From positions 1-43,205 of the IMG/VR virus record IMGVR_UViG_3300030012_002183: DNA of 43,205 nucleotides; one strand, written 5' to 3'. The notes under the pieces are model-generated. The model did not search any database. It was not told the DNA's origin and worked only from the letters and a program-made list of their open reading frames with translations. The DNA comes from a virus. This document shows positions 1-43,205 of the stretch, in pieces. How positions within the stretch are numbered: position 1 is the stretch's first letter; each line of letters begins with the position of its first letter. Made by a program: the position numbers and the translations under genes.

Positions 1-114
1 GCATTTGCTACCGCCGCACAGGGGGCTTTGGCTGATACCTCCTTACAAGACCCTGCGGCATTTGCTACTGCGGCTCAAGGAGTAAAGGCTGATAGCGCAC
101 AACAACCTCCATCC
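1..114 (+). repeat. Two tandem 57-bp units in the tail fibre gene
   Basis: Bases 1-57 and 58-114 both begin GCATTTGCTAC and encode 19-residue FATAAQG-type units. The copies differ at many third positions, so they are diverged rather than recent. More copies probably lie upstream of the window. Such repeats form the shaft of phage fibres and can change in number by recombination. Confidence 0.7.
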
Positions 115-666
115 GAAGGGCCGTTTGTAAATGGTGATAAAACAAAATTAGACTCTTTAGCAAGTCCCTTCGAGCATGTCCGTCTTGCTCTTACAAACAA
201 CTCATTGGCAAGTCAAGGTTCAGGAACCAACTATTATCTTGAGTTAGCAAACACAAGCGATTTTTCAAACACAGGAAACACGACTAATATCGTTGCTACA
301 AACGACACTCAAGACTATGTGCTTCTAAAGGCTGGCGGAATGTATATGGTTGTTGTTTCTGTTGAAATGTTCACATCAAGCGGAACAGCCGCACAGGACT
401 TTTGGCTACAATTGGGCAACGGAACATCAACCAACGCAGAACGCCGCCATTGGGGAACAGCAAGAAGAAAGGTAAAGGCAACAAATGTTAATGCTGACTG
501 TGCTTGGAACGCTCAAAAAACAGTTATCATTGATGTAGCGAGCGGGGGAAGCGATGAAAAATTGTATGTCATTCCGTATGTTAATGGCGTGAGTTTTACT
601 GTAAGAGCATTTGACAACAACCGAACCAACATCACAATCACACGAATAGGAGTGTCCACATCATGA
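1..666 (+). CDS. Tail fibre protein, C-terminal part (5' end outside window)
   Basis: The frame is open from base 1, so the gene begins upstream; the first in-window TTG (28) is not a credible start. The first 38 codons are two copies of a 19-residue unit, AFATAAQGALADTSLQ followed by AFATAAQGVKADSAQQ, the FATAAQG-type tail repeat common in fibres of marine phages. After a short linker (GDKTKLDSL) comes about 160 residues of beta-rich sequence (YYLELANTSDF, YVLLKAGGMYMVVVSVEMF) resembling a C1q/TNF-like jelly-roll head, a usual receptor-binding module. It probably forms a trimeric host-recognition fibre. Its stop overlaps the next start as ATGA (663-666). The fibre call is fairly sure; the jelly-roll assignment is inferred from pattern only. 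Confidence 0.75.
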   Translation, partial: AFATAAQGALADTSLQDPAAFATAAQGVKADSAQQPPSEGPFVNGDKTKLDSLASPFEHVRLALTNNSLASQGSGTNYYLELANTSDFSNTGNTTNIVATNDTQDYVLLKAGGMYMVVVSVEMFTSSGTAAQDFWLQLGNGTSTNAERRHWGTARRKVKATNVNADCAWNAQKTVIIDVASGGSDEKLYVIPYVNGVSFTVRAFDNNRTNITITRIGVSTS

Positions 667-851
667 GCATGAAAGCAAAATTGGAAGCACGATACCCTGA
701 TGAGGATTGGTCGCAACTTGATGGTGGGGTTGATGGAGAGCAACCTATTTTTTGGTTTTCAAAAGGTGTCTATGGCGTTAGCCCTGACCTTTGGCCTTCG
801 GGCTTGGATGAAATGACTTCGGATGAAATAAAAACATTTTTGGAGAGTTAA
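663..851 (+). CDS. Small acidic protein, unknown function
   Basis: This 62-residue protein begins MSMKAKLEARYPDEDWSQ and is acidic and rich in Trp, Asp and Glu (WSQLDGGVDGEQPIFWF, DEMTSDEIKTFL). The start overlaps the fibre stop by 4 bases, and an AGGAGTG stretch lies just upstream, so it is translationally coupled to the fibre. No family is recognised. Position directly after a fibre would suit a fibre chaperone, but nothing in the sequence shows this. Confidence 0.6.
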   Translation: MSMKAKLEARYPDEDWSQLDGGVDGEQPIFWFSKGVYGVSPDLWPSGLDEMTSDEIKTFLES

Positions 852-853
852 GT

Positions 854-1018
854 ATGAAAAGAGAAGGAAAAATTGTATATATCCCCGCCGAAAGGTGTTG
901 GAGCAACATTTGGATTGAAGAGACGCCCCACGGGTATAAGCTTTATAGGAGCGGAAAGCATCAGCATTTTGCTGTCATACCGCATTCACATGTGAAGTCG
1001 GTTGAATATAAAGGGTGA
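854..1018 (+). CDS. Small protein, unknown function (54 aa)
   Basis: A 54-codon frame starts at ATG 854, three bases after the previous stop, with GGAGAG upstream, and ends with TGA at 1016-1018. It begins MKREGKIVYIPAERCWSNIW and is basic and aromatic, with a His-rich stretch near the middle (GKHQHFAVIPHSH). Tight spacing on both sides and an SD-like site support it as real. No family is recognised. Confidence 0.5.
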   Translation: MKREGKIVYIPAERCWSNIWIEETPHGYKLYRSGKHQHFAVIPHSHVKSVEYKG

Positions 1019-1023
1019 AAAAA

Positions 1024-1230
1024 ATGGAAGTAGAAACTGCATTGATGGTCATAACCGCCATAATCGTTGATTTGCTTGTTCTTGCCTATGCTGGCAAATG
1101 GATGCTTGCTAAGTGGAAAGAAATGAAGGCCGATGGCAAAATCACGGTAGATGAAGTTCTTGATGCCGCCGAAGAAGTTGTTGATAAGGTAAAAGAAACA
1201 ATTGACAAATTGGAAGGCGAAGAGGAGTGA
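1024..1230 (+). CDS. Small membrane protein with amphipathic tail, holin-like
   Basis: The 68-residue product has one strong membrane segment near the N-terminus (residues about 5-25, ALMVITAIIVDLLVLAYAG). It is followed by a charged helix with heptad character (KITVDEVLDAAEEVVDKVK) and a Glu-rich end. ATG 1024 is preferred because GGGTGA lies 5 bases upstream; a GTG at 1015 overlapping the previous stop is the alternative. One membrane helix plus a charged tail, beside another small membrane protein (1280-1432), suggests a holin or holin-accessory role. Small membrane proteins without a lysis role look the same, so this is inference. Confidence 0.5.
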   Translation: MEVETALMVITAIIVDLLVLAYAGKWMLAKWKEMKADGKITVDEVLDAAEEVVDKVKETIDKLEGEEE

Positions 1231-1279
1231 AGTCGTGCAATCTTGTAGGTTGTGGTTGTGTAAAGGGAAGTGAGGAAGA

Positions 1280-1432
1280 GTGAACACCGATGAACGGTTT
1301 GACTCTATCGAGGATAGGTTGCGTTTGCTTGAACAGGCGGTGTTTGAATTGTCCACAATGGCAAAATACCTGAAATATGCCGCAGTTGCTTTGTTTGCCT
1401 CCCTGGGCGTTGATGTGCAGGGGGCCATGTGA
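1280..1432 (+). CDS. Short coiled-coil plus membrane-anchor protein, XhlA-like layout
   Basis: This is a 50-residue frame from GTG 1280, with GAGGAAGAG directly before it. It starts MNTDERFDSIEDRLRLLEQA, a clear heptad-type coiled coil, and ends in a hydrophobic segment (YLKYAAVALFASLGV, residues 30-44). The layout matches the XhlA family of phage lysis proteins, which have a cytoplasmic coiled coil and a C-terminal membrane helix. The stop overlaps the ATG of the next gene by one base. No endolysin is visible next to it, so the lysis role is a suggestion. Confidence 0.5.
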   Translation: MNTDERFDSIEDRLRLLEQAVFELSTMAKYLKYAAVALFASLGVDVQGAM

Positions 1433-1968
1433 TGAGTTATTGCTCCGAAACCGATGTTTCGTCCCGTTTGGGCTTGGATTCCCAACAAAGAACCCGTGCA
1501 TCATCCCGAATCGCAAGTGCTATTCGTCGTGCATCCATTGACATTGACCAGGAGTTCCTACAATATGGCCGTGCTACGCCATCCGAGGACACGGCCGCTA
1601 CGACCTTAGATGGTGCTATTACGGCGGGTGCAACATCAATCACGCTTTCAGATGCATCATCCTTTGCATCATCGGGCAACGGCAACATTGATGGCGATTC
1701 TTTCAAGTGGACCGGCAAATCATCCAATGACCTGACGGGATGCACAAACATTTCTTTTGACCACCTATCGGGTGTTGCGGTCCAACAGGGTGAGTTCGCC
1801 CATGTTTTGCGTGAGGTTTGCGCAGACCTTGCCTCCTCGTATTATCTTGAGGATGAAGCAATGTTTCAAACGGGTGCCACTATGTCGGGTGGACACCGCT
1901 CCAATGTGCTTCAAAAGCGTGGTCTCGACAACCTCCGCCGTTTAGCGCATTTGGGGAGTGTTGATTGA
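1432..1968 (+). CDS. Head-tail adaptor, gp6/gp15-like, with inserted beta domain
   Basis: The N-terminal 45 residues (MSYCSETDVSSRLGLDSQQ, then an Ala/Arg-rich helix) and the C-terminal helical part from about residue 120 (LREVCADLASSYYLEDEAM) match the helical head-tail connectors that sit under the portal ring in HK97/lambda-type viruses. Between them, residues about 57-119 hold an extra beta module (GAITAGATSITLSDASSF, GDSFKWTGKSSNDLTGCTNIS) likely to be displayed on the outside. ATG 1432 is used because it overlaps the previous TGA by one base. The neighbours (neck protein, tail terminator, tail tube) are in the order expected for long-tailed viruses. Confidence 0.75.
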   Translation: MSYCSETDVSSRLGLDSQQRTRASSRIASAIRRASIDIDQEFLQYGRATPSEDTAATTLDGAITAGATSITLSDASSFASSGNGNIDGDSFKWTGKSSNDLTGCTNISFDHLSGVAVQQGEFAHVLREVCADLASSYYLEDEAMFQTGATMSGGHRSNVLQKRGLDNLRRLAHLGSVD

Positions 1969-2624
1969 TGGCAATGGGCCAAAAGACCTTTCGCCGTGGC
2001 GGTAAGGGTGGATGGGATTATCAAGTCAAAGGCCCGTATGGAGCATTTGCTATGGGCGTCTCATGGCGAGACTATCAACTCCAGGCGTTTTTGGAGGACA
2101 TCGCCCATGAACTTGCGCCACAAATCCAACGGATTATTGCCATTGCCGTGAAAGAGACTCTTGACGATATTATGGACTACGCACGATATTTGGGGGCAAC
2201 AACGAACAGTGCAGTTTATGAAAAGATTGCATCGTCTTTGGTCATTGAAAGAGAGGAAATGGGTCGTTCACTTGCATTTTCCGAATATCGCTTTAGCATT
2301 GAATCCAAGGATGGTGCCGTTGGAAGCCGTGGCGAAGAACTTGCGGTGCTCTACAAAGCATCTCGACCACGATGGCAATACCCAAAGTGGATGAATGACA
2401 AGAAAAAGTTCCGTGGAAAGGTTGTATCATCAAGGGCTTATCGTCAAAAGACGGGTAAGGACATGGCACCCGCTTTGGGCTTTGGTGAGTATTCACCGGG
2501 TATCAATTTCGGCAATGAAAGAATGCGTCCCTTTGATTGGGAAGAAGAGGTTGATTGGCACATTGAAAGCAAAATTGAATCAAGGCTTATGTCATTGATG
2601 CGCGAGCAATATGGGGCGATATGA
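1968..2624 (+). CDS. Neck / head-closure protein, HK97 gp10-like
   Basis: The 218-residue protein lies between the adaptor and the tail terminator, the usual place of the HK97 gp10-like or head-closure protein. It has an N-terminal basic stretch (KTFRRGGKGGWDY), a long helical region (LAPQIQRIIAIAVKETLDDI) typical of the gp10-like family, and a C-terminal segment rich in aromatic and charged residues. The ATG at 1968 overlaps the preceding TGA by one base. The call rests mainly on gene order and helix pattern. Confidence 0.55.
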   Translation: MAMGQKTFRRGGKGGWDYQVKGPYGAFAMGVSWRDYQLQAFLEDIAHELAPQIQRIIAIAVKETLDDIMDYARYLGATTNSAVYEKIASSLVIEREEMGRSLAFSEYRFSIESKDGAVGSRGEELAVLYKASRPRWQYPKWMNDKKKFRGKVVSSRAYRQKTGKDMAPALGFGEYSPGINFGNERMRPFDWEEEVDWHIESKIESRLMSLMREQYGAI

Positions 2625-3673
2625 TGGCGATTGCGAACCGTGAACAATTTTGGCAGTTGCGAACACATGGGACCGACCCCACAAATGCACTTGGAACGGA
2701 ACATGAACCATTTGTTGCCACGGGAAGTGGTGCATCGGCTACGGGCGGTGCATGGACAGTCACCAACCAAACCCTTTCTTTTTCCCCTACATCCGATGCC
2801 TACACCATTTGGGCGTTGTTCAAATACAACAGTGCTCCATCCAATGGCGAGGTTCTTTTGACACTTAGCAATTTGACAAAAAAGGTGGAGATTAGGGCTA
2901 CGAGCCTGACCACTACCCTTGATGTTGTCGGTGCATCAACACAGACAATCACCGGGCTTGATTTGACCAACGAGGAAACGGTCATTCGGCTCACATTGGA
3001 TTCGTCCGGTGCGGTCAAAGCCTACAAACATGAAATCATCGAGGATGATAGCGGAACCGACCTATCGGTGTCAATCACGGCTACATCGGGTTCATTTAGC
3101 CGACAAATCAAGTGGGGAAACACATCGGGCAACATTGCGTGGTTCAATGTGTTCGCATCTACGGACGGTGCCTTTTCCCCCGATGAATTATCGCACAACG
3201 AGTTCGTGCAAGATTCCCTTTTCCGTAGTGGATTCAAGGTCATTGACCTATTGCAGAACTCATCACGCCCATACCTGAAAACATTGGTTGATGATTCGGC
3301 CATCGTCTATGGGTATGACATATCAAACCAGATGCTTTCCCGAATCCCCTCGCCATCTATCCATGTGCTAATCCGCAACCTAAGCTCGGAGGACATGACC
3401 GCCCTTGGTGGGCACCGTTTAGACACACGATACGACATAGAGTGTTTTGTTGTTTCACATGGCACCGACTACAAAAATGCGTATCGCAAGTGCATAAACA
3501 TTATGGGAGATGTTTTTGATGAGATTATGACCAATTTTGGCCTTGACTTTAACCACGATTCAATCATTGGCTATCGGATGAGGCTGAATAGCAAGGTAGA
3601 GGACGACGACCACATTTGCACTCACACAATGACCTTCAACGCAGTTCGCCGTATGCACTTGCAACGACGATGA
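2621..3673 (+). CDS. Tail terminator fused to a LamG/ConA-like domain
   Basis: The last ~140 residues (from FKVIDLLQNSSRPYLKTLVD to the end) resemble the tail terminator/completion family, with a central strand-helix unit (RYDIECFVVSHGTDYKNAYR, then a helix to FDEIMTNFG). Residues about 20-195 look like a LamG/concanavalin-type beta sandwich (YTIWALFKYNSAPSNGEVLL, VIRLTLDSSGAVKAY, GNIAWFNVFASTDGAFS). Ordinary terminators are about 130-150 residues, so the N-terminal half is an addition. The start codon overlaps the previous stop as ATGA; ATG 2624 is an equal alternative. It would cap the tail tube at the head-proximal end, with the lectin-like domain exposed at the neck. Confidence 0.6.
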   Translation: MMAIANREQFWQLRTHGTDPTNALGTEHEPFVATGSGASATGGAWTVTNQTLSFSPTSDAYTIWALFKYNSAPSNGEVLLTLSNLTKKVEIRATSLTTTLDVVGASTQTITGLDLTNEETVIRLTLDSSGAVKAYKHEIIEDDSGTDLSVSITATSGSFSRQIKWGNTSGNIAWFNVFASTDGAFSPDELSHNEFVQDSLFRSGFKVIDLLQNSSRPYLKTLVDDSAIVYGYDISNQMLSRIPSPSIHVLIRNLSSEDMTALGGHRLDTRYDIECFVVSHGTDYKNAYRKCINIMGDVFDEIMTNFGLDFNHDSIIGYRMRLNSKVEDDDHICTHTMTFNAVRRMHLQRR

Positions 3674-3677
3674 GTTC

Positions 3678-3683
3678 ATATAG
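3678..3683 (+). promoter_or_regulatory. Late-type promoter box ATATAG before tail tube gene
   Basis: The short gap 3674-3718 contains ATATAGCCTGTT. The same ATATAGCCTG block occurs at 4976, and in both places the A of ATATAG is exactly 41 bases before the start codon. An archaeal TATA box places transcription start about 25 bases downstream, giving a leader of about 15 bases. The downstream gene encodes a protein needed in many copies, which fits a strong dedicated promoter. Confidence 0.6.
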
Positions 3684-3718
3684 CCTGTTATGAATAGACC
3701 AAAATAAGGCTGGTTTTT

Positions 3719-4759
3719 ATGGCATACACCATCGGCACAGGTAATCGTGGAATCGTTATCCGACAACAGACGAACTATGGAACGGTCGGAAGTGGCACTC
3801 AGTTCTTTGGTTTGATTGATGATGAATCATTCAACACCTTGTTTGATGTGAATGCTCGTGCCGACATGACCAAGTATTCGGCACACACCACCAAAACGGG
3901 AAAGCGATACGGCGAAGGTTCAATCAGCATGGCTTTGGACGATTCGGTGTTTTGCGCTTTGATGTTGAAAGGCATTTTCCCAAAGGTTGCTACCACCGGA
4001 AGTGGCGACCCCTACACCCACGCCATGACCGAAATTACCCACGACCAAGGCCGTGCTGGAAGCGACACATTCCCTATCTACGAGTGCATCATTCTTCGTG
4101 ATGAAAAGGAGCACACCTACAAGTCTATGCAAGTGAACAACATTACCATCAGCGCATCCGTTGGTGAATATGTCATGCTTTCCGCTGACTTTGTGGGCAA
4201 AGCGGAGGATTCGTCTTCCCCCGGCGCACTTTCCGCCGAAAGCGGTGCATTTGACCCCGATTCCTACATCAGCGAACCCGTTCACTTCCAATCCGCCGAA
4301 GTCTTTTTCAAGAATAATGGCACAAAGACCTCGAATGTTTCGTCCGTTGAACTGTCTTTCAACCTAAACCGTGATGTTGATGCTTCATTTGCTTTGGGTT
4401 CCGAAGAATGTGTGCGTGAGGCACCACCACAACTGCGAGAAGTCACTGGTTCCATCGAGTTCATTGCACCTATCCACTCCACCAGCGTTGATGAGCCGGT
4501 CTTTGGGAACATCATTGATGGCGGCTCGTCGTCGGTGTTTAACCCAGGTTCGTCCAACCCGGCCATGAAACTCACCTTTACGAGCACCACGAACCACGAC
4601 ATCATCATCAAGCTCTACAAACTCCAATGGGAAGCCCCAAGCATGAATGTGTCGGGCCGTGATACGCAAATGATGAGCCTAAACTTCACCGCCCTTTACG
4701 ATGAAACGGCAGGTAAAGTGGGCGATTGCACTATCCGAAACGCCGCTTCTTCTTTGTGA
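3719..4759 (+). CDS. Major tail tube protein
   Basis: This 346-residue protein opens MAYTIGTGNRGIVIRQQTNY and has the alternating beta pattern of siphovirus tail tube proteins (GSISMALDDSVFCALMLKG; MQVNNITISASVGEYVMLSA; VSSVELSFNLNRDVDASFAL; LNFTALYDETAGK). It forms the stacked hexameric rings of the tail. It sits between the tail terminator and the chaperone/tape-measure genes, the conserved order. It is longer than minimal tube proteins (about 150-250 residues), so one surface domain is probably added. It has its own promoter, consistent with high copy number. Confidence 0.8.
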   Translation: MAYTIGTGNRGIVIRQQTNYGTVGSGTQFFGLIDDESFNTLFDVNARADMTKYSAHTTKTGKRYGEGSISMALDDSVFCALMLKGIFPKVATTGSGDPYTHAMTEITHDQGRAGSDTFPIYECIILRDEKEHTYKSMQVNNITISASVGEYVMLSADFVGKAEDSSSPGALSAESGAFDPDSYISEPVHFQSAEVFFKNNGTKTSNVSSVELSFNLNRDVDASFALGSEECVREAPPQLREVTGSIEFIAPIHSTSVDEPVFGNIIDGGSSSVFNPGSSNPAMKLTFTSTTNHDIIIKLYKLQWEAPSMNVSGRDTQMMSLNFTALYDETAGKVGDCTIRNAASSL

Positions 4760-4769
4760 GGTGCTTTGA

Positions 4770-4967
4770 ATGTCTCACACCATCACCGACAAATCTAAAC
4801 TCACCGTGGTTCAGGTTGAAAGTGATTTGGCTACAATCCATACCGACATTCAAGCCGCACTACGAGGCTCGACTTTTGCCAACGGCGACAAGATTATTTC
4901 CATCAACATTGAACGAAATAGGACGACCAACAATGCTGTTGCCTACATCACCTTTGAAGACCAGTGA
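4770..4967 (+). CDS. Small protein, unknown, in tail gene cluster
   Basis: The 65-residue product begins MSHTITDKSKLTVVQVESDL and ends in a short beta-rich part (DKIISINIERNRTTNNAVAY). GAGGTG lies a few bases upstream and the gap to the tail tube stop is only 10 bases. No family is recognised. Its place among tail genes and its simple alpha/beta make-up suit a virion or assembly protein. Confidence 0.55.
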   Translation: MSHTITDKSKLTVVQVESDLATIHTDIQAALRGSTFANGDKIISINIERNRTTNNAVAYITFEDQ

Positions 4968-4975
4968 ATGGTTTA

Positions 4976-4981
4976 ATATAG
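4976..4981 (+). promoter_or_regulatory. Late-type promoter box ATATAG before probable virion protein
   Basis: The gap 4968-5016 carries ATATAGCCTGAT, sharing ATATAGCCTG and the 41-base distance to the ATG with the box at 3678. An ATAGGGGAAA stretch with SD character lies between the predicted transcription start and ATG 5017. Confidence 0.6.
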
Positions 4982-5016
4982 CCTGATTGATTTAACACCA
5001 CATAGGGGAAATACCA

Positions 5017-5487
5017 ATGCCTTTCAACCGATACCTAAACGGCGTAATCCGACAAGCACACTTTCGAGATGATGTAGTCGGAAATGATGAACTTGGTGCA
5101 TCGCACCCAAAGCACCTGACCTTCCTCTACGACTTCGCAACCTTGGGTGGCGGTGCTGGTGCCATTATTCTTGGAGACGAGAATGGTGATGCACAAGTTG
5201 TTCCCGCTGGCTCAATCATCACCAACGCATACATCAGTGTGCAAACCGCAGTCACCTCCGGTGGCTCCGCTACCGTGGCTTTCGGTATTGTCGGAAACAC
5301 CGATGCTTTCAAAGCCGCTACGGGCAAGGCCTCCTTGGGAACGGATGTCGTGCTTGCTGGGACCAACGACCTTCCAATCACCGATGCGGTGCCTATGCAG
5401 GTCGCCCTAACAATCGCTACCGCCGACCTTACGGCTGGAAAAATCCGTGTGTTCGTTGAATACATCGAGCGTGGCTACATCGCTTGA
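5017..5487 (+). CDS. Probable virion structural (decoration-like) protein
   Basis: The 156-residue protein has an Ala/Gly/Thr-rich beta composition (DFATLGGGAGAIILGDENG; ITNAYISVQTAVTSGGSATV; QVALTIATADLTAGKIRVFV). This pattern is frequent in small structural proteins of marine tailed viruses, often next to capsid or tail genes and sometimes annotated as decoration proteins. A dedicated promoter shared in form with the tail tube gene suggests high expression. Exact role in the particle is not shown by the sequence. Confidence 0.6.
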   Translation: MPFNRYLNGVIRQAHFRDDVVGNDELGASHPKHLTFLYDFATLGGGAGAIILGDENGDAQVVPAGSIITNAYISVQTAVTSGGSATVAFGIVGNTDAFKAATGKASLGTDVVLAGTNDLPITDAVPMQVALTIATADLTAGKIRVFVEYIERGYIA

Positions 5488-5498
5488 GGTGATTACCT

Positions 5499-5645
5499 AT
5501 GACCGAATCCTGGACCGACAAGAACGGAGATGTGTATGTTCTTGATGCGAAAGCACCCGAAGGGGTCATTCGCTATGTCAAAGAAAAGAAAAGCAAAGCA
5601 AAGAAGAGTGTGAAGAAGAATGCCAGTTCTAAGAAAGGAAATTGA
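5499..5645 (+). CDS. Small Lys-rich protein (48 aa)
   Basis: The frame starts at ATG 5499 with GAGGTGA just upstream and ends at TGA 5643-5645, inside the start of the next gene. The N-terminal half (MTESWTDKNGDVYVLDAKAP) is acidic; the C-terminal half is almost only Lys, Ser and Ala (KEKKSKAKKSVKKNASSKK), like a disordered nucleic-acid or scaffold-binding tail. The SD and the 26-base overlap with the tail chaperone gene support translation. Function unknown. Confidence 0.5.
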   Translation: MTESWTDKNGDVYVLDAKAPEGVIRYVKEKKSKAKKSVKKNASSKKGN

Positions 5646-5976
5646 ACTTGACGACGGAACAAAAATCTGGGTTCGCCAAGCGAGCGGCTCGGAAAAACTG
5701 CCCATTGAAGTAATCCAGGCAAAAGCAATCCGCAAGTGCCGTGATTTTGGCGACCCTACGGAATGGACCGAGGAACAAAACGAGGAGTTCCTTGAAATCA
5801 TTGACAACCTTGGTGGTGGCATTCAACAACAAATCCAAACTTGGATTCCCCCATGCATTCTTTCCGACACGGTGAAGTACGAGGATTTGACCTCGATTGA
5901 ACTGCGACGAATCCTGGCCTTTGTGCGGGGAGATGAAGAGGATGGTGCTATCCCTTTGGAGCGTTCCCAAGAGTAG
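5620..5976 (+). CDS. Tail assembly chaperone, short form (gpG-like)
   Basis: This 118-residue, acidic, mainly helical protein (IEVIQAKAIRKCRDFGDPTE, EEQNEEFLEIIDNLGGG) lies between tail structural genes and the tape measure gene, the invariant place of tail assembly chaperones. In lambda, gpG and its frameshifted form gpGT coat the tape measure protein and recruit tube subunits. Here the frame ends at TAG 5974-5976, and the -1 frame is open from 5937 to 6245 across a slippery heptamer at 5952-5958. That arrangement supports the function more than sequence similarity does. Confidence 0.75.
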   Translation: MPVLRKEIELDDGTKIWVRQASGSEKLPIEVIQAKAIRKCRDFGDPTEWTEEQNEEFLEIIDNLGGGIQQQIQTWIPPCILSDTVKYEDLTSIELRRILAFVRGDEEDGAIPLERSQE

Positions 5977-6245
5977 CACCGATTCTTTGTAGTGCATATA
6001 AAGGAGTTCTCCCGTCGGAATTGTATGAAACATATCACGGCGAGGGGGGCAAACACCGAATGGAACTGGATTTGGAAGTTGCGATTGAAATATCGCAACA
6101 AGTCAAATCGGCACACGGCGACAAATCAAAGCCCAAGCGTAGCGCAAAACAGATGGTTGCTACGCGCAAGCAGCGGCAAAAGGCAGCTCTAAATGCTCGC
6201 ATCAGCGAGGACGATGCATTTAAAATGTTGTCGGGGCAATCATAG
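5620..6245 (+). CDS. Tail assembly chaperone, frameshifted long form (gpGT-like)
   Basis: If ribosomes slip at 5952-5958, 113 residues of the short form are joined to 95 residues read from 5958 to TAG 6243-6245. The added part (RVAPILCSAYKGVLPSELYE and a helical, basic tail with KQRQKAALNARI) has the look of the T extension, including the short Leu-Cys-x-x-Tyr and Pro-Ser pattern. The -1 frame has no good independent start: the only candidates are a TTG at 6021 and internal Met codons. The next gene is the tape measure protein, as in other long-tailed viruses. Confidence 0.65.
5952..5958 (+). other. -1 ribosomal frameshift slippery site CCCTTTG
   Basis: Read in the frame of the short chaperone, the bases are C CCT TTG, which fits the X XXY YYZ rule; a one-base backward slip re-pairs the two tRNAs on CCC and TTT. 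It lies 15 bases before the TAG of the short form, inside the 40-base window where both frames are open. No strong downstream structure was judged by eye. Confidence 0.65.
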
Positions 6246-6262
6246 AGTAAGGGGGGTGTAGC

Positions 6263-9200
6263 ATGGGTAAGGTTGGTGGCCCAAGAGTCTTCTTCGATGT
6301 ATTGGGTGCGTTCAATGCCCACCGACTCATCAAAGATGTTAAGGCTCAATCAGCCGTCATGGAGTCAATCGTCCTTGACTCGATAGACTCTATCGTGCAG
6401 TCATTTTCGGGTATTGCCGTCGTGATTGATGGAATGACCCAAGCAACGGTTCACACTGGATTGGCGGTTGGCAAGGCCGTTGTTGAGTTTGAGAAGTTCG
6501 CTGGCGAAAACAAGGAACTTCAAAATGAAATCATTTCCACGGGTCAATCCCTTGGTTTTACCGCCGATGAAGCACTACGAGCCGGTGCAAAAATGGCACA
6601 GTTGTCGGCCATCTTTGGTGAAACTACAACAGCCGCCGCAACCAAACTTGGTCAGGAGTTTGCTTTGATTTCCGGTATGGGGACGCAGGAGGCTATGACG
6701 GGTCTCATCAACCTACAACAACAAACCGGGTTCATGTATGGCGACATGACCTCCGACCAATACCGACTATTGGATGCACAGGAACAACGCAACACGGCCG
6801 TTATTCAAAGCACCAAGTTCCTTGACGAAATGAACACGGTTGAAAACAAATCAGCCGCCACCATGAAAGGCATGATTTTCGTTATGAACCAGTTTGCCGC
6901 ACAGGCTCACACCACGGGTGAGTCTATCGCAAACATGGCGGCTATGTCGGCTACGCTAATTGAAGCCGGTGAGGAGCAAGGTAAAGCGGGTCGTGCCCTC
7001 CGTATGATTTATGCACGCCTTGGTTCAAACATACAGGACAACAACGAGGTTTTAGCACAATTTGGTGTCGAGGCCAAAGACGCCGCTACGGGTGGTGTCC
7101 GTCCCCTATCGGACATTCTTGGTGATTTAGCGGCCATCTACCCATCCCTGACCGCCGAACAAAAGCAAAACATTTCACAGACCGTTGCGGGGAACGACCA
7201 TTATGTGCGGTTCACCAAGCTGATTGAAAATTATGGTCGGTTTAGCGAATTGGCTACGGATGCCGTGGAAAATCAATCAACGGCACAAGCGGAACTGAAC
7301 CGTGTGTTAGAGTCAAACACACTTGCCTACGAGGAATCGGTTGCCGGTCTTGAAAACATGAAAGCCGAGGTCGGTCAGGGATTGCTTCCCGCCATGACCC
7401 AAGCCAATTTAATGCAAACCCGGTTGATTGAAGGGTTTGTGGACTTTGGTGAGGGTGGCTTTGCCGTATTGGGAACAATCGTAAAAATCCGTGAATACTC
7501 CCGCATTTTGGGCGGCGTCTTTGACATGTATTTGCAGATGAAATCGGTGAACATCTCGATGGCCGTTCACGAAAGCATCCTAAAGGCCATTGCTGGCCAC
7601 GAAGTCGTCAGGACGGATTCATACCGAAAGCAGGGTATTTTTAGCGGTATCACGACATCAAACCAAAAGGAATTGTCCCTTATCATGCATGAAATTGCCA
7701 TCATTGAAGATGCAATCAAAATGCACAAAACAACTCAACAACCGCTGGATGAGGCCCGTGCTTTCCAAGCGGCAAAGGTAGCGCAAATGCGTGAACGGCA
7801 AATCACCGTTGAATCAAAACTCGCTGACCTAAACACCCGAAACTTCCATGCCATCCAAGCGCAGGGTGCGGCATACGAGGAGGCATCAATGCTTGTCAAC
7901 ACGCTGAGACAACATGACCAGATTCGTGGTGAACAAACCGTTGTTTTGACAAACGAGTTCAAGCAACAAGTGATGGCAAAGCGAAACGAACTCGGTCTTA
8001 TGCGTTCCATTGTTTCGGCACAACAGCTCACAATTGACAAAGCCAAGGCTGAACTTTTGTTGAGCAACCGAAAACTTACCGTGCAAGAAATAGAGGAATT
8101 GAAGTATAAGCCACGGGAACGGGCTTTGCAAGTTGAGCTTGAAACAAACAGGGCTATTTTGACCGAAAAAGAAAAGGAACTTGCAATCCTTGAAAACATC
8201 ATCACTAAGGATTATCAATTGCGAGCGGGTAAATATGCGCTTATGACGGCACAGGAACGATACAACGATTTGTCGCAGGAACAGTTGTTCCTATTCAACA
8301 ATCTTGGTATAGCCGAATCCGAGCTCATGTCATTGGACGCACAACAATTTGCGGCACTCATGACGGAAATTGCTTTGTTGGACGACAAAAACCAGAAGCT
8401 CCGACAACAACAGCTTGAACAAATCAAGGCAAACCTCGAAACCTACAAAGCCATTCAAGCGGGGCGCACCCTTTCTACGGAGGTCAATCGTATGAACATA
8501 GCATTTAGCAAGTTTAGCATGGCCGCTGGGTTAGCATCAATGGCCCTGGGTATTTTCGGGGACGATACCGATTCGGCACAAGCGTCCATCATTCTCATGA
8601 CGGTGGCAATGATTCCCGCCATCGGCCAAATGTCCATGATGAGCATTGGTATGACGCAAGCAGCGGTCTCGGCCGGAACAGCAACGGCCGGAGTCAGCGC
8701 ATTGAATCTTGCGTTGAAAAGTCTGCTTATGACCGCCGGACTCGCTATTCCTCTTGCAATCCTTTCCTACGGTTTGGCAAAAATCTTCAACAAAAGCAAA
8801 GAGGCCAATGCGGAGCTTGGGAATCTAAACGACACCCTAAAGGTGTCTCGAAACCTTTTGAAAGACATTAGTGAGGAGGAGGCCAAAAATTACGATGTTC
8901 CCTCACAACTGGTTGAGTTCTACGGCGAAAAGATTGACCTCACTAACAAGTCATTGACAGAAATGAATCGGATTCAGCAGGCCGCAACACAGCGAATGCT
9001 TGACCTGAAAAAGACCCGTGATGGGTTATCGGAGAACGACCCTGTTCGTGCTATGCTTCAGGACGACATCAATGCACTTTCAACCTTTGCGACAACAGCC
9101 TCACAATTGAAATCTGCGCAAATTGGCCTTGAATTGGTGAATGTGGACAGCGAAACCCGAAAACTCCAGATTTTAGCCGACGCATATCTAACAAAGGGCA

Positions 9201-9763
9201 CCTACATTGCTAATCAAATGGGAATGGCCCTCACAAGGCAAGAAACTGCGCTTCGCCAAGTGGTCGTCACCTCGGATGTAGGCGGCGAGCCATTTACCGA
9301 TGTTCAATACGAGCAATATGTTTCCAAGGAGTCAATTACCAATATGAATGTCTTGATGAAAGGCATTGCCGATGGAAGCGTAAAACTGAATGACCTCACT
9401 ACGGAGGGTCGCAATTACCTCATGAATTATATTGATGCCTTAGAAAAAGCATCAACCTATGGGTTTAATGAAACCATTGAAAACATCGGGGACATGGGCG
9501 AGGCATTTACGGAGGCCGAAGACAAAATGCGAGCCTTTGCGAATGCTCGTGAGGAATTGTTCTTTGGTGGCAAATCGTCCTACATGAGCGGGGACATGAT
9601 GAAGCAAGTCGTGAACAAAGGTGTGGAGAACCTTTACAGCAATGTCGAGCTGATTATGACAAACAATTTCTATGGTCTGACATTCAACGAGGCTGTGGAC
9701 ACGATTAGCGATAGAGTAGTGGGACGGTTGCTTGCAAGCGGCGTCCCGATGAATACGAGTTGA
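6263..9763 (+). CDS. Tape measure protein
   Basis: At 1166 residues this is the expected large, helical protein after the tail chaperones. The N-terminal ~380 residues carry the TP901-like tape measure pattern (VEFEKFAGENKELQNEIIST; SIANMAAMSATLIEAGEEQG; GKAGRALRMIYARLGSNIQD). A long coiled-coil middle follows (residues about 490-740), then a Met/Ala-rich hydrophobic block (about 750-845, e.g. LASMALGIFGDD and SLLMTAGLAIPLAILSYGL) that could enter the host membrane at genome ejection. By the usual relation of about 1.5 angstroms per residue, tail length would be around 150-170 nm (estimate). GGGGGTG precedes ATG 6263. Confidence 0.9.
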   Translation: MGKVGGPRVFFDVLGAFNAHRLIKDVKAQSAVMESIVLDSIDSIVQSFSGIAVVIDGMTQATVHTGLAVGKAVVEFEKFAGENKELQNEIISTGQSLGFTADEALRAGAKMAQLSAIFGETTTAAATKLGQEFALISGMGTQEAMTGLINLQQQTGFMYGDMTSDQYRLLDAQEQRNTAVIQSTKFLDEMNTVENKSAATMKGMIFVMNQFAAQAHTTGESIANMAAMSATLIEAGEEQGKAGRALRMIYARLGSNIQDNNEVLAQFGVEAKDAATGGVRPLSDILGDLAAIYPSLTAEQKQNISQTVAGNDHYVRFTKLIENYGRFSELATDAVENQSTAQAELNRVLESNTLAYEESVAGLENMKAEVGQGLLPAMTQANLMQTRLIEGFVDFGEGGFAVLGTIVKIREYSRILGGVFDMYLQMKSVNISMAVHESILKAIAGHEVVRTDSYRKQGIFSGITTSNQKELSLIMHEIAIIEDAIKMHKTTQQPLDEARAFQAAKVAQMRERQITVESKLADLNTRNFHAIQAQGAAYEEASMLVNTLRQHDQIRGEQTVVLTNEFKQQVMAKRNELGLMRSIVSAQQLTIDKAKAELLLSNRKLTVQEIEELKYKPRERALQVELETNRAILTEKEKELAILENIITKDYQLRAGKYALMTAQERYNDLSQEQLFLFNNLGIAESELMSLDAQQFAALMTEIALLDDKNQKLRQQQLEQIKANLETYKAIQAGRTLSTEVNRMNIAFSKFSMAAGLASMALGIFGDDTDSAQASIILMTVAMIPAIGQMSMMSIGMTQAAVSAGTATAGVSALNLALKSLLMTAGLAIPLAILSYGLAKIFNKSKEANAELGNLNDTLKVSRNLLKDISEEEAKNYDVPSQLVEFYGEKIDLTNKSLTEMNRIQQAATQRMLDLKKTRDGLSENDPVRAMLQDDINALSTFATTASQLKSAQIGLELVNVDSETRKLQILADAYLTKGTYIANQMGMALTRQETALRQVVVTSDVGGEPFTDVQYEQYVSKESITNMNVLMKGIADGSVKLNDLTTEGRNYLMNYIDALEKASTYGFNETIENIGDMGEAFTEAEDKMRAFANAREELFFGGKSSYMSGDMMKQVVNKGVENLYSNVELIMTNNFYGLTFNEAVDTISDRVVGRLLASGVPMNTS

Positions 9764-9768
9764 GAAGA

Positions 9769-12700
9769 ATGACAAGAAAATTAGATGGCAAGTTTGAAGC
9801 GTGGCTTGCGGGATATTACGACGACTTCATAGGCACTTTTTGCCAGGTGGACGACCTAAATGACCCAAATGCGGCAACCTACGACCACGAAAATACCCAT
9901 CACGGCAACACCTTGAATGGTGAGGCACCGTTGAATCCCCGCTTTCGGCATAGTGTCATTGAACGAGACGATATTTCCCAATCATACCCATTGGAAACAT
10001 TGACCGGCGATTCATCCTACGACCATGACGCGGCAAACAACGGCATTCACGAATACATCACAATTGACCCGCTGCGGCTATCCGACGGCGTGGAATGGGA
10101 GGGTCGTGCTACCCCCCGTGCTCCACAGTCATTTATTCATCAGAATCGTGCCTATACGGGCATTTCCGGCACGGGTTTATCATCGGGCGATGGCTACATG
10201 TGGTTTGTCAATCCCCGAAAGACCAACAGCCGATATTGGCTTTTATCGGAGCACGATGGTTCCTATGGCCGAGCGAGCATGAAGGACTACACGGCAACGA
10301 GTGGGTCAAATGTCCACCCAGATGCCCTTTCACATCTGGGTCTATCGGCCGCAAATCGCAAAATGGGCTACCTAACCGGCTATTTCCAATGGCAAGCCAT
10401 GTCCACGCTGGACGCATCAAAAACCTCGCGTGAAAACATCGGACAGGTTGTAAAATCGTTGGGTGGCAAGCCATTTTTGGTTTTGGACTCACGCACATAC
10501 AGCAATCTTCCCGCCACACCAGCCGCCGAAATGTTGTTGTTGATGTATGAAGGCAATTTGAACGCTATGGGGGACAATGATACCTTTCACATTCGCATGG
10601 CACACCAGTCATTTACCGAATCGGCTGACCCACAATATAAGCCATCATGGGTTTTTGACATTGGCTACAAAGCGAGTGCCGTGTCGGCCACCGCTACGGG
10701 TCTTGGAACAACGGCCGCAATCACTCATGCAATCACGATGGCACAACTTGCTGGTGGCATAGAACACCATGCCCGTGATGCAGTGTGTGGTGTCGGTGCC
10801 GGAACAACAACCACCACGGCCCTCGACGACATTTGGAACGACATTGATTTTGTTATCAATTTCACCACACAAAAATATGAAGTTTTTGTCAATGGTGTGA
10901 GTGTTGCATCAAATCAAGCTCTAAACTCACGGCCCGGTGGTGGGAGCTGGGTTGCATCGGACCTCTACGGGTGGACTTTGAAACTCGCCAATGTGGACAA
11001 TCCCGCAAACAACACGCCCAACTCGTGGCTCGTAAATACTCTAATTGACCGTGTAGGGTTGATTCACCCAATTACGAACCACCTTGCAAAAACGACTAAC
11101 AGCGTGGCATTGGAATCCATCAATACCCGAATGCAAGCAAATGGATTTATGACCGGGCAAATGAAGGTTGTTGATGATTCAACAGCCCTCGACCCATACC
11201 CACTCATCAGCGGTAGCACTACGGATGATTGGAGCGTCTTGCTTTTCCGAAACGGAGACAATCGCCCTATCATCCAGGGGACAATCACAAAAGTCCGTAT
11301 CAATCAAGGATTGATGCAACAAACTCGCAACATCCAATTTGATTTTAGCGACAACGGACGCTCGATTGACCGACAAACCGCCGTATGGGAGATTGGCCAG
11401 ACTTTGAACACGGGCGAGGCTGCAACGGGACTTTTGGGTGAAGCGGAAAAACTCTACAATGCCATGTATTTTGGTGCCGCCGAACTGAAAAGCCTTGATG
11501 ATAAAATCGGCTTTATTGCATCCAATTACGAGGAGTTGCGAAACCAACGAACCCAATTGTATTCCAGCCACCCGATTCAATTCTACAACAATGAAGATAC
11601 GCTTGGTCCCAACAATCCCGAGGTCAATTGGAACAGCGTTGAAATCAACACGGCGGTAGATGGGACATCAGGTGGTAGTGGCGGAACTCTCTCCAAGACG
11701 GTTATTCACTACCCGAATCACGGTCTTTCCGGGGGCGATTCAGTCACCATCAGCGGTGCCGACAATTCTGCTTTGAATGGCACACACAGCATTCTCACAA
11801 CACCCTCCGTAGCAACGGATTTCTTCTACATCAATGTGAACTCAGCATCCGGCAGAAGTGCCTTGGTTAGCCACTTTTTGCGTGTCAAGATGGGTGGCAA
11901 CAACAAACTCGGATTGGTGCTTGACCCGACATCATATACGGTCCCACCCGCCGAGGACATTTACGGCAAAAAGGTGGGTTTGCATGGGTATTCTGCCCTT
12001 TTGACCCGTTATTCATGGGACGGTGGCGTATCAACGGTTCTTGGCAAAAGAACGGGCACCGGAAGCATCGCTGGACGCATTGTTTTGGTCATTGATGAGG
12101 CTTGGAGCACGGTTTCGTCGGATGCCAACCTAACAACGCCGCTGGCCGCACCCTACATCACGCCGTCCGTATTTTGGGATAGGCCTCGAATGACCGCCAC
12201 GGGTTTGACCGATACCGGGGACTTCACAAAGGTCGCCAACCGTGCGAATCATGCGGTTTGGATGCGTGATTTGCCCAAGTCGCTTTGGTTCAAAAAGATG
12301 TTTGGGCGTGTCAAGGAGGACGCTATCACCGTTCCCCACTTTACATCGGATGTTGAAATCCACACATCGGCCCTCACAAGCGCATCAACACAAATCACAA
12401 CGAATATCACCTACACCAACAACACACAGCGGGATGCACAACAAGCCGCTTTGCTTGCATCCGGCGTAGGTGAAATCATCAACACAAATGGCACCGTGGA
12501 CTCTTTCGTGTTCAATGGTTGCACCACCTCAGGTGGGCGACAGGTGCTCACCGGGGTCAAGTTTTTGTCGCAAAGCCATGCTACCGGCAAAAAAATCAAG
12601 TTCCGTGATATTTCGGACGATTACAAGCACATTTGGGTGCTTTGGGCCGACATGCGAAACAACGGTTTGGCTGACGCCGACGGTTCAGCTCGGAAAAACA

Positions 12701-15700
12701 AGTTTGGCTTGCTTTACCCTACACCTGACAATTACAACATCAGCATTTCCTACACCGACCAAGAGGACATTGATGGATTGCCCTCGTCCTTTGTCAATTT
12801 GAAGGTCGGGTATGATTGCGATGTTTGGGAGTGCGATGCCGAAACCGAGCCCTATTCGGGTAATTCATGGTCGTCATTGGGTTCGGACTCTTTGGACACA
12901 AAATACCGCAACTGGGAGGACAAAGCCGGTTCCTTTGTCATTCTTGATTTTAGCAAGTTTTTCAATTTGAACACCGAGGCAAATGGTGGAAAGACCGGAC
13001 AAGTTAGCGGTGGTCGGATTACACTCGGAGACCTTGTGATTGACACCGAGGGGCATCCCGCTTTGATTGACGATTATTGGCAGGAGGTTCCGGCTACCCC
13101 GGCGAATAGTGCGGCACCATTTTCATACCACGAAAACTGGCACAGATTTTTCAGCGCGGGGTCAAATCTTGCTGCAAACACCGGAACGGCAAATGTTGCC
13201 TTGGGTGATACCGACATTGTTTTGGAAGACACAAGCGAGTTCCCCAACTCCGGCATAGGCATGATTGAACTTGAACGCAATTCGTCCAATGCAAACACCA
13301 CCGAGCGCAATTTGATGTTTTACATCTGGGAATCCAAAAATGACAGCACCAACACACTGAGTGGCGTGTCAATCATGGACCTGGATGAAACGGCTTTGAC
13401 CGAGGACGAAATCCGTGAATCCCTATTTTTTGCTTTGGCGGCATCTACCCGTGCAAATGCGGCGTTTGGTGCGCCCAAGGTCATTCGCTACAACGACTCA
13501 ATCAACAACATTACCAATGGGTATGACAAAATCGTGTTCTATTCGGGACTCAGTGCCCCGTTTGCTCTACGATTTATGATGTCTCTAAATGGCTTTGTCG
13601 AGTCCACAAACATTGGAACTTATTATGCAAGCGACATGTTCCGTGCCCTTGGAGTTCTTTCGGGTGCCAATGTTCCGTTGAATCAGTTTTCGCTGCCCGT
13701 ATCGTTTGACCTCAACAACATCCCAATCACTCGTCGCATGACAACAACCCAACAGGCGGTGTCAAGCACGGTCAAGTCCTACAATGGGGCATCTGGTTCA
13801 ACCATTGACTGGGATAACTACGGAGGGGCGTTTGATGCCCGAGGCAAAAGCATAATGTCCATTATCACCGAATTATCCCAAAAAATAAGGTTGGGTAGCA
13901 ATTCACAAAGCACGATTTTTACCTACACAACTGGTCGTGATGGAAAGCTCGATTTCCGTCCCGCTTACAACAGTGGCTTTGCCTTTACCCGCAACAATCT
14001 CCGTGTATCACAAATCGAGGGCTCACCACAATCCCGCATCACGAATGTCCGTGTCTATTACAACAATGGCGCATCCTTTATTGACTACCCGACAGCCGCA
14101 AGGGGAACCGAGTTGCGTTGGAAATACATTGATTTGCCATCTATCAGGTCAAACAGCGAAGCGTTTCAAATCGCAAAGCGCGAGTACGAGCGGGCATCTA
14201 CGCCATCAATGAAAATCGTTGCAGAACCATTGACGCCCTCGACGGACGACGACAAGATGCTTTTCGGAGCACGCTATGGGTATGTAGCCGATGGGGCACA
14301 CCGAACAATTGATGCACAAAAATACTTGAATGGCAACGCACAGACATGGACCTCATGGTTCAATGGCGTTCAATACAGCGGGATGCAAAATTGTCTTGAT
14401 GGCAACCTAACTTGGGTTGGATTTGGAACCGGAGCAGCGTATTTCAGCACGAAATATGCGGCCGGTCCAGACGGCGGTGGTTCATCGGGCGCATTGGTTG
14501 GTGGTGCCGACCATGACCCAAAATACTCATACACATGGGTTGGGACGAAATCGGTGTCAGACGCCGTGCGTATCGTCCACATTCCCAAAGACTGCCCCCT
14601 TACCTCCAACACATCGTCCGACGACCTAAGAATAGGCATTCTGTTGGCAGATTCATACACCACATCAACATCGGTAGATGATGTAGAGTTTTTGTTGGTT
14701 TTGATTGACCCAAACACAAGCATTGGGACGGGTGGAGGTTTGTCCACAATCACCGATGGCTACGGCTCTACAACATCGGTCAAGTTCAAGCATAGTGGAT
14801 TCCATGAAATCGCTATCCCCTCGACCTATTGGACGGGTGGAAATGGTGCTACCGGCAATGAACGCATTGTCGTGTCAATCAATGCGGAGTATCTCCGTGC
14901 TTTGCTACGCAACCGAAACGGAAATTATGGTCAGGGTTCGTTCCAATACGCCAATGCACATGATGTGGCTGGATTTAACACAACCAACGGTGGTTCGGAG
15001 GTCCGTTCCCATTCACCATTCCCCCTCGGATTGAAAAACAACGCATCCATGCCTACGGGAGACAATCCAATTTTCCATGCCCCACGGGTCTTGATTACCG
15101 AGGATTTGAACTTTTACCCATCAACCGTGGTTTCCTACACCGATGCCGCTTTGGGTCTTTCGTCTGCAACCAATTTTAGCGTGAAAGAGGTTGCATATTC
15201 TGTCAAAAATAGAGACCACGACAATTTGGTTTTGACCCTTGAACAAGATGAATCCCGTGCTTTGGGCGGAATGGCCTCCTACATTGCACCCGACATCAAC
15301 GATGGAAGAACACCTGGAAGTGAACCAACCTATACTCCATCAACGCCGGGAGCTGGGAACGCCGGAAATCCCGGTGGTAGTGGTGGCTACCGACCTTCCT
15401 TCCCGCCTTCTAATTTATTTCCTCCCGAAGTCCTTCCACCTGTCGGAGGATATATACGCAAGTTTGATGGGGCTGGTCCCGGTGGTGGAACGGAAACAAT
15501 TTCCGGTCAGACTGTTGGGCATGAAATGCTTGGTGTCAATAATACCACGGATGGTATGTTTGACCAAATCAAAGGTAAAATGGACTTCCCGGCCGAGTTT
15601 GGGAATGCCGATGGCGATTTCAGCATTTTGGGGCAAAAGAAGGGGGGTGCCCCGGCGCAAATTACAAAATCCATCGAGGGGATAGATAATGTTTGGTCAG

Positions 15701-16200
15701 GAGGCTCGGGTGCCGCCTTTACGGAGGAGGGCGTCATGTTCCCTGCCGATTCAATGTCCACCGATTCTTTGACGCAACACATTCACGAACACACGCTGCA
15801 AATCACCGTGCCCCCTGATGCAATCGGCAAGTTGGTGGTCGTCGAGGCAAAGGTTTCAGCCGGTGGGGATAATGACCAAACGGCAATTCTTTTCGGAACC
15901 GTTGAATGCACACAAACAAGTGATTCGGCGTCCTTTACCTGTCCTTTGGAGTCTGCGACCGAAAACCGTTTGACCACGATTTGTAGCGTGGACCTGGATG
16001 GTGCTGATGTGCCGGGGAACACAATCAAAATTACCATTCAGCGTCAGGCGGGCAAAGACAACGACAATGCCCGCTATGGCTCGGTTATTTTGCACAGCGT
16101 CAAAGCCAAGTTTGTCCGTGCGGGATTGAATGCCCGAAGTTCTATGTCCCGAGTTTTGGGGCTAAAGGGCAACGGGATTCGTTTTTCGCTGGATAACTAA
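9769..16200 (+). CDS. Giant multidomain tail hub / tip protein
   Basis: The product is 2143 residues from ATG 9769; a TTG at 9760 overlapping the tape measure stop is possible. It directly follows the tape measure gene, as tail hub (Tal-like) proteins do. Visible parts: a LamG/ConA-like region around residues 180-430 (KYEVFVNGVSV); a hub-type beta unit near 488 (VLLFRNGDNRPIIQGTI); a short HGLSGGDSVTISG module near 650; a module near 1150 (VALGDTDIVLEDTSEFP) like the insert in the head-tail adaptor; a second hub-like unit near 1420-1480 (SRITNVRVYYNNG, AFQIAKREYERA); a Pro/Gly-rich linker near 1845-1910; and a C-terminal beta domain. The hub parts would close the tube and the others bind the host surface. 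No peptidase or lysozyme motif was seen. Confidence 0.7.
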   Translation: MTRKLDGKFEAWLAGYYDDFIGTFCQVDDLNDPNAATYDHENTHHGNTLNGEAPLNPRFRHSVIERDDISQSYPLETLTGDSSYDHDAANNGIHEYITIDPLRLSDGVEWEGRATPRAPQSFIHQNRAYTGISGTGLSSGDGYMWFVNPRKTNSRYWLLSEHDGSYGRASMKDYTATSGSNVHPDALSHLGLSAANRKMGYLTGYFQWQAMSTLDASKTSRENIGQVVKSLGGKPFLVLDSRTYSNLPATPAAEMLLLMYEGNLNAMGDNDTFHIRMAHQSFTESADPQYKPSWVFDIGYKASAVSATATGLGTTAAITHAITMAQLAGGIEHHARDAVCGVGAGTTTTTALDDIWNDIDFVINFTTQKYEVFVNGVSVASNQALNSRPGGGSWVASDLYGWTLKLANVDNPANNTPNSWLVNTLIDRVGLIHPITNHLAKTTNSVALESINTRMQANGFMTGQMKVVDDSTALDPYPLISGSTTDDWSVLLFRNGDNRPIIQGTITKVRINQGLMQQTRNIQFDFSDNGRSIDRQTAVWEIGQTLNTGEAATGLLGEAEKLYNAMYFGAAELKSLDDKIGFIASNYEELRNQRTQLYSSHPIQFYNNEDTLGPNNPEVNWNSVEINTAVDGTSGGSGGTLSKTVIHYPNHGLSGGDSVTISGADNSALNGTHSILTTPSVATDFFYINVNSASGRSALVSHFLRVKMGGNNKLGLVLDPTSYTVPPAEDIYGKKVGLHGYSALLTRYSWDGGVSTVLGKRTGTGSIAGRIVLVIDEAWSTVSSDANLTTPLAAPYITPSVFWDRPRMTATGLTDTGDFTKVANRANHAVWMRDLPKSLWFKKMFGRVKEDAITVPHFTSDVEIHTSALTSASTQITTNITYTNNTQRDAQQAALLASGVGEIINTNGTVDSFVFNGCTTSGGRQVLTGVKFLSQSHATGKKIKFRDISDDYKHIWVLWADMRNNGLADADGSARKNKFGLLYPTPDNYNISISYTDQEDIDGLPSSFVNLKVGYDCDVWECDAETEPYSGNSWSSLGSDSLDTKYRNWEDKAGSFVILDFSKFFNLNTEANGGKTGQVSGGRITLGDLVIDTEGHPALIDDYWQEVPATPANSAAPFSYHENWHRFFSAGSNLAANTGTANVALGDTDIVLEDTSEFPNSGIGMIELERNSSNANTTERNLMFYIWESKNDSTNTLSGVSIMDLDETALTEDEIRESLFFALAASTRANAAFGAPKVIRYNDSINNITNGYDKIVFYSGLSAPFALRFMMSLNGFVESTNIGTYYASDMFRALGVLSGANVPLNQFSLPVSFDLNNIPITRRMTTTQQAVSSTVKSYNGASGSTIDWDNYGGAFDARGKSIMSIITELSQKIRLGSNSQSTIFTYTTGRDGKLDFRPAYNSGFAFTRNNLRVSQIEGSPQSRITNVRVYYNNGASFIDYPTAARGTELRWKYIDLPSIRSNSEAFQIAKREYERASTPSMKIVAEPLTPSTDDDKMLFGARYGYVADGAHRTIDAQKYLNGNAQTWTSWFNGVQYSGMQNCLDGNLTWVGFGTGAAYFSTKYAAGPDGGGSSGALVGGADHDPKYSYTWVGTKSVSDAVRIVHIPKDCPLTSNTSSDDLRIGILLADSYTTSTSVDDVEFLLVLIDPNTSIGTGGGLSTITDGYGSTTSVKFKHSGFHEIAIPSTYWTGGNGATGNERIVVSINAEYLRALLRNRNGNYGQGSFQYANAHDVAGFNTTNGGSEVRSHSPFPLGLKNNASMPTGDNPIFHAPRVLITEDLNFYPSTVVSYTDAALGLSSATNFSVKEVAYSVKNRDHDNLVLTLEQDESRALGGMASYIAPDINDGRTPGSEPTYTPSTPGAGNAGNPGGSGGYRPSFPPSNLFPPEVLPPVGGYIRKFDGAGPGGGTETISGQTVGHEMLGVNNTTDGMFDQIKGKMDFPAEFGNADGDFSILGQKKGGAPAQITKSIEGIDNVWSGGSGAAFTEEGVMFPADSMSTDSLTQHIHEHTLQITVPPDAIGKLVVVEAKVSAGGDNDQTAILFGTVECTQTSDSASFTCPLESATENRLTTICSVDLDGADVPGNTIKITIQRQAGKDNDNARYGSVILHSVKAKFVRAGLNARSSMSRVLGLKGNGIRFSLDN

Positions 16201-16919
16201 TCCGCACCCCATATTAGGGCAGCCTTTCGCAGCATCCGGGCTCGGTTGCGTGATATGCCATCAACCGTCATGAGTTCCTTGATGGTGCGCTTTTTGCTCA
16301 AGATTTCGTTTATCCCACCATACCTTTCTAAAAGGTTGCGAGCCGCCGTTGGCGTGATACCCTGAACACCACAAAGCATACGGATTCGTGGGTCGGTCTC
16401 GGACATGATACCACCCTGTAGGAACGGGTTGCCACTCCTTTTTCCCATGATAACCATTTGTGTGTAATTGGTCTTAATCCATGAAACAAAGTCTTCCATC
16501 GTATCAACCTGCATAAACCGAATCTTTGGGTGTCGGATGTGCAAGGTTTCTTTGTAGGCTTTGATGGTTGCATTCATCCGAGCGATTTGTATTGCCATTT
16601 GCTGGCGTGTGGGTCGCTTACCTCGAACGAATGGCTTTAGGGAGGTGCCATAGACAACAAGGAATGCCGTGTCAAAATGGTCTGCCAAATCGGTGAGTTG
16701 TGCATTGACGGTCCTCGACCTACCCTTTCCCGTAATGCTGTGGTAGAGGTCATTGATTTCTTTTGCTTCAACACCCCATCCCATCTCCGGAATGATGTAG
16801 TCGCCTACCGGCAACCGTTCAAGTTTTGCGCCGCCCTTTTCGTCCAATGATGCATCACCCAGGGCCATCAAAATCTTGTTGGCAACCTTTGGGTTCTCTC
16901 TATCATCAATCAACAGCAT
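16197..16919 (-). CDS. ERCC4-family (XPF/Hef-like) structure-specific nuclease
   Basis: The 240-residue protein has the ERCC4 nuclease core: I4-D-D-R-E8, G39-D40, and E51-A-K53 with D57. Canonical enzymes read ERKxxxD here, so the Arg is replaced by Ala while the metal-binding acidic residues and the Lys are kept. Residues about 180-240 form a tandem helix-hairpin-helix domain (LCGVQGITPTAARNLLERY; MTVDGISRNRARML). It probably cuts branched DNA (flaps, forks, junctions) during replication or recombination. No helicase domain is attached, unlike Hef. Its stop overlaps the tail hub stop on the other strand by 4 bases. A TATA-like box lies at 16945-16952. Confidence 0.85.
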   Translation of the reverse strand: MLLIDDRENPKVANKILMALGDASLDEKGGAKLERLPVGDYIIPEMGWGVEAKEINDLYHSITGKGRSRTVNAQLTDLADHFDTAFLVVYGTSLKPFVRGKRPTRQQMAIQIARMNATIKAYKETLHIRHPKIRFMQVDTMEDFVSWIKTNYTQMVIMGKRSGNPFLQGGIMSETDPRIRMLCGVQGITPTAARNLLERYGGINEILSKKRTIKELMTVDGISRNRARMLRKAALIWGAD

Positions 16920-16944
16920 GCTTTATATCCTATCTCGAGACCGC

Positions 16945-16952
16945 CTATAATC
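16945..16952 (-). promoter_or_regulatory. TATA-like box for ERCC4 nuclease gene
   Basis: Minus-strand GATTATAG lies about 26 bases before ATG 16919, the leaderless distance seen at the other operons. It overlaps the stop codon of the upstream microprotein gene. It is a weaker class of box than the CTTTATAT type. Confidence 0.5.
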
Positions 16953-17107
16953 TACGGTGCTACGCCATTTTCAAGAAGGAACATGACCTCCTCGTGGACA
17001 CACAAAAGGTCAATATCACGAGATAGGCAAAAAATGCAGTTCTTCGTATTCTCTTTCCACACAAATTGTTCCTGGCACTCAAAACATTCCCATATATGAG
17101 TCTTCAC
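16952..17107 (-). CDS. Zinc-finger microprotein (51 aa)
   Basis: A 51-codon frame runs from GTG 17107 to TAG 16954-16952. It begins VKTHIWECFECQEQFVW and has two CxxC pairs (C8/C11 and C24/C27), a treble-clef or zinc-ribbon type spacing, then a short amphipathic helix (HEEVMFLLENGVA). A TATA box at 17131-17139 stands about 25 bases before GTG, so the gene is probably leaderless. It fills the gap between the primase and nuclease genes. The job is unknown. Confidence 0.6.
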   Translation of the reverse strand: MKTHIWECFECQEQFVWKENTKNCIFCLSRDIDLLCVHEEVMFLLENGVAP

Positions 17108-17130
17108 GGCAACGCCTATGCTTGGCAACC

Positions 17131-17139
17131 ACTATAAAC
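17131..17139 (-). promoter_or_regulatory. TATA box for microprotein 16952-17107
   Basis: Minus-strand GTTTATAGT, about 25 bases from the GTG start at 17107. It touches the 3' end of the primase gene. Confidence 0.5.
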
Positions 17140-18153
17140 TTAACCCAATGTTCCGTCATATCGGAAACATCTCTCCGGACACATGCCATGCGCCGAAAGC
17201 GATTTGCAGGTTGGCGATTGCTTGTACTTCATGTTGGTGCGAATGCCCTGACGGGTCAATCGCTCGTTGAAATCACGCCACCCCAAAGAAACAATGTGCT
17301 CGTAGATTTGCCCCTCGATGGATTCCCATTGTTCGTCGGTCAAAGTGTCTGGATGTGCAAACCATCGCAACTCCTCCGACAAATACTGGACCAATGCGAT
17401 ACGGGCAAAGTGGGTAGGGTTGTCTCTTTTGACTCCCTTTGATATGCAGGGTGGAACGGGAATGTCTCCGATAGCATCATGTGAAACCGACGCATTCTGC
17501 GGACCTACAACGGCCGCTTTTGGTTCCGGGTTGTCATGTGCCCAGCGAACCAAATCATGCGTTTCTGACACCGTTCTGACGCCAAGAAACGGGCATAGCG
17601 ATTTGCTGTCCACCGTGGGCTTTTTGGGAATGGTGAAACCATGCGGGTCTGCCATGAAGTGCTCGGGGTCAATGGGGACTGACCATCGGCCACGGGAGGG
17701 GTTGAATGTGTTTGGGATGCGAACCAATTTTTCCGGCAAACCCACACCGTCGAGGGTTGCCAATCCTTTAGCCATTTTGCGTTCATACCTCACCAAATGA
17801 CTCCGCCATTCGTGTCCAATGACTGGACGGGTGAATGGTTGATAAACATGAAAGCCTCTTCCAGTCGCAACAAGTGAAACACATGACGGACCACCCAATC
17901 GGTTGATGAGTTCGGACACATCGGATTTGACTGCATCAATACCACCTTTCTCGCCGGAATCAAAGTCCCACCATGCGGTGTTTAGCACTGCCGTTTTGTA
18001 GTCAAACTTCCATGGTTTGTCCACGCGCTTTTTGCGAAACGAGAAAAGGGACATGTAAAGCGACGATTTGCCGTTTAACCTGCGAATGTAGTCAATCAAC
18101 GATTCACGGGACGAACATTCTTTGCGCTTCAATCCCATTTCACGAGGAAACAT
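17140..18153 (-). CDS. Archaeal-type DNA primase: PriS-like catalytic domain fused to PriL-type Fe-S domain
   Basis: From ATG 18153 the protein has 337 residues. The catalytic archaeo-eukaryotic primase signatures are D63-F-D65 (two metal-binding Asp) in WWDFDSGEKGG, then VATGRGFHVYQPF with H102, and a later RIPNTFNPSRGRW block. After a linker, residues about 230-332 resemble the C-terminal domain of PriL/Prim2: PPC at 236, then C316, C325 and C329, fitting the four ligands of its 4Fe-4S cluster (PPCISKG ... SPTCKSLSAHGMCPERC). Cells carry these parts on separate proteins; here they form one chain. ATG 18153 is chosen because GGTGAGC precedes it; the gene overlaps the small zinc protein upstream by 14 bases. 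Confidence 0.88.
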   Translation of the reverse strand: MFPREMGLKRKECSSRESLIDYIRRLNGKSSLYMSLFSFRKKRVDKPWKFDYKTAVLNTAWWDFDSGEKGGIDAVKSDVSELINRLGGPSCVSLVATGRGFHVYQPFTRPVIGHEWRSHLVRYERKMAKGLATLDGVGLPEKLVRIPNTFNPSRGRWSVPIDPEHFMADPHGFTIPKKPTVDSKSLCPFLGVRTVSETHDLVRWAHDNPEPKAAVVGPQNASVSHDAIGDIPVPPCISKGVKRDNPTHFARIALVQYLSEELRWFAHPDTLTDEQWESIEGQIYEHIVSLGWRDFNERLTRQGIRTNMKYKQSPTCKSLSAHGMCPERCFRYDGTLG

Positions 18154-18292
18154 GAACTTGCTCACCACATTCGGTGCAAGTGGCGACGACGATTTCCTTT
18201 GGTTCAACACCCTCTTGTCCAACCGCAATCACCATCCTATCATGTTCAAGTTCTTTACAACCGCATTCAGCACACGCTTTGATTTGCTCCAT
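18140..18292 (-). CDS. Zinc-ribbon microprotein (50 aa)
   Basis: The product begins MEQIKACAECGCKELEH and has two Cys knuckles (CAEC near the start and CTEC near the end, ATCTECGEQVHV), the standard zinc-ribbon spacing. ATG 18292 is preferred over an upstream in-frame Met because a TATA box lies about 24 bases before it. It is cotranscribed with the primase. Zinc ribbons of this size occur in transcription and replication accessory proteins; role unknown. Confidence 0.6.
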   Translation of the reverse strand: MEQIKACAECGCKELEHDRMVIAVGQEGVEPKEIVVATCTECGEQVHVSS

Positions 18293-18312
18293 GTTTGTCC
18301 CACGCCGACGCC

Positions 18313-18320
18313 TATATTTA
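18313..18320 (-). promoter_or_regulatory. TATA box for zinc-ribbon/primase operon
   Basis: Minus-strand TAAATATA lies about 24 bases before ATG 18292. It overlaps the end of the upstream small gene 18318-18500. Confidence 0.5.
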
Positions 18321-18500
18321 ATCGCATCGTTCAGCAAACTCGATTTGCTTTGACAAATCTATGCCATACTTGTTCTGTGCCGATTTGAAAAACTGAATCG
18401 TGTAGTCCTGGCCACATTGCTCTACCATGCATTCAATTGTCGAGAGGTCATACTCCCAAATCTCGCCGCAAACGAAAAGTGCCACATCAACAAAAGTCAT
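18318..18500 (-). CDS. Small protein downstream of Cas4-like nuclease, unknown
   Basis: This 60-residue protein begins MTFVDVALFVCGEIWEYDLS. Its ATG overlaps the nuclease stop as ATGA, and the nuclease tail supplies a GGAGGAAG SD. It has three Cys but no zinc-finger spacing. Tight coupling suggests a partner or regulator of the nuclease, but no family is recognised. Confidence 0.6.
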   Translation of the reverse strand: MTFVDVALFVCGEIWEYDLSTIECMVEQCGQDYTIQFFKSAQNKYGIDLSKQIEFAERCD

Positions 18501-19363
18501 TCTTCTTCCTCCGTTGGGTTGGGGGCCAATCCATGCATCTCCGGTTCACATTGGGTGGAGAAATCACACCACTGAGCACACGAATAGTCGTCCCACTTGA
18601 TGGGCCATTCCCGTGTAGTGAGTCCGTGTTTGACTTGGGCAAACCTCTTTGTGAAAGCGGTCGTTGTTCGCTTGTTGATTTTTTCAAGGACAAACATGCC
18701 TTGCGTCATGCCAAACCCAACGGTCTTGCTTCGGGTAGCCTCCATCTTGGCCGCATATTTCTCGTTGGCGGCATCCGGGGCGATGTAAAGGAAATGGGTC
18801 GCCATCGGCAGTTCCTCGATACCCGATGATGGGAGCGCACTTAGCGAAAGCATGTATTGGTAGAATGCGAGTTCTTTGCGGGTGTTGTTGTGCTTGAAAT
18901 CACTCCACTTGCCCGTTTTGATTTCAACCAAAGCCACATCACCGTTCTCAAACATGATGAGTCCGTCAAAGGCACCCGTCAAGACCACATCATTGATAGG
19001 GTCATACACCTTCAGTTTGGTCTCGGCCATGATGCACTCCCACGGCCCAACCTTTTGCGTCAATGCATCAAAAATCTCCATCGAGGCAAAGACGGCGTTA
19101 TCGGCCGCCACACCAAGTTCGGCCGCCCTCTCGAAAGCAACATCAACCTTTTTTGGGTCTTCAACAAGCGGTTCCAAAACGCTGTGAATGTTGGTGCCAC
19201 GAATCATTTCCGGTGTCCGAGGGAACGGGGCGTCGGGGAGTCCGATGTATCTCCACCAATACTTGCGGGGACAACGCTGATACAACATGTAGGAGGATTT
19301 ACTCATACGAAGAACCGTGTCTTCGTCTATCTTGGTCGGGTTGTAGGTGCTCTTCGGTTGCAT
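18497..19363 (-). CDS. Cas4/RecB-like PD-(D/E)XK nuclease with Fe-S cluster residues
   Basis: The 288-residue protein shows SYMLYQRCPRKYWWRY at the N-terminus, GTNIH (H60), GAFDGLI (D133), LVEIKTGK (E147, K149) and a QY pair in ELAFYQYML, the RecB-nuclease motif series. C31 plus C262, C266 and C272 fit the 4Fe-4S ligands of the Cas4/AddB group. Such enzymes trim DNA ends to give 3' tails, and occur in archaeal viruses apart from CRISPR. It lies between PolB and primase. Its C-terminal TEEEE is the coding reading of the next gene's SD. A TATA box 24 bases before ATG 19363 indicates a leaderless start. Confidence 0.85.
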   Translation of the reverse strand: MQPKSTYNPTKIDEDTVLRMSKSSYMLYQRCPRKYWWRYIGLPDAPFPRTPEMIRGTNIHSVLEPLVEDPKKVDVAFERAAELGVAADNAVFASMEIFDALTQKVGPWECIMAETKLKVYDPINDVVLTGAFDGLIMFENGDVALVEIKTGKWSDFKHNNTRKELAFYQYMLSLSALPSSGIEELPMATHFLYIAPDAANEKYAAKMEATRSKTVGFGMTQGMFVLEKINKRTTTAFTKRFAQVKHGLTTREWPIKWDDYSCAQWCDFSTQCEPEMHGLAPNPTEEEE

Positions 19364-19384
19364 ATTAACACCTATGACCCCGTA

Positions 19385-19394
19385 GCATATAAAG
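19385..19394 (-). promoter_or_regulatory. TATA box CTTTATATGC, Cas4-like nuclease operon
   Basis: The minus strand reads CGGCGT before CTTTATATGC. The box is 24 bases (inner A to start codon) from ATG 19363. It belongs to the main minus-strand promoter family. Confidence 0.75.
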
Positions 19395-19410
19395 ACGCCG
19401 TTTTTCTATC

Positions 19411-21666
19411 TCAAAGCCACTCCACGGCATCAACGCCGTTCAACGAGTTGTAAAGTGGTTGCATGTCAAATCCAACAATCTCATAATACGGCTTTATCTT
19501 GTTCACGATGAACTTCTCCGCCATGTGTTTGTAGCCAATCTCAGCAATACCTTCAATGTCGGATGGGTCGTCAAATGCGATGTATTGACCCTTTGAATCA
19601 ATGACAGCCAAAAAGTCGGAACCCTTTCCATAGCCTTTCCCAAGATGTTTGTTGGCCCATGCCGCACCAGCCCGTGCCTCGGATAGGACGGAATAATTCT
19701 CAAGGTTGTGCTTTAGCCGACCTTTGATGCACAGGTCAACCTTAGGGATGAACCCTTTCACTATGTCGTTGATAATGTCTTGCAGTTTGCTTGTCATGGT
19801 CTTTTCCGTCTCGAAGCTCAACAAATCATTGATGCAGTCGGACATGACTTCTTTCATCACGGGGGGCAATCGGTTCTGTTTCAATTCAATACCCTTCACA
19901 TAGAGTTTGGGGTCATGCGGCTTTCCGTCTGTCCATGTGGTCATACCAGCATATCGGTTCTTGGCGACAATCAACATAGAGCTGCACCACTTTTCAAACT
20001 CCGTCTCGATAGGAGCCATGTTGCGGTTGATGATTTTTATGTCCTCACAGCCCTTTAGAGCCGTGCTACACAGAACGAACACCGAGTCCGTGTGTCCGTA
20101 AATGACCTTCATGGCTAATCGCTCACACTCATCACGCAATCGGAACAATGTTTGTCGAGATGTGTAGGTGATAGCGGCGGCAACCTTGGGGTGATACAAC
20201 CCATACTTGGAATCGCCAGCAGCCCCATACATGGATGCGACCAGCGACTTTGTAGCAAACTGCATAGCATCATACCGTGCCCGTTCATCATCGGTCTTGG
20301 CGTCTTTCATCAACGCTTTGTATTCGTTGCGCAGGTGGGTCATTTTGTCCATCTGCCTACCCAACAACCCACGGTCGCCCTGTGTAAAGCATGAGCCGTT
20401 CCCACAATCCTTGCCGTCGTCAGATAGGGTGTCCCATGAAATGTTGTGTAGGTTCACATTGGAGTGATACATGGCCTTTATGTCCATAATCGCCACGCCC
20501 TCGTATCGGCCTGGGATGGGTTGCATGATGTCAGCACCTTCATAGTCCACTTTGGAAAACATGGGTTTGGAGGGGATGCAATAGTGGAAGTCTTTGTCGT
20601 TTATCGCCATCACCGTGAAAAGCCTGGTAATATAGGGTGCGGTCTGAATGTCGCATTGAACGATATGTTGGATGGCGAGGTAGTGGTTGATGGCGTTTAG
20701 GGCTTTGTCCAACCGAGGCAACAATTCAACATCTTGAATGTTGTAGTCCACATAGGTTTCAAAGTCGCTGAAATAGGTATCGTGTCCATTCTTCAAAGGC
20801 AACTTGCGGTCTTTCAAAATAATCTCCGCCACGGTGTCAAGTTTTTTGTTGGGCAAAGCACCGTTCTTTATCTGCCATAGATGGGACACGGCAAGCATAA
20901 GGTCAATGACCAAGCGGCCACCGATGGGTTGTTGCCAATCTCCAAAATCATACCGAATGATTGATGATGAGCCACCACACAAAGTCTTGGGGTCAAGCCC
21001 ACATTTGTTCATGCGTTCAATCAAAACTCGACAATCGGCATTTACCACATTCCAGCCGGTGATAACATCGGGGTCGCATTCTTTCATGTGTTGGGCAAAG
21101 TGTTGAAGCATGTCCCGTTCATTGGGGAAGTATTGAATCACGGTGTCGAGGTCTTTAATCAGACCTGGGTTGTATGGGTGTTCGGCACCCATCCGAAGGA
21201 AGTTAGACCACGCCCTCTCGGGCTTGTCCGGTCGCACGGCCCATGTCCACATTTTGTCTTTGAAGTTGTCATAGACTGAAATGATGGTGATTTCTTCATT
21301 GTCGGGCAACCACTCCATATCCCAATACCAGATTCGGTGGTCATAATTGCTGAATGGCCCGTGGTCTTTGTTGTGTTCCGAAAGGGCTCGGTTTGTGAAC
21401 GGTATGTTGCATTCCCATGTGTAGAGGTAGTCGTTTTTCAAAGCCCCAACCTCGGCGGGGTCTGACATGACGATTTTCACAAGCGGTTCGCCAAAGACTC
21501 CCGTGTAGCCTGCCTCCTTGTAGAGACATCGCTCGTGAAACTCGGCATCATCTTCGTGTAGGAATCCGAAGGGGTGATAGTCCTTGATGGTGTATTCGTG
21601 GCGTTTGCCTGAATCATCACGATACCTGACTAATACCCGACGGCCACCTTTACGCTCGACTATCAT
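19411..21666 (-). CDS. polB: Family B DNA polymerase with 3'-5' exonuclease
   Basis: The 751-residue protein contains exonuclease motifs ExoI D116-M-E118, ExoII N206-V-V-N-A-D211 and ExoIII Y308-N-I-Q-D312. The polymerase motifs are A (D395-I-K-A-M-Y-H), B (K473-S-L-V-A-S-M-Y-G481) and C (Y523-G-H-T-D527-S). Both catalytic Asp (395 and 527) are present. Two usual residues are changed: Asn of motif B is Ala477, and the first Asp of YGDTDS is His525. It is the viral replicase, acting with the clamp, clamp loader, helicase and primase encoded nearby. ATG 21666 is 24 bases from a TATA box, so the message is leaderless. Confidence 0.93.
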   Translation of the reverse strand: MIVERKGGRRVLVRYRDDSGKRHEYTIKDYHPFGFLHEDDAEFHERCLYKEAGYTGVFGEPLVKIVMSDPAEVGALKNDYLYTWECNIPFTNRALSEHNKDHGPFSNYDHRIWYWDMEWLPDNEEITIISVYDNFKDKMWTWAVRPDKPERAWSNFLRMGAEHPYNPGLIKDLDTVIQYFPNERDMLQHFAQHMKECDPDVITGWNVVNADCRVLIERMNKCGLDPKTLCGGSSSIIRYDFGDWQQPIGGRLVIDLMLAVSHLWQIKNGALPNKKLDTVAEIILKDRKLPLKNGHDTYFSDFETYVDYNIQDVELLPRLDKALNAINHYLAIQHIVQCDIQTAPYITRLFTVMAINDKDFHYCIPSKPMFSKVDYEGADIMQPIPGRYEGVAIMDIKAMYHSNVNLHNISWDTLSDDGKDCGNGSCFTQGDRGLLGRQMDKMTHLRNEYKALMKDAKTDDERARYDAMQFATKSLVASMYGAAGDSKYGLYHPKVAAAITYTSRQTLFRLRDECERLAMKVIYGHTDSVFVLCSTALKGCEDIKIINRNMAPIETEFEKWCSSMLIVAKNRYAGMTTWTDGKPHDPKLYVKGIELKQNRLPPVMKEVMSDCINDLLSFETEKTMTSKLQDIINDIVKGFIPKVDLCIKGRLKHNLENYSVLSEARAGAAWANKHLGKGYGKGSDFLAVIDSKGQYIAFDDPSDIEGIAEIGYKHMAEKFIVNKIKPYYEIVGFDMQPLYNSLNGVDAVEWL

Positions 21667-21687
21667 GTATCATTGATACACGACACA

Positions 21688-21697
21688 GCATATAAAG
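21688..21697 (-). promoter_or_regulatory. TATA box CTTTATATGC, PolB gene
   Basis: Minus-strand CGTCGT is followed by CTTTATATGC, 24 bases before ATG 21666. Same form and spacing as the boxes at 19385 and 29755. Confidence 0.75.
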
Positions 21698-21713
21698 ACG
21701 ACGGTGTGTAGTC

Positions 21714-22031
21714 TTATCGTCGGCCACGAGCTCGTGTTGGGATGCCATGCTTGTTTAGCCATGTGTAAATGGTCATGGGAGAAACTCCGAACATATCACC
21801 AATCTCCTGCATGGTCATTTGCTCGGTGATGTATTGCTCGACAAGCCATTCTTTGTCTCGGTATTTTTTGCCGGAGACAAATGGGACGGGGCGGAGAACC
21901 ATTTGATAATCTCCACAATCGCTCACAACGGAACTTCCACTTTCAAACACCGGGTCAATCTTAAAAATGCAATCAACCGTTCCTTCCGCATCGGTGAGTG
22001 CGAGTTGAACGGAGTGGTTATTGTCGGACAT
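21714..22031 (-). CDS. Helix-turn-helix DNA-binding protein
   Basis: The 105-residue protein has a C-terminal helix-turn-helix (EMTMQEIGDMFGVSPMTIYTW is the core region, residues about 72-92) followed by a basic tail (HGIPTRARGRR). The LNKHGIP ending is like the DNA-binding part of HNH-associated and phage regulators. The N-terminal 50 residues are beta-rich and unassigned. It has its own TATA-like box and sits alone between PolB and the methyltransferases, so it may regulate viral promoters. Confidence 0.7.
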   Translation of the reverse strand: MSDNNHSVQLALTDAEGTVDCIFKIDPVFESGSSVVSDCGDYQMVLRPVPFVSGKKYRDKEWLVEQYITEQMTMQEIGDMFGVSPMTIYTWLNKHGIPTRARGRR

Positions 22032-22053
22032 GGCTGTTCCAAGTTGGAGAGTG

Positions 22054-22061
22054 GTTATAAT
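22054..22061 (-). promoter_or_regulatory. TATA-like box for HTH gene
   Basis: Minus-strand ATTATAAC lies about 25 bases before ATG 22031; it belongs to the weaker TTATA class also seen at 16945, 24891 and 31290. Confidence 0.5.
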
Positions 22062-22074
22062 GCTTTTCTTATAA

Positions 22075-22983
22075 TCATAGCCATAATAGCGAGCTTCGTA
22101 GTCCTCTCATGACCGCCGACATAGCCTGTGGGCAGACGGCATTGGCTATCACAAGATTCAATTCACCCTTTGTGAATGTGTCCTCCATGAGGTCGTAGGC
22201 ATCGGGGAAGCCACCCAAAAGTGCTTTCTCTTTTAGCGTGATGCTACGAATCTTGGTGAACAAGCCATTGGGGTTCTCGTATCGTATCGTGGGGTTTTGG
22301 CTGGTTGTTGTGTTGGCGACGGTTCCGCGAGGTCTGTCGCATAGCGTGTTGCGGAGGCAATCGGATTCACCAGCCCCACCCATATTGAGTAGGGCATCAT
22401 CACGCAATCCAGTGGCATCAATAACCTCATCCCATGCCTTTGCACCACCTGTTTTTGTCAATGACCAGCCCTCACCGGCAAAATACCGATAACGGTTTTG
22501 TGGAGCTCCATAATCGGATGCCATGACCATTTGATGGGGTACTGAGGGGGATATGTGATTCCTGATAGGTGGAACATTCTCCATTGACCATGAATCGCAC
22601 ATACCGGCATTTTTCAGTCGTTGCACCACACGGAGGAACGAGTGAACAAACCGCATGGCCTTTGCTACCTTCTCCGGGTAGAGTTTGCCCTTTGCCGCCG
22701 ATATTGCCTGACATGGTGGTGAGCCGTGAATGTGGATGTGATACCCAAGCCGACCATCCATGTAGGGTATGAGTGCCGCCTCGACCAATTCAAAGTCGGC
22801 ATCATCATCGCCTAACTCGTGCAAGACAAAGGGAACATCGGGATAATTGCGCTTGTGTAGGGCTTCCGCCACACTCCAATTGTCCACAGACAAAACAACC
22901 TTTGCACCTGCGTCGAGCATACCCTGGGTAGCACCTCCGCCACCACAATACAAATCAACGCTGATAACCTGTTTCACAACCAT
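22075..22983 (-). CDS. C5-cytosine DNA methyltransferase
   Basis: The 302-residue protein shows motif I (DLYCGGGGATQGMLDAG, residues 10-26), the catalytic motif IV GSPPCQ with C91, motif VI ENV (135-137), motif VIII QNRYRY (162-167), a RPRGTVANT block (motif IX) and NAVCPQ (motif X). It transfers a methyl group from S-adenosylmethionine to C5 of cytosine in DNA. The target-recognition region between motifs VIII and IX is short (about 50 residues). The gene overlaps the upstream methyltransferase by 10 bases. No restriction endonuclease is visible beside it, so protection of viral DNA against host restriction is the likely role. Confidence 0.92.
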   Translation of the reverse strand: MVVKQVISVDLYCGGGGATQGMLDAGAKVVLSVDNWSVAEALHKRNYPDVPFVLHELGDDDADFELVEAALIPYMDGRLGYHIHIHGSPPCQAISAAKGKLYPEKVAKAMRFVHSFLRVVQRLKNAGMCDSWSMENVPPIRNHISPSVPHQMVMASDYGAPQNRYRYFAGEGWSLTKTGGAKAWDEVIDATGLRDDALLNMGGAGESDCLRNTLCDRPRGTVANTTTSQNPTIRYENPNGLFTKIRSITLKEKALLGGFPDAYDLMEDTFTKGELNLVIANAVCPQAMSAVMRGLRSSLLWL

Positions 22984-23900
22984 TCACCAAGCGTCTTTTG
23001 CTTTGCTTGGACAAGGTTAATCGTTTCCCATTCTTTCAGTTCTTCGTGCGACCCGTTGTAAAAGACGAGAACATTTTGATGCATCTTGCCGATTTTGCGA
23101 TTGCGCTCAAACTGACGGGCGACACGCAAAGCCAATGTCCCCACCACATTTTGTAGGATAATCTCGTTGTAAAGTCGGAACCCATGCACTTGACAGGCCT
23201 CGATGGTCTTTGACACGAAGTTGCATAGGAAACCCTCTTTGTCCCGATAGTCCCCAACCACGACGGCGGCGAAGGTATTCGGTTTCATCTTGGACAATGC
23301 TTTGCCCATGATAGCGGCATACGCCTCGTCAAAGTCGGATGAATCCATGTTTGAAATATCGGCGGGGTCGTCGGAATACACTTCCAAATCACCATACGGT
23401 GGGCAGGTCAAAAGGAAGTCAAACACCCCGTTAGGCCATTGGTCAAGGGTTTGTAGGCTATCTCCCACATTCCAAATAGGCTTGTAAAAGTCGTCGCCAA
23501 ACATTTCATTGGCTTGGGCACGATTAGCATTCACTTGTTCTTCACGGAGTTCGTGTCCGATATAACACAAGCCCATTTTTCCGGCGACCACACCACGGAC
23601 TGAACCACCAGCGAATGGGTCGAGCACCGTGCCGTCCTTCTTTGCGAACCATGTGTAAAGGATTTCACAAAGGGCTGGGTCAAAGATGGAAGTGTCGGAT
23701 TGGGTGGCAACCTGAACATCACCCGTTTCATCCATCCATTCTTTGATGTTAAATGCCCGTGCATCTCGACCGATTTCCGACTGAATACCCAAAGCAACCC
23801 ACGCCCGCTTGCGTCTCTGCCAACGGTCGGTGCTGGTATTGATGATGGAGAAGGGGTTGTCCATGAACCGCTCCTGAAGTCCATGTGGGTTCTTTGCCAT
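22974..23900 (-). CDS. Amino-type (N4-cytosine/N6-adenine) DNA methyltransferase
   Basis: From ATG 23900 the protein has 308 residues. AdoMet-binding motif I is D94-PFAGGSVRG and catalytic motif IV is T165-CPPY169, with motif I before motif IV. The catalytic block reads TCPPY rather than DPPY/NPPY, a form nearer to the TSPPY of some N4-cytosine enzymes. ATG 23900 is 24 bases from a TATA box; an in-frame TTG at 23906 is less likely. Product and target sequence cannot be told from the sequence. It is cotranscribed with the C5 methyltransferase. Confidence 0.88.
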   Translation of the reverse strand: MAKNPHGLQERFMDNPFSIINTSTDRWQRRKRAWVALGIQSEIGRDARAFNIKEWMDETGDVQVATQSDTSIFDPALCEILYTWFAKKDGTVLDPFAGGSVRGVVAGKMGLCYIGHELREEQVNANRAQANEMFGDDFYKPIWNVGDSLQTLDQWPNGVFDFLLTCPPYGDLEVYSDDPADISNMDSSDFDEAYAAIMGKALSKMKPNTFAAVVVGDYRDKEGFLCNFVSKTIEACQVHGFRLYNEIILQNVVGTLALRVARQFERNRKIGKMHQNVLVFYNGSHEELKEWETINLVQAKQKTLGEWL

Positions 23901-23921
23901 ATTCAATGTATGAACGGCATA

Positions 23922-23931
23922 GGATATAAAG
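23922..23931 (-). promoter_or_regulatory. TATA box CTTTATATCC, methyltransferase operon
   Basis: Minus-strand CTTTATATCC stands 24 bases before ATG 23900. About 54 bases further upstream is the 11-base element GTCATGCGTTT (23985-23995), also found at the same relative place before the promoter at 34857. Confidence 0.75.
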
Positions 23932-24023
23932 GTGCCTGTTGGCGGTCTGCCACCCCCTTATAAGCACAAATAAAAATATCAGAAAAACGCATGACCAGAC
24001 ACCATTTTTTCTTTCTGAAAGAA

Positions 24024-24866
24024 TCAAAGCCATGCCGGTTCCTCGACTACCCTAATCGGTGGGGTTGGTTCAAACCAGTGTTCCTGTGGTATGATGTCCC
24101 GGTGCCCAATCACCCAGAACAAATCGCCCTCCACCAAATGTGGCAAGCATTTGGCTTCATAAATCGGGTCGAGGTCAATGCCGCAAATATCACCATGCAC
24201 GGCGTCGTGATAACCATGCGCAGAAAGCGTCAGAACGGTGTTTCTGCGCCATCCATCGGGCGCATAGTGGTCTAATCGCCGGTCGGGATTTGCGCCCACA
24301 GAAACGCCGAGAACGGGCAAATCTAAACCCATGTCTTTCAGTCCCCAAAGGACGCCAGCGAGCGTCATACCCGAGCCAACGGGGACAACGATTCTCTTTG
24401 TTTCGGCCGGTATGTTGAGTGTTTGTTTCCTTGTTTGATTAACAGCCTCCCAACACTCCATTCCGAATGGGATTTCAACAAAGGATGAATGAGCCAATGC
24501 ATCATCACGGGCTCGTGCAACAATCACGGTGTTGTAGCCGGGGAAGTGGCGAATGACTTCGGCTCCATTTTGCTCGGCGTGGATGGTTTGCATCGTTTCC
24601 TTGCCCCGTGGGACATGCACCCTACACGGCACATCAAGATGTTGGGCAATGCGACTCACAATGGACACCTGCGGGGAATGTCGAGCACCGGCCGTGATTA
24701 AACCGTCAGCACCATAGGATAGATACCAGCATGTTCGGACTTTGCCTCCACGGACACCTTTCACATGGAAAAGGTCGTCTCGCTTCAACATGAATCCACC
24801 AATCCTTTGAATGGGCGTAAGCTCGTTTGGGTCGCTGGTCAGATGTTTAACGGACCAATCATCCAT
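24024..24866 (-). CDS. PLP-dependent enzyme, ACC deaminase / D-cysteine desulfhydrase fold
   Basis: The 280-residue protein has the fold-type II PLP pattern. LKRDDLFHVKGVRGGKVRT carries the probable Schiff-base Lys (K42), TAGARHSPQVSIVSRIAQHL is the conserved Ser/Gln block, and VPVGSGMTLAG (164-168) is the phosphate-binding loop. The GVRGGKxR and EIPFGMECWEAV forms match a branch found in phages and actinobacteria whose substrate is not established, rather than metabolic ACC deaminase. It lies directly upstream of two DNA methyltransferases. PLP enzymes are known to take part in thymine hypermodification in some phages, so a role in DNA modification is a reasonable guess; amino-acid scavenging is the alternative. 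It has its own TATA-like box. Confidence 0.8.
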   Translation of the reverse strand: MDDWSVKHLTSDPNELTPIQRIGGFMLKRDDLFHVKGVRGGKVRTCWYLSYGADGLITAGARHSPQVSIVSRIAQHLDVPCRVHVPRGKETMQTIHAEQNGAEVIRHFPGYNTVIVARARDDALAHSSFVEIPFGMECWEAVNQTRKQTLNIPAETKRIVVPVGSGMTLAGVLWGLKDMGLDLPVLGVSVGANPDRRLDHYAPDGWRRNTVLTLSAHGYHDAVHGDICGIDLDPIYEAKCLPHLVEGDLFWVIGHRDIIPQEHWFEPTPPIRVVEEPAWL

Positions 24867-24890
24867 AGGCCAAAATGGCTCGGAGGACGA

Positions 24891-24898
24891 CTATAACC
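24891..24898 (-). promoter_or_regulatory. TATA-like box for PLP enzyme gene
   Basis: Minus-strand GGTTATAG lies about 26 bases before ATG 24866, just past the stop of the clamp gene. Confidence 0.5.
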
Positions 24899-25780
24899 TT
24901 AAGCAAGAATACCTGCTTGGTAGCACCATCCCATACCTGCGGGGAGTTTGATTACCATTGAAATGCCCTGGCCGTATTCACGGAAGTCGAGGAAGTATAG
25001 GATTGCATCGCCATTCACATTGGCCAGCACATTTTCCAATCCACCCTCATACGACCATTCAAAGTGGCTTTCTTTGTCGTCTGTTGATTGGGGAATCTGT
25101 GGAACACCCGACCCATCAAATAGGGTTGTGGTGAAGCCTTTCATTTCTTCACCCACACCGACGGTCAATCCCTTTTCATCAAAGGTGAACTTGTATCGGT
25201 TCAATCGCTGACCGTTGATGTTGTCGGCACGCAAAGCCTCGTGGAGCTCGTTGGCGTCAATTGCCATGCGAATGAATGGTTCAAGTCGGTCGCCATTTGA
25301 CATCTGATACCCGATGAACACCGGGTCGCCCTCGTTAAAGAGTGTCCAATGAAACTTCTTGGATAGGTCATTGCTCTTCTTTGACCATTCGGTGATTGTG
25401 TCGGACGAGTGGGGGAATACCAAACCGTTCAATGAAGCAACCAGTGTGGTTTGCTTTTTACCGGATTTGACCAAAATCTTGTTGTTTGCGGCATCATGTG
25501 TGATTGAAACCGTCGAGCCATGATTGGCAAGAACGCCAAGAAATACATCAATGTCTGGAACGGGGATGGGATTAGCGTTAATGTTCTGTTCGGAGTCCAA
25601 CTCGACAGCGAAATTGGATAGGCTGGTCTTTCCATCCCGAACCAAAGAAAGCGTGTAGGCTTGTGTGCCATCAACTGCCAATTGACAACCGCTAACTTGC
25701 GGAACGGAACGGCCACCAACATTCTGGTATCGCTGTGTTCGCTTGAGCATGTTCACGAGTTGTTGTTTCTTGACTTGCAT
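24899..25780 (-). CDS. Sliding clamp, PCNA-like
   Basis: The 293-residue protein starts MQVKKQQLVNMLKRTQRY and has the repeated beta-alpha pattern of PCNA, with a C-terminal strand pair (NGDAILYFLDFREYGQGISM) like the end of archaeal clamps. Archaeal PCNA is about 245 residues, so this form has extra loops. It lies among the polymerase, RFC-like clamp loader and helicase genes, which strengthens the assignment; sequence similarity alone is weak. The predicted transcription start (about 25791) gives a 10-base leader with GGTGA 5 bases before ATG 25780; a leaderless GTG at 25789 would add three residues. Confidence 0.72.
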   Translation of the reverse strand: MQVKKQQLVNMLKRTQRYQNVGGRSVPQVSGCQLAVDGTQAYTLSLVRDGKTSLSNFAVELDSEQNINANPIPVPDIDVFLGVLANHGSTVSITHDAANNKILVKSGKKQTTLVASLNGLVFPHSSDTITEWSKKSNDLSKKFHWTLFNEGDPVFIGYQMSNGDRLEPFIRMAIDANELHEALRADNINGQRLNRYKFTFDEKGLTVGVGEEMKGFTTTLFDGSGVPQIPQSTDDKESHFEWSYEGGLENVLANVNGDAILYFLDFREYGQGISMVIKLPAGMGWCYQAGILA

Positions 25781-25812
25781 GTGTCTCACCTATTCTGTCC
25801 TTTGTCCATTTA

Positions 25813-25822
25813 GCATATAAAG
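25813..25822 (-). promoter_or_regulatory. TATA box CTTTATATGC, sliding clamp gene
   Basis: Minus-strand CGGCGT plus CTTTATATGC, identical over 16 bases to the box before the Cas4-like gene. Distance to ATG 25780 is 35 bases, leaving room for a short GGTGA leader. Confidence 0.75.
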
Positions 25823-25830
25823 ACGCCGCT

Positions 25831-26040
25831 TCACAACCTGTAAATCCATGTTCCATGCGGGGGTTTGATGTCAGATTGTATTTCATCAATCGCCTTCCAC
25901 ACTTTGTTCATGGCGGGGATGTCGTCGAGGACCATTTGCATTTCTGCAATCACGGCCTTTAACATCTTAACCTCACTTTCCAATTCGTCAATCCGTGAGG
26001 ATTGCGTGTTGAAACTGGCTCCGGGGAGTGGAGAACCCAT
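25831..26040 (-). CDS. Small coiled-coil protein, unknown
   Basis: The 69-residue product has a central heptad-type helix (SRIDELESEVKMLKAVIAEM) and an aromatic C-terminus. GGTGA lies 4 bases before ATG 26040, formed by the end of the RecA-like gene. A small oligomerising partner of the recombination or RPA proteins in the same operon would fit; this is not shown. Confidence 0.6.
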   Translation of the reverse strand: MGSPLPGASFNTQSSRIDELESEVKMLKAVIAEMQMVLDDIPAMNKVWKAIDEIQSDIKPPHGTWIYRL

Positions 26041-26044
26041 TCAT

Positions 26045-26971
26045 TCACCACTTCAATTCGGGGATGCCGTTCCACTTGACTTTCTTGTTCTTGATGGTGA
26101 GAATGTCGTGGGTTGAACCAACAAGCTCCATGCCACGGCCTTTGATTTCCTCGACAGTTGCTCGGACAACCCATTCGCCCTCATCCAAAGAATCGTCGGC
26201 CTTGACACCAGCAGCGTCGTCGCCTTTGTTGCGGTATCGGGCAAGGAAGACTTGTTGGGAAACGATGCGCTGGGTGCCCTCCACCCAATCAACCTTTTCA
26301 CCAATCTTCATCAGACCCTTTTGACCTCCACCCACATCCACATAGGTCTTGTGGTCTTTCAGGTGGAAGGTGAAGAACACCTTTTCAATGGAAAGAGCGT
26401 GGACACGGTTCACGATGTCTCGGAACAGTTGGTTGCGTGTGCGCCATTCCTTTTGGTTGAAGGAGTCGCCTTCTTCCTTGATGGTTCCCCGTTCAAGGAG
26501 TTTGGCGGTCATGGCAAACTCGCACCACTTCATAAATGTCGAGCCACCGTCAAAAATGACCGCACCGTGGGAATCCGCATTCTCCTGAATGTCTTCGGAA
26601 AGAAGGTTCACGAACCAACCCACTTTGTCAATCAAAGCGGACCAGTTGGTGGTGTTGTCCTCGTTGAAGATGGATTCGTCCGATTCGTCGTAGAGGGAGA
26701 AAATGTTGATGTTGTCTGCCTTTGGATAAAGGTGGGCAACGGTTTCACGAGCGGAGTTGTCAAAGTCAAAGACGGTGATGGTTTTACCCGAATCAACACC
26801 GGCCAGGTCCAAAGCGAGACCCGTCTTGCAGGTGTTCTCTTTGCCGACCAAAGCCATGCGAACAGGTGTGGCGTTTCGTCGAGCCTTTTGGCGTTCAAAC
26901 ACGGCCCTCATGTGTTCTCGGCCGTATTTGGGAGCCTCGGGCTCGGTGGTTGCGGATTGTCCCCAACCCAT
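26045..26971 (-). CDS. RecA/Sak4-like recombination ATPase
   Basis: The 308-residue protein has a Walker A loop VGKENTCKT (G43-T50) and a Walker B strand GAVIFDGG (D141). The Sak4-like (AAA_24 type) core includes FTFHLKDHKTYVDVGGGQKG after the second acidic block. Sak4-type proteins anneal or exchange single strands together with an SSB; here it directly follows the RPA-like gene. ATG 26971 overlaps the upstream stop by one base and is preferred to GTG 26983. The Walker A loop has a Cys just before the Lys, unlike the usual small residue. Confidence 0.8.
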   Translation of the reverse strand: MGWGQSATTEPEAPKYGREHMRAVFERQKARRNATPVRMALVGKENTCKTGLALDLAGVDSGKTITVFDFDNSARETVAHLYPKADNINIFSLYDESDESIFNEDNTTNWSALIDKVGWFVNLLSEDIQENADSHGAVIFDGGSTFMKWCEFAMTAKLLERGTIKEEGDSFNQKEWRTRNQLFRDIVNRVHALSIEKVFFTFHLKDHKTYVDVGGGQKGLMKIGEKVDWVEGTQRIVSQQVFLARYRNKGDDAAGVKADDSLDEGEWVVRATVEEIKGRGMELVGSTHDILTIKNKKVKWNGIPELKW

Positions 26972-28182
26972 CAGGCATCCCACCCATCATCTGCGTTGTT
27001 GGCAACGGGGGCGACCTCATCAACGATGAACCAGCCGTAATTGGACATGCGGGGCTCGCCGTCTTTGTTCTTCCAAACGGCACCCGTGGCCAGGATGGAT
27101 GAACCAACTGCAAAGGTCATGCGGTCAGCGTGGTCGGCCGGAACCCGAATCTCCACGGATGGGGCGGCAAAGTCCACAAGGTCTCCAACGACGATGGTGT
27201 AGCCACCGTTGTCAGCGGCGTCAATGTGCGAAACCTCGCCAACAACACCAATCCACTGGTCCCACCAATCCTCATCGTCCTTGTGGTCGTCGTAATACTT
27301 GCCGAGGTCATTGAATGACAGCAACAATTGGTGTGGTTTCAAGAACGAAGTCAAGAAGCCCTCGTTGTTTGAATCCAAAGGTGGACCGGGCAAGACGGAT
27401 GCGGCATCGGGGTCTTCGGTGAAGAAGGAAACACCACGGCGGGTCCATGCACGACCGTTTCCGGTCTTGGCATTGGGCTTGCCAGGTTTGACGGGAATGA
27501 CGCCGGGAACAAAGGTGGGCTGAACCGGAATCGCTTCATCACCCGTGAACTTGATTTCATACGGCTGAACATCGCCGCCGTCCAAAGAACCAAGGAAAAG
27601 ACAAGTGCGCTCCGGGTCGCTGGTTGGTCGAGGGGCACCGTAGCGGTAATTGTCGTCGCCACTGGGCCACTTGGGCATACCCTTGTCAGCGACGAGGTAA
27701 TAGTGGAAGCCTTTGTCGTGCTCCACCGTTCCCTTTGGCAAGGAAATGACAAACTCCTCCGATGAACCCGCTTCAAAGGCGGTCTTGTTCACCAGCGATG
27801 GGTTGGCAAGGCGGTTGAATCCACCTTCAACGGGGGTGTAGAGGACGATGGCACCATTGGAAACCAACGCCTCAAGTTCGTTGTCTCCCATGTCGGCAAG
27901 TTGGGTGTTCATCTTGCGGTAGGCCATCTTCGCCCAATCCTTGTAGGGGGGCGATGTGATGAAACAACCACGGAGCTCGACGCAACCGGACGAAGCGATG
28001 CTTCGTTGTTGGGTGATGAGTTGTCGTGCGGCGATTCGCACAGCACGGGTGTTTTGCTCTTCCGGGCTGAAAGAGCCATCCCATGTGGCTTTGTTCTCAT
28101 CAAGAACCTTCTGCACCTGACGCTCAAGGCGTCCTGGGGTGGTTCCTACTTGTTTTGCTACGGCTTGCATATCGGTGGTCAT
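26971..28182 (-). CDS. RPA-like single-stranded DNA-binding protein
   Basis: The 403-residue protein has an N-terminal helical part (residues 1-60) and then beta-rich sequence. A clear OB-fold pattern lies near the C-terminus (IGVVGEVSHIDAADNGGYTI, then VEIRVPADHADRMTF and GSSILATGAVW), ending in an acidic tail DDGWDA like that of many SSBs. It probably coats single strands and recruits the Sak4-like ATPase encoded next. This is the one long first gene with a classic leader: AGGAGGAAC precedes ATG 28182, and the TATA box is 38 bases away. Confidence 0.7.
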   Translation of the reverse strand: MTTDMQAVAKQVGTTPGRLERQVQKVLDENKATWDGSFSPEEQNTRAVRIAARQLITQQRSIASSGCVELRGCFITSPPYKDWAKMAYRKMNTQLADMGDNELEALVSNGAIVLYTPVEGGFNRLANPSLVNKTAFEAGSSEEFVISLPKGTVEHDKGFHYYLVADKGMPKWPSGDDNYRYGAPRPTSDPERTCLFLGSLDGGDVQPYEIKFTGDEAIPVQPTFVPGVIPVKPGKPNAKTGNGRAWTRRGVSFFTEDPDAASVLPGPPLDSNNEGFLTSFLKPHQLLLSFNDLGKYYDDHKDDEDWWDQWIGVVGEVSHIDAADNGGYTIVVGDLVDFAAPSVEIRVPADHADRMTFAVGSSILATGAVWKNKDGEPRMSNYGWFIVDEVAPVANNADDGWDA

Positions 28183-28217
28183 GTTTTGTTCCTCCTATTT
28201 GATGGGTTGTCCACATA

Positions 28218-28227
28218 GGATATAAAG
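28218..28227 (-). promoter_or_regulatory. TATA box CTTTATATCC, RPA/Sak4 operon
   Basis: Minus-strand CGGTGT plus CTTTATATCC. Transcription should start near 28196, giving a leader of about 14 bases that opens with AGGAGGA. Confidence 0.75.
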
Positions 28228-28243
28228 ACACCGATGGTTGTTC

Positions 28244-29161
28244 TTAACCACACAATGTCCTCACAAACTCGTGGACTGCTATCGTATCATCAACGCCATT
28301 TATCAAATCCCGCTCGGCCTGAACTGCCGCTGATATAACCCGACGCATGGCTTCATCGGATGCTGGGTTCTCCAATGCGTAGTCAAAGAGGCCACGCACC
28401 AACTTACGGGGGTTCTTGACGAACCCACCTGTCAATTCTTTGTAGGCACCCTGAACATCATGGGAACGGAAACAAAGTCGGAGTACGAGTGAATAATTCA
28501 CATCGGGGGAAAGAAGCGATTGGATGAATTGTTGCTTCGAGGTATCGGTGGGCTTTGACGCATAGGTTTGTAGGGCTCCGATGGCATTCCGCATGTCTCC
28601 CGAATGCCCCTTACAAATAGCACGAATGTCCACATCGGGTATGTCGAGGGACTCACATGATGCAATGATTCCCAACCGCTTAGCCATTGACTCCTCATCA
28701 ACGGGTTCAAAGGTTCTTACCTGGCATCGTGATTGTAGCCACGGACTGACCTTTGTGAGGTCATTGCATGTTAGGATGAAATAGCACGACGATTCTTCAA
28801 TCACACCCTTTAGGGCATCTTGTGCTTGTGGAGTCAATCGGTCGGCTTCGTCCAAAAAGATGATAACCTCGTTTAGACCGCTACGAGATAGGGGAATGAT
28901 GTATTCCTCGATGAACTCTATCCCACGGAGTTTCTTTGATGATGCATTGAACTTGTGAAGTTGCCAACCCAAGGTTTGTGAAATGATAAAGGCCATTGTG
29001 GTTTTACCTGTGCCCGCCCCATACGAGTTGAAGATGAAGTGTTGCATGGGCGCACCGTCATAGAGAATGGCGTTGATTTCTTCCTTGATGGATTCGTTTC
29101 CGACGAAATCCCAAATAGCCTCGGGTCGGTGTGTTTCCCACCAAATGTTTCTTTTGTTCAT
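28244..29161 (-). CDS. rfcS: Clamp loader, RFC small-subunit-like
   Basis: The 305-residue protein has the RFC boxes: WWETHRPEAIWDFVG at the N-terminus, Walker A SYGAGTGKTT (G48-T54), Walker B IIFLDEADRLT (D104-E105) and the SRC motif LQSRCQ (144-146). A C-terminal helical collar follows. Cellular archaea use four small subunits plus one large one; only this subunit is seen here, so it may form a homo-oligomer or pair with the host large subunit. ATG 29161 overlaps the upstream stop by one base. Confidence 0.92.
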   Translation of the reverse strand: MNKRNIWWETHRPEAIWDFVGNESIKEEINAILYDGAPMQHFIFNSYGAGTGKTTMAFIISQTLGWQLHKFNASSKKLRGIEFIEEYIIPLSRSGLNEVIIFLDEADRLTPQAQDALKGVIEESSCYFILTCNDLTKVSPWLQSRCQVRTFEPVDEESMAKRLGIIASCESLDIPDVDIRAICKGHSGDMRNAIGALQTYASKPTDTSKQQFIQSLLSPDVNYSLVLRLCFRSHDVQGAYKELTGGFVKNPRKLVRGLFDYALENPASDEAMRRVISAAVQAERDLINGVDDTIAVHEFVRTLCG

Positions 29162-29304
29162 CAGTATTCACCCGCCCTGCGTTCACCCAAAAGGAAGATG
29201 ACTTCTTCTCTACACATCCTACAAAGTCGGTCGAGGTCTTCGGGGCCATTGCAGTCTTTGCCTTCGCAAATCAAACATTCGGAGTATTCGTCTGCATCGG
29301 TCAT
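29161..29304 (-). CDS. Zinc-finger microprotein upstream of clamp loader (47 aa)
   Basis: The product begins MTDADEYSECLICEGKDC and has CxxC pairs (CLIC, then CRMC) with an extra Cys between. ATG 29304 is used instead of a longer in-frame start because GGAGGAAGAA lies directly before it and it forms ATGA with the previous stop. Function unknown. Confidence 0.6.
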   Translation of the reverse strand: MTDADEYSECLICEGKDCNGPEDLDRLCRMCREEVIFLLGERRAGEY

Positions 29305-29396
29305 TCTTCTTCCTCCGTGTTCCTTTTGAAATCTTCTTCTTTTTTGTAGCCAAGCATAGCCCAAAAGGCTCGACCCATCATAGAACCTTTGCTCAA
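29301..29396 (-). CDS. Microprotein (26-31 aa)
   Basis: A frame from ATG 29381 encodes 26 residues (MMGRAFWAMLGYKKEEDF, ending NTEEEE); a TTG at 29396 that overlaps the previous stop would give 31. The stop overlaps the next ATG as ATGA, and the final Glu codons are the SD of the next gene. Overlap at both ends is the main support. It may serve mostly as a translational coupler. Confidence 0.4.
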   Translation of the reverse strand: MSKGSMMGRAFWAMLGYKKEEDFKRNTEEEE

Positions 29397-29551
29397 CCAA
29401 TCACCTTTGATGATTCTTCCCAAAACCTAAGTGCAACGGCGACCTCACATTCATGGTCGCCACAAGAATAATAGGAAACAGGGCAATAGATGTCGTCCTC
29501 CTTGACGGCATCATTTTGACAGTTTGAACATTTTGGCTTTCCCCAAGTCAT
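29393..29551 (-). CDS. Zinc-binding microprotein (52 aa)
   Basis: The frame starts at ATG 29551 (ATGA overlap with the previous stop) and ends at TGA 29395-29393. It begins MTWGKPKCSNCQNDAVKEDD, with Cys at 8, 11, 23, 30 and 35 and a His at 33, enough for one zinc site. The C-terminal part (VAVALRFWEESSKVIG) is an amphipathic helix. Function unknown. Confidence 0.55.
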   Translation of the reverse strand: MTWGKPKCSNCQNDAVKEDDIYCPVSYYSCGDHECEVAVALRFWEESSKVIG

Positions 29552-29733
29552 CCCAACATCGCCTCCTCGTAGGATTGCTTCGCCATCATGTCAAGCTCGT
29601 AGTCGCAGTATTCGCAGGTGCCGTGATTGATGTGGGCGAGGTTATCACACATCTTGCAGAATGTCAAATCATACTTCTGAAGAAAGTGGGAGAACATTGA
29701 CCGTTGGATTCGTTGCACGAGCCTTTTGACCAT
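29548..29733 (-). CDS. Zinc-finger microprotein, first gene of clamp loader operon (61 aa)
   Basis: From ATG 29733 the product begins MVKRLVQRIQRSMFSHFLQK, a basic helix, followed by CKMC (26/29) and CEYC (40/43) and an acidic helix. ATG 29733 is chosen over a longer frame because it lies exactly 24 bases from the TATA box at 29755-29764. A basic helix joined to a zinc knuckle suggests nucleic acid binding. Confidence 0.6.
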   Translation of the reverse strand: MVKRLVQRIQRSMFSHFLQKYDLTFCKMCDNLAHINHGTCEYCDYELDMMAKQSYEEAMLG

Positions 29734-29754
29734 GTTTGAATCATGGACGGCACA

Positions 29755-29764
29755 GCATATAAAG
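29755..29764 (-). promoter_or_regulatory. TATA box CTTTATATGC, clamp loader operon
   Basis: Minus-strand CGGTGT plus CTTTATATGC, 24 bases before ATG 29733. Confidence 0.75.
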
Positions 29765-29780
29765 ACACCGATGGTGGACC

Positions 29781-30017
29781 TCATGCCCCATCTAACTGTG
29801 CTTTCAGCCATGTAATCTCGTAGCGCAAATCACGGATGATGGTTTCCGCCAAGATGCTACTTATTTTTTGGAAGTGGCGACCGCATCGAGGACAATCGCC
29901 CCACAATCCTTCCGATAACTCCATGTCCGGTGCATGGGTGCATTGGAGGCCACATTTGGCACACCACGAATCAACACCCTTTACCTTCCATTCACAATTC
30001 CCATTACACGCCTCCAT
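29781..30017 (-). CDS. Cys-rich zinc protein with C-terminal coiled coil (78 aa)
   Basis: Cys residues at 4, 8, 19, 22, 26, 42 and 45 allow two zinc sites (CAKC and CPRC knuckles). Residues about 50-75 form a helix with heptad spacing (SSILAETIIRDLRYEITWLK). ATG 30017 overlaps the previous gene by 14 bases. Probably a small dimeric DNA- or protein-binding factor; no family recognised. Confidence 0.55.
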   Translation of the reverse strand: MEACNGNCEWKVKGVDSWCAKCGLQCTHAPDMELSEGLWGDCPRCGRHFQKISSILAETIIRDLRYEITWLKAQLDGA

Positions 30018-30324
30018 TTATCTGACCCCCCGATATGAACATGAAACATTGTATTACCTTACGATTATGGTTTAGGTTGATTGCCTTTAGTGCTTCGCCA
30101 GCATCATCTATCTCGTTGAACATTACGATGTGCATAGCCATTCCTGCTTCATCCGGTCGAGCATCACAAAACCAAAAGCCCCGTGAATCATCTACAAGGT
30201 CGCAATACCTACCGGCCGAAAACCAACAATCCTTGCCACGAAGGAATGAAATATCCACCTCCCGTGTCAGGCTATGGTCTTTGTGCGGGTATGCCGCTAC
30301 TAAATCTCCGGCCCCCGGTATCAT
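30004..30324 (-). CDS. Unknown protein (106 aa)
   Basis: ATG 30324 forms ATGA with the previous stop; the longer in-frame start is therefore not used. The product begins MIPGAGDLVAAYPHKDHSL and includes GFWFCDARPDEAGMAMHIVM, a compact alpha/beta pattern without a known motif. It is coupled on both sides to zinc proteins. Confidence 0.6.
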   Translation of the reverse strand: MIPGAGDLVAAYPHKDHSLTREVDISFLRGKDCWFSAGRYCDLVDDSRGFWFCDARPDEAGMAMHIVMFNEIDDAGEALKAINLNHNRKVIQCFMFISGGQINGGV

Positions 30325-30512
30325 GCTGACATCAACCCCGTTCCTCCACACCGTTCACAATCCGGGTCTTTTTTGCAGTCGCATGGCATTTGGAGCTTTT
30401 GACCATCAAACAGACAAAAATACTCACCAGTCATTCGGTTTATGATGGTGTGTTTTTGGGCTCGGAAGCAATTGCATTTTGGGCACTTTCCAATCCATGT
30501 TTCACTCGCCAT
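30321..30512 (-). CDS. Zinc protein with DnaJ-type Cys motif (63 aa)
   Basis: The product begins MASETWIGKCPKCNCFRAQK. It has CPKC at the start and CDCKKDPDCERCGGTG near the end; CERCGGTG matches the CxxCxGxG repeat of DnaJ zinc domains. A DnaJ-like fold is only suggested, as J-domain residues are absent. The ATG overlaps the previous gene by 11 bases. Confidence 0.6.
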   Translation of the reverse strand: MASETWIGKCPKCNCFRAQKHTIINRMTGEYFCLFDGQKLQMPCDCKKDPDCERCGGTGLMSA

Positions 30513-30822
30513 CGGTTTCCCCCCAAAGGTCGGGGTATGCCCTTGTCATGTAGGCACGGTGGAGCAAAAGGTATGCGAGTAGGTCGTCAATCAATTCTGC
30601 TTCATTTGCTTTGCTCATGTTTGACACAACAGCATTTGCTGCCCTGTCAATGTAGGTTCGCAATTTTTTCTGCAGATTGGGAATGATGTGGATTGAAGAA
30701 ACCTTCCTATCGAGTATTGGAAGGATGTTGTGATACATGGTGAGTCTTGTTGTGTTTAGTGCCCCGTGGAGTAAAGCAACCTCCTCGTCCACCAAATACC
30801 ACCCACGGTCCTCCGGCACCAT
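30502..30822 (-). CDS. Helical protein, unknown (106 aa)
   Basis: From ATG 30822 the product begins MVPEDRGWYLVDEEVALLHG and is almost all helix (NLQKKLRTYIDRAANAVVSN; ELIDDLLAYLLLHRAYMTRA). ATG 30822 is 23 bases from the TATA box, so the longer frame to 30939 is rejected. It is first in the operon of zinc proteins. No family recognised. Confidence 0.6.
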   Translation of the reverse strand: MVPEDRGWYLVDEEVALLHGALNTTRLTMYHNILPILDRKVSSIHIIPNLQKKLRTYIDRAANAVVSNMSKANEAELIDDLLAYLLLHRAYMTRAYPDLWGETDGE

Positions 30823-30842
30823 GTAGTGCTGTTGTTTGCGTA

Positions 30843-30852
30843 GGATATAAAG
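30843..30852 (-). promoter_or_regulatory. TATA box CTTTATATCC before 30822
   Basis: Minus-strand CGGTGT plus CTTTATATCC, 23 bases from ATG 30822. Confidence 0.7.
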
Positions 30853-30860
30853 ACACCGAT

Positions 30861-31265
30861 TCAAACACTTGATGATTTTACGCAGAACAAACAACGACCG
30901 TCGAGATAGTCCTTGCGTTTCCGGGCGCACTCCAAACACCGAATCACATCATGGGACTCCTCCGCCGTTAGGAGTTTGTCGGGCATGGACATGACAAGTT
31001 CCCTTTCGCTTTTGATGATGTCTCGGTTGATGTCAAAAAGCGTGTGTGTTGCTCGGTTGCCCGATTCAGTCTCTACCACGACCTTTCCGACCTCGACCAC
31101 CTGACATGACTTGTGAAGTAGCGATGATATGGAATGTTCCGTCGGTATCTTCAACAATCGGTTCTCGTCCATGATGCGTTGGTAAATCTCGCTTTTGTTC
31201 ATGGCCCCATGTTTCCAAAGAGTCTCCAAAAGGATTCTTCTAAGAATGGTGTTTCGGCCTCGCAT
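30861..31265 (-). CDS. Winged-helix protein with C-terminal zinc knuckle
   Basis: The 134-residue protein begins MRGRNTILRRILLETLWKHG and reads like a winged helix (NKSEIYQRIMDENRLLKIPT, then a wing ending THTLFDINRD). At the C-terminus CLEC and CLFC pairs make a zinc site (residues about 106-128). This architecture suits a small transcription factor. ATG 31265 is about 26 bases from a TATA-like box. Confidence 0.65.
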   Translation of the reverse strand: MRGRNTILRRILLETLWKHGAMNKSEIYQRIMDENRLLKIPTEHSISSLLHKSCQVVEVGKVVVETESGNRATHTLFDINRDIIKSERELVMSMPDKLLTAEESHDVIRCLECARKRKDYLDGRCLFCVKSSSV

Positions 31266-31289
31266 CACAAAGGGATATTTGAATGATGC

Positions 31290-31297
31290 CTATAACT
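31290..31297 (-). promoter_or_regulatory. TATA-like box for winged-helix gene
   Basis: Minus-strand AGTTATAG lies about 26 bases before ATG 31265. It directly follows the stop of the small membrane protein gene. Confidence 0.5.
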
Positions 31298-31477
31298 TCA
31301 ATCATGTTCAAATACAGTAAGTGATTGAAAGAGGTTATCCCCCACATCAGCGTCATTGATGTGATAGTGCTCACCATCCATGCGGGCTTGGGCTTTTGCA
31401 TAGAGTGGGTCATAGATTGCTTTCCAAATCAAACCCAGGAGAATAAACAACCCGAACAGAATGAAATCTATAACCAT
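31298..31477 (-). CDS. Single-pass membrane protein (59 aa)
   Basis: A frame from ATG 31477 to TGA 31300-31298 encodes a product beginning MVIDFILFGLFILLGLIWKA, a clear membrane helix. A polar C-terminal part follows (DGEHYHINDADVGDNLF). It overlaps the end of the upstream gene by 10 bases and is the last gene of the helicase operon. Function unknown. Confidence 0.6.
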   Translation of the reverse strand: MVIDFILFGLFILLGLIWKAIYDPLYAKAQARMDGEHYHINDADVGDNLFQSLTVFEHD

Positions 31478-32133
31478 TGGGTTAGCGTTTCTTGAGTTTT
31501 GCCTATAACATCTTGCTTCGGGTTTGCATCACGCAGGTCGTTGCGTAGGTCTGGCGAAAGCGATAGCAGTTCGTGTGCATAGACATCAGATTCACGGAGG
31601 CCCATCGCTTCAAAGGCCTCCGGCTTTTCTTTCTTCTTAGGCCACTTTGGACTGCCACGCACAGGACGCACGCAGAACGCCGCTATCGCCCGTGGGTAGG
31701 TATCGGGTAGGGTGAACGCCGAAGCGGCCAACAGACGCCACGCAGACGGGTTGTTTTTGACATTCTCACGCAACCATGAAACCATCAATGGGACTGGCGT
31801 TTCACTTTGGGATAGAAGGCGGTATGCATACTTGCGGTCGTTCTTTGTCAGCATGGCGTTTAGTGGAGCGTTGTAGGATTGTTTGCTGGCGTTTAATGAT
31901 TCGTGGATGATGATTTGTTCCTTGATTGCCTTTGATAACTTAGGCACTTTGTCGCAGACAAACACCAAACGAAACGACACAACATCAATCCACTTCTTGA
32001 TGGTCTTTTCAGAAACCTTTTTGTCAAAGACGATGTAGGTTGTTCGAGGTGCCGTGGGCAAATACTCCATGCCGTGGGAAATGATGTAGTCTCCCTTTTG
32101 GAAGGGGCGTTCATCGGCGGTCAGAAAAATCAT
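31468..32133 (-). CDS. Unknown protein in helicase operon (221 aa)
   Basis: ATG 32133 forms ATGA with the previous stop. The product begins MIFLTADERPFQKGDYIISH. The N-terminal 90 residues have an alpha/beta pattern with FRLVFVCDKVPKLSKAIKEQ, and the middle is helical (DRKYAYRLLSQSETPVPLMV), loosely reminiscent of the delta/collar part of clamp loaders. That likeness is too weak to name it. It follows the MCM-like gene, so a replication role is plausible. Confidence 0.6.
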   Translation of the reverse strand: MIFLTADERPFQKGDYIISHGMEYLPTAPRTTYIVFDKKVSEKTIKKWIDVVSFRLVFVCDKVPKLSKAIKEQIIIHESLNASKQSYNAPLNAMLTKNDRKYAYRLLSQSETPVPLMVSWLRENVKNNPSAWRLLAASAFTLPDTYPRAIAAFCVRPVRGSPKWPKKKEKPEAFEAMGLRESDVYAHELLSLSPDLRNDLRDANPKQDVIGKTQETLTQWL

Positions 32134-32414
32134 GGTTCTTCCCATCCCGTGCCAATGCCGCAGTCATTTTGGTTCAATGCAAACTCGACGATTCGGCTTG
32201 CGGCGTTGCGGTTGATGTTCCATGCTTGGGCCAGCGACTTTTTGGTGATGGGGTATGACCCGACATACAACTGATACCCTTCGGTCAGTAGGCGAATCCA
32301 AACACCGTCATTTTTCATGGCCTCCCAAACGGAGGGGATGATGGAGTGCGGGACACTTCTCTTTATCCTACGCCAAGTGGGTTGCTTTGCCCACCACTCA
32401 CGACCTTTATTCAC
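32130..32414 (-). CDS. Small putative DNA-binding (HTH) protein (94 aa)
   Basis: The region SYPITKKSLAQAWNINRNAA followed by SRIVEFALNQ has helix-turn-helix spacing (residues about 53-82). The N-terminus is basic and Trp-rich (EWWAKQPTWRRIKRS). GTG 32414 or TTG 32417 would start it; both overlap the previous stop region. Probably DNA-binding. Confidence 0.5.
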   Translation of the reverse strand: MNKGREWWAKQPTWRRIKRSVPHSIIPSVWEAMKNDGVWIRLLTEGYQLYVGSYPITKKSLAQAWNINRNAASRIVEFALNQNDCGIGTGWEEP

Positions 32415-33048
32415 CAAACCATTCCTCCTCCTCAGTTATGTCAATGATGTTTGTTGGTTCCTTTAGAGCCGCCAACCGCAATTCCACTTTGTCAAGCAAT
32501 TGTGGCTCACCGGCCAACACATCAACAATGACGCCCATGATACCTTCCACGCGGTTGTGAGCGAGCAACAATTGTGAATCAACACCGATTTCCTGTTTCA
32601 ATTGACCGATGAGCCGTAGGGACGAATTGGCATTGCCCACCAAACGGCTGGCGTCGGCAACCCATTCCGATGTGATGCCTTCCTCGTCTTTGCGTTGTTC
32701 CAGTTCTTCTATCCACGACACCAATTTTTGTGCAATGTCTTCGGCAACCGCCAATGTGCTGATTGATTCGGAACGAGCCCGTTCAATGGATGCGGCCTGG
32801 GCATGGTCATACACCCGATGATGCTCCATGTGGTCTGATACCGTCCCGAAAGGCCACCGTTGTTGGGTTTCGAGATGGGTAGGCAAAAGAATGCCAGCAC
32901 GGATTTTTTGCTCCCATGTGCGGCACATAGGGTGAGCACACATTGGGCAGGGATGGTCGGATTCCGTCAGAACCCAAGCCAATACCCGTTCCTCCGTATC
33001 GTCCTCCGTCAATTCAAAACGGCGACGGATTTCATGTTCAGTCCTCAT
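32407..33048 (-). CDS. Helical protein with Cys4-like site, possible small-terminase relative
   Basis: The 213-residue protein begins MRTEHEIRRRFELTEDDTEE and carries CPMCAHPMC near residue 35, a possible zinc site. It continues with RWPFGTVSDHMEHHR and two long helices (SISTLAVAEDIAQKLVSWIE; ASRLVGNANSSLRLIGQLKQ). The HMEHH block followed by long helices is seen in some small terminase and DNA-recognition subunits, so packaging or origin recognition is possible. It overlaps the helicase gene as ATGA, which favours replication. The function stays open. Confidence 0.55.
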   Translation of the reverse strand: MRTEHEIRRRFELTEDDTEERVLAWVLTESDHPCPMCAHPMCRTWEQKIRAGILLPTHLETQQRWPFGTVSDHMEHHRVYDHAQAASIERARSESISTLAVAEDIAQKLVSWIEELEQRKDEEGITSEWVADASRLVGNANSSLRLIGQLKQEIGVDSQLLLAHNRVEGIMGVIVDVLAGEPQLLDKVELRLAALKEPTNIIDITEEEEWFGE

Positions 33049-34376
33049 TGTTCAATGCCTCCCCAAACAATCTTCTTCGTGATGGTCTCCGAAACTTCGG
33101 GTGTTGGGGCGTTGCCGATGCGACAGACGATACCCTTTCTACCCCGGCCCTCTTTGCGAGGAATGTATTCAAAATACCACGATTGACCCATGAGGTTCTC
33201 CTCCATCCATCTCTTTGCCGCCTGATAGTCGTTGGTAATCATGCGCTCGACCTCTTTCAACAATTGCGATTTGTTGATGTCCTGTTGCCAGAATGTGTCC
33301 TTGATGAGTTGTAGGTCTGCATCCATGACATTGCGGCGCATACCCAACGACGACTCCAATATCATAGACAAGCCATGTGTCATTTTGATGTCCAATATGC
33401 GGTTGCCCTGATAGTCGGGTTGCATCATGGTATAGCCAATTGCAAGCCGTCGGAATAGGTCGGATTCAAAGGAACGAACCTCCGGGCGTTCAAGCCACTC
33501 CTCCAATCGGTCGTCAAAGAGAACACCCGTGGGTGGGTTCTCCATGACTTCATCTTGGCGGTCAAGGAACCACTTGCGAATCTCCATATTTTGTGTAGCC
33601 AACCTTGCTCGGTCTTGATTCGTCATTTGTGCTTGTCGTCGCTGTGCCCTTTTGTATTCAAGTTCTTTTGCGGGGGACATTTCAATGTCAATGATGAAGA
33701 ACCGTCGGTCAAGACCTGACTCCAATTCAAACCGTGCCGGTTGTGTGCCAGCCCAAAGAGTGTAGAGTGTGGTGTATTGAACCCAACCTGATTTCATGGC
33801 TTTCATCACCCGTCCGTTGTCCGTTGATGTTAGGAGTTGGTTTTTCATATCAACGGAGTGGTCTTTCTTTTGTGCATCGGATATGGACGAGAACTCTTCA
33901 AAGCCCAAAAACCCACAACACAATTCACGAGCCAATGGTCGGCCCGTGATGTTTCCGTCCTCATCCACCGAACCAAACATACCGGCCTCCGTGATGCTGT
34001 TCGGCCCCATCATTGTTCTGAACCCAACACCATTCATTCCCTCGTTGTTGTAGAGCAAACCGTTGTGTTCGCTAAGGAACAATTGGATTAGGATTGATTT
34101 ACCCGAACCCTTGTCGCCACGCATCAAGATGTGCAAACGGGTGTCAGCAAGTTTTGACATCGGTGTGTAAATCGGGTGTCTGCCTTCCCGTCCCTTTGGG
34201 GTAGGCATGTGGCTATCCTCATCACAACAATGGCAAGTCATTCCTTTGTTTATGACATTGAACATGTGTGCCCCCACGGAACAAAGGAAAACTGGTATTT
34301 TGTCCTCGACACCAATGAAAAAGTTATCACTGGCGTAGGTCTCCACGAGATTGAAAATGTCTTTTGTTTGGGTCAT
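33045..34376 (-). CDS. MCM-like AAA+ replicative helicase
   Basis: The 443-residue protein has Walker A RGDKGSGKS (K93), a Walker B strand CGFLGFEEF (E160-E161) where MCM usually has DE, a sensor-1 region LWAGTQPARF, and GLDRRF (R224-R225) at the place of the MCM arginine finger LLSRFD. The N-terminal part carries CHCC near residue 48, perhaps a reduced zinc site, and the C-terminus (from about 370) looks like a winged helix. It is shorter than cellular MCM (about 600-700 residues) because the N-terminal domain is reduced. It would unwind the fork for PolB. ATG 34376 has GGAGTGA upstream. Confidence 0.75.
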   Translation of the reverse strand: MTQTKDIFNLVETYASDNFFIGVEDKIPVFLCSVGAHMFNVINKGMTCHCCDEDSHMPTPKGREGRHPIYTPMSKLADTRLHILMRGDKGSGKSILIQLFLSEHNGLLYNNEGMNGVGFRTMMGPNSITEAGMFGSVDEDGNITGRPLARELCCGFLGFEEFSSISDAQKKDHSVDMKNQLLTSTDNGRVMKAMKSGWVQYTTLYTLWAGTQPARFELESGLDRRFFIIDIEMSPAKELEYKRAQRRQAQMTNQDRARLATQNMEIRKWFLDRQDEVMENPPTGVLFDDRLEEWLERPEVRSFESDLFRRLAIGYTMMQPDYQGNRILDIKMTHGLSMILESSLGMRRNVMDADLQLIKDTFWQQDINKSQLLKEVERMITNDYQAAKRWMEENLMGQSWYFEYIPRKEGRGRKGIVCRIGNAPTPEVSETITKKIVWGGIEQ

Positions 34377-34400
34377 TGGATTCACTCCATTCACCCCCCA

Positions 34401-34835
34401 TCATTCTTCTTCGAGCATCTCCATGTAGTTATCAATCCGTTCTTTCAATTCATCAGTGTTTATGTCGGGGGAATCTAATTGGGCTTTCACTTGCTTACGG
34501 ATGAAAGCGGGGTATTTGCGGAAGGCAAAGGCCAATGATTTCTGTTCATGCATAGCCAAGGATAATTTTGCCACCACCACTTCTTCGGGAACAATGTCAA
34601 AAAGGCTGACGGTGTAGGTATTGCCGGTGCCTCGATGTTTGGTGTAGCCAGCACGGCGGAACATTGGGTGGATTGCCAAAAGAGATGATGCCGCTTTGAT
34701 TTCTTGGGACACCACGGACGACAGATTGTTGTCAATGTAATTCACAATTTCATGCAAGGAGCAACGGCCGTTGATTCTGATGTATTGATATGCAGCATTC
34801 ACGAATCGTTGGTTGCCCGTGTTGCTGTTGCCCAT
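34401..34835 (-). CDS. Small protein, first gene of helicase operon (144 aa)
   Basis: From ATG 34835 the product begins MGNSNTGNQRFVNAAYQYIR and reads as a winged helix (INGRCSLHEIVNYIDNNLSS, wing near YTKHRGTGNTYTVSL) followed by helices and an acidic end (YMEMLEEE). ATG 34835 is 24 bases from a TATA box and has GAGGAGA just upstream. The same frame extends to 35021, with a second possible start there, but that would place the promoter box inside the gene. It may be a helicase loader or regulator; this is a guess from position and fold. Confidence 0.6.
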   Translation of the reverse strand: MGNSNTGNQRFVNAAYQYIRINGRCSLHEIVNYIDNNLSSVVSQEIKAASSLLAIHPMFRRAGYTKHRGTGNTYTVSLFDIVPEEVVVAKLSLAMHEQKSLAFAFRKYPAFIRKQVKAQLDSPDINTDELKERIDNYMEMLEEE

Positions 34836-34856
34836 AATCTCCTCTAAAGCATGGTA

Positions 34857-34866
34857 GGATATAAAG
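34857..34866 (-). promoter_or_regulatory. TATA box CTTTATATCC, helicase operon
   Basis: Minus-strand CGACGC plus CTTTATATCC, 24 bases before ATG 34835. The element GTCATGCGTTT (34918-34928) lies about 52 bases upstream, as it does before the methyltransferase operon. Confidence 0.75.
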
Positions 34867-35101
34867 GCGTCGGTCGGGCAATTCTTTCTGATTGATTCTT
34901 CTCCGTGAGAAAGAAATAAACGCATGACGGCGGGACAAGCGGCGTTTTTCTTTTCTTGTTTCATCAGGATTTTGAATCTATTCTGTTCTGTATGTAAGAA
35001 CGCCATTTCACCACCCCCCATGTCTTAAGAAAGAATAAAAATAAACCGAAAACCGATGCACAGCGACCCATTTATATTTTCTGCCGATTCTCCAAGAATA
35101 G
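34867..35101. other. Longest intergenic stretch; AT-rich, inverted repeat, possible control region
   Basis: The stretch lies between the helicase-operon promoter and the terminator of the upstream operon. It holds an 8-base inverted repeat (TTCTTTCT at 34882-34889, AGAAAGAA at 34908-34915), the shared 11-base element at 34918-34928, and AT-rich runs around 35031-35090. A minus-strand open frame continues through 34867-35021 from the downstream gene. It could be a promoter control region or part of a replication origin; nothing here proves either. Confidence 0.4.
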
Positions 35102-35107
35102 AAAAAA
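35102..35107 (-). terminator. Oligo-T terminator after 35108-35947
   Basis: On the minus strand six T residues follow the TAA stop immediately. Archaeal RNA polymerase terminates at such T-runs without a hairpin. It separates two operons. Confidence 0.55.
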
Positions 35108-35947
35108 TTAGCGGCTTGCGACCCAATCCGCCATGATTCGGGTATTTCTCTTGTATTTTGCAAGCGTCGAGGTGTATTGAAAGCCCTCGGTTTTGAACAA
35201 AGGCGTGGTGTGGTTTAGGAGTGGGGACACATTGATGAAGTCGTCATACATGATTCTCAGGATGCGGTAAATCTCACTGTAGTCGGCGGTTGTCGAGCAA
35301 CGCATAGGATATACGATATGAGCATGGGTATGCTCTCCCTTTTGTAGAGCCGGGATGAAGACAAACGATTGGGTTTCTTCAACCATAAGCACTCGTATCA
35401 ACAACAGATTGTTGTCCTTTCTCCACACTCCAACAATGGACGGTATCGTTTTTGCACGGTAGGAGGAGAACCCTTTGACCTTGACATGCATGGTGTATGG
35501 CTCCCAAAACAAAGCGTAAGCACTTTCTATACCATCATCCGACAACATGATTTTGCTTATTTCGTCAAGGGCGGGGTAGGTAAGATGTCCCCAGGGTCTA
35601 TGGATGATACGGACAATGAACAGATTTTTCTCCATATCTCCTTGAAGAATGACCTTTGTTTCATCCCCTTCCAACAACACACCTTTGATGATGTCGAGTG
35701 CAGTTTCTCCGGTTTCTGTGAAACGGTGTTTCAACACATCATTGAAGTGGCTTCTTGGGAGTGTTTCTTTGTGGCAAACGGTATCAAGCAGATTCCACAA
35801 GGTGTGGTAGCCCTCGAAGATGTAGGTTGTGTAAGTGTCTTTGTCCATAATTTTCAGACATGGGTTGAACTTCCGGTTGGTTCCATAGCCCATGTATTCC
35901 CATCCAAGATTCTCCTTTGCCAAATCAAGCAGATAGTGCGGTTTCAT
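35108..35947 (-). CDS. Unknown protein (279 aa)
   Basis: The product begins MKPHYLLDLAKENLGWEYMG from ATG 35947, which overlaps the previous stop by one base. It is mixed alpha/beta, with VKVKGFSSYRAKTIPSIVGV and LLLIRVLMVEETQSFVFIPA as long strands. A His-rich spot, GEHTHAHIVYP, could bind a metal. No family is recognised. It is the last gene of its operon and is followed by an oligo-T terminator. Confidence 0.6.
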   Translation of the reverse strand: MKPHYLLDLAKENLGWEYMGYGTNRKFNPCLKIMDKDTYTTYIFEGYHTLWNLLDTVCHKETLPRSHFNDVLKHRFTETGETALDIIKGVLLEGDETKVILQGDMEKNLFIVRIIHRPWGHLTYPALDEISKIMLSDDGIESAYALFWEPYTMHVKVKGFSSYRAKTIPSIVGVWRKDNNLLLIRVLMVEETQSFVFIPALQKGEHTHAHIVYPMRCSTTADYSEIYRILRIMYDDFINVSPLLNHTTPLFKTEGFQYTSTLAKYKRNTRIMADWVASR

Positions 35948-36486
35948 CAAATCATCTCCTTCCACCAGGTCGGCGTGGCCCGTCCTTTGTTCCATGTAGC
36001 AAAGCCAGCCTTTTCACGGACATAAAACTTGCGGTATGCCCCCACAGAATCATAGACTGTGGCATCCAAAAGGTCAAGATTTCTGCCAACGGACTGATTC
36101 AAAGCACGGGCGAAAGGTGTCTGCGGACCAAAAGAAATGTAGTCTGACCAATTGATGTCCCCCAACACTTGCAGTTGCCGCTCGGCGGCGTGCTCTTTGT
36201 TGTATCGGAAGCGGAACTCGTCGCAAAGGGATAGACCATGCTCCCACAGCCATAGCATGTTGTCGTAGGACTCGGATGCCCAGATAGTGCATGGGTGGTG
36301 AGGGTAGCCCCCACGGTGAGGTTTTCCCGTTGATTTAGCCAGCGGCATTTTGTCGAGCGGGCAATCGTTTGAAAGCAAAGCGGAAACCAACATCTGAACG
36401 GTCTCCGTAGGCATCTTGACAATGTGCTGGTCGCATTGATAGCGAGCCGCTGTGTCGGGGTCTGCATCAAGAATGAAAATGTTCAT
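35947..36486 (-). CDS. Conserved viral protein, MNIFxLDxDPxxAA family
   Basis: The 179-residue protein begins MNIFILDADPDTAARYQCDQ and continues HIVKMPTETVQML, HPCTIWASESYDNMLWLWEH and a C-terminal AYRKFYVREKAGFATW. This pattern is shared with a family common in cyanophages and other marine viruses, sometimes annotated as related to pyrimidine-dimer glycosylases. The function is not established, and the T4 endonuclease V active site is not evident here. GGTGAGGAAG is the SD. Confidence 0.65.
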   Translation of the reverse strand: MNIFILDADPDTAARYQCDQHIVKMPTETVQMLVSALLSNDCPLDKMPLAKSTGKPHRGGYPHHPCTIWASESYDNMLWLWEHGLSLCDEFRFRYNKEHAAERQLQVLGDINWSDYISFGPQTPFARALNQSVGRNLDLLDATVYDSVGAYRKFYVREKAGFATWNKGRATPTWWKEMI

Positions 36487-36492
36487 TCTTCC

Positions 36493-36948
36493 TCACCAAC
36501 ACTTGTCGCAACGCATTTCGTCTTCCCCATCATCATACCATGAGTCCGTTGTTAGAGCACCACAATTTTCACATTCCTGAACGCTGTTGTCAGGTTTTCC
36601 GTTGATGTAGATTACGCCATCCTCGACTCTCAGGGTTGGTCGGGTCTGAAAAATCATCCCGCATGTTGCAGGGTCTTGGTCAGTCTCGGGCAATTTGTCA
36701 AGGTCAATGACACAAAAGATTCCGGCATCAACACCGAAGGACATTTCATCATTTGCGGTGTAAAGGCCGTAGTCCCAGTGCCACGAGCCGTCGCCTCCAT
36801 TTGACCAAATCTTGATTCGTTGGCCGTGCCAGGTAATGATTGAATCCAGATGGTCTCCGTCCGACCCTTCGTGTTTGAGTGTCTCGTCGCAGAACTTGTC
36901 CCACTCATCGTCGGGGATGATGTAGCATGGGTCGCCAAGGTAAAACAT
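36493..36948 (-). CDS. Acidic protein with C-terminal zinc ribbon (151 aa)
   Basis: The product begins MFYLGDPCYIIPDDEWDKFC; the LGDPCYxI opening is shared by small proteins of many phages. The middle is beta-rich and acidic (GLYTANDEMSFGVDAGIFCV), and the end has CENC and CDKC knuckles of a zinc ribbon. The ATG overlaps the upstream stop by one base. Function unknown. Confidence 0.6.
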   Translation of the reverse strand: MFYLGDPCYIIPDDEWDKFCDETLKHEGSDGDHLDSIITWHGQRIKIWSNGGDGSWHWDYGLYTANDEMSFGVDAGIFCVIDLDKLPETDQDPATCGMIFQTRPTLRVEDGVIYINGKPDNSVQECENCGALTTDSWYDDGEDEMRCDKCW

Positions 36949-37226
36949 CAGATGGCCTCCTTGTCAATGAACTGGTGGATGCGATACATGGCTTCCTGAA
37001 CATAATTGTTCCACTCGTTGAAAAAGCGGTCGCCACGGTCCTGGTAGGACTCATGCATGTCCGTGAAGCCCAATGATTTGTAGAGTTCGTCGTGATTCCA
37101 AGCGTGGTTAGTCTCGAAGTTTTCCGATGCGGGACAGTTAGCCAGCCGTCCCTCACCCAACTCCAATGCCATCTCGAAGAATGCACGGGGTATTTTTTCG
37201 TTTTCAAGTGTCCATTTGTCTTTCAT
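36948..37226 (-). CDS. Unknown helical protein (92 aa)
   Basis: The product begins MKDKWTLENEKIPRAFFEMA and is helical and acidic, with many aromatic residues (DRFFNEWNNYVQEAMYRIHQ). The start forms ATGA with the upstream stop. No family recognised. Confidence 0.6.
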   Translation of the reverse strand: MKDKWTLENEKIPRAFFEMALELGEGRLANCPASENFETNHAWNHDELYKSLGFTDMHESYQDRGDRFFNEWNNYVQEAMYRIHQFIDKEAI

Positions 37227-37528
37227 AAATCCTCACCATACCACTCAATAAAGGCGTGGGGGTCAGCCATGACCCACACCGAGCACATGTAATTTGACTG
37301 GCCATCGGCATTCGTTGTCCAGGTTTTGTGTTGCTCCACGCCACGAGTGATTCTGATTGTTTGTGCAAGCGAAGCGGGGCTTGCAACATACCGACCGATG
37401 GAAGAACGCTGTAGTCGTTCAAACAATTGTTGCGTCGTCAGGCCGTCGGGCTCCTGAACGAGGTTCTCATAGATAAGCAATTTTATGCGGGTGCTCCTGC
37501 GACCCGTCTTTGATTTGTAGCCAGCCAT
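37223..37528 (-). CDS. Putative winged-helix protein (101 aa)
   Basis: From ATG 37528 the product begins MAGYKSKTGRRSTRIKLLIY. Residues about 18-60 look like a winged helix (PDGLTTQQLFERLQRSSIGR, then PASLAQTIRITRGVEQ), with a basic N-terminal arm. ATG 37528 is exactly 24 bases from the TATA box, which settles the start. Probably a DNA-binding regulator at the head of its operon. Confidence 0.6.
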   Translation of the reverse strand: MAGYKSKTGRRSTRIKLLIYENLVQEPDGLTTQQLFERLQRSSIGRYVASPASLAQTIRITRGVEQHKTWTTNADGQSNYMCSVWVMADPHAFIEWYGEDL

Positions 37529-37549
37529 AATACAACACAACCCATGATA

Positions 37550-37559
37550 GGATATAAAG
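37550..37559 (-). promoter_or_regulatory. TATA box CTTTATATCC before 37528
   Basis: Minus-strand CGATGA plus CTTTATATCC, 24 bases before ATG 37528; it abuts the stop codon of the upstream gene. Confidence 0.7.
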
Positions 37560-37871
37560 TCATCGCTGACCGCTCTGCTTTCGCTTTTCGGCCTTCCATT
37601 TTAAATAACAAGGACCGCACCTTTTCTCGTATTTGTGCCCCGATGGAGAGCCCGATAATTCTGCGCCACAATCCGAACAACCAGTTTTCGTGTTTTGCAC
37701 GGGAACCTCGCTTTCGGTAAGGTATTTTACTGCGAGACTTTTCACAAGTTTTTCGTCAGTCTCGGTATCAAAGTCAAACAAGCCATTTTGTATAAGCTTC
37801 TTAGCAAGCAATTTCAACTCCCCAACTTGGAGAAGAAGGTAATTGACCCTTGCCTGAGATTTTCTGGACAT
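37560..37871 (-). CDS. Small protein with zinc ribbon-like end (103 aa)
   Basis: The product begins MSRKSQARVNYLLLQVGELK with a helical N-terminal half. The C-terminal half has CSDC and CGPC pairs around residues 65-87, then a very basic end (LKWKAEKRKQSGQR). The basic tail and zinc site point to nucleic acid binding. The start lies 18 bases after the previous stop. Confidence 0.6.
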   Translation of the reverse strand: MSRKSQARVNYLLLQVGELKLLAKKLIQNGLFDFDTETDEKLVKSLAVKYLTESEVPVQNTKTGCSDCGAELSGSPSGHKYEKRCGPCYLKWKAEKRKQSGQR

Positions 37872-37889
37872 TACTTACCACCACTTTTA

Positions 37890-38240
37890 TCAGCCGGTCA
37901 GGTAGTCAGCATATCCTCGACATTCCTGCAAAAAGATGATGAGGTCTGCATGTTTGGATTGCTCTGGTTGTTGGTAATACTGGGGATGGGTGATGAGGCT
38001 GTGGACTTTGATACGAGCCAACTCGGCGTAGGCCTCTACCATGATTTTTTCCATGTTCTCCATGACAACAGTGTTTTCATCCTGACTCACCACCCACTTG
38101 ATAACCTCGGGGTGCTTTGCGAACCAGTAATAATTTACAAGGGTTATTCTTGTTGTGAACACCCGGTCGCCATGCAGTCGGTTGGTGTCGAGGTCTGACC
38201 ACGACAATTTTTCTCCGGGACGGAATGGTTTGTCTGTCAT
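37890..38240 (-). CDS. Unknown helical protein (116 aa)
   Basis: ATG 38240 is chosen because GGTGAG lies 6 bases upstream, just after the previous stop. The product begins MTDKPFRPGEKLSWSDLDTN and has a long helical middle (ENMEKIMVEAYAELARIKVH). No family recognised. Confidence 0.6.
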   Translation of the reverse strand: MTDKPFRPGEKLSWSDLDTNRLHGDRVFTTRITLVNYYWFAKHPEVIKWVVSQDENTVVMENMEKIMVEAYAELARIKVHSLITHPQYYQQPEQSKHADLIIFLQECRGYADYLTG

Positions 38241-38244
38241 GTTC

Positions 38245-38685
38245 TCACCACAGGGTAATAAAGTCGCTTCCATCTTCATTCCACTTGGAACAACGGTCGC
38301 GAGAATGAAGTAGGTTCCCCTGCTTCGGCATCATGTCGTAGGGCGCATAATAGACCTTGCCCATCCAATGTCTGAGGTCATTGGCGATTGGGGAGTGGTA
38401 GATGGCCCAGGTAGAGTCGCAACAATTTGCTTGGCGAATCTCTATCTGGTTGATTCGGATGCACGAGTATTTCAAGTCGTCGTAGGCTTGGGCGCAACAG
38501 TAGTCCTGACACCATTCGTTAGGATTTTTTGTCTCCTCGAAGATGATGATGTGGAGGCGTCTGTCAATCCATACTTTTGCTTGTGTTGGGATGAGGCAGT
38601 CGGTGTCATGGAAGTCCCGACCCTTCTTGTAGATGATGTTTCTGAACTCATCATCAGGCCAAGCGGCCTTCATTCCATCGCTCAT
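38245..38685 (-). CDS. Unknown protein (146 aa)
   Basis: The product begins MSDGMKAAWPDDEFRNIIYK and contains seven Cys, including CQDYCC in the middle, with strands (RLHIIIFEET, GKVYYAPYDM). Cys spacing is not that of a standard zinc finger. The start forms ATGA with the previous stop. Function unknown. Confidence 0.6.
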   Translation of the reverse strand: MSDGMKAAWPDDEFRNIIYKKGRDFHDTDCLIPTQAKVWIDRRLHIIIFEETKNPNEWCQDYCCAQAYDDLKYSCIRINQIEIRQANCCDSTWAIYHSPIANDLRHWMGKVYYAPYDMMPKQGNLLHSRDRCSKWNEDGSDFITLW

Positions 38686-38894
38686 TGTGAATCCTCCAAT
38701 CGGTATTCGGCTCGAAGCTCATCGCAACGCTTCACGAAGCGTTCCCTGTCAAAAACTGCGTTGGTGTGGATGAGTGTTTCGGCCATCCAGTCCCGTGTGA
38801 ACTTGAACAGGTAATCATCAATCATGAGGCTGATGCACCATGCGAAGTATTCAAAGTGCTGACGAGTCAATGGGGTCTTGGGTATCTTGGTCAT
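38682..38894 (-). CDS. Small helical protein (70 aa)
   Basis: The product begins MTKIPKTPLTRQHFEYFAWC and is helical throughout (DYLFKFTRDWMAETLIHTNA; ERFVKRCDELRAEYRLEDS). GAGGAGGAAGAAC from the previous gene is its SD and the overlap is ATGA. Function unknown. Confidence 0.6.
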   Translation of the reverse strand: MTKIPKTPLTRQHFEYFAWCISLMIDDYLFKFTRDWMAETLIHTNAVFDRERFVKRCDELRAEYRLEDSQ

Positions 38895-39166
38895 TGTTCT
38901 TCCTCCTCTTTCAATTGGGTGAGAATGTTTCCACAGCGAGTGCTACGCTGGATGATGAGGTCCTCGCAACAATTGGCACAATACCAGCGAGTGTTGCTTG
39001 AGGTTGGGTAGAAGTTCTTACGGCATGTTGGTCTCATACACTGCTCCCAGTTGTCAGATTTGGGAAAGGTGTTCTCGTATTGGCGTCGAGACCTGTCCGA
39101 TAGAACCCACCAGCCGTGCTTTCGGCGGAAGTCAATTTCCCTAAAGTCCTGGGAATCGTTGTTCAT
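38891..39166 (-). CDS. Zinc-finger protein (91 aa)
   Basis: The product begins MNNDSQDFREIDFRRKHGWW. Residues about 43-67 hold Cys pairs (CMRPTC, then CANCC) for one zinc site in a basic context. It ends KEEEEQ, the coding form of the SD for the next gene. Start overlaps the previous stop as ATGA. Confidence 0.6.
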   Translation of the reverse strand: MNNDSQDFREIDFRRKHGWWVLSDRSRRQYENTFPKSDNWEQCMRPTCRKNFYPTSSNTRWYCANCCEDLIIQRSTRCGNILTQLKEEEEQ

Positions 39167-39483
39167 ACTTCTTCACCTTCCAGCCTTTGTTGTCCGGCGC
39201 ACTTGAAATCATCATGCGAGCAATCCATTGGTTCGGCACTTGGCCACGCAACGATGAGATAATCGCCAATGCCTCCTCCGTCGTCGTCTTCGAGGGTCGC
39301 ATACATTGTGGAGCAATCCTCCCAAGACTTGTGAATGACAAGTTCCAGTTCCTCGGAACCCGCCTTGACCATGATACCAGTTCGGTGTGCATCATACTTG
39401 TTGTATTCATAACAGTGCTCGCACACTTTGGCCCCCTTGGAGTAGAAAACCCGGAAAGTCTCTCCATCTCTAAAGACTGTCAT
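39163..39483 (-). CDS. Small acidic Cys-containing protein (106 aa)
   Basis: The product begins MTVFRDGETFRVFYSKGAKV and has CEHC near residue 21 and C-x5-to-7-C near the end (MDCSHDDFKCAG). A long beta/acidic middle lies between (YATLEDDDGGGIGDYLIVAW). It overlaps the upstream gene by 14 bases. Function unknown. Confidence 0.6.
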   Translation of the reverse strand: MTVFRDGETFRVFYSKGAKVCEHCYEYNKYDAHRTGIMVKAGSEELELVIHKSWEDCSTMYATLEDDDGGGIGDYLIVAWPSAEPMDCSHDDFKCAGQQRLEGEEV

Positions 39484-39778
39484 TGCGCTCCCTCATGATG
39501 TGTTCGTAAATCTTGTTGAATCGGGAAAGAAGTGTTGAACGGCTCCCGGTGATGTTGAAGTAGGTCTTCACATCGGACACCTTCCAGCGGCGATGGGGTT
39601 TCATGCCAACCTTGCACCACATGGTCAAGTCCCGCTTGCTCACCATCAGATTCCAAATGGCGTGGGGCATCTGCGCTCCGTTCACATTGACAAACTCGCC
39701 ACTTTCGAGCTGGTGCGTCAATTGGTTCCAGAAGGGGCTGGCAATTAGGTTCTCAAGTTCTTTCTTTGTCAGGGTCAT
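39470..39778 (-). CDS. Putative DNA-binding protein, operon head (102 aa)
   Basis: The product begins MTLTKKELENLIASPFWNQL. Its C-terminal half (MKPHRRWKVSDVKTYFNITG, SRSTLLSRFNKIYEHI) has a helix-turn-helix look and is basic. The TATA box is 58 bases upstream, leaving a leader of about 34 bases with GGAGTTG near the ATG. It may bind DNA or regulate its own operon. Confidence 0.55.
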   Translation of the reverse strand: MTLTKKELENLIASPFWNQLTHQLESGEFVNVNGAQMPHAIWNLMVSKRDLTMWCKVGMKPHRRWKVSDVKTYFNITGSRSTLLSRFNKIYEHIMRERNDSL

Positions 39779-39833
39779 GGTGTTTCAACTCCGTTTCGGC
39801 TTTCTCCGCCTACACATCACTGATTGTTTGACA

Positions 39834-39842
39834 GCATATAAA
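39834..39842 (-). promoter_or_regulatory. TATA box with CATTG flank, promoter of 39778 operon
   Basis: The plus strand reads CAGCATATAAACATTG, identical over 16 bases to the box before the ArdC gene at 41986. Both lack the CGGTGTC flank of the other minus-strand promoters and both have longer leaders, so they form a separate class. Confidence 0.65.
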
Positions 39843-39864
39843 CATTGGCTTGGCGAGGCTGGCA

Positions 39865-40134
39865 TCATCGGATTCGCCTCCATAGCGTTATTCTGGTGTC
39901 CACATCAATTTGCTGGAAATCGGGGTGTGGTCTCAAAACACCAATCACTTGCATGGTGGATGGCTGGAGAGCACGAGACCTCGCCCCACGATTCAGTTTT
40001 TTCTGGTGTGTGGACCAGTCATAATCCATGAGTTTTCTTGCAATGTCCTTGGCAACGAATTGGTCTCCGACCCGCATGACAAGCTTGATGTCTTTCACCC
40101 AGCGTTCTTTCTGCGTTGCGCTGATTCTTGCCAT
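39865..40134 (-). CDS. Putative winged-helix protein (89 aa)
   Basis: ATG 40134 overlaps the previous TGA by one base, so the longer frame to 40350 is rejected. The product begins MARISATQKERWVKDIKLVM; GDQFVAKDIARKLMDYDW followed by PSTMQVIGVLRPHPDF fits a winged helix used by small viral and archaeal DNA-binding proteins. It ends the ArdC operon. Confidence 0.55.
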   Translation of the reverse strand: MARISATQKERWVKDIKLVMRVGDQFVAKDIARKLMDYDWSTHQKKLNRGARSRALQPSTMQVIGVLRPHPDFQQIDVDTRITLWRRIR

Positions 40135-40475
40135 CACGACACCCACTTGTCTTCGAGTTGGCTGATAGCCACGATGGCTCTCATGGCGTAGGAAAACTCC
40201 ATTTTGCGAAAGAAGAATGGTCCGTCGGTCGAGGGTAGTTTCAACCAACGCTCTGTGATGTGGTATTGGAAGGGTCGTCCACCCTCCCAAGAGCGAATCT
40301 GCAAAACACCTGGCATGTTGGGGTGAGGCTTGAATTGGAACTCTGGCCATTCATCGTCCCAGGCCTTCATGTCGGCGGGGTTCTTGTCCTTCTCTTTGAC
40401 AGCAGCAAAGAAGCGGCGGCTGGCCTCGTCAAAGTGGGCCTGTTCTTCGGCATCGGTAATGTCTTGGTCGGTCAT
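40134..40475 (-). CDS. Unknown protein in ArdC operon (113 aa)
   Basis: The product begins MTDQDITDAEEQAHFDEASR with an acidic helix. A beta part follows (GVLQIRSWEGGRPFQYHITE) and a final helix (YAMRAIVAISQLEDKW). ATGA overlap with the upstream gene, whose poly-Glu tail encodes the SD. No family recognised. Confidence 0.6.
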   Translation of the reverse strand: MTDQDITDAEEQAHFDEASRRFFAAVKEKDKNPADMKAWDDEWPEFQFKPHPNMPGVLQIRSWEGGRPFQYHITERWLKLPSTDGPFFFRKMEFSYAMRAIVAISQLEDKWVS

Positions 40476-40942
40476 TCTTCTTCCTCCTCTTCTTTGTCAA
40501 AGTCCATGTAATCAACACGGCCCATGAGGAAGGCGTGGACTGAACAAGATGGCTCCTCCCCATTCGGGCACAGAATCTCAGCCCACATTTGATTCGCTTC
40601 AACCCCCATGTCCTCCAGGTTGTCAAATTCTTCCTGAAAAGAGCAGTTCCACCAATAATTGTGGTCAATGTTTCCAATTTCCCAAGATACCCACACATTA
40701 GAACTGGCTTTCAGACATTCAATGGTTTTCCAGGAGGTGGGGTCGCTTTTATCTGCCAGCACAAGGTCTCGACCTTTGTGCATCCTGCCCTTCCCTGCTT
40801 TGATGTGGAGCCCTTTCACTCCATTGACTCTCTTTTGAGCCACCATCCGACAAACTTCCACAAACTCAAACCATGGAGTGTTGTGGTAGTTCAGGTCAAC
40901 GCTTGCATTTGCTCTTGGGTATCTGTATGGTTCTTCACTCAT
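40472..40942 (-). CDS. Unknown protein with poly-Glu end (156 aa)
   Basis: From ATG 40942 the product begins MSEEPYRYPRANASVDLNYH; the longer frame to 40987 lies inside ArdC and is not used. It is mixed alpha/beta, with basic VNGVKGLHIKAGKGRMHKGR in the middle and DKEEEEEE at the end. The SD GGAGGAAAAG lies in the ArdC tail. Function unknown; genes next to ArdC often assist antirestriction, but there is no direct evidence. Confidence 0.6.
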   Translation of the reverse strand: MSEEPYRYPRANASVDLNYHNTPWFEFVEVCRMVAQKRVNGVKGLHIKAGKGRMHKGRDLVLADKSDPTSWKTIECLKASSNVWVSWEIGNIDHNYWWNCSFQEEFDNLEDMGVEANQMWAEILCPNGEEPSCSVHAFLMGRVDYMDFDKEEEEEE

Positions 40943-41945
40943 CTTTCTTTTCCTCCTCCTCGAATGTTGTTTGGAGAATGTAATCAACGGCTGCTTGTGC
41001 CCTTGACCCTGCTTTGATGATAAAGCCTGGGTCGGAATCCAATCGCTTCAGCCAACTGGCGATGTAGGATGCTTGGTTTTCAAGACCATCTTCCAATGCT
41101 TCGGAAGGTAGGATGTTGAAATGTCTGCACAAAAGGGATGCACCCATCTCGGCAACCAGCTCCTCGAAGGCGTATTCTTTGTCTCCGAAGATGCCGAATG
41201 TCCTGTTCTTGCGCTTTGGGTGGCCTGTTGAATGAATGGACTCGTGGAACAATGTGGGGAGCATGGCGTAGCCATCTGGGAACGCATGGCGGTCTGGCAT
41301 ACCGATGGAATCTCTGCCCAACGAATAGAAGGCACGGGCACCGCCCCAACTGACCGGGATGCCCTCCTTGTCGAGGTAGATGTCAAACAACTCCTGTTCA
41401 ATGGCTTCCTCCCGCTCGGTCATGGATAACTTCTCCTCCTCGGACAGGTCAATCGGGTTTGCTGGGATGTTGGTTTGGCTCCTGCCGAACACTTTGAACC
41501 ACTTGAGAATAGGGATTCGCTTTTCTTCCTCGTTGCCGTAGTCGTCCTTCTCTTTGATTTTTATGAGATTGAAATAGACAACTGTGTGGGCCGACATACC
41601 CTTCTGCACGCCATAATAGGTAGTGGTGTGCTTGTAAGGTTTGCCGTTTTTGCCCTCTCGCAGTTCGTATTCGCCCTGCTCGATAGCATACTTGCGGCCT
41701 ACCTCCGACCACTGCTTGAACGATGCAAACTCGGTGTCGCCAGCAAACTGGAGGATGAATTGATTGACTCCACGGTAGGGTTTGCCTGACACGATGTTGT
41801 GAGCCATGCCCGTCGAGCACTTGCTGGTGTCCCATGGCTTGTTCCACGGTTTGACACCTTCTTTGATTTGCTTCTTGAACATATCGGCAATCTCCTGCAC
41901 GACTTTGGCTCGTGCGTTGGCCGCCTTGTTTCCTTTTCCGCTCAT
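40935..41945 (-). CDS. ardC: ArdC-like antirestriction protein with zincin metallopeptidase domain
   Basis: The 336-residue protein has the ArdC/TraC-type N-terminal DNA-binding region (residues about 10-130: WNKPWDTSKCSTGMAHNIVS, KPYRGVNQFIL, GKPYKHTTTYYGVQKG). A C-terminal zincin domain follows with H234-E-S-I-H238 and GH at 241-242, and the downstream acidic block EELVAEMGASLL. ArdC proteins of conjugative plasmids bind single-stranded DNA and protect entering DNA from restriction. Here it is the first gene of its operon and may act early in infection. A GGAGGT SD lies 8 bases before ATG 41945. Confidence 0.85.
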   Translation of the reverse strand: MSGKGNKAANARAKVVQEIADMFKKQIKEGVKPWNKPWDTSKCSTGMAHNIVSGKPYRGVNQFILQFAGDTEFASFKQWSEVGRKYAIEQGEYELREGKNGKPYKHTTTYYGVQKGMSAHTVVYFNLIKIKEKDDYGNEEEKRIPILKWFKVFGRSQTNIPANPIDLSEEEKLSMTEREEAIEQELFDIYLDKEGIPVSWGGARAFYSLGRDSIGMPDRHAFPDGYAMLPTLFHESIHSTGHPKRKNRTFGIFGDKEYAFEELVAEMGASLLCRHFNILPSEALEDGLENQASYIASWLKRLDSDPGFIIKAGSRAQAAVDYILQTTFEEEEKKDE

Positions 41946-41985
41946 GTTTCATAACCTCCGCTAACAAGTATCTGATTGTGTGTCA

Positions 41986-41994
41986 GCATATAAA
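41986..41994 (-). promoter_or_regulatory. TATA box with CATTG flank, ArdC operon
   Basis: Plus-strand CAGCATATAAACATTG, shared with 39834. Transcription should start near 41964, giving a leader of about 19 bases that contains GGAGGT. Confidence 0.65.
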
Positions 41995-42037
41995 CATTGT
42001 GTTCGGGCATCTGCATCACGGTTTTTGTCTGCAATTT

Positions 42038-42316
42038 CTAATTTCGGTGCGATTTTGGATTTCGCCTATTTTTCTTGATTTCGTCTGTCAAAACACCATA
42101 CCAGTGAAGTTGTTTTTCGAGCTCAGCGAGCGACATCAAGCTCTTTCCACCATCCTCACTCATCACAAGCCACATGCTCTCAGATTTGTGGTAGTGTCTT
42201 GGTTTGCACAATCGCCAGTATTTTTCGTCATACCTGATAACAACCCATCCTCTGGATTTATGGCTTCCTGCCATAGCCCATGCAGCTGGGATTTGTTTCC
42301 AGGTGGTGAACATCAT
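42038..42316 (-). CDS. Unknown basic protein (92 aa)
   Basis: The product begins MMFTTWKQIPAAWAMAGSHK and is basic and Trp-rich, with GWVVIRYDEKYWRLCKPRHY as strands and a basic end (KKNRRNPKSHRN). The start overlaps the previous stop as ATGA. Last gene of its operon. Function unknown. Confidence 0.6.
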   Translation of the reverse strand: MMFTTWKQIPAAWAMAGSHKSRGWVVIRYDEKYWRLCKPRHYHKSESMWLVMSEDGGKSLMSLAELEKQLHWYGVLTDEIKKNRRNPKSHRN

Positions 42317-42612
42317 GAGGCCCGCCGGAAAAAGTCAGTGATTTTACGAAAAGGAAGCTTGGAGTGCATTTGGCAGTCGGGGCAAGGCCATTGCAGGACT
42401 TTGGGCGGAAGCCTGAAATCTACGGTGTGAATCTCACCACGATAGAAGGCTTCGAGGCTGTCGAGACTGCAGAAGGCATCAACACCTGGTTCGTGTGGAT
42501 GGCAAGGGTAGTAGGCGATGGAGCCGTCTCCATGGCGATGCAGAGCACCGACCACACGCCCTCGTTGGTGCTTGCAGAGCTTGATTGGGATTCTCTCACT
42601 CACGGCGTTCAT
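42313..42612 (-). CDS. Small Cys/His-rich protein (99 aa)
   Basis: The product begins MNAVSERIPIKLCKHQRGRV and has scattered Cys and His (YYPCHPHEP, WPCPDCQMHSK). The CPDC pair plus upstream His/Cys could hold zinc. The C-terminus is basic. It overlaps the upstream gene by 17 bases. Function unknown. Confidence 0.55.
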   Translation of the reverse strand: MNAVSERIPIKLCKHQRGRVVGALHRHGDGSIAYYPCHPHEPGVDAFCSLDSLEAFYRGEIHTVDFRLPPKVLQWPCPDCQMHSKLPFRKITDFFRRAS

Positions 42613-42793
42613 CTCCGAAAATCAAAATGGGCTCAGTCAGCACACGGCCCTGCTTGTCAATCCATATCTCATAGATTGACATGTGAGGAGTCGGGTCCAT
42701 GATGAGTGCTTCCATCGCATCAAGCTGGGTCGGGTATTTGCCTCGGCGTTTGCCGTCAGCGTAGGCCCAATACCAAGCCGTGCCTTCGGTCAT
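42596..42793 (-). CDS. Small protein, unknown (65 aa)
   Basis: The product begins MTEGTAWYWAYADGKRRGKY, with strands (MSIYEIWIDKQGRVLTEPIL) and an acidic end. The start forms ATGA with the upstream stop. Function unknown. Confidence 0.55.
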   Translation of the reverse strand: MTEGTAWYWAYADGKRRGKYPTQLDAMEALIMDPTPHMSIYEIWIDKQGRVLTEPILIFGDERRE

Positions 42794-43023
42794 TCAGCCA
42801 ACCCCAAAGTCCAAGCGTGAACCCAATCGTCAGTCTCAAGTCGGCCGCAGTGCTCGCATTTCGAGCAACCGCTGGGAACATGAACACCACTCCCGATTGC
42901 GAGAGCAGGTTCCAACATGACCTTGACAAAGGAATGCTTGCAAGGCCCAAGCATGTCTGGTGAGTAGGAGATGTAGGCGGGCTTCCATGAAGGTCCGAAG
43001 GTGTAGGGGTGGTTCACTGCCAT
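42790..43023 (-). CDS. Small protein with Cys knuckle (77 aa)
   Basis: The product begins MAVNHPYTFGPSWKPAYISY and has CSKCEHC near residue 53, plus an earlier CKH, that could bind zinc. ATG 43023 lies inside the end of the upstream partial gene (10-base overlap). Function unknown. Confidence 0.55.
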   Translation of the reverse strand: MAVNHPYTFGPSWKPAYISYSPDMLGPCKHSFVKVMLEPALAIGSGVHVPSGCSKCEHCGRLETDDWVHAWTLGLAE

Positions 43024-43205
43024 GGCATCCCAGCCTCCTCAGCACGCTTGGCGTGTTTGTCGTGGAATGCCTTGTTCTCCTCACGGAAGAGGAAAGGTGT
43101 GTGCTCCAGCACATCGTCAACTCCTTTGTAGCACAAATCCCAGCGGATTGACTCGATGAGTGCTTCGTGAACCTCTGGAAGGTGAATGCAGGTGGTGAAG
43201 TTGGT
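43014..43205 (-). CDS. Unknown protein, C-terminal 63 residues (5' end outside window)
   Basis: A minus-strand frame is open from the window edge to TGA 43016-43014. It includes HLPEVHEALIESIRWDLCYK and HDKHAKRAEEAGMPWQ and is helical and charged. Its 10-base overlap with the next gene matches the coupling style of the operon, which supports it. No family recognised from the fragment. Confidence 0.5.
   Translation of the reverse strand, partial: TNFTTCIHLPEVHEALIESIRWDLCYKGVDDVLEHTPFLFREENKAFHDKHAKRAEEAGMPWQ

Follow-up and report, generated by a model that had tools for sequence, protein, structure and literature searches.

Known Systems

Where PLP-dependent steps are known in the hypermodification of phage DNA, they require 5-hydroxymethyluracil (the 5-hmdU route). 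In phages M6 and ViI a PLP-dependent decarboxylation reportedly takes place, and the enzymes are said to act after an amino acid has been attached. The M6 type is represented by SN1_023 of Sphaerotilus phage SN1, a near-copy of Pseudomonas phage M6, and the ViI type by Vi01_182 of Salmonella phage Vi01. The SN1/M6 protein defines phrog_7093 (2e-160), and its gene is listed in the M6 thymidine-hypermodification cassette (PMC9476957). In Glutamicibacter phage Montesquieu the PLP gene is flanked by an aGPT-Pplase gene on one side and a P-loop/kinase pair on the other, and its product matches ViI-like phages, Vi01 among them. The SN1/M6, Vi01, and Montesquieu genomes contain hydroxymethylase genes and, in part, pyrophosphorylase genes.

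Transfer of non-methyl groups to nucleobases is also known, as in the Mom carboxamidomethyl and TYW2-type 3-amino-3-carboxypropyl (acp) transfers, and acp transferases of the class I fold are known to act on tRNA. Their likeness to the proposed action of the enzyme pair described below is one of principle, with no sequence link found. A likeness in logic is also seen in the CmoX/CmoA/CmoY carboxymethylcytosine system, where a methyltransferase (MTase) relative transfers a SAM-derivative handle which a second enzyme elaborates; CmoX itself is a C5 enzyme which uses Cx-SAM and needs Arg350 in place of Asn304 of HhaI (PMC12783734). Lastly, fusions of ParB to N6_N4 MTases were found to be phage-enriched in a 2025 PNAS survey of ParB-CTPases, the text of which does not mention PLP (PMC12704722). 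No description of ParB-MTase-PLP proteins was found in the literature searched, although an earlier mention is possible.

The Virus and Its Gene Set

The window, which is the whole stretch of DNA analyzed, is a linear virus record of 43,205 b that may be a fragment. Its proteins include replication and structural matches to PolB, a clamp-loader, an ERCC4-HHH nuclease, a tail-tube, and a tape-measure protein. PolB has its best coverage in haloarchaeal tailed viruses, with an identity of 22–23%. Moreover, the archaeal-type TATA-like element CTTTATATNCT is present in 10 copies where 0.02 would be expected, and several of these are located about 30 nt before start codons, that of the amino-type MTase among them. 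Taken together, the replication and tail matches, the haloarchaeal PolB, and the excess of the element suggest a tailed virus with an archaeal host.

The three genes of interest had been recognized in a sequence-only reading, and matches to PF00291, N6_N4_Mtase, and PF00145 agree with their identity and position (Table 1). The TATA-like element ahead of the amino-MTase suggests that this gene may have its own leaderless transcript. Judging by the upstream sequence, the protein may start at the ATG at 23900 rather than the TTG at 23906. As that reading had also observed, no cognate restriction endonuclease adjoining the set was identified among its neighbors, and the set is thus not classed as type II restriction-modification; the two more distant nucleases look like replication/recombination genes. 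Likewise, no hydroxymethylase or kinase was seen among the window proteins scanned, which cover part of the ORFs.

Table 1. Location of the PLP/MTase set and of other features in the window.
Feature	Position	Strand	Matches and remarks
ERCC4-HHH nuclease	16197-16919		Farther off from the PLP/MTase set
PD-(D/E)XK exonuclease	18497-19363		Farther off from the PLP/MTase set
C5-cytosine MTase	22075-22983	(-)	PF00145 (DNA_methylase), 3.1e-16
Amino-type DNA MTase-like protein	22974-23906	(-)	PF01555, phrog_12517, phrog_498
TATA-like element CTTTATATCCT, archaeal-type	23921-23931	(-)	About 30 nt before the ATG at 23900
PLP-dependent enzyme, fold type II (PALP), 280 aa	24024-24866	(-)	PF00291, phrog_3650, AF2 model

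The Methyltransferases

The amino-MTase matches N6_N4_Mtase (PF01555; 9e-10), phrog_12517 (3.2e-88), and phrog_498 (4.6e-69), and its motif I (DPFAGGSVRG) precedes motif IV (TCPPYG). It corresponds to the C-terminal MTase part of the phage ParB-MTase fusions (phrog_498, phrog_12517), which have the same DPFAGGS and (S/T)CPPY motifs, but is missing the ParB domain; the ParB HMM gave no match in the window at E<1e-3. Two relatives (L033 and L044) are likewise without ParB.

The start of the C5-MTase gene overlaps the amino-MTase stop by 10 nt. Its product contains HGSPPCQ and retains the Asn in VIANAV, which is aligned with QIGNSV of 3g7u. A CmoX-type enzyme was considered and rejected; SPPC is present but the SAM-type Asn is kept, and in this locus the PLP partner is the amino-MTase. 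PF00145 was found in only 3 of 32 related records, and no C5 relative was found beside any related PLP gene, so the C5-MTase was rejected as a conserved partner of the other two. The earlier proposal of a three-gene DNA-modification cassette therefore has to be reduced by this member.

Fold and Active Site of the PLP Enzyme

The PLP enzyme is matched by PF00291 (2.4e-10; 40.7 bits with a cut-off of 35) and by phrog_3650 (1.2e-29). Its AF2 model (pLDDT 89.6) has D-cysteine desulfhydrase, an ACC-deaminase homologue, and ACC deaminase as its best PDB matches. Residues 37–44 read GVRGGKVR and contain the Schiff-base Lys42, which is invariant in an alignment of 38 relatives. The ACC-deaminase-like fold with a GVRGGKxR lysine region, first noted from the letters of the DNA, is therefore well founded. 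Further features are an SPQ motif at residues 64–66, the phosphate loop GSGMTLAG, and a Tyr236-Glu237 pair (YEAK). With ACC deaminase and D-cysteine desulfhydrase (TIGR01275, TIGR01274; 1j0a, 4d8t, 1tzk) the enzyme shares the fold, the Lys loop, and the glycine-rich phosphate loop. However, it is shorter, and their Ser-Asn-His substrate loop (SNH in DcyD) is replaced by SPQ, as it is in 54 of 58 clade members. It misses the curated family cut-offs by a wide margin, with 41.1 bits vs 289.4 for TIGR01275 and 12.8 vs 392 for TIGR01274.

The Tyr236-Glu237 pair aligns with Tyr287-Thr288 of DCyD and with Glu295 (295/296) of ACC deaminase. In the acid that follows Tyr the window enzyme is thus like ACC deaminase (Glu295) and unlike D-cysteine desulfhydrase (Thr288). 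The motif is Y-E-x-K in the window and ViI types and Y-D-x-K in the M6 types, and the acid is present in nearly all members of the PLP lineages. A carboxylate at the pyridine-nitrogen position is reported to make the electron sink stronger and a quinonoid more favorable (PMC3344862). Judged from these residues, the Tyr-acid pair fits stabilized-carbanion chemistry, such as decarboxylation, better than simple beta-elimination.

Fold type II also includes the cysteine and tryptophan synthases, and beta-replacement is the usual chemistry of its enzymes. The PLP enzyme could then itself attach an amino acid to a base, by addition of the base amine to an aminoacrylate, with the MTase methylating or recognizing the product; such a route would need neither kinase nor hydroxymethylase. 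We regard it as most improbable. The M6 and ViI relatives reportedly act only once the amino acid is in place. Moreover, those synthases have Ser/Thr at the pyridine nitrogen, whereas Glu/Asp is found there in nearly all of the PLP lineages considered here (PMC3344862).

Fusion and Nesting in Related Viruses

A scan of IMG/VR with the window PLP protein returned 51 relatives (46–60% identity), whose loci were read with HMMs for PLP, MTase, and ParB. PLP and amino-MTase were found in one ORF in 41 of the 51 (31 nested, 5 with PLP C-terminal, and 5 incomplete or otherwise partial), although many loci are close copies (e.g., L006–L017) and the independent cases are fewer than 41. Six more have the two as separate genes in the locus, as is the case in the window. 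Amino-MTase is therefore fused, nested, or adjacent in 47/51, which is the co-occurrence that the sequence-only reading had asked for, and the part of its DNA-modification cassette that stands. PLP genes without DNA-modification neighbors, which it had named as contrary evidence, are limited to four fragmentary contigs without MTase, three of them near-identical.

A ParB domain often precedes the PLP-nested MTase. The site of nesting is always at MTase model position ~152–156, as seen in 33 loci (31 from IMG/VR, one MAG, and the cultured Pseudanabaena phage Pam4, with an ORF of 829 aa). It follows the end of helix B and precedes strand 3. This side of the MTase fold faces away from the active site, so direct channeling is not implied. 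The inter-domain arrangement of a fused AF2 model was unreliable (pTM 0.46) and its geometry was not used. At the C-terminus of the L053/L032 protein an amidoligase domain, guessed from its appearance, was unsupported by Pfam or PHROGs. Outside of viruses, plasmids gave no match, and a pattern scan of bacterial genomes gave only two.

An auxiliary metabolic enzyme which acts on a free amino acid, with coincidental neighbors, would account for the weak similarity to D-cysteine desulfhydrase, CuyA, and ACC deaminase and for the four relatives whose contigs contain no MTase. With the same ORF shared in 41/51 relatives, three PLP lineages recruited (see below), and scores that come nowhere near the curated thresholds for D-cysteine desulfhydrase and ACC deaminase, this explanation is very unlikely.

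Three PLP Lineages with One Methyltransferase Family

Three PLP lineages were found to be partnered with the same MTase family: the window clade, an M6-like clade, and a ViI/Montesquieu-like group. The M6-like lineage itself occurs both beside and inside ParB-MTase; its PLP domain is nested at the same MTase position in Erythrobacter phage ZS04 (phrog_7093 match, 1.1e-37) and in L195, and is otherwise adjacent. In Mycobacterium phages AlanGrant and Vincenzo a ViI/Montesquieu-like PLP gene overlaps the MTase gene. Tree support is 96/91 for the window clade and 100/99 for the M6-like MTase-adjacent/nested clade, which joins M6/Rhizobium with 96/85, while AlanGrant/Vincenzo fall inside the Montesquieu/ViI group (99/95). 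SN1 (L062) and RHph_I65 (L071) were not counted as MTase-adjacent. The trees did not unite the phage PLP enzymes in one clade that leaves out cellular DcyD. Their deep branches are long and of unsure order, and E. coli DcyD may fall among them, so three MTase-associated lineages are claimed and not an order of events.

The window enzyme is related to the hypermodification enzymes at a distance. It shares with those of M6 and ViI the PALP fold, the catalytic Lys, and Tyr-acid-x-Lys, and with the ViI type also SPQ and GYNxxI, yet its identity to them is only ~22–30%. It matches the M6 family phrog_7093 (7.2e-8), and phrog_3650 is also matched by the Montesquieu enzyme. By hhalign, Vi01 scored 2.3e-13, and cellular DcyD was also strong (8.1e-11). 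M6 and ViI are thymidine-hypermodification phages, which supports a role in DNA modification for the window PLP enzyme. The earlier statement that this branch has no known substrate was too strong, since a published pathway includes the M6 and ViI relatives.

Two MTase-anchored samples, which overlap in part, comprised the 80 best relatives each of the whole MTase and of its C-terminal half. In the former, which is biased against nested forms, a PLP gene was found within the stretch examined in 11/80. The latter had one in 23/80 (2 nested and 21 close by, nearly all M6-like), with M6-like PLP directly beside the MTase in ~20/80 loci; the other 57 MTase relatives had no PLP gene within the stretch examined. 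Both insertions of >100 aa in this sample (L168 and L195) are PLP domains, and they belong to two lineages. Nesting of two PLP lineages at the same MTase point indicates coupling and not mere proximity.

A residue switch in PLP-linked MTases was looked for in motifs I, II, and IV and rejected, with no difference between 59 PLP-linked and 71 PLP-free proteins. The sequences thus show no sign that acp transfer has replaced methyl transfer; if acp is what these enzymes transfer, the same would be expected of the PLP-free majority. Were these not to do so, the PLP domain would work on something else, and an action on the side of SAM would gain. On that view it could decarboxylate SAM to dcSAM for an aminopropyl transfer by the MTase-like domain, or remove inhibitory SAH/homocysteine. 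In its favor, both SAM and homocysteine are alpha-amino acids in free form, housing the two domains in one polypeptide would link supply with consumption, and the solved structures nearest to the PLP enzyme come from enzymes with sulfur amino acid substrates. Shared MTase motifs are likewise expected if the MTase chemistry is unchanged. On the other hand, the amino acid that is modified in the cassettes of relatives is borne by DNA, most MTases of the family manage without PLP, and no motif tested indicates spermidine-synthase-like use of dcSAM. We therefore hold a cofactor-side role to be doubtful, though the likeliest of the alternatives.

Absence of the 5-hmdU Machinery

The hydroxymethylase family PF00303 is present in all three hypermodification phages (SN1, Vi01, Montesquieu). 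In contrast, it was found in none of 63 PLP-MTase records (33 + 30), including the complete genomes of Pam4, ZS04, AlanGrant, and Alsa_1; as many of the 63 are short fragments, this absence carries real weight for the complete genomes only. Among these, Alsa_1 is less telling, with its PLP and MTase genes ~1 kb apart. Moreover, phrog_3271 was absent from 33 PLP-MTase records, compared with 2 of 3 hypermodification phages, and the SN1 aGPT-Pplase2 was found only in SN1 itself. Conversely, an MTase of the ParB-MTase family was found in none of six phages with M6/ViI-type PLP enzymes.

The PLP-MTase genomes therefore differ from the M6/ViI systems in having an MTase-like enzyme as partner and in lacking both the PF00303 hydroxymethylase and those pyrophosphorylases that were tested. 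It seems that the MTase takes the place of the 5-hmdU route, and this reciprocal pattern suggests that it does the job performed elsewhere by hydroxymethylase and kinase. A link to thymine hypermodification, proposed from the sequence, is retained insofar as the nearest functionally placed relatives are in such phages, whereas the 5-hmdU route itself is not.

These absences also bear on a reading in which the MTase is an ordinary N4-C/N6-A methyltransferase, the PLP enzyme carries out its own, separate DNA modification, and the ParB module holds the two together for no other reason than that DNA is their common substrate. Unchanged MTase motifs, the lack of PLP in most relatives, and the occurrence of the two as separate genes, both in the window and in some relatives, would agree with this. 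Yet the amino-acid-bearing base would then be needed from elsewhere, with PF00303 and phrog_3271 absent from the 63 and 33 records, respectively, and the nesting of two lineages at one point would be left aside. It is an unlikely arrangement in our judgment.

A Proposed Two-Step Modification

On balance, we favor the view that the PLP enzyme and the amino-MTase-like protein catalyze consecutive steps of a single DNA hypermodification. The basis for this consists of the fold, the catalytic residues, fusion and nesting, repeated recruitment, and the absence of the 5-hmdU machinery. In the proposed order, the MTase-like enzyme would act first and place an alpha-amino-acid-bearing group on a base in viral DNA. 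The simplest donor would be SAM, through its acp arm in place of the methyl group. SAM is the only substrate that an MTase can be counted on to use, and since the acp arm is itself an alpha-amino acid, the shortest route would be transfer of acp and then its decarboxylation. Nevertheless, acp as the donated group is put forward tentatively, and we know of no earlier case of acp transfer to DNA.

The PLP enzyme would then form an external aldimine with the DNA-borne amino acid. With the pyridine ring assisted by the acid Glu237, the carboxylate would be removed and an aminoalkyl (aminopropyl) group left on the base. Neither hydroxymethylase nor kinase would be needed. From the M6 and ViI relatives we infer that the substrate is on DNA, and by the same comparison the reaction is probably a decarboxylation. 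In its most specific form, the nested protein would be a self-contained enzyme, whose MTase-like domain transfers acp to the base and whose PLP domain turns this, by decarboxylation, into an aminopropyl base with no hydroxymethylated intermediate. This version is somewhat less likely still than acp donation as such and is offered as a possibility; if true, the product would be an unknown DNA base.

Implications for Viral DNA Modification

At least three PLP lineages, from the same wider group as the known hypermodification enzymes, are found here with a single MTase family, without the 5-hmdU machinery and sometimes in one polypeptide. The occurrence of PLP and MTase as one protein in dozens of related viruses suggests an undescribed DNA decoration larger than methyl, for which protection of viral DNA against host restriction is a plausible putative role. 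The cultured phages Pam4, Vincenzo/AlanGrant, and ZS04 carry the pair and are open to mass spectrometry. If the pair makes a new base, a function would be given to a large phage family that is annotated but unassigned (phrog_3650, phrog_498), and a compact hypermodification system would extend across many tailed viruses and an archaeal one.

PLP relatives: partners and extra domains

The viral contig L028 carries a relative of the window's PLP gene without an MTase; a Thy1 (ThyX-like) gene lies directly ahead of the PLP gene, whose partner may be a different one here. In two other loci, a conserved domain follows the PLP domain. This domain had no significant Pfam match in either locus and, with the L053 copy alone searched, no PHROGs match; it possibly represents a further tailoring step. 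In the fused PLP-MTase proteins of L022, L036, L039, and L046, the PLP domain adjoins a domain rich in cysteine that weakly resembles DUF3109.

Features and their coordinates
Feature	Position	Strand	Match
Small HTH protein	window 21714-22031	(-)	weak, PADLOC mad1
ArdC-type anti-restriction protein	window 40935-41945	(-)	ArdcN 1.3e-23, MPTase-PolyVal 1.2e-29
Extra domain C-terminal of PLP domain	L053:10778-11650; L032:4875-5747
Thy1 (ThyX-like) gene	L028:7380-8360

Putative promoters and anti-restriction

Ten copies of CTTTATATNCT were found in the window (sites within 16921-37559) versus 0.02 expected, and several precede start codons by about 30 nt, at genes including PolB, PD-DEXK, and MTase. 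These copies are putative archaeal TATA boxes, and the mRNAs arising from them would probably be leaderless.

The window amino-MTase weakly matched PADLOC mad2; a MADS system was not called in the window, the mad1 and mad2 matches being too partial. The ArdC-type protein is a second sign that hints at conflict with host restriction.
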